Assembly (NCBI GenBank): GCA_019747655.1
Contig: JAIEQO010000572.1
Coordinates: 1 to 42,925, forward strand
Direction of reading: 5' to 3'
DNA: 42,925 bases
Origin: Gemmataceae bacterium
GTDB lineage: Bacteria > Planctomycetota > Planctomycetia > Gemmatales > Gemmataceae
Made by a program: the position numbers and the translations under genes. The notes beneath the pieces are model-generated. The model was not told the DNA's origin, searched no databases, and saw only the letters and a list, made by a program, of their open reading frames with translations. Shown here piece after piece: positions 1 to 42,925 of this stretch (its first letter is position 1; every line of letters starts with the position of its first letter).

Positions 1-78
1 TACCTGGCCGTAGTGCATGTGGCGATGATCCGGCTGTACCTGAAGCGGGTCGAAGCCGCCTTGTCAGACAGGACCTAG
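1..78 (+). CDS. IS transposase, C-terminal end only (cut by window edge)
   Basis: The reading frame is open from base 1 to a TAG at 76-78 and gives 25 residues containing AMIRLYLKRV. This resembles the last helix of IS5-type DDE transposases (for example HxAxIRLWLxRL), which cut and join element ends. The final codons run directly into TTGTCAGACAGGACC, which recurs as the arm of a perfect inverted repeat at 15447-15514. The transposase frame therefore appears to end inside its own right terminal repeat, as in many compact insertion sequences. The IS5 assignment rests on a short tail and is inference. Whether the rest of the gene is intact cannot be seen. Confidence 0.6.
   Translation, partial: YLAVVHVAMIRLYLKRVEAALSDRT
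61..75 (+). repeat. Probable right terminal repeat of the insertion sequence
   Basis: The 15 bases TTGTCAGACAGGACC overlap the last codons of the transposase. The same 15 bases, followed again by TA, occur at 15500-15514, where they form one arm of a perfect 20-bp inverted repeat. The element boundary is taken as about position 75-78. Its left end lies outside the window. Confidence 0.55.
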
Positions 79-211
79 CCGCGCGAAGTGTCCCACCCGG
101 GGGCAGCGGTCGTGACAGGGCGGTATCACGAAAGCGGGTGAGCGAAGGGCTAGTCGGCCGGCTCCGCAAGAGATCTTGCCCCGGCCGCCCGCCCGGCGTA
201 GCGTTCAGCCC

Positions 212-1126
212 ATGCCCGCAGACGGACCGGCCCGCCGTTCGGCCCTGCTGAGCTTCCAGTTCGTCGGCCCCGCGATGGCCGGGTCGCTGACGATGGCCCT
301 GGTCTGCGCCCTCGCCCCGCCGGCCGTCCAGCTCGCCGTGCTCGGGGCGCTCGTGAGCATCCTCGGGGGCCTCTTCGTCGCCTACATGGCGCAGGAGGCG
401 GACCGAGACCGGCGGCGGGAGAAGCTGCTGGAAGAGCTCTCGGTCCCGCTCGCCCTCGCGGCCGAGCCCGACCTCTATGCCCAGTACCGGGACGTCTGCC
501 AGGCCCTGCTCGACCTCGCCGCCCGGCCCGACCCGGTCCTCCGCGGGATCGCCGTCCTGAAGCTCGCCTCGGTGGCCGAGCAGATCCGGGCGCTCGCCGC
601 CGGCGAGGTCGTGTTCCCCGCGACCGAGGCGTGGCGGACGGTCTACGAGCAGCTCCTCACGAGCCCCGACATCCGGTCGTACCGGTCGGCCGCCTGGGTC
701 CGCGCGCCGGGCTACTGGGAGGATCCGCCCGGCCGGCAGAGCATGAGGGCCAACTACGACGCCGTCCGCCGCGGGATGCTGATCGAGCGGGTGGTGATCC
801 TCCGCGACGACCTCTGGCCGAGCGGGATGCCGCTGCCCGTAGGAGATGTGCTCGCCTGGGTCGAGGAGCAGCACCGTCACGGGGTGTGGGTCACCCTGGT
901 CCGCGAGTCCCAGCTCGCCGGGGAGCCGGACCTCCTCGTCGATTCGGGCGTGTACGGCGACCGGGCGGTCGGCGTCCAGGAGCTCGACGAGCACGGGCGG
1001 ACCGTCCGGTTCGTCCTCCGGTTCGACCCGGCGGCCGTCCGGCTGGCCCTCGACCGGTGGGACCGACTCACCCTCTTTGCCGTCTCGTACCAAACTCTAC
1101 TGGATCGACTTCTGCCGAACGGATAG
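212..1126 (+). CDS. Membrane-anchored protein of unknown function, first gene of a three-gene cassette
   Basis: I do not recognise the family with confidence. From the ATG at 212 (MPADGPARRSA) the protein has 304 residues; an in-frame TTG at 176 would add 12. Residues about 15-55 form two hydrophobic segments, followed at once by a charged stretch (EADRDRRREK), so the rest is probably cytosolic. The C-terminal 150 residues are a globular domain containing WVRAPGYW, NYDAVRRGMLIERVVIL and a GVYGDRAVG patch. Its alternating strand pattern faintly recalls HKD-less phospholipase-D-like sensor domains, but no catalytic HKD motif is present. The gene ends 34 bp before the PLP-enzyme gene and is probably co-transcribed with it. 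Function is open. Confidence 0.75.
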   Translation: MPADGPARRSALLSFQFVGPAMAGSLTMALVCALAPPAVQLAVLGALVSILGGLFVAYMAQEADRDRRREKLLEELSVPLALAAEPDLYAQYRDVCQALLDLAARPDPVLRGIAVLKLASVAEQIRALAAGEVVFPATEAWRTVYEQLLTSPDIRSYRSAAWVRAPGYWEDPPGRQSMRANYDAVRRGMLIERVVILRDDLWPSGMPLPVGDVLAWVEEQHRHGVWVTLVRESQLAGEPDLLVDSGVYGDRAVGVQELDEHGRTVRFVLRFDPAAVRLALDRWDRLTLFAVSYQTLLDRLLPNG

Positions 1127-1160
1127 GATCACGGCGCAAGGGGTTGCGGAGATTCCGGCC

Positions 1161-2423
1161 GTGACCGACTCCCTCTATCTCGATACCGCCAGACTCGGCC
1201 TCATGTCTCCTGGGGCGCGACGGGCCTCTCACGACCTCGCCCGGCTCGCCGGGGCCGAGGGCGGCTCCCCCCGGTTCGACCGGCTCCTCCGGCACGGGGC
1301 CGGAGCGTGGCCCGCGGACCTCCGCCGCCGATACCCCGGGCTCGCGGGCTGGCAGGGCGTCGGGCGGCTGAAGGAGTCCCTCCGCACCCTGGCCGGGAGC
1401 CCGCCCGACCTGCCCGTCCTCCTCGCGAACCGGTCGGCCGAGCTCGTGCGGCTTGCGGCCCGGCTCCTGTTCCTCCGGTCAAGAACCGTCCTTTCGACCG
1501 ACCTCGGCTGGCCGGCCTACGACGCGATCCTGGAGTCGGAAGCCCGCCGGGTCGGCCGGACGCTCGCCCGGCTGGCCGTCCGCCGGGCGGTCTTCGAGGA
1601 CGGCCTGACCCCGGGCCAGCTCGCCGAGTTCGTCGCCGACCAGGCGGTCGCCCGGCGGGGCGACGCCCTCTTCCTCCCGGCCGTGACGAGCGACGGGGTG
1701 CGGTTGCCGGTCGAAGCCGTGGTCCGGGCGGTCGAGGCCCGCCGGGAGCTCACCTTCGTCGCGGCGGACGGGGCCCAGGACTTCTGCCACGTCGGCCCGG
1801 ACCTCGGGCGGGACTACTGCGACCTCTACCTCGCCGGCTGCCACAAGTGGCTCGGGGCGTACCACCCGATGGGGCTCGCCTTCTACGGCCGGCGGCGGAC
1901 CCGGACGCTCATCGAGGCGACGGTCGCCGGGCTTCTGGGGTCGGGCGAATTGGGCGACCCCCTCCTCCGGTTTTCGGGGCAACTGGAGGCGGGGCGGCTC
2001 GACGGCGGGACTGAGACGGTCAGCCTGGCCGGCCTCTTCGCGAGCCAGGCGGCGGCCGACGACGCGGCCGGAGCTTGGACGACCGGCGGGTCCGCCGGCC
2101 GGGCCGATAACCACCGGGCCGTGGCCGAGCTGGCCCCGGCTCTCGGCTGGCAACCGGTCCTCCTCGATCCCGGTTTTCGCTCGGGCATCTTGCTCCTCCG
2201 GCCCGACCGCCCACACCTTGCGGCGGCCGGCGGCGAGGAGCTCAGGTCCCGCTTCCTGGACGTCGGGCTGGCGCTCACCGCCTACGACGGCGGCACGGTC
2301 CGCCTGTCCCTGCCAGACACGCCGCTCGGGTCGGACACGATCAGCGTCGTCCGCTCGGCGCTCGGCCGCGTGGCCGGACCCGCCGACCGCGCCGCGGCGT
2401 ACGGCCCTAACGGGGGGCGGTGA
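1161..2423 (+). CDS. Class-V aminotransferase-like PLP-dependent enzyme
   Basis: This 420-residue protein has the fold-type-I PLP signature of the aminotransferase class V/cysteine-desulfurase group. ADGAQDF (Asp203) would contact the pyridine nitrogen. YLAGCHKWLGAYHPMG follows, with Lys229 as the likely Schiff-base lysine. The GTG at 1161 is preferred because the family-like N-terminus YLDTARLGLMSP begins right after it; ATG 1203 would remove that segment. The tail holds a small domain ending VRLSLPDTPLG. The stop overlaps the next start (gTGATG), so translational coupling with the YdcF-like gene is likely. The substrate is unknown. Pairing with a membrane protein and a DUF218 protein is not a known biosynthetic arrangement, so a specialised accessory role is inferred. 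Confidence 0.85.
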   Translation: MTDSLYLDTARLGLMSPGARRASHDLARLAGAEGGSPRFDRLLRHGAGAWPADLRRRYPGLAGWQGVGRLKESLRTLAGSPPDLPVLLANRSAELVRLAARLLFLRSRTVLSTDLGWPAYDAILESEARRVGRTLARLAVRRAVFEDGLTPGQLAEFVADQAVARRGDALFLPAVTSDGVRLPVEAVVRAVEARRELTFVAADGAQDFCHVGPDLGRDYCDLYLAGCHKWLGAYHPMGLAFYGRRRTRTLIEATVAGLLGSGELGDPLLRFSGQLEAGRLDGGTETVSLAGLFASQAAADDAAGAWTTGGSAGRADNHRAVAELAPALGWQPVLLDPGFRSGILLLRPDRPHLAAAGGEELRSRFLDVGLALTAYDGGTVRLSLPDTPLGSDTISVVRSALGRVAGPADRAAAYGPNGGR

Positions 2424-2959
2424 TGACGGAGGCCGACATCCGGGAGCTGCTCTTCGTCCGCGACGCCCCGGAGCGGGCAGACCTCGCGATCGTCTTCGGC
2501 CACTCGGACCCCGCCCGTGCGGGCTGCCGCGCCCGGCACGCCGCCCGACTCTACGCGGACGGGTTCGTCCCCCAGCTCCTGCTCTCGGGCGGGCGGTTGC
2601 AGGGCCACGGAACCGAAGCCGCGTTCATGGCCGGGGTGGTGGCGGGGCGGGGCGTGCCGCCAGGGGCCGTGCTCCTCGACCACCACGCCCGCACCACGAC
2701 GCAGAACGTGGCGAACGCCCGGGCGATCTTGGACGCCGACGGGCGAGGGGCCGGCCTCACGGCGGTGCTCCTGGTCTCCTGCCCGTGGCACATGGGCCGG
2801 ACCCGACTCCTCGCCCGGCGGGCGTTCCCGGCCAGCGTCCGGCTCCTATGCTGCCCGCACGACGACGAGTGTACCGCCGACCGGTGGATCGAGAGCGTCG
2901 AGTGCTGCCGGCTAGTCGCCGCGGAGGTGGCGCTCATGACCCGGCTCTTGGGGTTCTGA
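2423..2959 (+). CDS. YdcF/SanA/ElyC-like DUF218 protein
   Basis: This 178-residue protein matches the DUF218 (YdcF/ElyC/SanA) pattern. LAIVFGHSD lies near the N-terminus, then an LLSGGRLQGHGTEAAFM stretch (SGG plus TEA), the hallmark TTTQNVANARAIL, and VLLVSCPWHMGRTRLL. Members are linked to cell-envelope and cofactor-related functions, but their chemistry is poorly defined. Most have an N-terminal membrane helix; this one has none and looks cytosolic. A GTG at 2420 directly precedes the ATG at 2423. The ATG overlaps the stop of the PLP-enzyme gene, which supports an operon. The C-terminus DRWIESVECCRLVAAEVAL is repeated in decayed form at 3745-3852. Confidence 0.85.
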   Translation: MTEADIRELLFVRDAPERADLAIVFGHSDPARAGCRARHAARLYADGFVPQLLLSGGRLQGHGTEAAFMAGVVAGRGVPPGAVLLDHHARTTTQNVANARAILDADGRGAGLTAVLLVSCPWHMGRTRLLARRAFPASVRLLCCPHDDECTADRWIESVECCRLVAAEVALMTRLLGF

Positions 2960-3109
2960 CCTCACACCGTAGTGGGCGCGGCGTCCGATGGAACGGGGAT
3001 GAACCCTCGTCGCACGGCCGCGGCCGTGGCCATGTTCGGCGAGCTTGACCTCATTGCTCCGCCGGCTCCAGCAACGGGCCACGCGGACGGCGGCGTCGCG
3101 GCCCCGCCT

Positions 3110-3631
3110 TCAGCTCACGCCTTCCGAGGCCCCTTCGAGTCCGCTGACTATGGCGTCCAGGAGATCTGGGTGGCCACCGATGGCCTGCGCCTGATGCGCT
3201 CGGCCACCGCTCCGGGTCAACGGTCCGGCAGCCCGCACGGTGCAGGCGGGGAGGCATGAGGAACCGACGCTGACGTTCGCCTGGGCACCGTCGGTCGAGA
3301 CGCTCGACAACGCGACGTTCGTGCTCGTCGTGCATCCACCGGACGATTGGCTCGTGCTTGAGACGGCGAAACTCGAGCTGCCGGTCGGCCCGCCCTCGTA
3401 GGTCGCACCGCTCGCGGCCTGGAGAACGATCCGGTTCGAGTCTTGGTTCACAGTCCATTCGACATTCCCGATGCTGCCGATCGGAACGCCGCACGGGTTG
3501 TCCGTGACCGCGATGACGCCGCGGTAGACACCGCCGAAGAACGGCGCATCTGACCCGCCCCCGCCGCCACCTCCGCAGGCAGCGAGAGATAACCCCACTA
3601 GCGAAAGAGAAACGGCCGTAATTCTACGCAT
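3110..3631 (-). CDS. Small glycine-rich lipoprotein, C-terminus possibly rearranged
   Basis: The protein of 173 residues starts MRRITAVSLSLVGLSLAACG, a clear lipoprotein signal peptide with lipobox LAAC. A run of seven glycines follows, then a serine/threonine-rich beta-type domain with paired cysteines (NPCGVP, GGCTTS, SSCLPAC). It is probably exported and lipid-anchored; the function is unknown. After CTVRAAGPLTRSGG the composition changes abruptly to a soluble-looking tail of about 35 residues that does not fit the beta domain. The original stop may have been lost by fusion to neighbouring DNA. The gene sits in the lower-G+C block and is divergent from the protease gene. Confidence 0.65.
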   Translation of the reverse strand: MRRITAVSLSLVGLSLAACGGGGGGGSDAPFFGGVYRGVIAVTDNPCGVPIGSIGNVEWTVNQDSNRIVLQAASGATYEGGPTGSSSFAVSSTSQSSGGCTTSTNVALSSVSTDGAQANVSVGSSCLPACTVRAAGPLTRSGGRAHQAQAIGGHPDLLDAIVSGLEGASEGVS

Positions 3632-4210
3632 ATACCCCCTGGATGGCGCTTACGAGCGGCTCCACTATCACGAGCGGTTGAGCCCGTCAACTCGCATCGC
3701 TGTAGACGCTGGTCCACGGCCCGTGCTTGACGAGGAATACCACCGACCGGTGGACCGAAAGCACCGAGTGTTGCCGGCTCGTCGCTGCGGAGGCAGCGTT
3801 CCTGGAACGCCTCGTGCGAGACGACCGCTCGCCCGACCGACTCGGCTCGTGAGACCCCGCCGGACGTCGGTGCGATTCGTGATCAAGGACGGAGATGCGA
3901 GCTCGAAGGGGGCGGCGTAGCGGGGCTGTCGCGTCGAACAGGACCGTGGACCGTTGACAGTTCGCCGATTGCCAACGCGCCGATGAGTCACCGTCGCGGG
4001 ACGTTGGACACCGAATCCCTCCGGCGCTCCCCGCTTTCCTACGAATCTCCACCACCTTCTCCCTGCGATTACTTCGCAGATCGGCCGTCTTACCCGTCTC
4101 TTGCCCAGTTTTTTCACGTGTGCTCGGCGAAAGCGCGACGGATCGTCACGGAATTCGCGATTAGGTCGATCCCTTCACGGCAGAAGTAGTACTCGCAGAA
4201 GTCGCCCACC
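3632..4210. other. Gene-poor 579-bp stretch with a YdcF relic
   Basis: No intact gene is convincing here. The only recognisable content is the degraded YdcF-like 3' end at 3745-3852. The open frames that cross the region lack ribosome sites and family features. G+C is lower than in the flanking planctomycete genes. The segment looks like recombined, non-functional DNA ahead of the protease gene. Confidence 0.5.
3745..3852 (+). pseudogene. Relic 3' end of a second YdcF-like gene
   Basis: Read in one frame this segment gives DRWTESTECCRLVAAEAAF followed by LERLVRDDRSPDRLGS and a TGA at 3850. It closely matches the C-terminus of the intact gene at 2423-2959 (DRWIESVECCRLVAAEVAL). Upstream the frame soon reaches a TAG at 3703, and no SGG or TTTQNVANA motif is present, so only the tail survives. 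It differs from the intact copy at many positions, including synonymous ones, so it is an old paralogue or a fragment of a related foreign cassette rather than a recent tandem copy. Confidence 0.65.
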
Positions 4211-5743
4211 ATGTTGTTGTCAGGTCGCCCCTGGACGGCTTTCAAGAAGCCGATCGGGACACTATGCGCGTTCGTCGCACTCGGTTTCGGTGTCGCCCAC
4301 GCCGAAGGCCGGAACGATGATCTGGTGTTCGCCGGCCACTACCTCGTCAAGATCCGACGCGAGACCGAGGGTCTCGTGACGAACCATCGTCACCACCTGA
4401 AGACCGTCCGCAAGTTCGGGAAGACGCGCCATCTCATCCGGCGCCGCCGCGCGACTGCGTCTGCAGACGGCCTCGCCGACGCCTCGCGCCGGGTCGAGAC
4501 GGCCGACGAGTGCCCCGAGATCGAGCGCGATCCGAACGTGCAGTTCTGCGAGCTCGTGCAGGTCGTACAGGCGCAGGCCGTTCCGAACGACCCCTACTAT
4601 CCGTACCAGTGGGCGCTCAAGAATCAGATCAATCCCGGCATCGACGTCGGCGCCGAGGACGCCTGGGACGTGACGACCGGGTCGTCCGCCGTGACGGTCG
4701 CGGTCGTCGATACGGGCATCGACTACGGACACCCGGATCTCCAGAGTAACCTCTGGGTCAACGTCAACGAAGCGGCCGGGGACGGAATCGACAACGACGG
4801 GAACGGCATCGTCGATGACGTCTACGGCGCGAACTTCCAGACCGCCGATGCCGCGAACGGGAATCCGATGGACGACCACGGGCACGGCACGTTCTGTGCG
4901 GGCGTCATCGGTGCCGCCGGCAACGACGGGCAGGGCATCACCGGGATCAACCAGCACGTCCGTCTCATGGCGGTCAAGTTCCTCCGGAGCGACGGCAGCG
5001 GGAGCACGGCGGGGGCGGTGAACGCGATTCGCTACGCGGTCGATCAGGGCGCGCGGGTCATCAATAACTCGTGGGGCAGCGCGTCCTACTCGGCCGCGCT
5101 TCAGGACGTCATCGATTACGCGTACGCGAACGGCGTGACCGTCGTCGCCGCGGCCGGCAACAGCGGCACGAACAACGACGAGCGGCCGTTCTTCCCGTCG
5201 TCGATGCGGCACGTGATCTCGGTCGGCGCGATCGACAACGCGGGGAGCTTGGCCGGCTTCTCGAACCGCGGGATGTCGGTGCACCTCGCGGCGCCAGGCG
5301 TGTCGATCCTCGGCACGTACCTCCACGCCGTGTACGCGAACGTCTTCATGTCCGGCACGTCGATGTCGGCCCCGCAGGTGAGCGGCGTCGTCGGACTGAT
5401 GCTCGCGGCGAACCCGAGCTTGTCCCCCGATCAGATCGCCCAGATCCTCGTCGCGAACGTAGCACCCCTCGCGTCCCTCACGGGCAGGGTCGCGAGCGGC
5501 GGCATGCTGAGGGCAGACGCGAGCGTTCGCGCCGCGCGCGACCTCGCGCTCGGCATCGCGCCCACGCCGCCGGTCGTGACGCCCCCGACTGCGACACCGG
5601 GCGTGACGCCCACCCCGAAGCCGAAGAAGGTCGTGAAGAAGAAGCGCTCGAAGCGCGGGCTCAGGCGTCGGCAGGCCGCGCGTGAGCGTCGCGAAGCAGC
5701 GAGGCGAGCGGCCAGGTCAAAGCATGCCACGAAACGAAAGTGA
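4211..5743 (+). CDS. Secreted subtilisin-like serine protease (peptidase S8)
   Basis: The 510-residue protein carries the full S8 triad: Asp167 in VAVVDTGIDYGHPDL, His225 in DDHGHGTFCAGV, and Ser384 in MSGTSMSAPQVSGV. The oxyanion Asn lies in AAAGNSGTNND. A hydrophobic stretch near residues 15-33 (IGTLCAFVALGFGVAHA) is a likely signal peptide, and residues about 40-125 look like an inhibitor-type propeptide. The insert NEAAGDGIDNDGNGIVDDVYG is a typical acidic, probably calcium-binding loop. After the catalytic domain comes a Pro/Thr linker and a strongly basic tail of about 45 residues. The enzyme probably acts outside the cytoplasm. The gene converges on the SGNH-like gene and overlaps it by 27 bp. 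Codon use is less G+C-rich than in the chromosomal genes, suggesting transfer. Confidence 0.93.
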   Translation: MLLSGRPWTAFKKPIGTLCAFVALGFGVAHAEGRNDDLVFAGHYLVKIRRETEGLVTNHRHHLKTVRKFGKTRHLIRRRRATASADGLADASRRVETADECPEIERDPNVQFCELVQVVQAQAVPNDPYYPYQWALKNQINPGIDVGAEDAWDVTTGSSAVTVAVVDTGIDYGHPDLQSNLWVNVNEAAGDGIDNDGNGIVDDVYGANFQTADAANGNPMDDHGHGTFCAGVIGAAGNDGQGITGINQHVRLMAVKFLRSDGSGSTAGAVNAIRYAVDQGARVINNSWGSASYSAALQDVIDYAYANGVTVVAAAGNSGTNNDERPFFPSSMRHVISVGAIDNAGSLAGFSNRGMSVHLAAPGVSILGTYLHAVYANVFMSGTSMSAPQVSGVVGLMLAANPSLSPDQIAQILVANVAPLASLTGRVASGGMLRADASVRAARDLALGIAPTPPVVTPPTATPGVTPTPKPKKVVKKKRSKRGLRRRQAARERREAARRAARSKHATKRK

Positions 5744-7231
5744 AGCCTCGGACCGTCCGATATCGGTAGTTCGAACTCCTGTGCTCTCCCCTTTCGATAA
5801 TGGCCCGCTCGCCCTCCGCGCTCGCCCAGTCGGGTCTCCCCGTGCAGGAGCGATCCGTCGTGAGATCGCGTCGGCCACGAGCTTGTTTCCTTCCGCCGTG
5901 TAGTGCCCGAAGCGCCGGGCCGGAAACAAACCGACGGGATCCCCGGTCGCCAAAAAAGCAGGGACCAGGTCGATTATGGGGACGCCGAGAGACTGAACGG
6001 CGTGCAAAACCTTTTCTCGCCAGGGGTGCTCCCAGCCGCGCGAGAATCGCTGAACCGCGGGCAGGTAAACGAAATAGAGCTCGCCGCCCCAGGCGCGGGT
6101 TCGGTCACGCGCCTCGCGCAAGATCTTCCCGAACGCAGCCTCGACACGCCGCGGCGAAACGGACGGGTCATAACGGTGCAGCGGCCAGTGATCATCTAAA
6201 TCAACCAATCCGAGCATCGCGCGGACGTGCCAGAGCTTGAGCACGAGCGGCAGACCGTCGGCCACTTCACTCAACGCTCCGGTGCCGAACCGATGCGACC
6301 TCCGTGAAAGCTCCTCGTCAATCTTTCGCTCGACATAGCGCCGCAACGCGGTATCGACCTCAGTTTGGGACGTCATGAGGTGCTGGGTGAACTGTGGGTC
6401 CTCGAGGTAACGCAAGAGGACGGGAGCCGCGAGCTCGACACTGAGATCCTCTATGTCGTTGCCTTCGTAGTAGACCCATACGACGCGGTGCGGCTTCAGC
6501 GGCAGGACGTACTCGCGCAAGGTGGCAAGCTCGGTCAGTGGGCCGTTGCCGTTCATCCCCAGGTTGAGGAGGCCACCGTCGAATTGGGGACGAAGCACCT
6601 CTGCGAAGCTTCGCCCGTCCGGCATGCAAAACCCGTGCGTAAACGAATCTCCGACGAGGACGACAGCCGGGGACGGGAGATACTGCCCCGGGGGGTTCGC
6701 GAACCCGTATTCGTCGCTCTCGTAGAGGTAATACTTCCCCCATTCGTTGCAGAAGACCGTCGTGACGTTCCGAATCCCGGAGAGAGGCAACACCGCGGCG
6801 CCGTCGATCGATAAGGGGTCGGCGAGAAGGAGATTCGTGTGGACCGACGGGTAGGCCGGAATCCCGCGAGCCCGAAGCGCCATCAAGACCTCGAGCTTAC
6901 CTCGGGTATCGAAGCCTGACGGCAGGAAAAGCTTGTACCCCCCAACCACCAACGCGATCTCTAGGGCAGTGAGCCCGATCCAAGTTGACAGGAGCGTTAG
7001 GGCAACGTCGCCTCGGGCCTCGCGATTCCAAACCAAAGCAACAAGGCTTACGGCAAGGACGACGCAGACCGAAAGAATCGAGAGGACGTACGGGACCAGG
7101 GCCCATGCGATGATGGCAGGCCGCCGCACGAGGAAGATCAGTCCCGCGCTGCTACCCGCTACCGCCGCCGCGACCACGGCAGCGCCGGCCAAACTCGCCA
7201 CTCGCCGCCAGCCGCCTTGACGACCGGACAC
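5717..7231 (-). CDS. Membrane-anchored SGNH-hydrolase-like protein
   Basis: Four hydrophobic helices (about residues 8-125) are followed by an extracytoplasmic domain with SGNH/GDSL landmarks. These are VVLVGDSFTHGF (nucleophile Ser block), LLNLGMNGNGPLTEL (Gly/Asn block), VWVYYEGNDIEDL (GND block) and GHYTAEGNKLVADAI (His block). Related proteins often act as acyl-esterases on polysaccharides or lipids. The usual Asp just before the final His block is not evident (RRFGHYTAEG), so activity is uncertain. The start is chosen at GTG 7231 (504 residues), right before the basic residues and first helix. Upstream in-frame starts at 7393 or 7522 would add a low-complexity, unconvincing extension. 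The stop overlaps the protease gene tail to tail. Confidence 0.75.
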   Translation of the reverse strand: MSGRQGGWRRVASLAGAAVVAAAVAGSSAGLIFLVRRPAIIAWALVPYVLSILSVCVVLAVSLVALVWNREARGDVALTLLSTWIGLTALEIALVVGGYKLFLPSGFDTRGKLEVLMALRARGIPAYPSVHTNLLLADPLSIDGAAVLPLSGIRNVTTVFCNEWGKYYLYESDEYGFANPPGQYLPSPAVVLVGDSFTHGFCMPDGRSFAEVLRPQFDGGLLNLGMNGNGPLTELATLREYVLPLKPHRVVWVYYEGNDIEDLSVELAAPVLLRYLEDPQFTQHLMTSQTEVDTALRRYVERKIDEELSRRSHRFGTGALSEVADGLPLVLKLWHVRAMLGLVDLDDHWPLHRYDPSVSPRRVEAAFGKILREARDRTRAWGGELYFVYLPAVQRFSRGWEHPWREKVLHAVQSLGVPIIDLVPAFLATGDPVGLFPARRFGHYTAEGNKLVADAISRRIAPARGDPTGRARRASGPLSKGESTGVRTTDIGRSEASLSFRGML

Positions 7232-7837
7232 GTCCCCTCGCTCGCGGGGGCTTGTCCGGGCACACGATGACGAAGCGGCTGCCCTTACGGGGCTCGGACC
7301 GCCCACGCACGTCGATGTTGCCGTAGTTCCGAGAGCCGCCGGCTCGTTACGGGGCGGCGAGCGAAAGATGGCCACTGCGTCCACTTCATGCATTCGACAC
7401 ATCCTACAGACGCGACCGGGGCCGTAAGCTGGCGGCGGCGTTGAGGCATCTGGTCTTTTTTTCGCTGAGCTGTTGCATGGTTCCCCCCGTGTGTATTTGG
7501 GGAGAGCCCCGGCGGTGAACACACCACAGCGGCTTCGCCGCGTTCATGACCCGAGTCATGCCCGCGGAGGGCTTCCCCAAAGTCCGTCCCGGGCCGGATG
7601 ACGTTCCAGTCCGGAGCCTACTCCTCAGCCGATGCACCCCCCGGCCGGGGGCAGAGGTGACTCGTTTTCGGCGCGGTGGTAACGTCGCCCGGCACATCTG
7701 TCGGTCTTTCCCCATCCGTCCCGTGGTAACGAGTTCGACAGCCCCGCCACCCCTCGCCCGGCGAGGAGCGGCGGAGAGCTGCTCTTGGAGGTTCCAAGTA
7801 GGGTTTTCTTCGCCGTCCTGCTTCGGGGAACAACGTC
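7232..7837. other. Intergenic stretch with no convincing gene
   Basis: This 606-bp region separates the lower-G+C block from the putative integrative element. Short frames on both strands lack ribosome sites or recognisable content. A perfect 6-bp palindrome (catgac-ccga-gtcatg) lies near 7553 and a small GCGGC hairpin just before it. The left boundary of the integrative element may fall here, but no direct repeat matching the integrase-proximal end was found. Confidence 0.4.
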
Positions 7838-8791
7838 ATGTTGTTCGACAAGCTGTGCGGCATCGTCGAACGGCCGGCCGCCCTCTACGCGCCCGTCCGT
7901 GGCGAACGCTTCCCGCCCGCGCTGACCGTCGAGTTACTGAAGGTGCGTCGGGTGGCGGAGGAGGCGAGCATTTTCGAGTTCCCGGTCACCCCCCACGACG
8001 TCGATTTTCGTGAGGACGTGATCCGGGAGAACCGGGAACTCCTCGGCGACCGGTTCTGCCTCCCGTTCCGGACCGTGGCCGTCGAGGACAAGGCGTCCTG
8101 CGTGATCCTCCAGGACACCGTCCCGAACGCGAAAGGACTCGCCCCGGAGCGGTTCTTCGTGGAGATCTACCCGGTGTTCGCGAACGAGGAGCACTACATC
8201 CGGCGGGACCGGTCCTGGGAGTTCCAACTCCTCCGGATGCTCGATACCCCCGAGGACGCGATGAAGGTCGTCTGGGGAACCCTCTCGGACTTGCGGTACG
8301 AGGACTACCGCCTCCCCCGCGCGCCGGTCCAATACGGCTGCGGGGGCGCCATGATGGCGACGAAGAAGGGGGTCTTCCATTACGCCCTCGGTGAGGCCGC
8401 CAGGGACGACGTGAAGCACGCCCTGGACAACGTGCGGATCGGGATCGAGGAGTTGGCCTACGCGAACATGCCGTCCCGCTGGGTGGTCGAGATCCTGACC
8501 GCCCAGTCCCGCGAGGCGGCGAAGGCGGGGCGGCTCCGGCGGGCGCACCAGCGGCCGCGGTTCACGACCCTCACCCCGGACGAACTCCGTAAGCTGTTCG
8601 GCCGGGAGGACGACCGCGAGCGGAAGTCGCCCGTCGCCCACCAGCGCCGCGGCCACTGGCGGCTGCTGCAAAGCGAGCGGTTCGCCAAGTCCGGGCTGAA
8701 AGGCCGGCACCTCTGGATCGAGGCCACGTGGGTCGGCGAGACGGAGGCGGTCGTCGGCAACAAGAAGTACATCGTCCGGACCGACCTCTGA
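7838..8791 (+). CDS. Phage/plasmid-type hypothetical protein
   Basis: The protein has 317 residues, is soluble and lacks a signal peptide. I do not recognise its N-terminal two-thirds. The C-terminus follows a pattern seen in many phage and mobile-element hypotheticals: HQRRGHWRLLQSERF, then GRHLWIEATWVG and a closing YIVRTDL. A YGCGGAMMATKKG segment lies mid-protein. The ATG at 7838 follows a purine stretch (cggggaac). It is followed by a 530-bp non-coding stretch and then the DUF932 gene. The two are probably functionally related cargo of the same element, judging only from context. Confidence 0.8.
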   Translation: MLFDKLCGIVERPAALYAPVRGERFPPALTVELLKVRRVAEEASIFEFPVTPHDVDFREDVIRENRELLGDRFCLPFRTVAVEDKASCVILQDTVPNAKGLAPERFFVEIYPVFANEEHYIRRDRSWEFQLLRMLDTPEDAMKVVWGTLSDLRYEDYRLPRAPVQYGCGGAMMATKKGVFHYALGEAARDDVKHALDNVRIGIEELAYANMPSRWVVEILTAQSREAAKAGRLRRAHQRPRFTTLTPDELRKLFGREDDRERKSPVAHQRRGHWRLLQSERFAKSGLKGRHLWIEATWVGETEAVVGNKKYIVRTDL

Positions 8792-9170
8792 CCGGTCGGA
8801 TCGGCGCTGACGCTCCCCGAGACCAACGTGGGGCAGTACGGCGGCGCAGGTTCTCTTCACTCAGGTGCATGAAGAGCAGCTCTCGCCGTCCGTAACCGGC
8901 GCAGTAGGTGATCCGGCTCGCCAGTCCTATCGCCGGACTTTCCGCCTTGCCTCTCCCCGCTCCCTCTCGGTGTACTCCGCCCGAACTCGACCTAGCCTTA
9001 CCCTCTACCGGCGTGTAACGCCGAGCGTGGAAGAACACTTTTCGTCACGCCTCCCGGCCCTCCTCCGGCCGCTCCGCGGAGCGAACGGCACGCCAGGGAA
9101 ACGGCACCCCTGTCATGCCGTTCGCCGCGCTCCGCGGCCTCCGGCAGTCCGAGTCGGCGGGAACAGTGGT

Positions 9171-9197
9171 CGCCGCTTCGCGGCGGCCTTGTTTTTT
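9171..9197 (+). terminator. Hairpin with T-run
   Basis: CGCCGC-TTC-GCGGCG forms a 6-bp stem with a three-base loop at 9171-9185. It is followed within five bases by GTTTTTT (9191-9197). It has the form of a rho-independent terminator on the plus strand. The nearest upstream plus-strand gene ends 380 bp earlier, so it may instead attenuate a leader transcript. Confidence 0.45.
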
Positions 9198-9209
9198 CGC
9201 TGCGCTCAT

Positions 9210-9281
9210 CCCCCTGACGGGAGGGGAGCGGTGTGTCTGGTCACGGGGCGAAGACACGCCCGCTCCCCTCCCGCCAGGGGG
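9210..9281. repeat. Large imperfect inverted repeat upstream of the DUF932 gene
   Basis: The outer arms 9210-9230 and 9261-9281 are complementary over 21 bp with one mismatch (ccccctgacgggagg against its partner ending cccgccaggggg). An inner pair (gtgtct/agacac) extends the hairpin. The C/G-block style resembles the palindromes at 19751 and 38769, although the sequences are not identical. Confidence 0.65.
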
Positions 9282-9323
9282 AACGCCCTGGGGAGGGGGT
9301 GGGCGAAACCACGGAGGATAGAC

Positions 9324-10091
9324 ATGGAACTCGATCGATACGCCACCATCCAGCAGACGACCCGCCACCCCGAGAAGACGACCGAAGTCTACCGGTTCAT
9401 CTCGACGAAGGAGGTGCTCGGAGCCTTCGCCGACCTCGGGTGGTTCCCGACCCGCGTCCGGGAGGCCGGGGTGCGAAAGCCCGAGAACCGCGGCTACCAG
9501 GGCCACATGGTGTGGCTCGACAACCCGACCTTCCACGCCCGTGAGGTCGGCGTCGGGGACGCGACCGGGCAGATCGTCCTTAAGACCGCGCACAACGGGC
9601 AGTCGTCCTTCCACCTGCACGCCGGGCTCCTCGAGAAGGTGTGCTCAAACGGGCTCGTCGTCCACCGGGACGAGCGGGTGTCGATCCCGCACCTCGGGTA
9701 CGCCCCGTGGATGGTGGAAGTCGCGTCCCGCGAGGTGTGCCGCCTCTTCCGCGGGGCGTTCGAGGAGCGGGAGCGGTGGCAGCGCATTCACCTGGAGCGG
9801 GACGCCCAACTCGCCTTCGCCGACGTGGCGATCGGCCTGCGGTTCGACCGCGCGGCCGTCGAGGTGGACCCGCGGGATCTCCTCACCCCGCGGCGGTGGC
9901 AGCAGGCGGAGCCGACCCTCTGGAACGTGTTCAACACGGTGCAGGAGAACATCATCCGGGGCGGGGTGCGGCAGCGGCCGCCGCATCGGAAGAGCTTCCG
10001 GAGCCGGGCCGTCCGGGACATCGACGAGGACGTGCGGATCAACCGGGAGCTCTGGCGGATCGCTGGTGAACTGGAGCGTGCGCTCAACTGA
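9324..10091 (+). CDS. DUF932 family protein (plasmid/phage-associated)
   Basis: This 255-residue protein has the DUF932 core. GGY-type N-terminal elements (TKEVLGAFADLGW, KPENRGYQGHMV) are followed by IVLKTAHNGQSSFHLHAGL and EKVCSNGLVV, the conserved segment of the family. DUF932 proteins are common on plasmids, phages and integrative elements, often near replication or anti-defence genes, but have no settled biochemical role. The ATG at 9324 is chosen over an upstream frame because ACGGAGGA lies at the right spacing (9311) and the preceding 150 codons are non-coding in character. A strong hairpin terminator follows directly after the stop. Confidence 0.85.
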   Translation: MELDRYATIQQTTRHPEKTTEVYRFISTKEVLGAFADLGWFPTRVREAGVRKPENRGYQGHMVWLDNPTFHAREVGVGDATGQIVLKTAHNGQSSFHLHAGLLEKVCSNGLVVHRDERVSIPHLGYAPWMVEVASREVCRLFRGAFEERERWQRIHLERDAQLAFADVAIGLRFDRAAVEVDPRDLLTPRRWQQAEPTLWNVFNTVQENIIRGGVRQRPPHRKSFRSRAVRDIDEDVRINRELWRIAGELERALN

Positions 10092-10097
10092 TGGTGC

Positions 10098-10124
10098 GGG
10101 CCGGGCCGTCTGTCGGCCCGGCCC
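10098..10124 (+). terminator. Rho-independent-type terminator after the DUF932 gene
   Basis: A perfect 11-bp G+C stem (GGGCCGGGCCG / CGGCCCGGCCC) with the five-base loop TCTGT starts seven bases after the stop codon. It is followed by ggctttctc. The T-run is short, but position and stability favour termination. Confidence 0.7.
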
Positions 10125-10262
10125 GGCTTTCTCGAGGAAACAGGGCGGCAACCGAAGTTTTCTCCACCGTCGCCGGATCGACCGACCCGGCTCGCCCATC
10201 GGCCGCGGCCCCCGTGTTCGACTCACGTCCGGGAAGCGGGTAGACTCGGGCGGCGGTCCCCG

Positions 10263-10979
10263 ATGCAACCGAGCGACGGACGAAACGAGAGCCCACTGAA
10301 CCAGACGGTCCGAGTCGAAACGGCCCCGGGACGGGCGCGCCCGGAGCGGCTGGTCGAGGTGGCCACTCCGCTCGATGAATTGAGCGTCGCCGGGTCCCTC
10401 GCGGAACTCGACCGCCACGAAAGCAGTCCGGGGTACGCGGCCCCCGCCGGGTTCGCCCGCGAGGTGCTCGGGCGCCTCGGCGAGGCGCTCGCGCGGATCG
10501 AGGTCAGCGCGGGGCTGCTGCGGATGACCGTCGCTTCCGCGGGGGAAGCGGAGTCGTGCCGGATCGCCCTTTCGCTCGCCCTCGAAGGAAACTCCCCGAC
10601 GAGCATCGGCGGACTGCTCGACGAGGCGGACGCGCACTTCGCGAAGTTCCAGGCGCGGGCCGAACTGCTCGCGGCCGCGGTGCTCGACGACCTGGCCGGC
10701 GACGGCCTGATGGGCATACCGGCCGCGGACCGAGGCGCGGTGATCGCGCGGCTCCGCCACACGCTCCTCCAAAGTAACTGCCGGGTCGTCTGCCCTCACT
10801 GCGCGAGCCCCTCGCTCCCCTACTTCCTCCCCCACACCGCCGAGGGCACAGTGCAGCTGCAACACAAGCAGACGAACCCGGTGGCGCACGCCGTTTTCGG
10901 CTCCCGCGTCGGCACCGACTTTCCCAGACTGCAACTCGCCCGCCTTTCCGGCGAGACCGCCGCCGAGTCGGGTGGCTGA
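10263..10979 (+). CDS. Element-encoded CxxC protein, paralogue A
   Basis: The protein has 238 residues. Its last 70 match the protein at 11616-12044: a LLQSNCRVVCPHCASPSLPY block with a CPHC knuckle, then GTVQLQHKQTNPVAH and FPRLQL. One CxxC pair plus nearby His residues suggests a small metal-binding domain, but a second cysteine pair is not visible. The first 165 residues are helical, alanine-rich and not shared with the paralogue. No known domain was recognised. ATG 10263 is used; the gene is convergent with the small minus-strand gene that ends at 11032. Confidence 0.75.
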   Translation: MQPSDGRNESPLNQTVRVETAPGRARPERLVEVATPLDELSVAGSLAELDRHESSPGYAAPAGFAREVLGRLGEALARIEVSAGLLRMTVASAGEAESCRIALSLALEGNSPTSIGGLLDEADAHFAKFQARAELLAAAVLDDLAGDGLMGIPAADRGAVIARLRHTLLQSNCRVVCPHCASPSLPYFLPHTAEGTVQLQHKQTNPVAHAVFGSRVGTDFPRLQLARLSGETAAESGG

Positions 10980-11031
10980 CCGCGACGCCCGCCGTCCGAC
11001 GCGAACGCCCCCGGTGATGCCGTCCCGGCGG

Positions 11032-11373
11032 TTAGTTGAGCAGCCCGTTCAACTCGGCGAGCACCTCGCGCAGCCGGCCGAGTCCGCCGACCTTGTCCGC
11101 GACGAGTACCACTTTCTCCACCTCGGCCGTGAGCGAAGAAAGTCCGCCGCTCTTCGCCGCGATCTCCTTCACCGCTCGGAGTTCCGCCGCGGTGATCGGC
11201 CCTTGACCCGCCTCGGCAGGCCGCCCGACCGGGCGGGCCTTTCGCGCCGTGACGGGGGAACACTTCTCGCCGAACTCCTTCTCGTACGCCGCCGCGATCT
11301 CCTTCGCCGTCGCCCGGGGTGACGCGGCCCAGAGCACCGCGCACCGCTCCGCCCTGCTCGCCGGTGTTGTCAC
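11032..11373 (-). CDS. Small putative regulatory protein
   Basis: From the GTG at 11373 the protein has 113 residues. The front part (ERCAVLWAASPRATAKEIAAAYEKEFGEKCSP, residues 10-41) fits a helix-turn-helix-like unit. A KARPVGRP linker follows, then a C-terminal amphipathic region (LTAEVEKVVLVADKVGGLGRLREVLAELN) that could form a dimerising coiled coil. It resembles planctomycete small proteins with KPKEIAEAYEKKHGVKVS-type helices, whose role is not established. DNA binding is inference. The gene lies between the two CxxC paralogues on the opposite strand and reads away from the palindrome at 11424-11446, which would lie in its upstream region. Confidence 0.65.
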   Translation of the reverse strand: MTTPASRAERCAVLWAASPRATAKEIAAAYEKEFGEKCSPVTARKARPVGRPAEAGQGPITAAELRAVKEIAAKSGGLSSLTAEVEKVVLVADKVGGLGRLREVLAELNGLLN

Positions 11374-11418
11374 GGGAACTGGCCTCGCCTTGCGCCGAAT
11401 CGGGGGTAGGATACTCCC

Positions 11419-11446
11419 ATTGTAACCGCTGCTTTCAGCAGCGGTT
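11419..11446. repeat. ATTGTAA-type palindrome, copy 1
   Basis: ATTGTAACC begins at 11419. Bases 11424-11432 (AACCGCTGC) and 11438-11446 (GCAGCGGTT) form a perfect 9-bp inverted repeat around TTTCA. The 20-base frame ATTGTAA-N5-6-GCTTTCA recurs at 12083 and 12152. It lies upstream of both the minus-strand gene (start 11373) and the plus-strand gene (start 11616), a good position for a shared operator. Confidence 0.6.
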
Positions 11447-11615
11447 TGCCTGTCCGGATGCACGGAGTAGGAACACGCGAGGCCGCTTTCCGATCCCCAT
11501 TCCTACCTCCGACTCCTCGCATCTCTCGGTGCGGGCAGTGGTTTCGAGTGCCGCCCCGTCCCCGGTGTGCAACCTCGGAAGGGGGAGACACTCCGGTCCG
11601 AAGCGAGTCGAAAAA

Positions 11616-12044
11616 ATGCCGGACCCGCGCCTTGACACGAAGCTCGACCCGATTGCCGAGCCGCACGTTCTTGACCCGTGCCAGCCGCTCAATGCGGTGC
11701 TCCGGAGCTACGACGCGCTCGGACTCGAAGCCTACGCGAACCTCGAACAGGCCCTCACGATCGTCGCCGGCGATCGGTTCCACAAGATGGCCAAGGCCGA
11801 AAGAACCACCTTCATCGCGAAGCTTCGTGAGCTGCTCCTCAAGAGCAACTGGCGACTCGTCTGCCCGGAATGCGGTGAGCCGTCCCTTCCCTATTTCCTT
11901 CAGCACACCAAGCAGGGCACCGTCCAACTTCAGCACAAGCACGCGACGCCCCCGGCCCACGTCGTCTACGGGACCAGGGACCAGAAGATCACCTTCCCCA
12001 TCTTGACGCTTGTTCAGGTCGAGACTTCTGACGCGGAAAAATGA
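11616..12044 (+). CDS. Element-encoded CxxC protein, paralogue B
   Basis: The protein of 142 residues starts MPDPRLDTKLD. Its second half (LLKSNWRLVCPECGEPSLPY, then GTVQLQHKHATPPAH and ITFPILTL) is clearly homologous to the C-terminus of the gene at 10263. It therefore consists of the shared domain plus a shorter helical N-terminus (LEQALTIVAGDRFHKMAKAERTTF). The ATG at 11616 follows an A-rich, purine-rich leader (gagtcgaaaaa). Two single-domain relatives on one element suggest a useful, duplicated nucleic-acid- or metal-binding module; the function is unknown. ATTGTAA palindromes flank the gene on both sides. Confidence 0.75.
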   Translation: MPDPRLDTKLDPIAEPHVLDPCQPLNAVLRSYDALGLEAYANLEQALTIVAGDRFHKMAKAERTTFIAKLRELLLKSNWRLVCPECGEPSLPYFLQHTKQGTVQLQHKHATPPAHVVYGTRDQKITFPILTLVQVETSDAEK

Positions 12045-12082
12045 TGGTGCGCCTTGACCGCGAGCGATTGCCCGCTACCATT

Positions 12083-12114
12083 ATTGTAACCTTTGCTTTC
12101 AAAGCGATGGTTAC
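12083..12114. repeat. ATTGTAA-type palindrome, copy 2
   Basis: Bases 12086-12114 form a 29-bp near-perfect palindrome: GTAACC-ttt-GCTTT-C-AAAGC-gat-GGTTAC. Only the two three-base spacers fail to pair. Its stem differs in sequence from copy 1 yet keeps pairing, so pairing itself appears conserved. It lies 39 bp after the CxxC-B stop. Confidence 0.65.
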
Positions 12115-12151
12115 AAGAGAGCGGGCGGTCCGCTCTTTCCTCCTGCCCCGG

Positions 12152-12171
12152 ATTGTAAGCGAGGCTTTCAA
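12152..12171. repeat. ATTGTAA-type motif, degenerate copy 3
   Basis: ATTGTAAGCGAGGCTTTCAA matches the left halves of copies 1 and 2 (ATTGTAAcc...GCTTTCA) but lacks a well-paired right arm. It ends three bases before the GTG start of the gene at 12174, so a protein bound here would cover the ribosome-site region of that gene. Confidence 0.5.
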
Positions 12172-12173
12172 TC

Positions 12174-12782
12174 GTGGCGTCGGACGGCACAAGCCTGGTC
12201 GCCGACATCCTGGCCACGAAGGTCCGCTGCGCCCTCGGGGAGCAGCTCGACGAATGGGCGTCTGAATCAACCCTCGACCGAATGGTCAGCGCGGGGCTTC
12301 TCGCGAAGATCCCGGCGCTCGTCCGCTACCCGCTCCTCAAGATCGAGGAGCCGCTCGACGTCTGGCTCCCCGACGACCACCCATCGTGGCGGGGCGACCC
12401 CGAGAAGCTCGCCTACCAGGCCCAGAGCCGGTGGCGGGATCTCGGGACGAAACTCGCGACCGCGTTCGTCGCGACGCCCAAGCTTGCCCGGCGCACCGGA
12501 GGAGTGGCGACAGGAGAGATCCGTCAGCCGCTTCAGGTGACGCACGATGTCCACCTGCTCGAGTGCTGGCGGGCGTTGAGCGCGGAAGCGCGAGACGCCT
12601 GGGAAGGCGAGGACCATCTCCGCGCAAACGGCTGGGGCCGCCGGCGAAAAGTTCCCGACGCCCTGACGACGATCGACGGACAGCGCTTTGCGATCGAGTT
12701 CGCGGGCGCGTACGACGCGGACCGGGTCCGGGAGTTTCAGGACTGGTGCCTGCGCGAGCGGCTCCCCTACGTGCTCTTTTGA
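12174..12782 (+). CDS. Replication-type/nuclease-like hypothetical protein
   Basis: The protein has 202 residues, begins at GTG 12174 and is soluble. I do not recognise a named family. The C-terminal part (KVPDALTTIDGQRFAIEFAG, then AYDADRVREFQDWC and LPYVLF) has the strand-turn-strand layout of PD-(D/E)xK-like or replication-relaxation C-terminal domains, where PD...ExA replaces the canonical PD...ExK. The missing lysine argues against an ordinary nuclease. A mid-protein HDVHLLECWRAL segment resembles that seen in plasmid replication-relaxation proteins. It is followed after eight bases by the next gene, in one operon with the ATPase. Confidence 0.7.
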   Translation: MASDGTSLVADILATKVRCALGEQLDEWASESTLDRMVSAGLLAKIPALVRYPLLKIEEPLDVWLPDDHPSWRGDPEKLAYQAQSRWRDLGTKLATAFVATPKLARRTGGVATGEIRQPLQVTHDVHLLECWRALSAEARDAWEGEDHLRANGWGRRRKVPDALTTIDGQRFAIEFAGAYDADRVREFQDWCLRERLPYVLF

Positions 12783-12790
12783 GGTTCACC

Positions 12791-13429
12791 ATGATTGCTG
12801 ACGAAACCCAAGAGCACGGGCTCATGACGATTTCGATCTACGCCCGCGCTCATCCCGGGGTCACGCGGAAAGCTCACGAGAAAGCCTTCGCGAGAGAGGT
12901 TGACCAGGGGCGCATCAAGGCTTACGCCCTCCGCGGGCGCGAGCACTACTACATCCTGACGGGTCGGGAGTGTAAAGCTCGGGGCCTTCATCGAAAACGC
13001 TCTCGGCCGTACGGCGCCCAAGCTCTCGTCACGCATATGGGCTACCTGCTGTATGCGGTCGAGAAGGGCGTCTCTCGTCTGACCCATGCCGAGGTCGCAG
13101 AGCGAACGCCAGAGCTTCTCGTCCCCGGCCTTTCGGCCGACCGGTACGTGCTGCTCGACGACGGCAAAACGCTCGGGCTTCTCCTCGTCGATTGCGGTTC
13201 GGATGTCCGCCACATCGCACGGAAAGTCAAGGCGCAAGTCGAGCGTCGCCGCCAGGCGAGCGAGGAATGGCGAGAGATAATTCGCCTCCGCGCCTTCCGC
13301 GTCCTCGTGATCGTGGCCCACCAGCAAAAGGCAAAGCGCTTACGAAGGCACTTGAACAACTGGGGCGGCGAGTTCGAGGTCGTCGTGTTCGAGGAGATGG
13401 AGGGGCTCATCATGGAGAACACGAGATGA
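12791..13429 (+). CDS. Putative plasmid replication-relaxation-like protein
   Basis: The ATG at 12791 gives 212 residues; the longer frame upstream is a shadow of the previous gene. The N-terminal ~60 residues (SIYARAHPGVTRKAHEKAFAR ... GREHYYILTGREC) look like a winged helix. The C-terminal half (FRVLVIVAHQQKAKRLRRHL, then FEVVVFEEMEG) alternates strands and helices as in replication-relaxation proteins of mobile elements. The assignment is by general resemblance and context, not by a diagnostic motif. The stop overlaps the next start (ATGA at 13426). Confidence 0.65.
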   Translation: MIADETQEHGLMTISIYARAHPGVTRKAHEKAFAREVDQGRIKAYALRGREHYYILTGRECKARGLHRKRSRPYGAQALVTHMGYLLYAVEKGVSRLTHAEVAERTPELLVPGLSADRYVLLDDGKTLGLLLVDCGSDVRHIARKVKAQVERRRQASEEWREIIRLRAFRVLVIVAHQQKAKRLRRHLNNWGGEFEVVVFEEMEGLIMENTR

Positions 13430-13791
13430 ACTACCTCGACCTCTTCGTCGCGCTGAAGTACGCGGCCGACCACCCGGAAGAGAACGTGTGGACCGACTGG
13501 GACAAGTCGGGCATCGATTACCAGGCGCTCCCCGCCCTCGAAGGTTCGGGGCTCGAACCGTACTTTCGCCACACGAGCATGCAGGGTGCGCCGATCTCGG
13601 ACGACACCGAGATCCCGTTCCTTCTCTTTCTGCTCTTTCTGGTCCTCTCGTTCTTTCAGCCGTGGGAGGCGCTCGAGCGGCAAGGCGCGCTAGCGCTTCA
13701 AGTAATCAAGGCCCAGGGGCGACCACGGATCAACTCGCCCTCGTGGGAGGAGATGGTGGCCCTTCTCGAAAAGGAGCGTTCCCGTGCGTGA
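13426..13791 (+). CDS. Small single-pass membrane protein
   Basis: The protein has 121 residues. A strong hydrophobic helix (IPFLLFLLFLVLSFF, about residues 64-79) follows a soluble acidic N-terminus and precedes a helical C-terminus. It is joined to its neighbours by overlaps on both sides: its ATG lies on the previous stop, and its tail covers the GTG of the ATPase gene by 8 bp. This tight coupling suggests it partners the coupling-type ATPase, perhaps anchoring it at the membrane, since that ATPase has no transmembrane helices of its own. The role is inferred from context. Confidence 0.75.
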   Translation: MNYLDLFVALKYAADHPEENVWTDWDKSGIDYQALPALEGSGLEPYFRHTSMQGAPISDDTEIPFLLFLLFLVLSFFQPWEALERQGALALQVIKAQGRPRINSPSWEEMVALLEKERSRA

Positions 13792-15166
13792 TATCGACCA
13801 TGCCCTCTACGTCGGTCGGGCCGCTGAAACCGGCGAGGCGGTCTTCTGGGACATGCGCCAACTGACCCACACGAACATCGCGGGACCGACCGGCTCGCGA
13901 AAGTCGAGTGGGTTGATTCTCGGGCTTCTCCGCCAAATCGTGAAGCGAAGGACGCACACCGTCCGCTACCTCGACCTAAACGGCGACGAGGCGATGGACC
14001 GCTCGCTCGACTGGCTCGGGGAAACCGAGGGCATCCCGGTCAAGACGTTCACGACCGAGCCGAGAAAGCCGACCGTGATCTACAACCCGCTCCGCCAGCG
14101 GCATCGGGAGAACCTCTCGCTCACCGAGAGTGCCGAGATCGATATCGCAGGGTTCGGCTCGGATCACGGAGACGAGTACGGGAAGCGGCACTTCGCCTCG
14201 ATGGACAAGCAGGTCTTCACCCGCGGGCTCGAAAAGTGGACGCCGACGAGCTACGCCGAACTCCACGAACGCCTCCTCGCCCCCGGCGCGCAGCGGGACC
14301 TGAAGCTCCCCGATAAGGTCTGGGACCACTCGACTCAAGTGCGGGCGGACATCGAGGACCGGGCAAAGCTCATCGCCATGAACGCCGGACCGGAAGACGT
14401 CCCGCCGTCCGTGTGGGGCGGGCGCCTCGAACTTTCGGACGGCATCGAGCGACCGGAAATCAACATCGCGGTGTTGCCCACGATGACGCAAGGAATGACG
14501 AACCGCGGCGTCGCGCGGGGGCTGGTCCAAGACGTCATCGCGGCGCGGCGGATTCATCCCGGGCCGATGCTGCCCGAGATCCTGGTCATCGACGACGGCG
14601 GCGGGATCATGACCGGAAGCCTCTCGACGATCTTCTCGCAGTGCCGAAAGTACGGGGTCACGATCATCTACGCCCACCAGACGCTCTCGCAGCTCCGGAC
14701 CAGGACGCATGACTATGCGGGGGAGGTGCTGGGGAACTCGCACTCCCTTGCATACTTCGGCCCCTTTACGGACAAGGACGCGGCGGAGCTCGCGTCGCGG
14801 CTTTCGGGCGAACGCTTGAAGGACTTCGGCGGCAGGGACGGCCAGGGCCGCGCCCTTTCGCGCGAGGCGCTCGTGCCACGCTACGGCGTGGAGGAACTGC
14901 TCGGCGTCGGACGAGTCCCCGGACGCGCGGTCATGCATGTCCAGCCCGGTACCGGTCTCGCGCAGTTCAAGCACGCAATCATCGTCGATGTGCCCTTCAC
15001 GATGAGCGAGGAGAAGCACCAAGAGATCCTCGCCCGCCCCTGGCCCGGAAAACCGGAGGAGACAATCGTCGCAGCCGAATACAAGAAGCCCGAAGGACCA
15101 AAGAAGCCCTCGCCCGAGGAGCGAGAGCAGAACCCGATCCTCAAAAAGCTCAAGCGGGCCAAATGA
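13784..15166 (+). CDS. TraD/VirD4/HerA-like DNA-transfer ATPase with variant P-loop
   Basis: The 460-residue protein has the layout of type IV coupling/HerA-FtsK-type ATPases. These are HTNIAGPTGSRKSSGLIL (P-loop region, residues 29-46), an RYLDLNGDEAMD strand, ILVIDDGGGIM (Walker-B-like, Asp270-Asp271) and IIYAHQTLSQLR (a motif-III/Gln sensor as in VirD4 proteins). The P-loop reads GPTGSRKS, with Arg39 where GK would be expected, and the acidic residue after Walker-B Asp is Asp rather than Glu. No membrane helix is present; the upstream single-pass protein may serve as anchor. A lysine/proline-rich tail (KKPEGPKKPSPEEREQ) ends the protein. Start GTG 13784. The likely role is DNA pumping or transfer of the element, if active. 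Confidence 0.82.
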   Translation: MRDIDHALYVGRAAETGEAVFWDMRQLTHTNIAGPTGSRKSSGLILGLLRQIVKRRTHTVRYLDLNGDEAMDRSLDWLGETEGIPVKTFTTEPRKPTVIYNPLRQRHRENLSLTESAEIDIAGFGSDHGDEYGKRHFASMDKQVFTRGLEKWTPTSYAELHERLLAPGAQRDLKLPDKVWDHSTQVRADIEDRAKLIAMNAGPEDVPPSVWGGRLELSDGIERPEINIAVLPTMTQGMTNRGVARGLVQDVIAARRIHPGPMLPEILVIDDGGGIMTGSLSTIFSQCRKYGVTIIYAHQTLSQLRTRTHDYAGEVLGNSHSLAYFGPFTDKDAAELASRLSGERLKDFGGRDGQGRALSREALVPRYGVEELLGVGRVPGRAVMHVQPGTGLAQFKHAIIVDVPFTMSEEKHQEILARPWPGKPEETIVAAEYKKPEGPKKPSPEEREQNPILKKLKRAK

Positions 15167-15339
15167 CCACACCCTGTGTGTGATGCGTCCGAATGGAGAT
15201 TCATGCTCCAAGCGCTAGGACTCTAACAGACCGCGCACGAACGAGCTTTACCGCCCAAGACGAGACAACACGGAACGGCACGTCAGTGTCGTGCCCTGTT
15301 GTACTGGAGTTCGCTTAACCAGCAACCACGGAGGAGCAA

Positions 15340-15648
15340 ATGGAAAAGCAACTACTCGTCTCGATCGGCAGGAGCAAGTTCACCTTCAGTCTCGAACTGG
15401 AGGACTCCGCAGTCGCACTTCCCTCGGGTTTTTTCACGATCCCCCTGGTCCTGTCTGACAAGCCCCGAAAATGCCTTGGAAAACGCGGGGAAACGGGGCT
15501 TGTCAGACAGGACCTAAGGATCGGAAACGACATCCGAGTCTCGAACGTGACTGCGAAGGACAGGTTGTCAGCGAGGTTTCTTCGGCCGGGAATTTTCTCA
15601 GCCGCAGGATTCGTCACGACCATCGGGCTGTGGCGGATGTTTCACTGA
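15340..15648 (+). CDS. Small hypothetical protein carrying a MITE-like insertion
   Basis: A good ribosome site (CGGAGGAGCAA) precedes the ATG, and the first 36 residues (MEKQLLVSIGRSKFTFSLEL...) look like ordinary coding sequence. Residues 37-58 are encoded by the 68-bp hairpin element at 15447-15514. The rest (LRIGNDIRVSNVTAKDR...) stays open to 102 codons. The original protein probably differed: 68 bp is not a multiple of three, so either the frame shifted or a one-base target duplication kept it. The function is unknown. A terminator follows at 15668. Confidence 0.5.
   Translation: MEKQLLVSIGRSKFTFSLELEDSAVALPSGFFTIPLVLSDKPRKCLGKRGETGLVRQDLRIGNDIRVSNVTAKDRLSARFLRPGIFSAAGFVTTIGLWRMFH
15447..15514. 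mobile_element. 68-bp MITE-like hairpin with IS-type ends
   Basis: Perfect 20-bp terminal inverted repeats (GGTCCTGTCTGACAAGCCCC at 15447-15466 and its complement at 15495-15514) enclose a 28-base A/G-rich centre. The right end shares TTGTCAGACAGGACCTA with the transposase end at the start of the window, so that IS family could mobilise this element. No clear target-site duplication is visible (flanks cccct and taagg). Confidence 0.65.
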
Positions 15649-15667
15649 CCAATCTGTCTGTCTGTGT

Positions 15668-15703
15668 GGGGGAGACGACATGGAGGCTCGCCTCCCCCTT
15701 TTT
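15668..15703 (+). terminator. Rho-independent terminator
   Basis: GGAGG-CTCG-CCTCC (15682-15695) lies inside a longer G/C-block stem and runs into CCC and five T residues (15699-15703). It lies 20 bp past the stop of the small gene at 15340, in the classic position. Confidence 0.7.
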
Positions 15704-15791
15704 CGCGACGGTATTGCTCTCCTGACGTGTGCTGCCCTGGCCGCTCTGCGGAGCTGCGACGGCAGTACCAACGACAACACGGAGAGCAACC

Positions 15792-16076
15792 ATGAAAAGG
15801 ATTCGACTCATGCTTGTGAGCAGCGACAGGACCGTCACGAAAAAGTACGACCTCGCAATCGAGCAGGAAGACGGGAGCGAGTGGGAGGGTGGCCCGAACG
15901 ACCACGTCGAACTGTTCCTGCAAGGCGACGCAGTAATGCGTCTCTACGTGAGGAACGGCAAGCTGATGGCCGACGAGGACATCGCGGATGTCATCGAGTG
16001 GATCTACCGGCGCTACGTTCCCGAGGTGCTGCTACTCGAGGAGCTCCTGGCGACCGAGGGCGATCCGGTCCACTGA
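15792..16076 (+). CDS. Small acidic element-encoded protein
   Basis: From the ATG at 15792 (ribosome site ACACGGAGAG) the protein has 94 residues: MKRIRLMLVSSDRTVTKKYD..., then a beta-rich part and an acidic helical C-terminus (DIADVIEWIYRRYVPEVLLLEELL). No family is recognised. It stands alone as a transcription unit between two strong terminators, a layout typical of small accessory or moron-like genes on mobile elements. Confidence 0.7.
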   Translation: MKRIRLMLVSSDRTVTKKYDLAIEQEDGSEWEGGPNDHVELFLQGDAVMRLYVRNGKLMADEDIADVIEWIYRRYVPEVLLLEELLATEGDPVH

Positions 16077-16081
16077 CACCT

Positions 16082-16112
16082 GGGGGCGAGCACTTTGCTC
16101 GCCCCCTCTCTA
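16082..16112 (+). terminator. Strong rho-independent-type hairpin
   Basis: GGGGGCGAGCA (16082-16092) pairs perfectly with TGCTCGCCCCC (16096-16106) across the three-base loop CTT and is followed by TCTCT. It starts five bases after the preceding stop codon. Confidence 0.8.
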
Positions 16113-16127
16113 ACCCCGAGGTGACCG

Positions 16128-16295
16128 ATGGACAACCACGAAAAGTACCTGGAGGAGCAGAGGGAGCGGGAAGCGGAGCAACAGCGCATCGCCGCCGCGG
16201 CCACGGAGCAGGCTCGGCGCGACCAGCAGGCGAAGGAGGCCCGCGAGGCGATGGAGAGGGCGATGCAGAACCAGGCGAAGCCGCTCGGTTCGTGA
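16128..16295 (+). CDS. 55-residue coiled-coil protein
   Basis: ATG 16128 to TGA 16295 encodes a short, highly charged helix: EKYLEEQREREAEQQR, then AAAATEQARRDQQAKEAR and a short tail. It is almost certainly a single long alpha-helix or coiled coil. A GAGGTGACC ribosome site precedes the ATG, and hairpin terminators sit on both sides. The composition (Glu, Arg, Gln, Ala) and regular codon use support a real gene, but the function is unknown. Confidence 0.6.
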   Translation: MDNHEKYLEEQREREAEQQRIAAAATEQARRDQQAKEAREAMERAMQNQAKPLGS

Positions 16296-16304
16296 AAGCA
16301 AAAA

Positions 16305-16331
16305 ACCCCGCCGGGAGCAAACCGGCGGGGT
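16305..16331. terminator. Hairpin terminator with A-tract
   Basis: ACCCCGCCGG pairs with CCGGCGGGGT across a seven-base loop. A tract of six A residues directly precedes the stem, so it would give the U-run for minus-strand transcripts. On the plus strand it is a stable hairpin 10 bases after the stop at 16295. Confidence 0.65.
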
Positions 16332-16354
16332 CCAACGAACACGGAGGCGGTCCA

Positions 16355-16402
16355 ATGGAAAGACCACCTTCGAGGAGGGTACCACATGCCGCGAGCACTT
16401 GA
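16355..16402 (+). CDS. Possible 15-residue leader peptide
   Basis: ACACGGAGGCGGTCC places a strong ribosome site before an ATG at 16355. The frame reads MERPPSRRVPHAAST and stops at 16402, 17 bases inside the next gene. Its own codons (tcg agg agg) provide the ribosome site of that gene, which starts at 16386. The arrangement would couple the two by translation. It could also be only the untranslated leader of the next gene. Confidence 0.35.
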   Translation: MERPPSRRVPHAAST

Positions 16403-16562
16403 CCAGCGCTACGTGCCGACGGACCTCCGGAGCCAGGTCCTCTACTTCCTGTGGTCGATCGGGTTCGACAAGGAGGGGGAGCGCGACCTCATGGCCACGA
16501 TCATCATGAACGCGCTCAGGGAGCAGCAGGCGCGACGCACCAACGGCTCCTCAACGAACTGA
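16386..16562 (+). CDS. 58-residue hypothetical protein
   Basis: ATG 16386 is preceded by GAGGAGGGTACC. The product MPRALDQRYVPTDLRSQVLY... continues with a compact alpha-helical chain (FLWSIGFDKEGERDLMATIIMNALREQQ) and ends RRTNGSSTN. It may be a small DNA-binding or scaffold protein, but no family is recognised. After its stop about 80 bp remain before the next gene; a short frame there (ending RTQKRPEQE at 16639) lacks a normal start codon. Confidence 0.6.
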   Translation: MPRALDQRYVPTDLRSQVLYFLWSIGFDKEGERDLMATIIMNALREQQARRTNGSSTN

Positions 16563-16644
16563 CCCAGCGGCCCGCCGTGCTCTCGATCATCGCCCCGTCC
16601 CTACGCGAGCGGACGCAGAAGAGGCCCGAGCAGGAGTAACGCTA

Positions 16645-16911
16645 ATGTGGTGGCCGTTCGGAAGAATGCCGCGGCGTCCTAGCGCGGGAGTCGCCGCCTG
16701 CGCGCTCACCCGGTTCGGCCACTGCCTCCGCACGGTCGAGCGAGGGGACCGTTCGCCGGAAGCGAAAAGCGAGCTCATCACGTCGATTCGGCAGGCGCTC
16801 GAGATGATGCTCGGGCGCGCGCCGACCGGCGACGAGGTCCGGGAGGTCTACGACCCGGATTATGTGCATCCGCCCTTCGAGCCCCGACACGATCCCGACC
16901 TCCCCTTTTGA
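16645..16911 (+). CDS. 88-residue hypothetical protein
   Basis: ATG 16645 lies nine bases after an AGGAG site. The protein begins MWWPFGRMPRRPS, then has a helical middle (SELITSIRQALEMMLGRAPTGDEV) and an acidic, proline-rich end (YDPDYVHPPFEPRHDPDLPF). No domain is recognised. It is followed by 126 bp without a clear gene and then the excisionase-like gene. It is likely part of the same element's small-gene array. Confidence 0.6.
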   Translation: MWWPFGRMPRRPSAGVAACALTRFGHCLRTVERGDRSPEAKSELITSIRQALEMMLGRAPTGDEVREVYDPDYVHPPFEPRHDPDLPF

Positions 16912-17037
16912 ATCCCGAGGCCGGAGCCTCCGTGCCCCGGACCCCGGACTCGCGCGGAAAGAGCGAGCGCGATCGATCCTACAGAGCGCCCCGCGCGACG
17001 ACCAGATCGACCCCCGGACGGCCTGGGCTGGTGGACA

Positions 17038-17352
17038 ATGAACACGACGAGCACCGCGGCCGGCGACTTCATCCGCGTGTCGGCCGCGAAGGCAAAATAC
17101 TTCGGCGGGGCGATGTCCCTTCGCTGGTGGTACAAGCAGATCGAGACAGGCCGATTGCCGCACCACCGGGCCGGTGCCACCGTGCTCCTCCGCCCGGCCG
17201 ACGTCGAGGCGTTCGTCGCCGAGACGTACCGGGACAAGGGCGCGGCCGACGAAGAGCCCGAGCCACCCGCGCCGGTGCCGGTGTCGAAGTCCCGGTCAAC
17301 ACCCCGCCGCGGCGGCCTTCGGTTCTTCGGTTCCGAATCCCGCCATGACTGA
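17038..17352 (+). CDS. Excisionase/MerR-type helix-turn-helix protein
   Basis: The 104-residue protein begins with a winged-helix pattern of the excisionase family: FIRVSAAKAKYFGGAMSLRW, then WYKQIETGRLPHHRAGATVL and LRPADVEAFVAET. This fits recognition of an att site or promoter. The C-terminal third is a low-complexity Pro/Glu linker and a basic end. Its last 57 bp overlap the 3' end of the convergent integrase gene, a common Xis/Int arrangement. Together they probably control excision of the element; the assignment rests on fold pattern and location. Confidence 0.75.
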   Translation: MNTTSTAAGDFIRVSAAKAKYFGGAMSLRWWYKQIETGRLPHHRAGATVLLRPADVEAFVAETYRDKGAADEEPEPPAPVPVSKSRSTPRRGGLRFFGSESRHD

Positions 17353-18450
17353 CACCATCATGGCCCGCACGCGGTCCTTATCGACCATGATGTGCCCGTA
17401 GTGCCGCTCGATCATCGAGACGGACGTGCCGATCAGATCCGCAAGCACTTTGATCGACCCGCCGGAGAGGAGCCAGTTCGTCGCATAGGTGTGACGGAAC
17501 CCGTAGGCGGTCGGGGGCGGCGAGATCTCGAGCCGCTTCGCGTACCACCGGAGGTTTACCGAAACCGCCTCCTGACACCACCGGCGGCCGTGGCGGGACT
17601 GGAAGACGGGGCCGCTCGGATGCTCCTTGATGCGCCGCTCGACGATCTCCGCGAGTTCGTCCGTGAGGAAGACGACGCGGTCCTTCCCGCTCTTTCTCGC
17701 GTTCTTCCACGCGAAGTCTTCCGGCCCCGGGTGGCCCGGGTAGACCACGCACTTCTCCTTCGGCCGGTAGTAGCGGGCCTCGACGTGGTACGCCTCACTC
17801 GGCCGACAGCCGGTGCCGTGGAGGAACCGGAGCAGGTCGGCGAACCCGTGGTTCGTCGCGCCGACCCGCTCGATGAGCTTCTTCCAGACGGCGTGGATGA
17901 TGTACGCCTCCTGACCCCGTGAGCGCTTTCGGCCCCGGACCACCACGGCCTTCGGGTTCTGGAGGCAGTGCCCCGAGATGAGGCCCTGCCCCTTCGCCCA
18001 GTTGAACGCCGCGACGAGGGTCCGAAGGGCGATGTTCTGGTAGGTCGGCCCCCACTTTACGGCCTTGTGCTTCTTCGTCGCCCGAGGCTTCGCCATCTTC
18101 GCGAGCCAGTTCGTGACATGGACGGGCTTCAGTTGGGCGAAGGTCTTGCCGCCGAACTCCTCGACCGCCGACGTGCAGGTCTGGAGGAGGATCTCGAGAG
18201 TCCGGTCCTGCCCGTTCCGTTCGAGGTGCTGGCCGTAGAGATCGACCACGACCCGGACCGTGTTTGCTTGGTCCGCGGTGTCGGCCGTCTGGACCTGCAT
18301 TAGCTCGCCGAACTTTCGGAGTGCGGCGAGGTAGGTCGGGCCCTTCGGGGCGTCGTCCGGGCCGTCGGCTAGGCGGTAGCGCTGGCCCTCGAAGGTGGTG
18401 AAGTACGCCCCTTTGCTCGCGAAGTAGCGGACGCTCGACTTCCGTCCCAT
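17296..18450 (-). CDS. Tyrosine recombinase/phage-type integrase
   Basis: The 384-residue protein has a SAM-like N-terminal arm and a catalytic domain with LHGTGCRPSEAYHVE (first catalytic Arg), a beta-hairpin Lys region, TAYGFRHTYATNWLLSGG (the box II Arg and His; the first His of HxxR is Tyr here) and MIERHYGH with nucleophile Tyr351. It would catalyse site-specific integration and excision. The ATG at 18450 is chosen because GGGGAGCG precedes it at good spacing; an upstream GTG would add five residues. The gene start faces mnmE, whose stop lies 103 bp away, so that end is likely the element's right boundary. Confidence 0.93.
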   Translation of the reverse strand: MGRKSSVRYFASKGAYFTTFEGQRYRLADGPDDAPKGPTYLAALRKFGELMQVQTADTADQANTVRVVVDLYGQHLERNGQDRTLEILLQTCTSAVEEFGGKTFAQLKPVHVTNWLAKMAKPRATKKHKAVKWGPTYQNIALRTLVAAFNWAKGQGLISGHCLQNPKAVVVRGRKRSRGQEAYIIHAVWKKLIERVGATNHGFADLLRFLHGTGCRPSEAYHVEARYYRPKEKCVVYPGHPGPEDFAWKNARKSGKDRVVFLTDELAEIVERRIKEHPSGPVFQSRHGRRWCQEAVSVNLRWYAKRLEISPPPTAYGFRHTYATNWLLSGGSIKVLADLIGTSVSMIERHYGHIMVDKDRVRAMMVSVMAGFGTEEPKAAAAGC

Positions 18451-18553
18451 GACCACGCTCCCCACCCCGAGGCGACGCGATCATTCTACAGTTCTGTACC
18501 CGATTCTGTACTCTAATTCCGAAGAAACTTGGAAAACACGTGAAAAACGCGAT

Positions 18554-19990
18554 CTACTTCCCGATGCAGAAGCGGGAGAAGATGCGGTCCAGGAGGTCCG
18601 GGGTGTAGACGGCCCCGACGAGTTCGCCGAGCTGGTCGAGGGCGGCCCGCAAACTGGCCGCGGCTAGTTCGGGGGGGTCGTCGAGCAGCACCTGCCGGTG
18701 CGCCTCCTGCAAGTCCCGGGTGCAGGCGTCGAGGTGGTGCCGGCACCGGCTCTGGCTCGGGGCCAGCGGCGGCCGGGCCAGCGACACGACGGCCGCGGTC
18801 AGGGCGGCCCGGAGCGCGTTCGCCCCGCCGGGGGTTAGCACACTCGCCGCGACCACCCCGGCCGACGGGCCGCTCGCCAGGTCATCCTTCGTCCGCACCT
18901 TGACCACCGCCGCCCCGGTCTCCCCCAGTCGCGCCTCGTCGGCCGGGTCGAAACCGACCCCCGGCTCGGCACACCAGACGACCACGTCGGCCCCGCCGGC
19001 CTGCTCACGGCCGAGCCGCTGGGCCTGGCCGGCGATCCCGTCCGCGGCCTCGTCCCAGCCGGCCGTGTCCACCAGCTCGACCGGCACCCCGCCGAGGTCG
19101 AACCGCTTGGTCAGGTAGTCCCGGGTGGTCCCGGCCTTCTCGCTCACCAGGGCGTCCGGCCCGCCGCCGAGGGCGTTGAACAGGCTGCTCTTGCCGGCGT
19201 TCGGGAGGCCGACCAGCGCCACCCGGACCGGCCGGCCGCTGACGGTGCGGGAGTCGAGTTGCCGTCGGACGTTCGCCAGCCGGGCCAGAGCGGCCGCCAG
19301 CCGGGTGAGGGCCTCGGCCTTGCCCACGAACTCGATGTCCTCGTCGGCGAAGTCGAGGGCGGCCTCGGTGTCGGCCAGCAGGTTCAGCAGATCGTCGCGG
19401 ACCTGGTGGAGGGGCCCTGACACCCCGCCGGCGAGTTGGGCCAGGGCCGGCCGCAGGTCGGCGTCGGTCCCGGCCGCGATGACCGCGTGGACGGCCTCGG
19501 CCCGGGGCAGGTCGAGCTTCCCGGCCAGGAACGCCCGGAGGGTGAACTCGCCCGGGTTGGCCGGCCGGGCCCCGGCCGCGAGCAGGTCGGCGACCAGCCG
19601 CTCGACCAGCGGCGGCGACCCGATCGTATGCAGCTCGCACAGGTCCTGGCCGGTGTACGACCGCGGCCCGGGGAAGACGTACAGGTCGGCCGGCAACGGG
19701 GAGTGGACGCCGGACAGGCGGAGGGAGCCGGGGACGAGGTGACGTGGTGAGACCCCACCCCCCGTCCCCCTCCCCCGCGGGGGGAGGGGGTGACTTGCCC
19801 CCCCTCCCCCCGCGGGGGAGGGGGACGGGGGGTGGGGTCCGGTTACAGCTGCCTCGAAAACCGCCCCGACGACTTCCCGGGCCTTCGGCCCGCTGACGCG
19901 GACGATCGCCCGGGTCCCGGGGCCGGGGGCCGACGACACGGCCGCGATCGTGTCGTCCGGGTGCGGCACGCCGGCCGTCTCGAACCCCAC
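18554..19990 (-). CDS. mnmE: tRNA modification GTPase MnmE with a palindromic insertion
   Basis: MnmE works with MnmG in forming the cmnm5 modification at U34 of certain tRNAs. The N-terminal formyl-THF-binding domain (DDTIAAVSSAPGPGTRAIV, PGEFTLRAFLAGKLDLPRAEA), the G domain (GLPNAGKSSLFN, GTTRD, DTAGW, and TKDD in place of NKxD) and the C-terminal FCIGK are all present. The start GTG 19990 lies two bases after the stop of the DUF2007 gene, so the two form an operon. The length is 478 residues. Residues 51-80 (GPHPPSPSPAGGGG...) are encoded by the palindrome at 19751-19839 and replace a loop between strands of the N-terminal domain. The frame is preserved and all catalytic motifs are intact, so the protein is probably functional. 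Confidence 0.97.
   Translation of the reverse strand: MGFETAGVPHPDDTIAAVSSAPGPGTRAIVRVSGPKAREVVGAVFEAAVTGPHPPSPSPAGGGGASHPLPPRGRGTGGGVSPRHLVPGSLRLSGVHSPLPADLYVFPGPRSYTGQDLCELHTIGSPPLVERLVADLLAAGARPANPGEFTLRAFLAGKLDLPRAEAVHAVIAAGTDADLRPALAQLAGGVSGPLHQVRDDLLNLLADTEAALDFADEDIEFVGKAEALTRLAAALARLANVRRQLDSRTVSGRPVRVALVGLPNAGKSSLFNALGGGPDALVSEKAGTTRDYLTKRFDLGGVPVELVDTAGWDEAADGIAGQAQRLGREQAGGADVVVWCAEPGVGFDPADEARLGETGAAVVKVRTKDDLASGPSAGVVAASVLTPGGANALRAALTAAVVSLARPPLAPSQSRCRHHLDACTRDLQEAHRQVLLDDPPELAAASLRAALDQLGELVGAVYTPDLLDRIFSRFCIGK
19751..19839. repeat. 89-bp palindromic element inside the mnmE coding sequence
   Basis: Arms 19751-19780 and 19810-19839 are perfect 30-bp inverted repeats, starting GACCCCACCCCCCG and ending CGGGGGGTGGGGTC. 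The centre contains further C5TC5/G5AG5 blocks. The outer sequences match those of the extragenic element at 38769-38900. It is translated in frame as a Pro/Gly/Ser-rich stretch of MnmE. Confidence 0.9.
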
Positions 19991-19992
19991 GG

Positions 19993-20562
19993 TCAGTCCC
20001 CGGGCCAGAGGTAGAACGGGAGGACCGACAGCCAGACCATCCCGCTGAACGCCATCAGCCCGCCGACCAGCAGGTCGAACCGGCCCTTGCCGGACAGCTC
20101 GCCCCGGCCGAACGCCGCGTTCAGGAACAGGTACACCGCGTACGCCGCGACCGGCGGGAGCATGAGCCCGAGCATCCCGACGAACACCAGCCGGCGGGCG
20201 TAGTCCTCCCGACCCCCGGGCTCCGGCGGCGGGGGTGGCGGCGGGTCGTCCGGCACGGCCGCCGACTCGGGCTCGGGCTCCGGGGCGACCGCCTCTTCGG
20301 CCGGTGGCTCGGGGTCGGCGGCACCCAGGCCCTCGCCCCGCCGGCCGAACGACCGCTCCAACTCGGCCACCGCCCGCTCGGCGTCCTCCTCCCAGACCTG
20401 CACCTTGACCCCGCCCACGGCCCCGGACAGCAGCCAGTCCATCGCCACCAGCGACTCGTCGGCCACGACCGCCTTGATCCCGGCATCCTCCAGCGCGTTC
20501 TGGGCCAGCCGGGCCTGGGCCGGCTGGTCGAACGTGGCGATCGTCACCAGCCTCTGGCCCAT
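19993..20562 (-). CDS. DUF2007-domain membrane protein
   Basis: Residues 1-70 (QRLVTIATFDQPAQARLAQN ... GGVKVQVWEEDAERAVAELE) match DUF2007, a small ferredoxin-like domain proposed to take part in signalling. A Pro/Glu-rich linker follows, including seven prolines in a row. Two membrane helices close the protein (LVFVGMLGLMLPPVAAYAVYLFL and LLVGGLMAFSGMVWLSVLPFYLW). It has 189 residues from ATG 20562, preceded by GGGGG. It forms an operon with mnmE (two-base gap); a functional link is not known. Confidence 0.85.
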   Translation of the reverse strand: MGQRLVTIATFDQPAQARLAQNALEDAGIKAVVADESLVAMDWLLSGAVGGVKVQVWEEDAERAVAELERSFGRRGEGLGAADPEPPAEEAVAPEPEPESAAVPDDPPPPPPPEPGGREDYARRLVFVGMLGLMLPPVAAYAVYLFLNAAFGRGELSGKGRFDLLVGGLMAFSGMVWLSVLPFYLWPGD

Positions 20563-20643
20563 CCGGCACCCCCGCGGCGGTCGGCCCGGGTTTCGGTACA
20601 CCAGCATCATACCCGCCCCGCCGGGGTGACGACAGGAGCCGCG

Positions 20644-22158
20644 ATGACCCCCGCCGAGAGCTACGCCGAACTCGTCCGCCGGTCGAAGGAGCTGGGCGTC
20701 CTGAACTCCTGCGCCGGCGTCCTCGGGTGGGACCAGCAGACCTACATGCCGCCGGCCGGGGCCGCCCTCCGCGGCGAGCAGATGGCCTTTCTGGCGGCCC
20801 TGGCCCACCAGATGTTCACCGACCCGAAGGTCGGCGAGCTGCTCGCGGCCGTCGAGGGATCGGACCTGGTTCGGGACCCCGAATCGGACGCGGCCGCCAA
20901 CGTCCGGGAACTCCGCCGGGCCTTCGACCGGGCCACCAAGCTGCCCCAAGCCCTCGTCGAGGAGCTGGCCCGGGTGACGACCGCCGCCCAGCAAGCCTGG
21001 CAGGCGGCCAAGCCCAAGAGCGACTTCGCCGGCTTCCGCCCCCACCTGGAGAAGGTCATCAAGCTGAAGCGGGAGGAGGCCGCCGCCGTCGGCTACCAGG
21101 GCCACCCGTACAACGCCCTCCTGGACGAGTACGAGCCCGGGGCCACGGCCGAAGAGTTGAAAGGCGTCTTCGCCGGGCTGACCGCCGAACTCGCCCCCCT
21201 GGTGAAGGGCATCACCGACTCCCCCAAGAAGCCCGACCGCTCCGTCCTCGAACGGGACTACCCGGTCGACCGGCAGAAGGTGTTCGCCGAGGCCGCGGCC
21301 GCGGCCTTCGGGTTCGACTTCAACGCCGGCCGGCTCGACACCACCGCCCACCCGTTCTGCTCCGGGTTCGGCCCCGGCGACTGCCGCATCACCACCCGCT
21401 ACAACCCCCGGTTCTTCAGCGAAGCCTTCTTCGGTGTCCTCCACGAGACCGGCCACGCCCTCTACGAGCAGAACCTCCCGGCCGACCACTTCGGCACGCC
21501 CCTCGGCCAAGCCTGCTCGCTCGGCATCCACGAGTCGCAGTCGCGGCTGTGGGAGAACCAGGTCGGCCGGGGCCGGCCGTTCTGGGACCACTTCTACCCC
21601 CGCCTCCGCCAGACCTTCCCGGCGGCCCTGGCCGACGTGACCCCCGACGCCTTCGTGTTCGCGGTCAACGACGTCCGGCCGTCGCTCATCCGGGTCGAGG
21701 CCGACGAGGCGACGTACAACCTGCACGTCGCCCTCCGGTTCGAGCTGGAGCTGGGGCTGGTCTCCGGCGACCTCCCGGTGGCCGACCTGCCGGGGGCGTG
21801 GAACGACCGGTTCAGGTCCCTGCTCGGGCTGGAGGTGCCGGACCACGCCCGGGGCTGCCTCCAGGACATCCACTGGAGCTTCGGCGGGGTCGGGTACTTC
21901 CCGACGTACACCCTCGGCAACCTGTACGCGGCCCAGCTCATGGACGCGGCCCGGCGGGACCTGCCGGGGCTGGACGACGACTTCCGGCGGGGGGAGTTCG
22001 GCCGGCTGCGGGGGTGGCTGTCGGACAAGGTGTACCGGCACGGGCAGCACCACCGGGCCGGCGAGCTGTGCCGGCGGGCGACCGGCCAGCCGCTGAGCCC
22101 GCAACCGTTTCTGGCGTACCTGCGGGGCAAGTACGGGCCCTTGTACGGGGTCGGGTAG
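20644..22158 (+). CDS. Carboxypeptidase Taq family metallopeptidase (M32)
   Basis: The 504-residue length is typical of the family. The zinc motif HETGH (His267, Glu268, His271) lies in FFGVLHETGHALYEQ, and the second signature is GIHESQSRLWENQVGR (Glu297 as the third ligand). The conserved N-terminal helix LGVLNSCAGVLGWDQQTYMP is present, as is the C-terminal Tyr/Gly region (VGYFPTYTLGNLYAAQLM). M32 enzymes remove C-terminal residues from peptides in the cytoplasm with broad specificity. ATG 20644 is preferred because AGGAG precedes it at six bases; a GTG at 20626 is also in frame. The gene is divergent from the DUF2007-mnmE operon, with 81 bp between starts. Confidence 0.97.
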   Translation: MTPAESYAELVRRSKELGVLNSCAGVLGWDQQTYMPPAGAALRGEQMAFLAALAHQMFTDPKVGELLAAVEGSDLVRDPESDAAANVRELRRAFDRATKLPQALVEELARVTTAAQQAWQAAKPKSDFAGFRPHLEKVIKLKREEAAAVGYQGHPYNALLDEYEPGATAEELKGVFAGLTAELAPLVKGITDSPKKPDRSVLERDYPVDRQKVFAEAAAAAFGFDFNAGRLDTTAHPFCSGFGPGDCRITTRYNPRFFSEAFFGVLHETGHALYEQNLPADHFGTPLGQACSLGIHESQSRLWENQVGRGRPFWDHFYPRLRQTFPAALADVTPDAFVFAVNDVRPSLIRVEADEATYNLHVALRFELELGLVSGDLPVADLPGAWNDRFRSLLGLEVPDHARGCLQDIHWSFGGVGYFPTYTLGNLYAAQLMDAARRDLPGLDDDFRRGEFGRLRGWLSDKVYRHGQHHRAGELCRRATGQPLSPQPFLAYLRGKYGPLYGVG

Positions 22159-22567
22159 TAGCCCCCTCCCCCCCCCCTCTGTTTTTTGCACCCGGGGGGC
22201 GGGCGTCGGAAACCTTCCGATTCCCAGGGTTTGCCCGCGATCCGCCCGCCGCCGGGGCCCGACCACCCGGTCACGGTCGGCCGTCCGGACGGCCGGAACT
22301 GCTGTCCCCGTCGGGGGTTCGGCGATCACCCCTCCGTTGCCGTACCCGGCAACGGACGGACCGGTCCCCGGCGTCGGCGTTCGGTCGGCTCGTCGGGCGG
22401 TGCGGTTCATGGTCCGTCCCCCGCGGGCAGGAAAACTAAACACATGAACAGTAACAGACTGGGTGGCCGAGTTCAACCCCGGTTGCAGTAGAATTGTGTA
22501 CGGATGTGCGCATTATGGGCGGTCGAGAAGCCGGCCCGTTACCAGCCGTGTCGGCCCGGCCCGCCGG
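22159..22567. other. 409-bp intergenic stretch
   Basis: No gene is convincing here; a 101-codon frame lacks a ribosome site and family features. The first part has C-runs and the later part is less G+C-rich (around 22440-22530) than anything nearby. A perfect 9-bp hairpin lies at 22333-22355. It separates the convergent M32 gene and the secreted-protein cluster. Confidence 0.4.
22333..22355. repeat. Perfect 9-bp hairpin
   Basis: TCCGTTGCC (22333-22341) pairs with GGCAACGGA (22347-22355) across the loop GTACC. It lacks a T-run. It lies between convergent genes, so a terminator or processing role is possible. Confidence 0.5.
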
Positions 22568-23149
22568 TTACTTCTTCGGCGGCCCCTCGTAGGGCGGCGG
22601 GGCCGGCTTGAAGGCGTTCGACTCCAGCACCGACAGCACCTGCTTTCTCGCCTCCTCGCTCCGCAGGCCGGCGGCGTACGCCCGGATGCGGGCGGCCGCC
22701 ACCTCCGGCCCGGCCCCGCCGGCGGCGTAGATGTCGATCAGGCACTGCACGGCGTTCAGCCGGCGGGCCTTGATCTCGTCGTCCTCGGACACCACCGGCA
22801 GCTGCTCGAGCAGGACCGGGACGGCCGGCAGCCCGATCTGCACCAGCATCGCGTGGACCGGCCGGCCGCTCGTACCGACGACGGCGAACTCCCGCCCCCG
22901 GAAGCGGTCGGACTTGAGGCCGCCGAAGCGGATGAGGTGGCGGGCGATTTCTTTGAGGTCCTCGGCTTTCTCCGGGGCCGGGACCGGCGGCAGCAGCTTC
23001 CAGATGTTTTCGAGGACCCCGGCGAGCCGGTCGGGGTCACCCCGGACGGCCGGGTCGTAGAGGGGGGCGACCCGCGGGGGGGTGCCGTGCGGCGCACCCG
23101 CCGACGGGGCCAGGTGGACGGCCAGGAGCAGGGAGGCATACGTCAACAT
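22568..23149 (-). CDS. Small secreted protein, pair member 2
   Basis: The protein has 193 residues from ATG 23149, with a signal peptide (MLTYASLLLAVHLAPSAGA). The mature part contains RVAPLYDPAVRGDPDRLAGV, then GRPVHAMLVQIGLPAVPVLL and a helical end. The same blocks occur in the gene just upstream (23154-23705). The helical pairs and the phrase IGLPAVPVLLEQLP suggest HEAT-like repeats. It is likely exported. A proline-rich end (PPPYEGPPKK) closes the protein. The function is unknown. Confidence 0.75.
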   Translation of the reverse strand: MLTYASLLLAVHLAPSAGAPHGTPPRVAPLYDPAVRGDPDRLAGVLENIWKLLPPVPAPEKAEDLKEIARHLIRFGGLKSDRFRGREFAVVGTSGRPVHAMLVQIGLPAVPVLLEQLPVVSEDDEIKARRLNAVQCLIDIYAAGGAGPEVAAARIRAYAAGLRSEEARKQVLSVLESNAFKPAPPPYEGPPKK

Positions 23150-23153
23150 GGTC

Positions 23154-23705
23154 TCACTTCTTGGGCGCGGGCGGCTGGACCTTGTCCGCGTCCAGCGCCG
23201 ACAGCACCCACTTCTGGGCCGGCTCGCTGTGCAAAGAGGCCGCGTACAGCTTGACCCGCTCGGCCGCCATCTGCCGGCCGGCCCCGCCGGGGCTGTAAAT
23301 CCCCGCCAGGCAGTCCAGCACACATAACCGGCGGATGCGCACCTCCTCAGTGTCCGGGCCGGCGCGGAGTTCTTCGAGCAGGGGTCGGACGGCCGGCAGC
23401 CCGATACGGACCAGCATCGTTTGGACCGGCCGGCCGGTGCCCAAGCCGGCGATTGCCTCTTGGTCTTTGAGGGCGGCCGACTCCAGGGCGATGAACGGGA
23501 CCAGGGCCCGGGCGAGTTTCGCGGCCTCCCAGTGGCGGTCGCGGGGAGGGGGGGGCGGGACCTTGTCCCACAGGTCGCGGAGGGCGGCGGCCAGCCGGTC
23601 CGGGTCCCCCCGGACGGCCGGGTCGCGGAGGGGAGCGACCCGCGGGTCTCCACCGGGCGGCGGGATCGCGGTCCACACGCACGCCGGGGCAACTGCGGGG
23701 AGCAC
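23154..23705 (-). CDS. Small secreted protein, pair member 1
   Basis: The 183-residue frame begins at GTG 23705 (MLPAVAPACVWTAIPPPGG, signal-peptide-like). It shares RVAPLRDPAVRGDPDRLA, GRPVQTMLVRIGLPAVRPLL and the ending PPAPKK with its downstream neighbour, so the two arose by tandem duplication. The gap between them is four bases. HEAT-like helical repeats are inferred. Start choice is uncertain because the signal peptide appears short of basic residues. Confidence 0.72.
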   Translation of the reverse strand: MLPAVAPACVWTAIPPPGGDPRVAPLRDPAVRGDPDRLAAALRDLWDKVPPPPPRDRHWEAAKLARALVPFIALESAALKDQEAIAGLGTGRPVQTMLVRIGLPAVRPLLEELRAGPDTEEVRIRRLCVLDCLAGIYSPGGAGRQMAAERVKLYAASLHSEPAQKWVLSALDADKVQPPAPKK

Positions 23706-23792
23706 GGCAACGCCTCGGTTCGCGGTCGGAAGGGTTGGTCGCGTGGCCGCGGGGCGCGGGCTCGGGGATCACCCGGCCGCGCCGGCTCGCCG

Positions 23793-24254
23793 CTACTTCT
23801 TCGCGGCCGGCGGGTCGTCCGGCACGAACCAGCCGGGCAGGTTCCAGATTTGGGGCCCCTCCGGGGAGTACTTGTAGTCGGCGAACTTGATGACCTTGCC
23901 GCCGACCTCGGGGACGAACAGCCCGTCCTTCCGCAGCGTGCCGGGGATCAGGGTTCCGAACCGGATCTCGTACGCCTTCGCCGCCGCCCCCAGTTGCCCG
24001 GGCCCGGCGAGCAGGTCGGCCGGCGGCATCATGGTCGCCGGCCCGCCGGCCGGGGCCCGGAACTCCTGGGTGAACTCCCCGTTCTTGTCGAGCTTGCCGG
24101 TGAACTCCCACTTGCCCCGGATGACCCGGACCCAGCGGTCGGTGTTCTCGACGAACTTGTACCGGACCGGCGGGGCGGCCGGCGGGTCGGTCATCGCCGC
24201 CCCTCCCGAAGCGAACAGCAGGGCCGGCACGCCGACAAACGCGAACCGTCGCAT
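23793..24254 (-). CDS. Small secreted protein, triplet member 3
   Basis: The protein has 153 residues with signal peptide MRRFAFVGVPALLFASGGAA. The mature domain contains YKFVENTDRWVRVIRGKW, then GKLDKNGEFTQE, KDGLFVPEVGGKVIKFADYKY and IWNLPGWFVPDDPP. It aligns along its whole length with the two genes that follow upstream on the same strand. It is the most diverged member (for example EFRAPAGGPATMMPP in the middle). Probably periplasmic or extracellular; no domain is known to me. Confidence 0.82.
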   Translation of the reverse strand: MRRFAFVGVPALLFASGGAAMTDPPAAPPVRYKFVENTDRWVRVIRGKWEFTGKLDKNGEFTQEFRAPAGGPATMMPPADLLAGPGQLGAAAKAYEIRFGTLIPGTLRKDGLFVPEVGGKVIKFADYKYSPEGPQIWNLPGWFVPDDPPAAKK

Positions 24255-24263
24255 GTCACGCCC

Positions 24264-24725
24264 TCACTTCTTCTCGGCCGGCGGCTCGACCGGTTGGAAC
24301 CCCCCGGGCAGGTTCCAGATCGGGGGTGCCTCCGGGGCGTACTGGTAGTCGGCGAAGGCGATGATCTTGCCGCCGACCTCCGGGACGAACGCCCCGTCCT
24401 TGCGAATCTCGCCGGGGACCAGGGCCCCGTGCCGAAGCTCGTACGCCTTCCTGGGCTCCGGCCCGGCCCCGTTGAGCAGACCGTGCGCCGGCAGCCCACG
24501 GCTCCACGGCTTGCCCTCGGGGATCCGTTGCTCCTGGGTGAACTCCCCGTCCTTGTCGAGCTTGCCGATCAGCAGCCACCCGCCCCGGCGGACGCCGACC
24601 CAGCGGTCGGTGTTCTCGACGAACTTGTACCGGACCGGCGGGGCGGCCGGCGGGTCGGACGTCGCGGCCGCCCCGCCGATGGCGAGCAGCAGGGCCGAGG
24701 CAGCTACGCACGCGGACCGTCGCAT
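24264..24725 (-). CDS. Small secreted protein, triplet member 2
   Basis: The protein has 153 residues: signal peptide MRRSACVAASALLLAIGGAA, then YKFVENTDRWVGVRRGGW, GKLDKDGEFTQEQR, RKDGAFVPEVGGKIIAFADY and IWNLPGGFQPVEPP. It is closer to member 1 than to member 3 in both signal peptide and core. The gap to member 3 is nine bases and to member 1 ten bases, which supports co-transcription. The function is unknown. Confidence 0.82.
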   Translation of the reverse strand: MRRSACVAASALLLAIGGAAATSDPPAAPPVRYKFVENTDRWVGVRRGGWLLIGKLDKDGEFTQEQRIPEGKPWSRGLPAHGLLNGAGPEPRKAYELRHGALVPGEIRKDGAFVPEVGGKIIAFADYQYAPEAPPIWNLPGGFQPVEPPAEKK

Positions 24726-24735
24726 CGTCGCGCCC

Positions 24736-25191
24736 TCACTTCTTATCGGTTGGCGGCTCGACCGGCACGAAGTAGCCGGGCAGGTTCCAGATGCGGGGCG
24801 CCTCCGGGGTGTACTTGTAGTCGGCGAACTTGATGACCGTCCCGCCGACCTCCGGGACGAACGCCCCGTCCTTGCGGAGTTCGCCGGGGACCAGGGCCCC
24901 GTGCCGGAACTCGTACGCCTTCGCCGCCGCCGGCCTGGACCCGTTGAGTAGCTCGTGCGCCGGCACCGAGCTCGCCCCCGCGCCCCGGCGGAACCGTTGC
25001 TCCTGGGTGAACTCCCCGTCCTTGTCGAGCTTGCCGATGAGCCGCCACCCGCCCCGGTGGACGCCGACCCAGCGGTCGGTGTTCTCGACGAACCGGTATT
25101 GCGCCGGCGGGGGGGCGGGCGGGTCCGACATCGCCGCCCCTCCCACGGCGAGGAGCAGGGCCGACGCCCCGAGAAATGCGGACCGTCGCAT
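24736..25191 (-). CDS. Small secreted protein, triplet member 1
   Basis: The protein has 151 residues from ATG 25191 (MRRSAFLGASALLLAVGGAA); an ATG two codons earlier is possible, but the sister genes both start MRR. The core has YRFVENTDRWVGVHRGGW, GKLDKDGEFTQEQR, RKDGAFVPEVGGTVIKFADY and IWNLPGYFVPVEPP. It is likely exported. It directly follows the FG-GAP gene on the same strand (17 bp), so the whole cluster may be one transcript. Conserved aromatics and VENTDRW suggest a small beta-barrel-like fold. Confidence 0.82.
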   Translation of the reverse strand: MRRSAFLGASALLLAVGGAAMSDPPAPPPAQYRFVENTDRWVGVHRGGWRLIGKLDKDGEFTQEQRFRRGAGASSVPAHELLNGSRPAAAKAYEFRHGALVPGELRKDGAFVPEVGGTVIKFADYKYTPEAPRIWNLPGYFVPVEPPTDKK

Positions 25192-25208
25192 CGTCACGCC
25201 CTCCGAAG

Positions 25209-27785
25209 TTACGGCCAGTTGACGCTAGTATTGAAGGTCGGGCCTTTGGTCTTGAGCGGGTCGGCGTTGCTCTTCACCCAGCCGCCCTCCACGCCCACCT
25301 TGCTGGCCGCCGCGATCACGCTCACCCCCTTCCCGGCCACGTTCGTGGTGGCGAAGAAGTTCACGTTCCAGTCCCAGTAGGCGATCGGGTAGAGCGACTG
25401 GTCCGCGTACTGAACGACGACGTACAGGCGTAACAAGTACTTCATGTCCAGCTTGTCCAGCTTATCCGCTTCCGCCGGCACGCCCGTTTGGGGCGAGTCT
25501 TCCATGTGGATCGTCACCCCGTTCGCCGTCGCGGTGGAAGAAAACTCCGAAACGGCGGTTGGGTCGGCGGGGTTGGTCGAGTCGAGGCCCGGATAGGTGT
25601 ACTTAGAAGCGACCGTCGGTAGGTAGTTTTGGTTTGCCAGCCCGCTCGCCGTGGTGAACACCGCCCCGGCCCCGCTCCCGTTGGCCCCGTTCTGGAGGTT
25701 ACGGAAGTTCTGTACATACTTCATCGTCAACGGCCCGTTGGTGATCTGTGCGTCGAACGCGATCCCAGCCGTCCACTCCCCGGCCACCGCCGGCGGGTTC
25801 GCGGCGACCAGCCCTTCCAGCCCATCGACCGGCCGCTGCTTGTAGAAGTTCACGCTCGGGGTCGGGATCGTGCTGGTGAAGCTGTTGATGGTGGGGAAGA
25901 ACGGGGTCACCATCACCGTGTTGCTCCGCTCCACCGTCTGCTGCGGGTTGGTGGCGGTGGTGGTGAACGTCAGGTCGATCCGCACGTCGTTGAGGCTGGA
26001 AGAGGACTCGTGCGTCCCCTCCACGTAGAAGGTGACCGCCACGGGGGTGGCGCTCGCGGCGACCGCCTTGGACGAGAAGGCGGCCTGCTTCCGCTTGTCC
26101 GCCCAGAAGGCGACCTGCGCGTCACCCGGCGCGAAGGCCGACACGCTCAAGGTGCCGGCCGCCCCGCCCCCGATGGTCGCCGTCACCGGCACGAGCTGGG
26201 GGTCGTCGACCGGCAGGTTGGTCGCGGCGAAGTCCCGCTTTTTCGGGATGAACGGGAGGTCGTCCGACTTCCAGGGCGTCGACCCGTTGTCGTTGTTCGC
26301 GTTGACCGGAATGAACTTGCTGCCTACCGTCACGTCGAGCGACAGGGGCGGGTCGGCGATCAGCAGGGTCGCGGTGTTCGGGCTGCCGACGGTGTACCCG
26401 GCCCCCGCCGACAGCTTCAACGTGACCGTCTCGTTGGGGTCGAAGACCGTGTCGTACAGCGGGTCGATCGGCACCTCGAACTGGCCGCCCGCGGCGACCG
26501 CGATCTTCCCCGTCGGGGCCACGTAGTCGACCCCCGACGTGGCCGTCCCCTCCAGGGTGTAGGTGATGGTGTACGGGGTCGGCGGGGTCTCCCCGGCGGC
26601 GATCACGAACTTCCCGATCGTCCGGCACCCGCCCGGGACGGTCGGCTCGACCGCGTTAAAGGACGCGGTGACCATGACGACCGGCGGGTCGTTGCTGGCG
26701 GCCAGGTTGACGCCGCCGATGGCGTCCGGGCCGAACGGGGCGAACTCGGCCGTCGGCAGGGCCACCGGCTGCCCGGTCAGCCCGCTGAACACCCGGACGG
26801 TCGCCGCCGGGCCGGGGCCGGTCCCGACCACGATGTCAGCATACTGATCGTCGTCCGAGTAATTTAGCGCCACCCGCACCCCGGCCGTCATCCCCGGGCC
26901 GAACGGGGCCAGCTCCCGGAGGACCCCGCCGGTCGCCCCGCTGAACACCCGGATCAGCGACGCCGCCCCCGGCCCGGTCCCGACCGCCAGGTCCGGGGTG
27001 CCGTCCGCATCCGCGTCCGCGGCCAGGGCGTCCGTACCCACATTCGCCCCGCTCCGGGTGGCCGGGTCGAAGGCGAAGAAGTCGCCGAGCGGCCCGGCGA
27101 TCGGGGCCCCGGTGGCCATGTCGAACACCCGGACCCGGGGCCCGCCGCCGGGCCCGGCCCCGACCGCCAGGTCGGCCCGCCCGTCTCCGGTCAAGTCGGC
27201 GGCCGCCAGCGACACCCCGCCGGCGAAGTCCTCCTCGAACGCGAAGAACGAGCGGATTTCCTCCCCGGTCGCCCCGCTGAACGCCTTGACGTGCGGCCCG
27301 CCGCCGGCCCCGGCCCCGGTGATCACGTCCGGGATCGTGTCCCCGTCCACGTCCGCCGCAGCGACCTGGACCCCGCCGGCGAACTCGGGGGCGTAGGCCA
27401 TGAAGTCGCCGAGCGGGCCGGGGACCGGGTCGCCGGTCTTGCCGTCGAGGACCCGCACCCGGGGTGGGCCGCCCGGCCCGAGGGCCGTCACCAGGTCCGG
27501 GTAGCCGTCGCGGGTGATGTCGGCCGTCCCGACCCGGACCCCGCCGGTGAACGCCGGGTCGGCGGCCAGCCGCTCGAAGTTCAGGGCCCCGGTCTCGGCG
27601 TCGAACGCCCGGACCAGGGGCGGCGGGCCCTCACCTGTACCAATGTATATAACTGGCAACGGTAACGGCCGACCATCCGGGACGAGCCGGTCTTCCAGGG
27701 CTTCGAGCCACAGGGCGGACCGGCGGGTGATCGGGGCGGGCGGGCGGGCGGTCCGGCAGAAGGCGCGGCGGCTGGCGGGGGACAT
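25209..27785 (-). CDS. Extracellular FG-GAP/Calx-beta repeat protein
   Basis: The 858-residue protein starts at ATG 27785. It has the planctomycete N-terminal surface/export signature (LWLEALEDRLVPDG) and then about six FG-GAP-like units, each of the pattern GGV.VAAADVDGDTIPDVITGAG...VKAF (residues about 45-370). These have DxDxDGxxD calcium-type loops and form a beta-propeller-like array. A Calx-beta segment follows (YTLEGTATSGVDYVAPTG, DPNETVTLKLS). The last 330 residues are Ser/Thr-rich and end WVKSNADPLKTKG. It is probably a secreted adhesion- or matrix-type protein. The upstream frame extension is non-coding, since it overlaps the divergent membrane-protein gene. Confidence 0.9.
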   Translation of the reverse strand: MSPASRRAFCRTARPPAPITRRSALWLEALEDRLVPDGRPLPLPVIYIGTGEGPPPLVRAFDAETGALNFERLAADPAFTGGVRVGTADITRDGYPDLVTALGPGGPPRVRVLDGKTGDPVPGPLGDFMAYAPEFAGGVQVAAADVDGDTIPDVITGAGAGGGPHVKAFSGATGEEIRSFFAFEEDFAGGVSLAAADLTGDGRADLAVGAGPGGGPRVRVFDMATGAPIAGPLGDFFAFDPATRSGANVGTDALAADADADGTPDLAVGTGPGAASLIRVFSGATGGVLRELAPFGPGMTAGVRVALNYSDDDQYADIVVGTGPGPAATVRVFSGLTGQPVALPTAEFAPFGPDAIGGVNLAASNDPPVVMVTASFNAVEPTVPGGCRTIGKFVIAAGETPPTPYTITYTLEGTATSGVDYVAPTGKIAVAAGGQFEVPIDPLYDTVFDPNETVTLKLSAGAGYTVGSPNTATLLIADPPLSLDVTVGSKFIPVNANNDNGSTPWKSDDLPFIPKKRDFAATNLPVDDPQLVPVTATIGGGAAGTLSVSAFAPGDAQVAFWADKRKQAAFSSKAVAASATPVAVTFYVEGTHESSSSLNDVRIDLTFTTTATNPQQTVERSNTVMVTPFFPTINSFTSTIPTPSVNFYKQRPVDGLEGLVAANPPAVAGEWTAGIAFDAQITNGPLTMKYVQNFRNLQNGANGSGAGAVFTTASGLANQNYLPTVASKYTYPGLDSTNPADPTAVSEFSSTATANGVTIHMEDSPQTGVPAEADKLDKLDMKYLLRLYVVVQYADQSLYPIAYWDWNVNFFATTNVAGKGVSVIAAASKVGVEGGWVKSNADPLKTKGPTFNTSVNWP

Positions 27786-28046
27786 GGCGAACGTCCTGTG
27801 GCGCGGGAGGGTAGCGCTCGAGACGGGTTGACTGTCCCAGACCGGCGGCGACGGGTCAACCAAAAAATGTCGCACGCTCGCCAAATCCGGAACACCCTCC
27901 GCCTCACCGGTGTAGGAACGGTGAAGGGCGTGGTTTCCCGGCCCCGCGCACCGCCCTCGACTTCCGGCCGGCCCGGTGGTATAGCCGCCCGCGACACCGG
28001 CCACCCTCCGGGACCACGCCCCCGGCCCACGGCGGAGGACGCACGG

Positions 28047-30038
28047 ATGCCGTCCCGGTTCCGGCCGCTGCTCTACGCCCTGTACTCGGCGGTCATCGCC
28101 CTGTGGGTGCTCGCCTTCCTCCAGGGGGCGGCCGCCCAGTTCACGTCGTTCGACGGCCCGTTCTGGAACGGGGCGTTCCAGCACTACAACGCCCTCCGCC
28201 GGATCGACGCCGGGCAGGCCGGCGGGGTCGACTTCCAGTTCTTCCACGGCCTCGGCGTGCCGTACCTCCACCACCCGCTCTACCGGCTCTTCGGCGGCGA
28301 CCTGTACGCCGGCGAGGCGGCCCGGTACCTGGTCAACCTGCTGGCGTACCTGCTCCCGTACCCGGCCGTGTTCTACGCGGCGACGCGGAGCCGGACCGCC
28401 GCCCTGGGCCTGACCGCGGTGGCCCTCGTCGCGTCGGAGCCGCTCGGGCTGCACTACCTGGCGTGGCCGAGCCACAACACCCCCGGCACCCGGGCGGCGG
28501 TCCCGTACCTCCTGCTCGCCGTCCTCCTGGCCGGCCTCCGCCCGCGGCGGGAGGCCGGCCTGGCCGGGGTGCTGGCCGGGTGCGGGTTCCTACTCGGCAC
28601 CGAGCACGGGGTCGCCGTCGGGGTGATGCTGGCGGTGACGTGGGCCGGCCGGTGGTGGACGGGGCACCCCGGCGGCCGCGGCGTGTATCTGGCGGTGGCG
28701 GGCGGGTTCGGGGTGGCCACGGCCGGGGGCCTGCTGGTCGCCATCGGCGGGCCCGACGGGGCGGTGAATGCCCTGCGGTACGCCTTCGTCGACGTGCCGG
28801 CCGACCAGTTCTGGTACTTCGGCACCACCCCGCTGCCGTACCTGGGGAGCTGGGACGAGGTGTTCGCCGACCAGCGGATGCTGCTGGCCTACGGGGCGGC
28901 CGCGACCCAGGCCGGGGCGTTGCTCGCGTGGGCGGCCCGGTCCCCGGGCGGGCGGGCGGTCGGGGTCCCCCTCGTCGGGGCGCTGGCCTACGGGGTGGCC
29001 GCGTCGGTCGGCTACCTGAGCTACACCGGCTACCAGTTCCACCTGCCGCTGATCCGGGTCGAGCTGACGGTCGCCCTCGTCCTCGCCTGGCGGGCGGCGG
29101 CGAAGCTGCGGGCCGCCGAGCCCGCCCGGGTCGGGCCGGCCGTCCGGGCCCTCCAGGTCGGGTTCGCGGTCGCGGTCCTGGTGGCGGGCCCGCTCCAGTC
29201 CTACGGCCCGTCCTCGGTCGCCCGCCTGCCGGCGGTGGTGCGGGCGGCGGCCGGGGGCTGCCGGGCCGTCTACCGGGGCGAGTGCCGGCTGTCCGACCGG
29301 GCGGCCGGGCACCTGGACCGGCTCGTCCGGGCGGTCGAGGCGAACCGGGGCCGGCCCGGGCCGCCGACGATCTGGTCCGAGTACGCCGGGCTACTGGAGG
29401 CCCACTTCGGGGTGTTCCACCCGGCCCACGACTACATCATCCACGCCCGCGGGCCGGGCGGGTCGGCCGACTACCTGGCGGCGTTCCGGGCGGCCGACCC
29501 GGAGTTCGCGTTCACCTTCCACAAGGGCTACTGGCCGCACGTGGAGAAGCACCAGGCGGCCGACTGGGGGTTCTACGAGGAGCTGTTTTTGAACTACGAG
29601 CCGGTGGCGCGGACGTGGGTGGGGCACCTGTGGAGGCGGCGGCCCGGGCCGTGGAAGGCGGCCCCGGAGGACGGCTGGGAGGCCGTGCCGGCGGAGCTGC
29701 CGGACGCCGTCACCCTGCCGCCGCGGCCGGGCGGGGGGGCGGTGGTGGTGGAGGTCCGGTACGAGGTCCGCCCGACCCCCGGGCGGTACCTGCCGGTCCT
29801 GGGGCAGTCGCCCCGGTACCTGCTGTTCCCCTTCTACTGCCGCCCGGACCTGCCGGTCCCGGCCCGGCCGTACGCCGACCGGATGACGTTCCCGGTGGTG
29901 CTCGCCCCCGGCACGCCGGCCCACTTCTTCGCCACCACCCGGTCGCTGGTCGGGGGCCGGTGGGTGGTGACCGGGGTGCGGGTCCGGCCGCTGCCGGCGG
30001 ACGCGGCCGGGCACTACCAGGAGACGCTGCGGCCGTGA
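28047..30038 (+). CDS. Polytopic membrane protein, possibly glycosyltransferase-like
   Basis: The 663-residue protein begins at ATG 28047 (ribosome site GGCGGAGGAC). About ten hydrophobic helices lie between residues 7 and 400, broken by an early extracytoplasmic loop (FTSFDGPFWNGAFQHYNALR). The last 250 residues are soluble, with TIWSEYAGLLEAHFGVFHPAHDYIIHA and many aromatic residues. The layout recalls membrane glycosyltransferases of the GT-C type, but no acidic loop motif could be identified, so the function is open. It is divergent from the FG-GAP gene with 261 bp between starts and lies 57 bp upstream of selD. Confidence 0.75.
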   Translation: MPSRFRPLLYALYSAVIALWVLAFLQGAAAQFTSFDGPFWNGAFQHYNALRRIDAGQAGGVDFQFFHGLGVPYLHHPLYRLFGGDLYAGEAARYLVNLLAYLLPYPAVFYAATRSRTAALGLTAVALVASEPLGLHYLAWPSHNTPGTRAAVPYLLLAVLLAGLRPRREAGLAGVLAGCGFLLGTEHGVAVGVMLAVTWAGRWWTGHPGGRGVYLAVAGGFGVATAGGLLVAIGGPDGAVNALRYAFVDVPADQFWYFGTTPLPYLGSWDEVFADQRMLLAYGAAATQAGALLAWAARSPGGRAVGVPLVGALAYGVAASVGYLSYTGYQFHLPLIRVELTVALVLAWRAAAKLRAAEPARVGPAVRALQVGFAVAVLVAGPLQSYGPSSVARLPAVVRAAAGGCRAVYRGECRLSDRAAGHLDRLVRAVEANRGRPGPPTIWSEYAGLLEAHFGVFHPAHDYIIHARGPGGSADYLAAFRAADPEFAFTFHKGYWPHVEKHQAADWGFYEELFLNYEPVARTWVGHLWRRRPGPWKAAPEDGWEAVPAELPDAVTLPPRPGGGAVVVEVRYEVRPTPGRYLPVLGQSPRYLLFPFYCRPDLPVPARPYADRMTFPVVLAPGTPAHFFATTRSLVGGRWVVTGVRVRPLPADAAGHYQETLRP

Positions 30039-30095
30039 CCCGGTCGGGGGGGCTGGGGTGTCGCCCGGTCGGCGGCGGCCGGGTATGATGGCCCC

Positions 30096-31151
30096 ATGAC
30101 CACCGACCCCGTCCGGCTGACGGCACTCGCCAAGCGGGCCGGGTGCGCCGCCAAGCACCCGCCCGGGTTCCTCCTCCCGCTGCTCGGGCTCCTCCCGCCC
30201 GTCACCGACCCCCGCGTCCTGGTCGGCAGCTCGACCGCCGACGACGCCGCCGTCGTCAAGCTGTCGGACGAGCTGGCGCTGGTCCTGACCACCGACTTCT
30301 TCACCCCGATCGTCGACGGGCCCCGGGACTTCGGCCGGGTGGCCGCGGCCAACGCCCTGTCCGACGTGTACGCGATGGGCGGCACCCCGCTCGCGGCCCT
30401 GAGCGTCGTCGGCTTCCCGGACGCCCTGCCGGCCGCCGTCCTCGGCGACATCCTCGCCGGGGCGGCCGAGGTGGCGGCCGAGGCCGGGGCCCCAATCGTC
30501 GGCGGGCACACGATCAAGAGCGAGGAGCCGATCTTCGGGCTGGCCGTGGTCGGCACCGTCCACCCGGGCAAGGTGCTGAGCAACGCCGGGGCCCGGCCGG
30601 GCGACGCCCTGGTGCTGTCCAAGCCGCTCGGGCTCGGGGTCATCACCACGGCCGCCAAGAACGGCAAGGACGACCGCGGGGCGATCGCGGACGCGGTCCG
30701 GGTGATGACGACGCTCAACAAGGGGGCGGCCGGGGTGCTGGCCGGGTTCGAGGTCCACGCCCTGACCGACGTGACCGGGTTCGGGCTGCTCGGGCACCTG
30801 CGGAACGTCACGGCCGCGAGCCAGGTGACGGCCGAGGTGTGGGCGGACGCGGTGCCGGTGCTGGCGGCGGCCCGGGAGTACGTCGCGGCCGGGGTCGCCC
30901 CGGGCGGGACGCGGGCGAACCACAAGTTCCTGGCCGACTGGGCCGAGTACGCCCCGGACGTGACGGCCGACGAGCAGCTCCTGTTGTGCGACGCCCAGAC
31001 TTCGGGCGGGCTCCTGGCCGCGGTCCCGGCCGAGTCCGCCGCCGGGCTGGTGCGGGCGCTGCGGGCCGCGGGGCTGGCGGACGCGGCCGAAGTCGGCCGG
31101 GTCACGGGCCCCGGGTCCGGGCGGATGACCGTCCGTCGGCGGCCGGCCTGA
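30096..31151 (+). CDS. selD: Selenide, water dikinase (selenophosphate synthetase)
   Basis: SelD makes selenophosphate from selenide and ATP, for selenocysteine or selenouridine synthesis. The N-terminal catalytic motif is RLTALAKRAGCAAK, with Cys17 and Lys20 in the expected places (the usual GCGCK reads GCAAK). The family's DDAAVVKLSDELALVLTTDFF, AANALSDVYAMGGTPLAALS, VGGHTIKSEEPIFGLAVVG and LTDVTGFGLLGHL segments follow, then CDAQTSGGLL. Its 351 residues are normal. No other selenium gene lies in the window. It ends three bases from the convergent SPINDLY-like gene. Confidence 0.96.
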   Translation: MTTDPVRLTALAKRAGCAAKHPPGFLLPLLGLLPPVTDPRVLVGSSTADDAAVVKLSDELALVLTTDFFTPIVDGPRDFGRVAAANALSDVYAMGGTPLAALSVVGFPDALPAAVLGDILAGAAEVAAEAGAPIVGGHTIKSEEPIFGLAVVGTVHPGKVLSNAGARPGDALVLSKPLGLGVITTAAKNGKDDRGAIADAVRVMTTLNKGAAGVLAGFEVHALTDVTGFGLLGHLRNVTAASQVTAEVWADAVPVLAAAREYVAAGVAPGGTRANHKFLADWAEYAPDVTADEQLLLCDAQTSGGLLAAVPAESAAGLVRALRAAGLADAAEVGRVTGPGSGRMTVRRRPA

Positions 31152-31154
31152 CCG

Positions 31155-33203
31155 TCAGAGGACGGCCCGCCAGGCGGCCCGGTAGGCGGCCTCGACGTGC
31201 CGGGCGAACGGGCCGGCGGCCGTCAGCGGGCTTTGTCGCACCATCTCCCGCAGGCAGCCCCGCAGGTCGGCCAGGGCCGCCCGCTGGCCGGCCCACGTCG
31301 CCGCCAGCTCCACCAGCTTGCCCGGCGAGTCGGCCACGAACTCCGGCAGCCCGAGGTTGGTCAACAGGCTCACCCCCTGCCGGCCCCGGGCGTCCCCGCC
31401 GGCGACCGTCAGGACGGGTACGCCCATCCACAGGGCGTCGCAGGTCGTCACCCCGCCGTTGCACGGGAACGGGTCTAGGGCCACGTCCGCCAGCCGGTAC
31501 GCCCCGTAGTAGTCGCCGGCCGGGAGCCGGTCGATCAGGTCGAGCCGGTCGGGCTCGACCCCGGCCGCCGCGAACCGCCCGGCCAGCACCCCGGCCGCGT
31601 CCGCCGACCGCCCGGCCGTCAACACCAGCCGCGACCCCGGCACCGCCTTCAGGACCGCCGCCCAGGTGTCGAGGCACCCCTCGGACAGCTTGGCCGGGTG
31701 GTTCAGGCAGGCGAAGGTGAACGGCCCGCCCGATGCCGACGGCGGGTCGGCCGGCTCGGGGGCGTCGGCCGGGGGCGAGTAGACCCACGACACCTCGGGC
31801 AGCCGAACCAGTTTCTCCGCGTACAGGTGATCGGTCTGGCCGGGCGGGTCGGTGAACGGGTCGGTCAGGCGGAAGTCGATGGCCGACAGGCCGGTGGTGC
31901 CGGCGAGGTTGAACAGGGTCAGTTGGACCGGGGCCGGGCGGAGGGCGAACACCGGCAGCCGGTTCCCGGCCGTGTGCCCGCACAGGTCGACGAGGATGTC
32001 GATCTCGTCGGCCCGGATGGCGTCGGCGAGCTGGTCGTCGGAGAGCCCGCCGGCCGGCCGCCAGGCGTCGACCCGGCGGCGGAGGCGGTCGGCCAGGTCG
32101 TCGGCCCGGGGGGCGTTCGGGTAGGCGGTCAGGTGGAACTTGGCCCGGTCGTGGTGGCCGAGGAGCTGCTCGACCGGGCCGGCGGCGGTCAGGGTGCGGG
32201 CGTCGCCGACGACGGTGCCGACCTTCAGCCGGCGGTCCGGGTCGGGGCGGCGGGGCTTGGGCCGGTCGGCCGGGGCGGTGTACCGGCCGGCCCAGGCCAG
32301 GGCCTCGTCGCGGAGTTGCTCGGGGGTGATATCGGACGAGTGGGCCAGGGCGGCGATGAGGCCGCTGCCGGTCCGCGGGTCGGGGCGGAGGTCGAGGGCC
32401 CGGCGGAGGGACGCGGCCGCCTCGGCCACCCGGCCCTGCTCGGCCAGGGTGGTGCCGCGGTTGGTCCAGGCGTCGGGGCCGTCGGGCTGGAGTTCGGTGG
32501 CCCGGCGGTAGTGGGCGAGGGCGTCGTCGGCCCGGCCGAGGGCTTCGAGGGCGACCCCGAGGGCGTTGTGGGCCTCCGGGTAATCCGGCCGGAGCCGGAG
32601 GGCCTGGTCGAGTTCGGCGGCGGCCTCGGCGAAGGCCCCGCCGGCGGCGAAGGCGAGGCCGAGGTTGTGCCGGCCGCGGGGGTCGTCCGGGTGGCGGGCG
32701 ACGACCTCCCGGAAGGCGGCGACGGCGTCGGGGAGCTGGCCGGTGCGGTACAGGGCGTCGCCGAGCAGGTTGTACCCGTCGGGGGAGGCGGGGTCGAGCT
32801 GGACGGCCCGGTGGAAGCACTCGGCGGCGGCGGCCCAGTCGCCGAGGTCGCCGGCGGCCAGGCCGAGGTTGAGATACGCCCGGGGGTGGTCGGGGGCGAG
32901 TTGCAGGACGGCCTGGTAGGCGGCGGCGGCCTCGGCCGGGCGGTCCTGCTTACGGAGGAGGTTGCCGAGGTTGAAGTGGGCGTCGGCCCGGGCGGGGTCG
33001 GCGGCCAGGGCGGCGGCGTAGAGCCGCTCGGCCTCGGCCGGGTCGCGGCGGGCGACCACGACCCCGAGGTTCGACAGGGCCCCGGGGTGGTGCGGGGTGG
33101 TGGCCAGGAGGTCGCGGTAGAGCCGCTCGGCCGCGGGCAGGTCGCCGGCCTGGTGCCGGCCGACCGCCTCGGCGAACAGGGCCTCGACCGACGGGAGGGT
33201 CAC
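31155..33203 (-). CDS. TPR protein with SPINDLY/O-GlcNAc transferase-type domain
   Basis: The 682-residue protein starts at GTG 33203 with a strong AGGAGG site. Residues about 5-285 form eight TPR-like units (AERLYRDLLATTPHHPGALSNLG and similar). The second half has GT41 landmarks: DILVDLCGHTAGNRLPVFA, RPAPVQLTLFNLAGTTGLSA, ACLNHPAKLSEGCLDTW, and DVALDPFPCNGGVTTCDALW with MGVPVLTVAG. Enzymes of this type transfer GlcNAc or related sugars from nucleotide sugar to Ser/Thr of proteins. WIGYP-type residues are replaced by LFNLAG. The target is unknown. It lies downstream of rpsR on the same strand (26-bp gap). Confidence 0.92.
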   Translation of the reverse strand: MTLPSVEALFAEAVGRHQAGDLPAAERLYRDLLATTPHHPGALSNLGVVVARRDPAEAERLYAAALAADPARADAHFNLGNLLRKQDRPAEAAAAYQAVLQLAPDHPRAYLNLGLAAGDLGDWAAAAECFHRAVQLDPASPDGYNLLGDALYRTGQLPDAVAAFREVVARHPDDPRGRHNLGLAFAAGGAFAEAAAELDQALRLRPDYPEAHNALGVALEALGRADDALAHYRRATELQPDGPDAWTNRGTTLAEQGRVAEAAASLRRALDLRPDPRTGSGLIAALAHSSDITPEQLRDEALAWAGRYTAPADRPKPRRPDPDRRLKVGTVVGDARTLTAAGPVEQLLGHHDRAKFHLTAYPNAPRADDLADRLRRRVDAWRPAGGLSDDQLADAIRADEIDILVDLCGHTAGNRLPVFALRPAPVQLTLFNLAGTTGLSAIDFRLTDPFTDPPGQTDHLYAEKLVRLPEVSWVYSPPADAPEPADPPSASGGPFTFACLNHPAKLSEGCLDTWAAVLKAVPGSRLVLTAGRSADAAGVLAGRFAAAGVEPDRLDLIDRLPAGDYYGAYRLADVALDPFPCNGGVTTCDALWMGVPVLTVAGGDARGRQGVSLLTNLGLPEFVADSPGKLVELAATWAGQRAALADLRGCLREMVRQSPLTAAGPFARHVEAAYRAAWRAVL

Positions 33204-33229
33204 GGCGGCCTCCTGCCGCGGGCCGGCCG

Positions 33230-33472
33230 TTACTCGCCGACGTAGGGCATCAGGCCCATGAACCGGGCCCGCTTGACGGCGGTGCTGGCGGCCCGCTGGT
33301 AGGCGGCGCAGAGGCCGCTCCGCTTGCGGCTGAACAGCTTCCCCTGGCCGGTGATGAGCTTCTTCAGGTTGCCCACGTCCTTGTAGTCGACGAACGCCGG
33401 CCGCGGGCACCCGTCCTTGGTGCAGAACCGGCAGCGGTTCCGCCGGTTCTTGCCCAGATTCTTCGTCTGCAC
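33230..33472 (-). CDS. rpsR: 30S ribosomal protein bS18
   Basis: The 80-residue protein matches bS18: FVDYKDVGNLKKLITGQGKL, then SRKRSGLCAAYQRAASTAVK and RARFMGLMPYV. The N-terminus has cysteines in CRFCTKDGCPRP, the zinc-type (C+) form. It binds the platform of the small subunit beside bS6. ATG 33472. Unlike the usual rpsF-rpsR-rplI order, the neighbours are a SPINDLY-like gene and a small cytosolic protein, and no rpsF or rplI is visible in the window. Confidence 0.97.
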   Translation of the reverse strand: MQTKNLGKNRRNRCRFCTKDGCPRPAFVDYKDVGNLKKLITGQGKLFSRKRSGLCAAYQRAASTAVKRARFMGLMPYVGE

Positions 33473-33561
33473 GACGCCCCCTCGCCTCGCCTACGCGGTG
33501 GTACTCGGTGGTTCGTTCCGGTGGAACGGAAGTGTCAGAGTAGGACCCCGCCCGCCGGGCG

Positions 33562-33655
33562 GGAAGGGACAAGGGAAAAGGAACAAGGAACCGGGAGGAA
33601 GGAAGAAGGGACGACCTGGGCCGTTCTTCCTTGTTCCTTTTCCCTTGTCCCTTCC
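33562..33655. repeat. Perfect 29-bp inverted repeat between two co-directional genes
   Basis: Bases 33562-33590 (GGAAGGGACAAGGGAAAAGG and nine more) are exactly complementary to 33627-33655, with a 36-bp centre. Unlike most palindromes here it is purine-rich on one arm rather than G+C-balanced. Its right edge lies three bases from the stop codon of the gene at 33659-34090. Confidence 0.9.
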
Positions 33656-33658
33656 AAC

Positions 33659-34090
33659 TTAAGCCATCCCCAGGTCCCGCTTCAGGGCCGCGTACCAGTC
33701 GCTGAACCAGCCGGTCTTGACCCGGTTGTTCCCCGAGTCCTCCATCACGGTGACGATCATCTTCTTGACCTCCCGGTCGGTCTTCTTCCCGGAGATCAGC
33801 CGGCGGGCGTTCTGGAAGATCAGGTCGAACTCCTTCTGGTCCACCTTCCCGTCGTTCCCGGCCGCCGCCTCGACCTGGTCGCGGACGCCCTTGAGCAGGA
33901 CGCTCTCCAGGGCGTACCCGTTCTCCTCGCACACCTGGGCCAGGGCCGCCCGGGCGCTGTCGATCGTCACCCCGAGCTGGATGGCGATCTGGAGGATCTC
34001 CCGCTCCTCGTTCCTGTCCACGTACTTGTCGTCGTAGGCCCGGAGCTTGATCTCGCTGACGAACCGCTTCTTGATCTCCTCGACGGCCAT
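33659..34090 (-). CDS. Small cytosolic TerB-/EF-hand-like hypothetical protein
   Basis: The protein has 143 residues: MAVEEIKKRFVSEIKLRAYD..., then DDKYVDRNEEREILQIAIQLG (residues 20-40), GNDGKVDQKEFDLIFQNARR (an EF-hand-like acidic loop followed by a helix) and VKTGWFSDWYAALKRDLGMA. The two acidic helix-loop regions resemble tellurite-resistance TerB-like or EF-hand modules. It is the first gene of a minus-strand series followed by rpsR and the SPINDLY-like gene. The function is unknown. Confidence 0.75.
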   Translation of the reverse strand: MAVEEIKKRFVSEIKLRAYDDKYVDRNEEREILQIAIQLGVTIDSARAALAQVCEENGYALESVLLKGVRDQVEAAAGNDGKVDQKEFDLIFQNARRLISGKKTDREVKKMIVTVMEDSGNNRVKTGWFSDWYAALKRDLGMA

Positions 34091-34251
34091 GCGGGTCTCC
34101 TGGCGGGGGGTGGGGCCGGGCGGGTCGGCGGCCCGGTGGGTACTTCGCCGGCCGGCGGCCGGGATTTCGCCGCCCGATCGTCCTCGACGCGGTCGCCCGT
34201 TTGCCGTAAGGTGCGGGTCACTCCACCAAATCCGGCCGGCCGAGGACGACC

Positions 34252-35778
34252 ATGCCGAGCGGGGCGGCGACGACGGGCGGGGGGCCGGCGGCCCGGCTGC
34301 CGGGGGCGGGGTCGGCCCTGGCCCTGCTCCTGGTCATCAACCTGTTCAACTACATCGACCGGCAGGTCCTGTCGGCCGTCCTGCCGAAGCTGAAGCGGGA
34401 CACCAGCCTGTTCGACCCGGCCGACCCGTGGGTGCAGACCAAGGTCGGGGCCCTGGCGACGGCCTTCATGGTCGCCTACATGCTCCTGTCCCCGGCGTTC
34501 GCCTGGGCCGGCGACTTCGTCCGCCGGTGGTGGCTGGTCGGGGTGGGCGTCGCCCTGTGGAGCGTCGCCAGCGGGTCGTCCGGGCTGGCCGCGACGTACC
34601 TGCTCTTGCTGCTCACCCGGGCGTTCGTCGGGGTCGGGGAGGCGGCCTACGGGCCGATCGCCCCGGCCATGCTGTCGGACCTGTACCCGGCCGCCGACCG
34701 GGGCAAGGTGATGGCCTACTTCTACGCCGCCATCCCGGTCGGCAGCGCGCTGGGGTTCGTGATCGGCGGGACCCTGGCCGGGGCCTTCGGCTGGCGGCAC
34801 GCCTTCCTGGTGACGTTCGTCGGGCTGGTCCCGGCCGCCCTCTGCTTTTTCATGCGGGACCCGCCCCGGGCGGCCCGGGCGGCCGCCGGGCACGTCCCCT
34901 ACCGGGCCGTCCTCCGGGAGCTGGTCGGCACCAAGTCGTTCCTCTACCTGTGCGCCGGGATGACGGCGACGACGTTCATCCTGGGCGGGGTGGCCACCTG
35001 GGCGCCCGAGTACATCTTCCAGCGGGAGGCCCGGTTCGCCCTGACCCCGCAGGCCCTGGCCCGGCTGGGCGCCGAGGACCAGTTCCTGAACCTCGACAAG
35101 ACGGGGCGGATGGTCCCCGAGGCGGTGTCCGACCAACTCCTCCCGGCGGCCGACGGGAAGGAACTCACGTTCGCCGAGTACAAGGGGCTGTTGGCCGGGC
35201 GGCTGACCCCGGAGCAGATGACCCTGTACGCCGAGCCGTTGTACGAGGCGGCGACGGCCCCGAACTCGATCACCCTCGGCACCATCGGCATCGTGTTCGG
35301 CGGGATCGTGGTCATCGGCGGGCTGGGGGCCACCCTGCTCGGCGGCATCGTCGGCGACCGGCTCCGCAACCGGGGGGTCCGCGGGGCCTACCTCCGGACG
35401 GCCGGGTGGTCGACGCTCCTGGCCTGGCCGTTCTTCGTGGCCATGCTGTTCGTGCCGTTCCCGCTCGGCTGGGTGTTCCTGTTCGTGGCCGTGTTCTTCC
35501 TGTTCTTCAACACCGGCCCGGCGAACACGGTGCTGGCGAACATCGCCCGGTCCCCGGTCCGGGCGACGGCGTTCGCCATCAACATCCTGGTCATCCACGC
35601 CCTCGGGGACGCCATCTCTCCGCCGATCATCGGGTTCATCGCCGACCTGTCGGACCTGCACACCGCCTTCCTGATCTGCTCGGCGTTCATCCTCGCCGGT
35701 GGCGGGCTGTGGGTGCTCGGGGCGAGGCACCTGGACGCCGACACCGCCCGGGCCGAGGCGGCGGACGGCGGCCTATGA
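34252..35778 (+). CDS. MFS transporter of the spinster-like group
   Basis: The 508-residue protein has twelve predicted helices and the opening VINLFNYIDRQVLSAVLPKL, characteristic of spinster-like MFS carriers. The TM2-3-like loop is DFVRRWWLVGVGVALWS, and GEAAYGPIAPAMLSDLYP is the conserved TM5 region. Between helices 7 and 8 lies an unusual extracytoplasmic insert of roughly 90 residues (APEYIFQREARF ... LYEAATAPNS), longer than in standard members. The substrate is unknown; relatives move lipids or organic acids. ATG 34252. The stop at 35776-35778 overlaps the start of a large palindrome, and leuS follows. Confidence 0.9.
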   Translation: MPSGAATTGGGPAARLPGAGSALALLLVINLFNYIDRQVLSAVLPKLKRDTSLFDPADPWVQTKVGALATAFMVAYMLLSPAFAWAGDFVRRWWLVGVGVALWSVASGSSGLAATYLLLLLTRAFVGVGEAAYGPIAPAMLSDLYPAADRGKVMAYFYAAIPVGSALGFVIGGTLAGAFGWRHAFLVTFVGLVPAALCFFMRDPPRAARAAAGHVPYRAVLRELVGTKSFLYLCAGMTATTFILGGVATWAPEYIFQREARFALTPQALARLGAEDQFLNLDKTGRMVPEAVSDQLLPAADGKELTFAEYKGLLAGRLTPEQMTLYAEPLYEAATAPNSITLGTIGIVFGGIVVIGGLGATLLGGIVGDRLRNRGVRGAYLRTAGWSTLLAWPFFVAMLFVPFPLGWVFLFVAVFFLFFNTGPANTVLANIARSPVRATAFAINILVIHALGDAISPPIIGFIADLSDLHTAFLICSAFILAGGGLWVLGARHLDADTARAEAADGGL

Positions 35779-35886
35779 CCCGGGCCTGTCGGCCCGGGCT
35801 ATGGTGTCACGGCCCTTCGGGCCTACAATCCAGGGTTTAGGGCCGAAGGCCCGTCACACCCTAGCCCGGGCCGACAGGCCCGGGTC
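35777..35886. repeat. 110-bp palindrome between the MFS gene and leuS
   Basis: Outer arms 35777-35801 and 35862-35886 pair perfectly over 25 bp (GACCCGGGCCTGTCGGCCCG and onward). Further inward, another 20 bp pairs imperfectly (ggtgtcacgg / ccgtcacacc; ccttcggg / ccgaagg). The repeat starts on the last two bases of the MFS stop codon and ends 23 bp before the leuS ATG. Confidence 0.9.
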
Positions 35887-35909
35887 CAGGCGGCCCGTCG
35901 CGGTGGACC

Positions 35910-38762
35910 ATGCCGAGCTACAACCCGGCCGACGTCGAGCGTCGCTGGCAGCAGTTCTGGGAAACCCACAAGACCTTCCGCACCCCCGACCCGGGCGACC
36001 CGGCGGCCGCCGGTAAGCCCAAGTACTACGTCCTCGACATGTTCCCGTACCCGAGCGGGGCCGGGCTCCACGTCGGCCACCCGGAGGGGTACACGGCCAC
36101 CGACATCCTGGCCCGGTTCAAGCGGATGCGGGGCTTCCACGTCCTGCACCCGATGGGCTGGGACGCCTACGGGCTGCCGGCCGAGCAGTACGCGGTCGAG
36201 AAGAACGTCCACCCGCGGATCACGACGCAGCAGAACATCGCCACCTTCCGCCGGCAGATCAAGGCGCTCGGCTTCTCCTACGACTGGGACCGCGAGGTCG
36301 ACACCACCGACCCCGGCTACTTCCGCTGGACGCAGTGGATTTTCCTCTTGATCCACGACACCTGGTACGACCCCGAGCAGAAGAAGGGCCGGCCGATCGC
36401 CGAGCTGCCGATCCCGCCGGAGGTGCGGGCCCGGGGCGAGGCGGCCGTCGCCAGGTACCAGGACGGCTACCGGCTGGCGTACCAGGCCGAGGTGCCGGTG
36501 AACTGGTGCCCGGCGCTGGGCACCGTGCTGGCCAACGAGGAGGTGGTGGACGGCAAGTCCGAGCGGGGCGGGCACCCGGTCGAACGCCGCCCGCTGCGGC
36601 AGTGGCTGATGCGGATCACCGCCTACGCCGACCGGCTGCTGGACGACCTGGAGCCGCTCGACTGGTCCGAGTCGATCAAGCAGATGCAGCGGAATTGGAT
36701 CGGCAAGAGCGAGGGGGCGGAGGTCGACTTCGAGTTGGCGAGTGTGCGTGACTACCGGGAGGCGAACCCGAGCGAGCTGGTTGACGGGTTCGCACCGATC
36801 CGGGTCTTCACCACCCGCCCGGACACCTTGTTCGGGGCGACGTACATGGTGCTGTCGCCCGAGCACCAACTGGTCGATCGCATCACCACGCCCGAGCAGC
36901 GGGCGGCCGTGACCGCGTACCAGCAGGCGGCCGCCCGCAAGAGCGAGTTCGAGCGGACCGAGCTGGCCAAGACCAAGACCGGCGTGTTCACCGGGGCGTA
37001 TGCCGTCAACCCGGTCAACGACGAGCGCATCCCGATCTGGATCGCGGACTACGTCCTGTCCGGCTACGGGACCGGGGCAATCATGGCCGTCCCCGGCCAC
37101 GACGAGCGGGACTTCGCGTTTGCGAAGCAGTTCGGCCTGCCGATCCGGACCGTGGTGAGGCCGACCGACGAGTGGCTGACGAAGACCGGTAGCACCCTCG
37201 ACGCCCTGACCGAGGCGTACTCCGACGTGGGCGTGGCGGTCAACTCGGGGCTGCTCGACGGCCTGCCGACGGCCGAAGCAAAGCAGAAGATCATCGGCTG
37301 GCTGCAGGAGAAGGGGGTCGGCCACCGCCGGGTGAACTACAAGCTGCGGGACTGGCTGTTCAGCCGGCAGCGGTACTGGGGCGAGCCGTTCCCGGTCCTG
37401 CACCCGGCCGACGGCGGCCCGACCGTCCGGCTCGACCCGGGGGTCCTGCCGCTCGTCCCGCCGGACCTCGAAGACTTCAAGCCGACCGGCACCCCCGAGG
37501 GGCCGCTGTCGAAGGCGACGGACTGGGTGAACGTCTCGATCGGGGGGAAAGACTATCACCGCGAAACCAACACCATGCCCCAGTGGGCCGGGTCGTGCTG
37601 GTATTTCCTGCGATACATCGACCCGAAGAACACCGAAGCCCTGGCCGACCCGGCGAAGCTCCGGTACTGGCTGCCGGTCGATCTCTACATCGGCGGGGCC
37701 GAGCACGCCGTCCTGCACCTCTTGTACGCCCGGTTCTGGCACAAGGTCCTGTTCGACCGCGGGTACGTCCCCTGCCCCGAGCCGTTCCAGCGGCTCGTCA
37801 ACCAGGGGATGATCCTCGGCGAGTACGAGTACCACGTCACCGTCGAGGCCGAGGCGGCGAACCGGGCGGAGCTGGCCGGGCTGGGCGTCGTCGCCACCCG
37901 CCGGGAGTCCGAGGACCCGAAGAAGCCGGACACCTACGTGCTCAAGGTGACGGCGGCCGAAGGCGACAAGCCGGCCAACCTGCCGGACGAGCTGGTCGAG
38001 AAGGTGAAAGGCAAGATGGTGCTGAAAGGGCTCGGCATCGAGCTGGCGACGAAGGCCGAGAAGATGTCCAAGTCCCGCGGGAACGTGGTTAACCCGGACG
38101 ACATCATCACCGAGTACGGGGCCGACAGCCTGCGGCTGTACGAGATGTTCATGGGGCCGCTGGAGGCGGTGAAGCCGTGGGACACCAAGAGCATCAAGGG
38201 TGTTTACGGGTTCCTGTCCCGGGCGTGGCGGCTGGTCGTCGATGACGACGCCGAGAAGCTGAAACTCAACGCGGCGGTGAAGGACATCGAACCCGACAAG
38301 GACACGCTCCGGGTGTTACACCGGACCGTCCAGAAGGTGACGGAGGACACCGACGGGCTGCGGTTCAACACCGCCATCGCGGCGATGATGGAGTTCGTCA
38401 ACCACGTCACCAAGCTGGAGGCCCGGCCCCGGGCGGTGCTGGAGCCGTTCGTGTTGCTGTTGGCCCCGTATGCCCCGCACGTCGGCGAGGAGCTGTGGCG
38501 GGCGCTCGGGCACACGACCACGCTCGCCTACGAGCCGTGGCCGGCGTGGGACCCGGCCCTGACGAAGGCCGACGAGATCGAGGTCCCGGTCCAGGTGAAC
38601 GGCAAGGTCCGGGCCCGGCTGAGGGTCCCGGCCGAGATCGGCGACAAGGAGCTGGAGGCCGCCGCCCTGGCCGACGAGGCGGTTAAGGCCCAGACGGCCG
38701 GGAAGACGGTGAAGATGGTCAAGGTCGTCCCGCGGAAGCTGGTGAACGTGGTGGTGGGGTGA
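35910..38762 (+). CDS. leuS: Leucyl-tRNA synthetase
   Basis: LeuRS charges tRNA-Leu with leucine. The class I signatures are HVGH (residues 54-57, [20 protein letters not shown]) and KMSKS (718-722, [18 protein letters not shown]). The CP1 editing domain is present ([20 protein letters not shown] and [16 protein letters not shown]). [21 protein letters not shown] segment lies near residue 200. The leucine-specific region before KMSKS is extended ([18 protein letters not shown] ... [10 protein letters not shown]). 950 residues, start ATG 35910. The C-terminal RNA-binding part ends KLVNVVVG. The gene is complete. Confidence 0.98.
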
Positions 38763-38768
38763 TCGGCA

Positions 38769-38900
38769 GACCCCTCCCCCCTAACCCCCCTCCCCCGCGG
38801 GGAGAGGGGGGAACAGAACCAACCGGCTCGGGTCTTCCTCCCCCTCTTCCTCCCGGGGAGGGGAAGCAAAGGGGAGGGGAGCGGACCGGGGGGTGGGGTC
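38769..38900. repeat. Palindromic C/G-block element between leuS and the DUF1573 gene
   Basis: The segment begins GACCCCTCCCCCC and ends GGGGGGTGGGGTC, complementary over 12 of 13 bases. The inner part carries CCCCCTCCCCCGCGGGGAGAGGGGG. The ends and inner block match the element inside mnmE (19751-19839), but the middle is longer. It lies six bases after the leuS stop and eight bases from the stop of the convergent DUF1573 gene. Confidence 0.75.
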
Positions 38901-38908
38901 TCCTCTTC

Positions 38909-40012
38909 CTACCGCCCGTCGGCCTCGACCGGGATGACGGCCACCGCCCCGCCGTCCAGGTCGGTCTTCAGCCGCAGCTCCCGGGTCACCGCCCCGGCCT
39001 GCTTCGGGGCGAACCGGACCGTCACCGCCTGGATCGCTAGGACCGGCAGGCCCTCCCGCCCCGGCGGCGGCACCTCGACCGACACCCCCTCCCCGGCCCC
39101 GTCCACCTTCAGCACCCGGAACGGCCGGGCCGCCCGGACCAGCACCCGGGCGGTCGCCGGCGAGCCGCCGACGGCCGCCGCCAGCCGAACCGGGCTCGGG
39201 TCCACGGACAGCGGGGCCACCACCTGCCCGGTCACGGTCAGTTGGACCAGCGGGTTGTCCTTGTCGTTGGTCTTCACGAACACCCGCTCGGACACCGGGC
39301 CGGGCGGGGCGGAGGGCTTGAGGGCGACCGTCACCAGGTAGTCGGCCCCGCCGCGGATCGGCCCGCCCCGGCCGGTCTCCTTGACCTCCACGTCGATCGG
39401 CCCGGCCGGCGGAACCACCTCGGTCAGCTTCCACCCCCGCATCGACCCCTTGTACTCGACCTTCACCCCCTGGGCCGCCCGGACCCCCTGGGCGACCGCC
39501 CCGAACGCCACCGCCCCGGGCGACACCTGCACGTCGGTCCGGCTGGTGGCCGACAGCTTGAGGACGGCGGTGGAGACGTGCTTCGGGCCGAACTTGACGT
39601 ACAGCGTCTGGGTGTTGGCCCCGACGAACTTGGCCGTGTTCATGGTGACGGTGAAGTCGGCCGAGTCGAACGGCTGGAGGACCTGAGTAAACTTCTCGAC
39701 GTTGAGGCACAGGCACGACATGCGGACGTCGGTCACCTGCATCGGGGCGTCGTAGGGGTTGGTGAGGGTGAAGGTGTGGGAGCAGACGGTCCCGTGCGGG
39801 ACCTCGCCAAAGTCGTGGGTGATGGCCGGCGGCGGGGCCTGGTCCGGCCGGTCGGCGATGTCCGGGAGGAAGAACTTGTTGGCCCACGGGCCGGACGGGG
39901 ACGGGGACGCCGGCGGGGCGGGCGGGGGTGTTGCCGGCGGCTGCGGCCCGGCGGCCGCCCCCCCGACCAGCCCGAGCCCGACCGCCGCCACCAGCCGGTA
40001 CGCCCGCCTCAT
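38909..40012 (-). CDS. Secreted DUF1573 protein
   Basis: The protein of 367 residues begins at ATG 40012 with a signal peptide (RRAYRLVAAVGLGLVGGAAA) and a proline-rich linker. The DUF1573 segment follows: ITHDFGEVPHGTVCSHTFTL, NPYDAPMQVTDVRMSCLCLN, then VQPFDSADFTVTMNT-like strands. Two or three further Ig-like beta domains follow (GPVSERVFVKTNDKDNP; VTRELRLKTDLDGG). DUF1573 is abundant in planctomycetes and secreted; its biochemical role is not established. The two cysteines in SCLC are the usual conserved ones. The nearest co-directional gene is the epimerase. Confidence 0.92.
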   Translation of the reverse strand: MRRAYRLVAAVGLGLVGGAAAGPQPPATPPPAPPASPSPSGPWANKFFLPDIADRPDQAPPPAITHDFGEVPHGTVCSHTFTLTNPYDAPMQVTDVRMSCLCLNVEKFTQVLQPFDSADFTVTMNTAKFVGANTQTLYVKFGPKHVSTAVLKLSATSRTDVQVSPGAVAFGAVAQGVRAAQGVKVEYKGSMRGWKLTEVVPPAGPIDVEVKETGRGGPIRGGADYLVTVALKPSAPPGPVSERVFVKTNDKDNPLVQLTVTGQVVAPLSVDPSPVRLAAAVGGSPATARVLVRAARPFRVLKVDGAGEGVSVEVPPPGREGLPVLAIQAVTVRFAPKQAGAVTRELRLKTDLDGGAVAVIPVEADGR

Positions 40013-40184
40013 CCGCCTGCCTCCTGCCGGGACCAACGCCCCATCGTAGGCATCGGCCGGCCGGCCGGAGGCGGATCGGGAAAGGGGCGTCGGGCGGGGT
40101 GTCCGGGGCGGGCTTACCCAGGCGGAACGGGCGGAATCGCTTCCCCCGTCACCCGCGGCGGGGGTTGCCCAGGTTGCCTGGTTT

Positions 40185-40248
40185 GGCGAACCCCGAGCGT
40201 GAGCGAACGGAGGAAGAACACTCCGGTCGCTCACGCTCCCGGCTCGCC
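40185..40248. repeat. Inverted repeat next to the epimerase stop codon
   Basis: Arms 40185-40206 and 40227-40248 pair over 22 bp with three mismatches. The inner 12 bp (GAGCGTGAGCGA / TCGCTCACGCTC) are perfect, and a 20-bp centre separates the arms. The right edge lies five bases from the stop of the minus-strand gene at 40254. There is no T-run. Confidence 0.8.
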
Positions 40249-40253
40249 GAGCC

Positions 40254-41108
40254 TCACCTCTTCTTCGCCGCCGCGACCTTTAGCTTCATGAAGGCGAGGC
40301 CCTTGGTGTACACGTCCTCCGGGCTGGGGAAGAGGTCCCGCCAGACCCGGGTGGCGGCGGCCAGGTCCGGTAGCGCCCGGCCGAACGCCTCGATCACCAT
40401 CCACCCGTCGTACCCGACCTCGGCCAGGGTCCCGAAGAACTCGTCCCACCGGACCTGCCCGGTCCCGGGGGTGCCGCGGTCGTTCTCGCTGACGTGGACG
40501 TGGGCCAGGTGCGGGGCCGCCACCCGGATGCCGTCGCTCTGGCTCTTCTCCTCGATGTGGGCGTGGAAGCTGTCGAACATCATCCGGAAGTTCGGGTGGC
40601 CCACCTTCTTCACCAGGTCCGCGGCCTGCCGGGCGGTGGTCAGGGCGTAGCACTCGAACCGGTTGAGGTACTCGATCCCGAGCATCAGGCCCGCCCCCTT
40701 CGCGTGCTCGGCCGCCTCCCGCAGCACGTCGGCGGAGTAGTTCGTCTCGTCGGCCGTCGGGCCGGAGCCGCTGAACACCCCGATGGCCGAGTGGTACGGC
40801 CCGCAGACGGTCTCGGCCCCGAGGGTGTGGTTGACATCCACCACCGTCTTGAGCCACTCGACGGCCCGGCGGCGGACGCCGGCGTCCGGGCTGACGGCGT
40901 TCGTCTCGGCCGTCAGGATGGTGACGGTGGTACACTTCAGGCCGTTCTTCTTCAGCTCCGCGGCGAGCGGCTGGTAGTCGGCCGGCGTCCCGCCGAAGAC
41001 GGGGATTTCGACCCCGTCGAACCCGGCCGCCTTGAGGTCGGCCAGCAGCTTGTAGTGTTCCGGCCCGATGTTCCCGGACCAGAGGAGGAGGTTCATCCCG
41101 TACTTCAT
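40254..41108 (-). CDS. Sugar epimerase/isomerase of the tagatose 3-epimerase family
   Basis: The 284-residue TIM barrel starts MKYGMNLLLWSGNIGPEHY (ATG 41108). Metal ligands fit the family: Glu in LGIEYLNRFECYAL, Asp in MMFDSFHAHIEE, His in HLAHVHVSENDRGTPGTGQV, and Glu in WMVIEAFG. Such enzymes epimerise ketoses at C3 or isomerise hydroxypyruvate-type sugars. The NRFE and SENDRGTPGTG motifs favour the DTE/D-psicose 3-epimerase group. The exact substrate cannot be stated. It lies upstream of the DUF1573 gene on the same strand, separated by 241 bp that contain the inverted repeat. Confidence 0.93.
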   Translation of the reverse strand: MKYGMNLLLWSGNIGPEHYKLLADLKAAGFDGVEIPVFGGTPADYQPLAAELKKNGLKCTTVTILTAETNAVSPDAGVRRRAVEWLKTVVDVNHTLGAETVCGPYHSAIGVFSGSGPTADETNYSADVLREAAEHAKGAGLMLGIEYLNRFECYALTTARQAADLVKKVGHPNFRMMFDSFHAHIEEKSQSDGIRVAAPHLAHVHVSENDRGTPGTGQVRWDEFFGTLAEVGYDGWMVIEAFGRALPDLAAATRVWRDLFPSPEDVYTKGLAFMKLKVAAAKKR

Positions 41109-41223
41109 CGGCGGCACCCGTTCGGGGGGAGGGGACTGTGGCGGCATTGTCCGGGACGGCCGCCCGCCGGGCAAGCGGTAGAATGGCCCCGGTTCCTTCC
41201 TCTCCTCGCTGCCGGGGGTCGTC

Positions 41224-42108
41224 ATGGGGCGTCGGGTGTTCGGGCTGGTGGCGCTGGCCGCGGGCGTGTTCGCGGCGGGTTCGGCCGGGCAGGAGGCGGT
41301 GACGTACAAGAAGTACGCGGACAAACCCGGGGACCGGACCCGGGTGACGAAGACCGAGACGACGGCCACCGACACGGTCTTCACGGTGATGGGCCAGGAG
41401 CAGAAGAAGGGCGAGAAGAAGGTCAAGACGCTGGTGTACGTCAACGAGGTGGTGACCCCGGCCCAGGACGGCGGCCGGCCGGTCAAGCTGAAGCGGACCT
41501 ACGAGACGGTCACCGAGGCCAAGGACGGCGGCCCGGCCGCCAAGCTGCCGCTGGCCGGGAAGACGGTGGTGATCGAGAAGCAGGGCGACAAGTACACGTT
41601 CGCGGACGACGACGGGAAGGCCCTGCCGAAGGTCACGGCCGCCGACCTGGACAACGAGTTCAACAAGCGGGGCGAGGACTTCGGCACCGACGGCCTGTTC
41701 CCGGACAAGCCGATCAAGCCGGGCGACACCTGGGACGCCACCGCCAAGCTCTTGAAGGCGGTGGCCGGGCCGGACGCCCCGTTCGTCCCGGTCGAGGGGA
41801 AGGCGAAGGTGACGGCCAAGCTCCTGAAGGTGGCCAGGGAGGGCGGGCGGACGGTCGGGGACGTGCAGGTCAAGGGGGACATCCCGATCTCCGAGCTGCG
41901 GGCCGCGAAGGGGCCGATGATCAAGCTGACCGGGGACAGCGGGCTGAAGGTCGACCTGACCGGCCGGGGGGTGCTGGACGGGTCGGCCCCGGACGGGTCG
42001 GCGACCGGCAAGCTGACCGTGACCGTCGACGGCGAGGTCCAGGGGATCGGCCTGAAGGTGACGGCCGTGGTCGACACCGTGTCCAAGACCGAGCTGCTGA
42101 AGAAGTAG
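41224..42108 (+). CDS. Secreted hypothetical protein (DUF6263-like)
   Basis: The protein has 294 residues with a clear signal peptide (MGRRVFGLVALAAGVFAAGS). The mature part is rich in Lys/Thr beta strands, with DLFPDKPIKPGDTWDATAKLL in the middle and a VTVDGEVQGIGLKVTAVVDT end. The PxKPGDTW phrase is typical of DUF6263-type secreted proteins. The function is unknown. It is divergent from the epimerase gene (115 bp between starts). A 34-bp perfect inverted repeat begins four bases after its stop. Confidence 0.82.
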   Translation: MGRRVFGLVALAAGVFAAGSAGQEAVTYKKYADKPGDRTRVTKTETTATDTVFTVMGQEQKKGEKKVKTLVYVNEVVTPAQDGGRPVKLKRTYETVTEAKDGGPAAKLPLAGKTVVIEKQGDKYTFADDDGKALPKVTAADLDNEFNKRGEDFGTDGLFPDKPIKPGDTWDATAKLLKAVAGPDAPFVPVEGKAKVTAKLLKVAREGGRTVGDVQVKGDIPISELRAAKGPMIKLTGDSGLKVDLTGRGVLDGSAPDGSATGKLTVTVDGEVQGIGLKVTAVVDTVSKTELLKK

Positions 42109-42112
42109 GCCG

Positions 42113-42190
42113 ACCCCTGTGAGCGTCGGGCCGTCAGGCCGACGGTCGTTGTCGGCACCGTCGGCCTGACGGCCCGACGCTCACAGGGGT
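42113..42190. repeat. Perfect 34-bp inverted repeat, terminator-like
   Basis: Bases 42113-42146 (ACCCCTGTGAGCGTCGGGCC and onward) are exactly complementary to 42157-42190, with a ten-base loop (cgttgtcggc). It begins four bases after the preceding stop codon. The stem is long enough to form a very stable hairpin on either strand. No T-run follows. Confidence 0.93.
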
Positions 42191-42332
42191 CGCGCGCCCC
42201 CCGCCCGCCCGAACACTTCCTTTCATCTCCCGTTGACACGGCCGGGCCTCCGGGTATGGTTCGCCGCTCGCGGGCGGGCGCCGCAGGGGGAAACTGCACG
42301 GCGGCCGCCCCGATCGACCCGGTCAGGACTGA

Positions 42333-42674
42333 GTGACGGACGACGCGACCACCCCGGTGGCGGCGCTGACGGACGCGATCGTGGCGTTCGCCGCGGCCCG
42401 CGGCTGGGAGCCGTACCACACCCCCAAGAACCTCGTCATGGCCCTGGCCAGCGAAGTCGGGGAGCTGTGCGACCTGTTCCGGTGGCTGACCCCGGACGAG
42501 TCCCGGGCGGCGGCCGCCGACCCGGGGCTGCGGGAGGCGGTCGCCGACGAACTGGCCGACGTGGCCAACATCGTCTTCCTGCTCAGCCACCACACCGGGA
42601 TCGATGTGTCGCAGGCCGTCCGGGCGAAGCTGGCGAAGAACGCGATCAAGTACCCGGCGCCGCCTGCGGCGTAG
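42333..42674 (+). CDS. MazG-like nucleotide pyrophosphohydrolase
   Basis: The 113-residue protein starts at GTG 42333 and matches the small dCTPase/RS21-C6-type MazG-like group. MALASEVGELCDLFRWL holds the first metal-binding ExxE-like motif, and AVADELADVANIVFLLS holds the second (ExxD). The closing helix AKLAKNAIKYP carries the conserved Lys residues. It hydrolyses non-canonical or excess (d)NTPs to the monophosphate and pyrophosphate in the cytosol, guarding the pool. The family's HxPKNL segment is present (YHTPKNLVMAL). Confidence 0.92.
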   Translation: MTDDATTPVAALTDAIVAFAAARGWEPYHTPKNLVMALASEVGELCDLFRWLTPDESRAAAADPGLREAVADELADVANIVFLLSHHTGIDVSQAVRAKLAKNAIKYPAPPAA

Positions 42675-42680
42675 TGTTTC

Positions 42681-42764
42681 GTGTCCAGTGTTTAGTGTTT
42701 AGTCGGGGGGTTTGGTGGTTAGTCGCGGCGGTCCCGGTGATCGCCGCCACTAAACACTGGACAC
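42681..42764. repeat. Nested inverted repeat with A+T-rich arms
   Basis: GTGTCCAGTGTTTAGTG (42681-42697) is exactly complementary to 42748-42764. Both arms are surrounded by further partial copies of AGTGTTTAGTG. Inside, ttagtcgcggcg and cgccgccactaa pair with one mismatch. It starts six bases after the MazG-like stop and is strikingly A+T-rich for this genome. Confidence 0.88.
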
Positions 42765-42797
42765 TAAACACTGAACACTCCCACAGGGGGGTGGGCC

Positions 42798-42925
42798 GTG
42801 CGTACCCGACCCGCGTTGTTCGCCGCGGCCGCCGCGGCCGGGATGGTCGCCCTAGGCACGGTGCTGGGCCAGCCGCCGGCCGGGCAGCCGCTCCCGTCCG
42901 CCCCGGCCCGCCCGGCGGGCGATTG
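42798..42925 (+). CDS. Secreted protein, N-terminus only (cut by window edge)
   Basis: GTG 42798 follows a GGGGGG(T)GGG purine stretch. The frame gives MRTRPALFAAAAAAGMVALG, a signal peptide, and then TVLGQPPAGQPLPSAPARPAGD up to the window edge. Start and secretion are well supported; the identity of the mature protein is not visible. Confidence 0.7.
   Translation, partial: MRTRPALFAAAAAAGMVALGTVLGQPPAGQPLPSAPARPAGD

Follow-up and report, generated by a model that had tools for sequence, protein, structure and literature searches.

A REPIN-like palindromic element in frame within mnmE of a Gemmataceae bacterium, and the loops that such palindromes occupy in other conserved genes

How does the gene of a conserved tRNA modification enzyme come to hold a long perfect palindrome inside its coding sequence, and what would become of the protein? 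The question arises in contig JAIEQO010000572.1 of the Gemmataceae assembly GCA_019747655.1, which was analyzed as a single window of 42,925 nt. The gene mnmE (tRNA modification GTPase) lies on the minus strand at 18554-19990, with GTG at 19990 as candidate start, and the palindromic element sits at 19751-19839 on the same strand, where the mnmE frame stays open throughout and would encode residues 51-80 of the protein (P0001; GPHPPSPSPAGGGGASHPLPPRGRGTGGGV). A sequence-only reading of this DNA had put the palindrome at these positions with perfect arms of 30 bp; the place stands, and the arms are longer, 40 nt each (19751-19790 and 19800-19839), 100% complementary and separated by a loop of 9 nt. 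Each arm, neither of which has a strand of its own, contains an inner hairpin (19766-19776/19780-19790 in the left one, 19800-19810/19814-19824 in the right one), so that the element is made of two REP-like halves in inverted orientation. Its sense RNA has a predicted folding energy of -113.9 kcal/mol, compared with -66.7 ± 3.65 for 200 shuffled versions (z -12.9). The same reading had noticed related sequence further along, and a second copy of the family was indeed found at 38768-38901 (no strand assigned), with no coding signal around it in a codon-signal test.

At gathering thresholds no Rfam family matches the mnmE element, and a known structured RNA was rejected as its identity, the only Rfam result being Acido-Lenti-1 elsewhere in the window. 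At 35777-35886 this family, which Rfam lists as an sRNA, is matched by the two arms of an inverted pair, one on each strand; the place has the look of a further REPIN-like DNA element and not of an sRNA gene. Other long inverted repeats are present in the window at 42111-42192, 33562-33655, and 42673-42772, with arms of 36, 29, and 25 nt, respectively.

A start downstream of the palindrome is excluded because the conserved MnmE N-terminus DDTIAAVSSAPGPGTRAIVRVSGP, kept in relatives, is encoded upstream of the element; this was one of two circumstances under which the insertion claim of the sequence-only reading would have had to be given up. In the encoded protein Pfam recognizes the GTPase and helical domains together with TrmE_N, whose match lies after the insert and is limited to positions 63-117 of the profile's 117. 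The two conserved mnmE blocks are 135 nt apart here, against 57, 51, and 54 nt in the genus-mates G091, G088, and G090, a net gain of 26-28 residues; the proposal of about 30 added residues at 51-80 was thus right in position and slightly generous in length. The insert had also been assigned to a loop, and both available structural views agree with this. In the MnmE chain 9hip, which we take to be that of E. coli, a short linker aligns at the insert position (TVLGKLP---KPRYADYLPF), and an AlphaFold2 model of the window protein (33 sequences, mean pLDDT 84.7, pTM 0.60) gave pLDDT values of only 49 (residues 51-60), 47 (61-70), and 45 (71-80) for the insert, with neighboring blocks at 91 and 81. 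On this model the insert looks like a disordered loop, and we attach no functional claim to it.

The element is far from alone in its genome. At least 92 matches were found in the 7.33-Mb source assembly (G000, 1113 contigs), with 40 of 293 first-look candidates scored, and when a profile was run over the window and 100 further contig stretches, 1.70 Mb in all, 75 elements remained after merging, in keeping with the dispersed family that had been proposed. This set includes 37 contigs with earlier matches (36 chosen on purpose, and the window), which biases its density upward. The bias is downward in the remaining 64 stretches (L134-L197; 1.22 Mb), from which those contigs are absent; these hold 26 elements (eight in frame, one shifted, 11 with coding signal on one side, five with none, one at an edge). 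The window copy measures 89 nt, and 39 of the 75 merged elements 105-146 nt. An alignment of 54 copies has a consensus with the ends GACCCC...GGGGTC. Of the 75 elements 46 could be parsed, and in 24 of these the outer-stem triplets are complementary, in the other 22 not; the shuffled mean was 11.0 and the maximum 20 (2000 shuffles), so pairing tends to persist while the sequence changes. Beyond this genome, at least 16 of 95 Gemmataceae genomes, its own included, have a match at E ≤ 1e-8 with up to nine candidates scored per genome.

Each copy was classified by whether a codon signal is present on both sides of the element, whether the two sides are in the same phase, and whether a stop intervenes. 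Among the 75 elements, 22 are in frame without a stop, two are frame-shifted, and one is in phase with a stop; 36 have coding signal on one side only, 12 on neither, and two lie at edges. Alternative window sizes gave 15-22 in frame versus 2-3 shifted and 1-2 with a stop. If the frame were indifferent (about one third expected), at least 22 in frame among 25 would have a probability of 2.3e-8, in a test that is blind to genes broken by an element and since decayed. The in-frame share was 20/75 (27%) with 120-nt flanks and 22/75 (29%) with 240-nt flanks, versus 56% and 45% of random positions on the same contigs, so that by this test genes contain fewer elements than expected by chance. These counts supply the comparison of copies inside and outside coding sequence that the sequence-only reading had called for. 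Two further in-frame cases stand outside the 22, mnmE itself and a glycosyltransferase gene on contig C1057, both called one-sided by the test for lack of a codon signal on their 5' side. They share a stretch (19750-19846 in the window, minus strand) identical at 94 of 97 nt, with nearly the same peptide.

The 22 in-frame elements fall in 20 host ORFs, 19 of them with Pfam families, among them PheT, GlnE, Lnt, lactate permease, Pnkp ligase, SHC, and PanE. In lactate permease, GlnE, the tRNA_synthFbeta domain of PheT, Pnkp ligase, and DEAD_assoc (a Lhr-type helicase) the element splits a domain or sits within it, and the inserts of the 22 would be of about 29-58 residues. It seems, as far as gene sequences can tell, that the family is able to enter conserved genes without breaking them, as had been suggested from mnmE.

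This excess of in-frame copies is absent from the general palindromes of the genome. Those with arms of at least 16 nt had no clear frame bias, with 14 in frame, 15 shifted, and four with a stop among 122; ten more from the same stretches overlap family elements, and, as a point against the reading given below, only one of them was called in frame and one in phase with a stop, the rest being one-sided, without signal, or at an edge. Other palindrome families of this genome also occur in frame (L135, L159, L186, L170, L173, L196, and L197), where peptides such as LASGGRQPP...ADAPRSP, SGRTPSVS.GV, and AGVPPAPA recur.

A single-contig genome of 10.1 Mb with an element of its own in MnmE (G010) was chosen to exclude assembly artefacts. 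Its MnmE insert has at least 89 matches within the genome (40 of 86 candidates scored). We sampled 39 places besides mnmE among the matches listed, plus three 20-kb stretches, and obtained 44 elements, 23 of them in frame by at least one of the three window sizes used (one size alone gave 13, 18, or 19), two shifted, and none in phase with a stop. For 21 of these 23, only one of the three frames on the gene strand is open, and it is the frame used; the remaining two have two open frames. A single open frame per strand is also the rule among the remaining 21 copies (18 on the plus strand, 15 on the minus), which makes one-frame readability a property of the element, the genes using that frame. 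Most insert peptides read xPTPPSPLPEGKGE...SPFPSGRGDGGVG or close variants, inserts of the PTPPSPLPEGKGE...SPFPSGRG type also occur, and their lengths go from 37 to 107 residues; the elements sometimes have other element types adjoining them or nested within. Pfam matches at E ≤ 1e-5 were obtained for 21 of the 22 host ORFs (one, L266, below the curated cut-off), and the hosts include KdtA, RarA/MgsA, QueG, a TilS-like PP-loop protein, SMC, and Pnkp, names beyond the Pfam families being our own reading.

The MnmE loop was followed through the family. Of 95 genomes searched, 94 gave a match, some of them not full MnmE genes, and the loop set was built from 22 of 77 loci, which contain 20 distinct sequences, 19 from genomes of the family search and one from a named MAG (L059). 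The profile of the window family matched the loop in 11 of these 20 sequences, two of the matches being weak (L038 and L027, 11-13 bits in a very small search). The reading frame is kept in nine of the 11. In the other two, G018 (L032/L058) and G009 (L036/L060, Gemmata sp. IIL30), mnmE is one base out of frame with a palindromic element at the break, which falls between the N-terminal part and the rest; these breaks may be real lesions or run-length sequencing errors in homopolymers. A twelfth MnmE (G023, locus L034) has a different palindrome at the loop, with 16-nt arms, and the sister species G010 and G009 have different element types. A quick tree of MnmE (32 rows, N-terminal part left out) requires at least four changes in the presence of an insert. 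The expectation that relatives would lack residues 51-80 is borne out only in part: G091, G088, and G090 are shorter, and several others have palindromes of similar or greater length.

Is the reuse of a loop peculiar to MnmE? Ten host genes (with flanks joined) were searched in six genomes of the genus, with 20 more sites, which gave 43 gene-by-relative pairs. A palindrome is held by a relative at five of the ten sites and in nine of the 43 pairs; the other 34 have no insert, or an insert or linker (some of them long) without a clear palindrome or strong family match. The DUF2344 site is free of insert in G091, G089, G090, and G088; in G092 it was considered as a palindrome and not counted, having a perfect arm of only 8 nt and a weak family match (11 bits). 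For glnE there is no insert in G091 and G088, a family element in G092 (39.7 bits), and in G089 a long insert or linker without a clear palindrome. Family elements occur in pheT of the window's genome, of G092 (45.2 bits), and of G091, where the reading phase differs (58.9 bits). At three further loops the relatives have unrelated perfect palindromes: lnt (arms of 29 nt in G091 and 21 in G088), a FAD/FeS protein (24 in G088, 21 in G090), and PMT (24 in G089, 19 in G092), where 30 shuffles of each site never gave an arm above 13. The Pnkp elements of the window's genome and of G010, which belongs to another genus, follow the same SKRPL motif. The PMT gene of G089 (L244) has in frame a tandem pair of another palindrome, with peptide WEGEAPAEP...ARQEPRPPVTP; in the window's genome that loop is occupied by a different element. 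What had been seen at a single site thus holds and becomes wider, being genome-wide, with the same loops taken by different palindromes and with two frame-broken relatives.

The palindromes, their dispersal, the in-frame bias, the insert-free relatives, and the reuse of loops by different palindromes can be read directly in these genomes, and we consider it very likely that the mnmE palindrome is a copy of a mobile REPIN-like family, tolerated in frame and read through as a disordered protein loop. The element would be one copy of a GC-rich family in which two inverted hairpin halves form one long hairpin, a small non-autonomous unit spreading within Gemmataceae genomes by means of a mobility agent, presumably a transposase acting in trans. 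Lineages would survive where the copy fell in a tolerant surface loop and in a stop-free frame; the ribosome would read through the hairpin, and the protein would gain a disordered loop made mostly of Pro, Gly, Ser, and Arg. Copies inside genes would then persist only where frame and fold allow. The inserts are probably translated and probably neutral, and the host proteins presumably still work. As for the agent, mobilization by a RAYT is unsupported: Y1_Tnp, the RAYT-type transposase, had no match at E ≤ 1e-3 in G010, and no element was found at E ≤ 0.01 in the flanks (about 1.5 kb) of six Y1_Tnp loci of the source genome and three of G012, one weak match near such a locus having E 0.35. A plasmid source was also discarded, with no match among 72,556 plasmid records. 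In a check for target-site duplications, such as mark MITEs, the insertion junctions were too diverged between relatives to show any.

A more active role could be imagined for the loops. Fixed docking loops (in Lnt, PheT, GlnE, Pnkp, MnmE, and others) might be refilled across species, with the mRNA hairpin or the flexible loop under selection. We regard this as unlikely; if true, mobile palindromes would be a renewable source of translation-tuning linkers. Selection might also act on the hairpin itself, slowing the ribosome at domain borders and helping co-translational folding, any palindrome being kept whatever its sequence. The unrelated palindromes that genus-mates have at the loops of lnt, the FeS protein, and PMT, and the different palindrome in the MnmE loop of G023, would fit such a role, but tolerance of the loop accounts for the same pattern, the 34 pairs without such a palindrome or strong family match speak against it, and so does the rarity of elements in coding sequence relative to random positions (27% vs 56%; 29% vs 45%). 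We find it quite improbable.

Mitochondrial byps and introns are precedents for inserts that never reach the protein, and the element might likewise be excised from the transcript, or the ribosome might jump over it, leaving a protein without insert. The very stable hairpin could be taken in this sense, and so could the palindromes at the break of the two MnmE genes that are out of frame, but frame and stops would not matter to bypass or RNA excision, whereas in-frame copies far exceed broken ones (22 vs 3 in G000, 23 vs 2 in G010), stops in the reading frame are rare (one and none, respectively), and Rfam has no match to the element at gathering thresholds, so that skipping appears very improbable. 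A chance low-complexity expansion or an assembly artefact in place of a mobile family, which the fragmented source assembly and the C and G runs of the element might bring to mind, is scarcely credible given the same pattern in the one-contig genome, the matches in at least 16 of 95 Gemmataceae genomes, the relatives without insert at the site, and a third-order Markov control with no palindrome of arm ≥ 16 in 600 kb, against 132 in 1.22 Mb of real sequence.

The preferred reading, a mobile and tolerated REPIN-like family, invites comparison with known systems. The sequence-only reading had likened the mnmE insert to the Rickettsia palindromic elements (RPEs), whose original descriptions are said to be those of Ogata in 2000 and 2002, and the likeness is sustained, as a likeness only, by copies in frame in conserved genes and copies between genes. 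RPEs are described as in-frame palindromes in protein genes of Rickettsia, also intergenic (PMC2229807, PMC10969869), of 105-146 bp (PMC2229807). Going by these descriptions, both have palindromes with long stem-loops, in intergenic positions and in frame in conserved genes, expression being predicted in our case. In size, the window copy (89 nt) falls short of the RPE range, into which 39 of the 75 merged elements fit. The Gemmataceae elements differ in being GC-rich, REPIN-like, and hosted by Planctomycetes with genomes of 7-10 Mb, and in that different palindromes take up the same loops again. REPINs and BIMEs, described as extragenic and RAYT-linked (PMC3116915), resemble the family in architecture, with two inverted REP-like hairpins, a variable spacer, one long hairpin, and many dispersed copies. 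Unlike the extragenic REPINs of that description, 22 of 75 (G000) and 23 of 44 (G010) Gemmataceae copies are in-frame parts of genes, and in none of the genomes examined (G010, G000, and G012) could the family be linked to a RAYT. GTAG/CGTC REPs within ORFs of several bacteria are reported to encode 20-82 residues, among carriers outside Rickettsia such as O. terrae, Thauera, and Xanthomonas, and in two Xanthomonas species recB has REPs at nearly one and the same site (PMC3733652). Planctomycetes are named there as REP carriers, while the main text has no mention of Gemmata, Isosphaera, Singulisphaera, Rhodopirellula, Planctomyces, or Pirellula; the Gemmataceae consensus, compared with the tags described, has neither GTAG nor CGTC. 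Among the open-licence papers listed for Planctomycetes or Gemmata, we found none on in-frame palindromes in Gemmataceae. By description rather than by sequence, the family appears to work like RPEs; it has the architecture of REPINs, and we claim membership in neither.

Protein-coding palindromes are best known from Rickettsiales, and here they appear as dozens of in-frame copies in conserved enzymes of large-genome Planctomycetes. New here are the occurrence in a family of planctomycetes, the scale reached in a genome of one contig, and the fact that unrelated palindromes have repeatedly taken the same loops. The last of these offers naturally replicated cases in which to ask if the inserts are passengers of no effect or linkers of some use, a point undecided for Rickettsia, and Gemmataceae has cultured members, which makes direct testing of the family possible. 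Annotation and structure models of Gemmataceae proteins should expect inserts of this kind.
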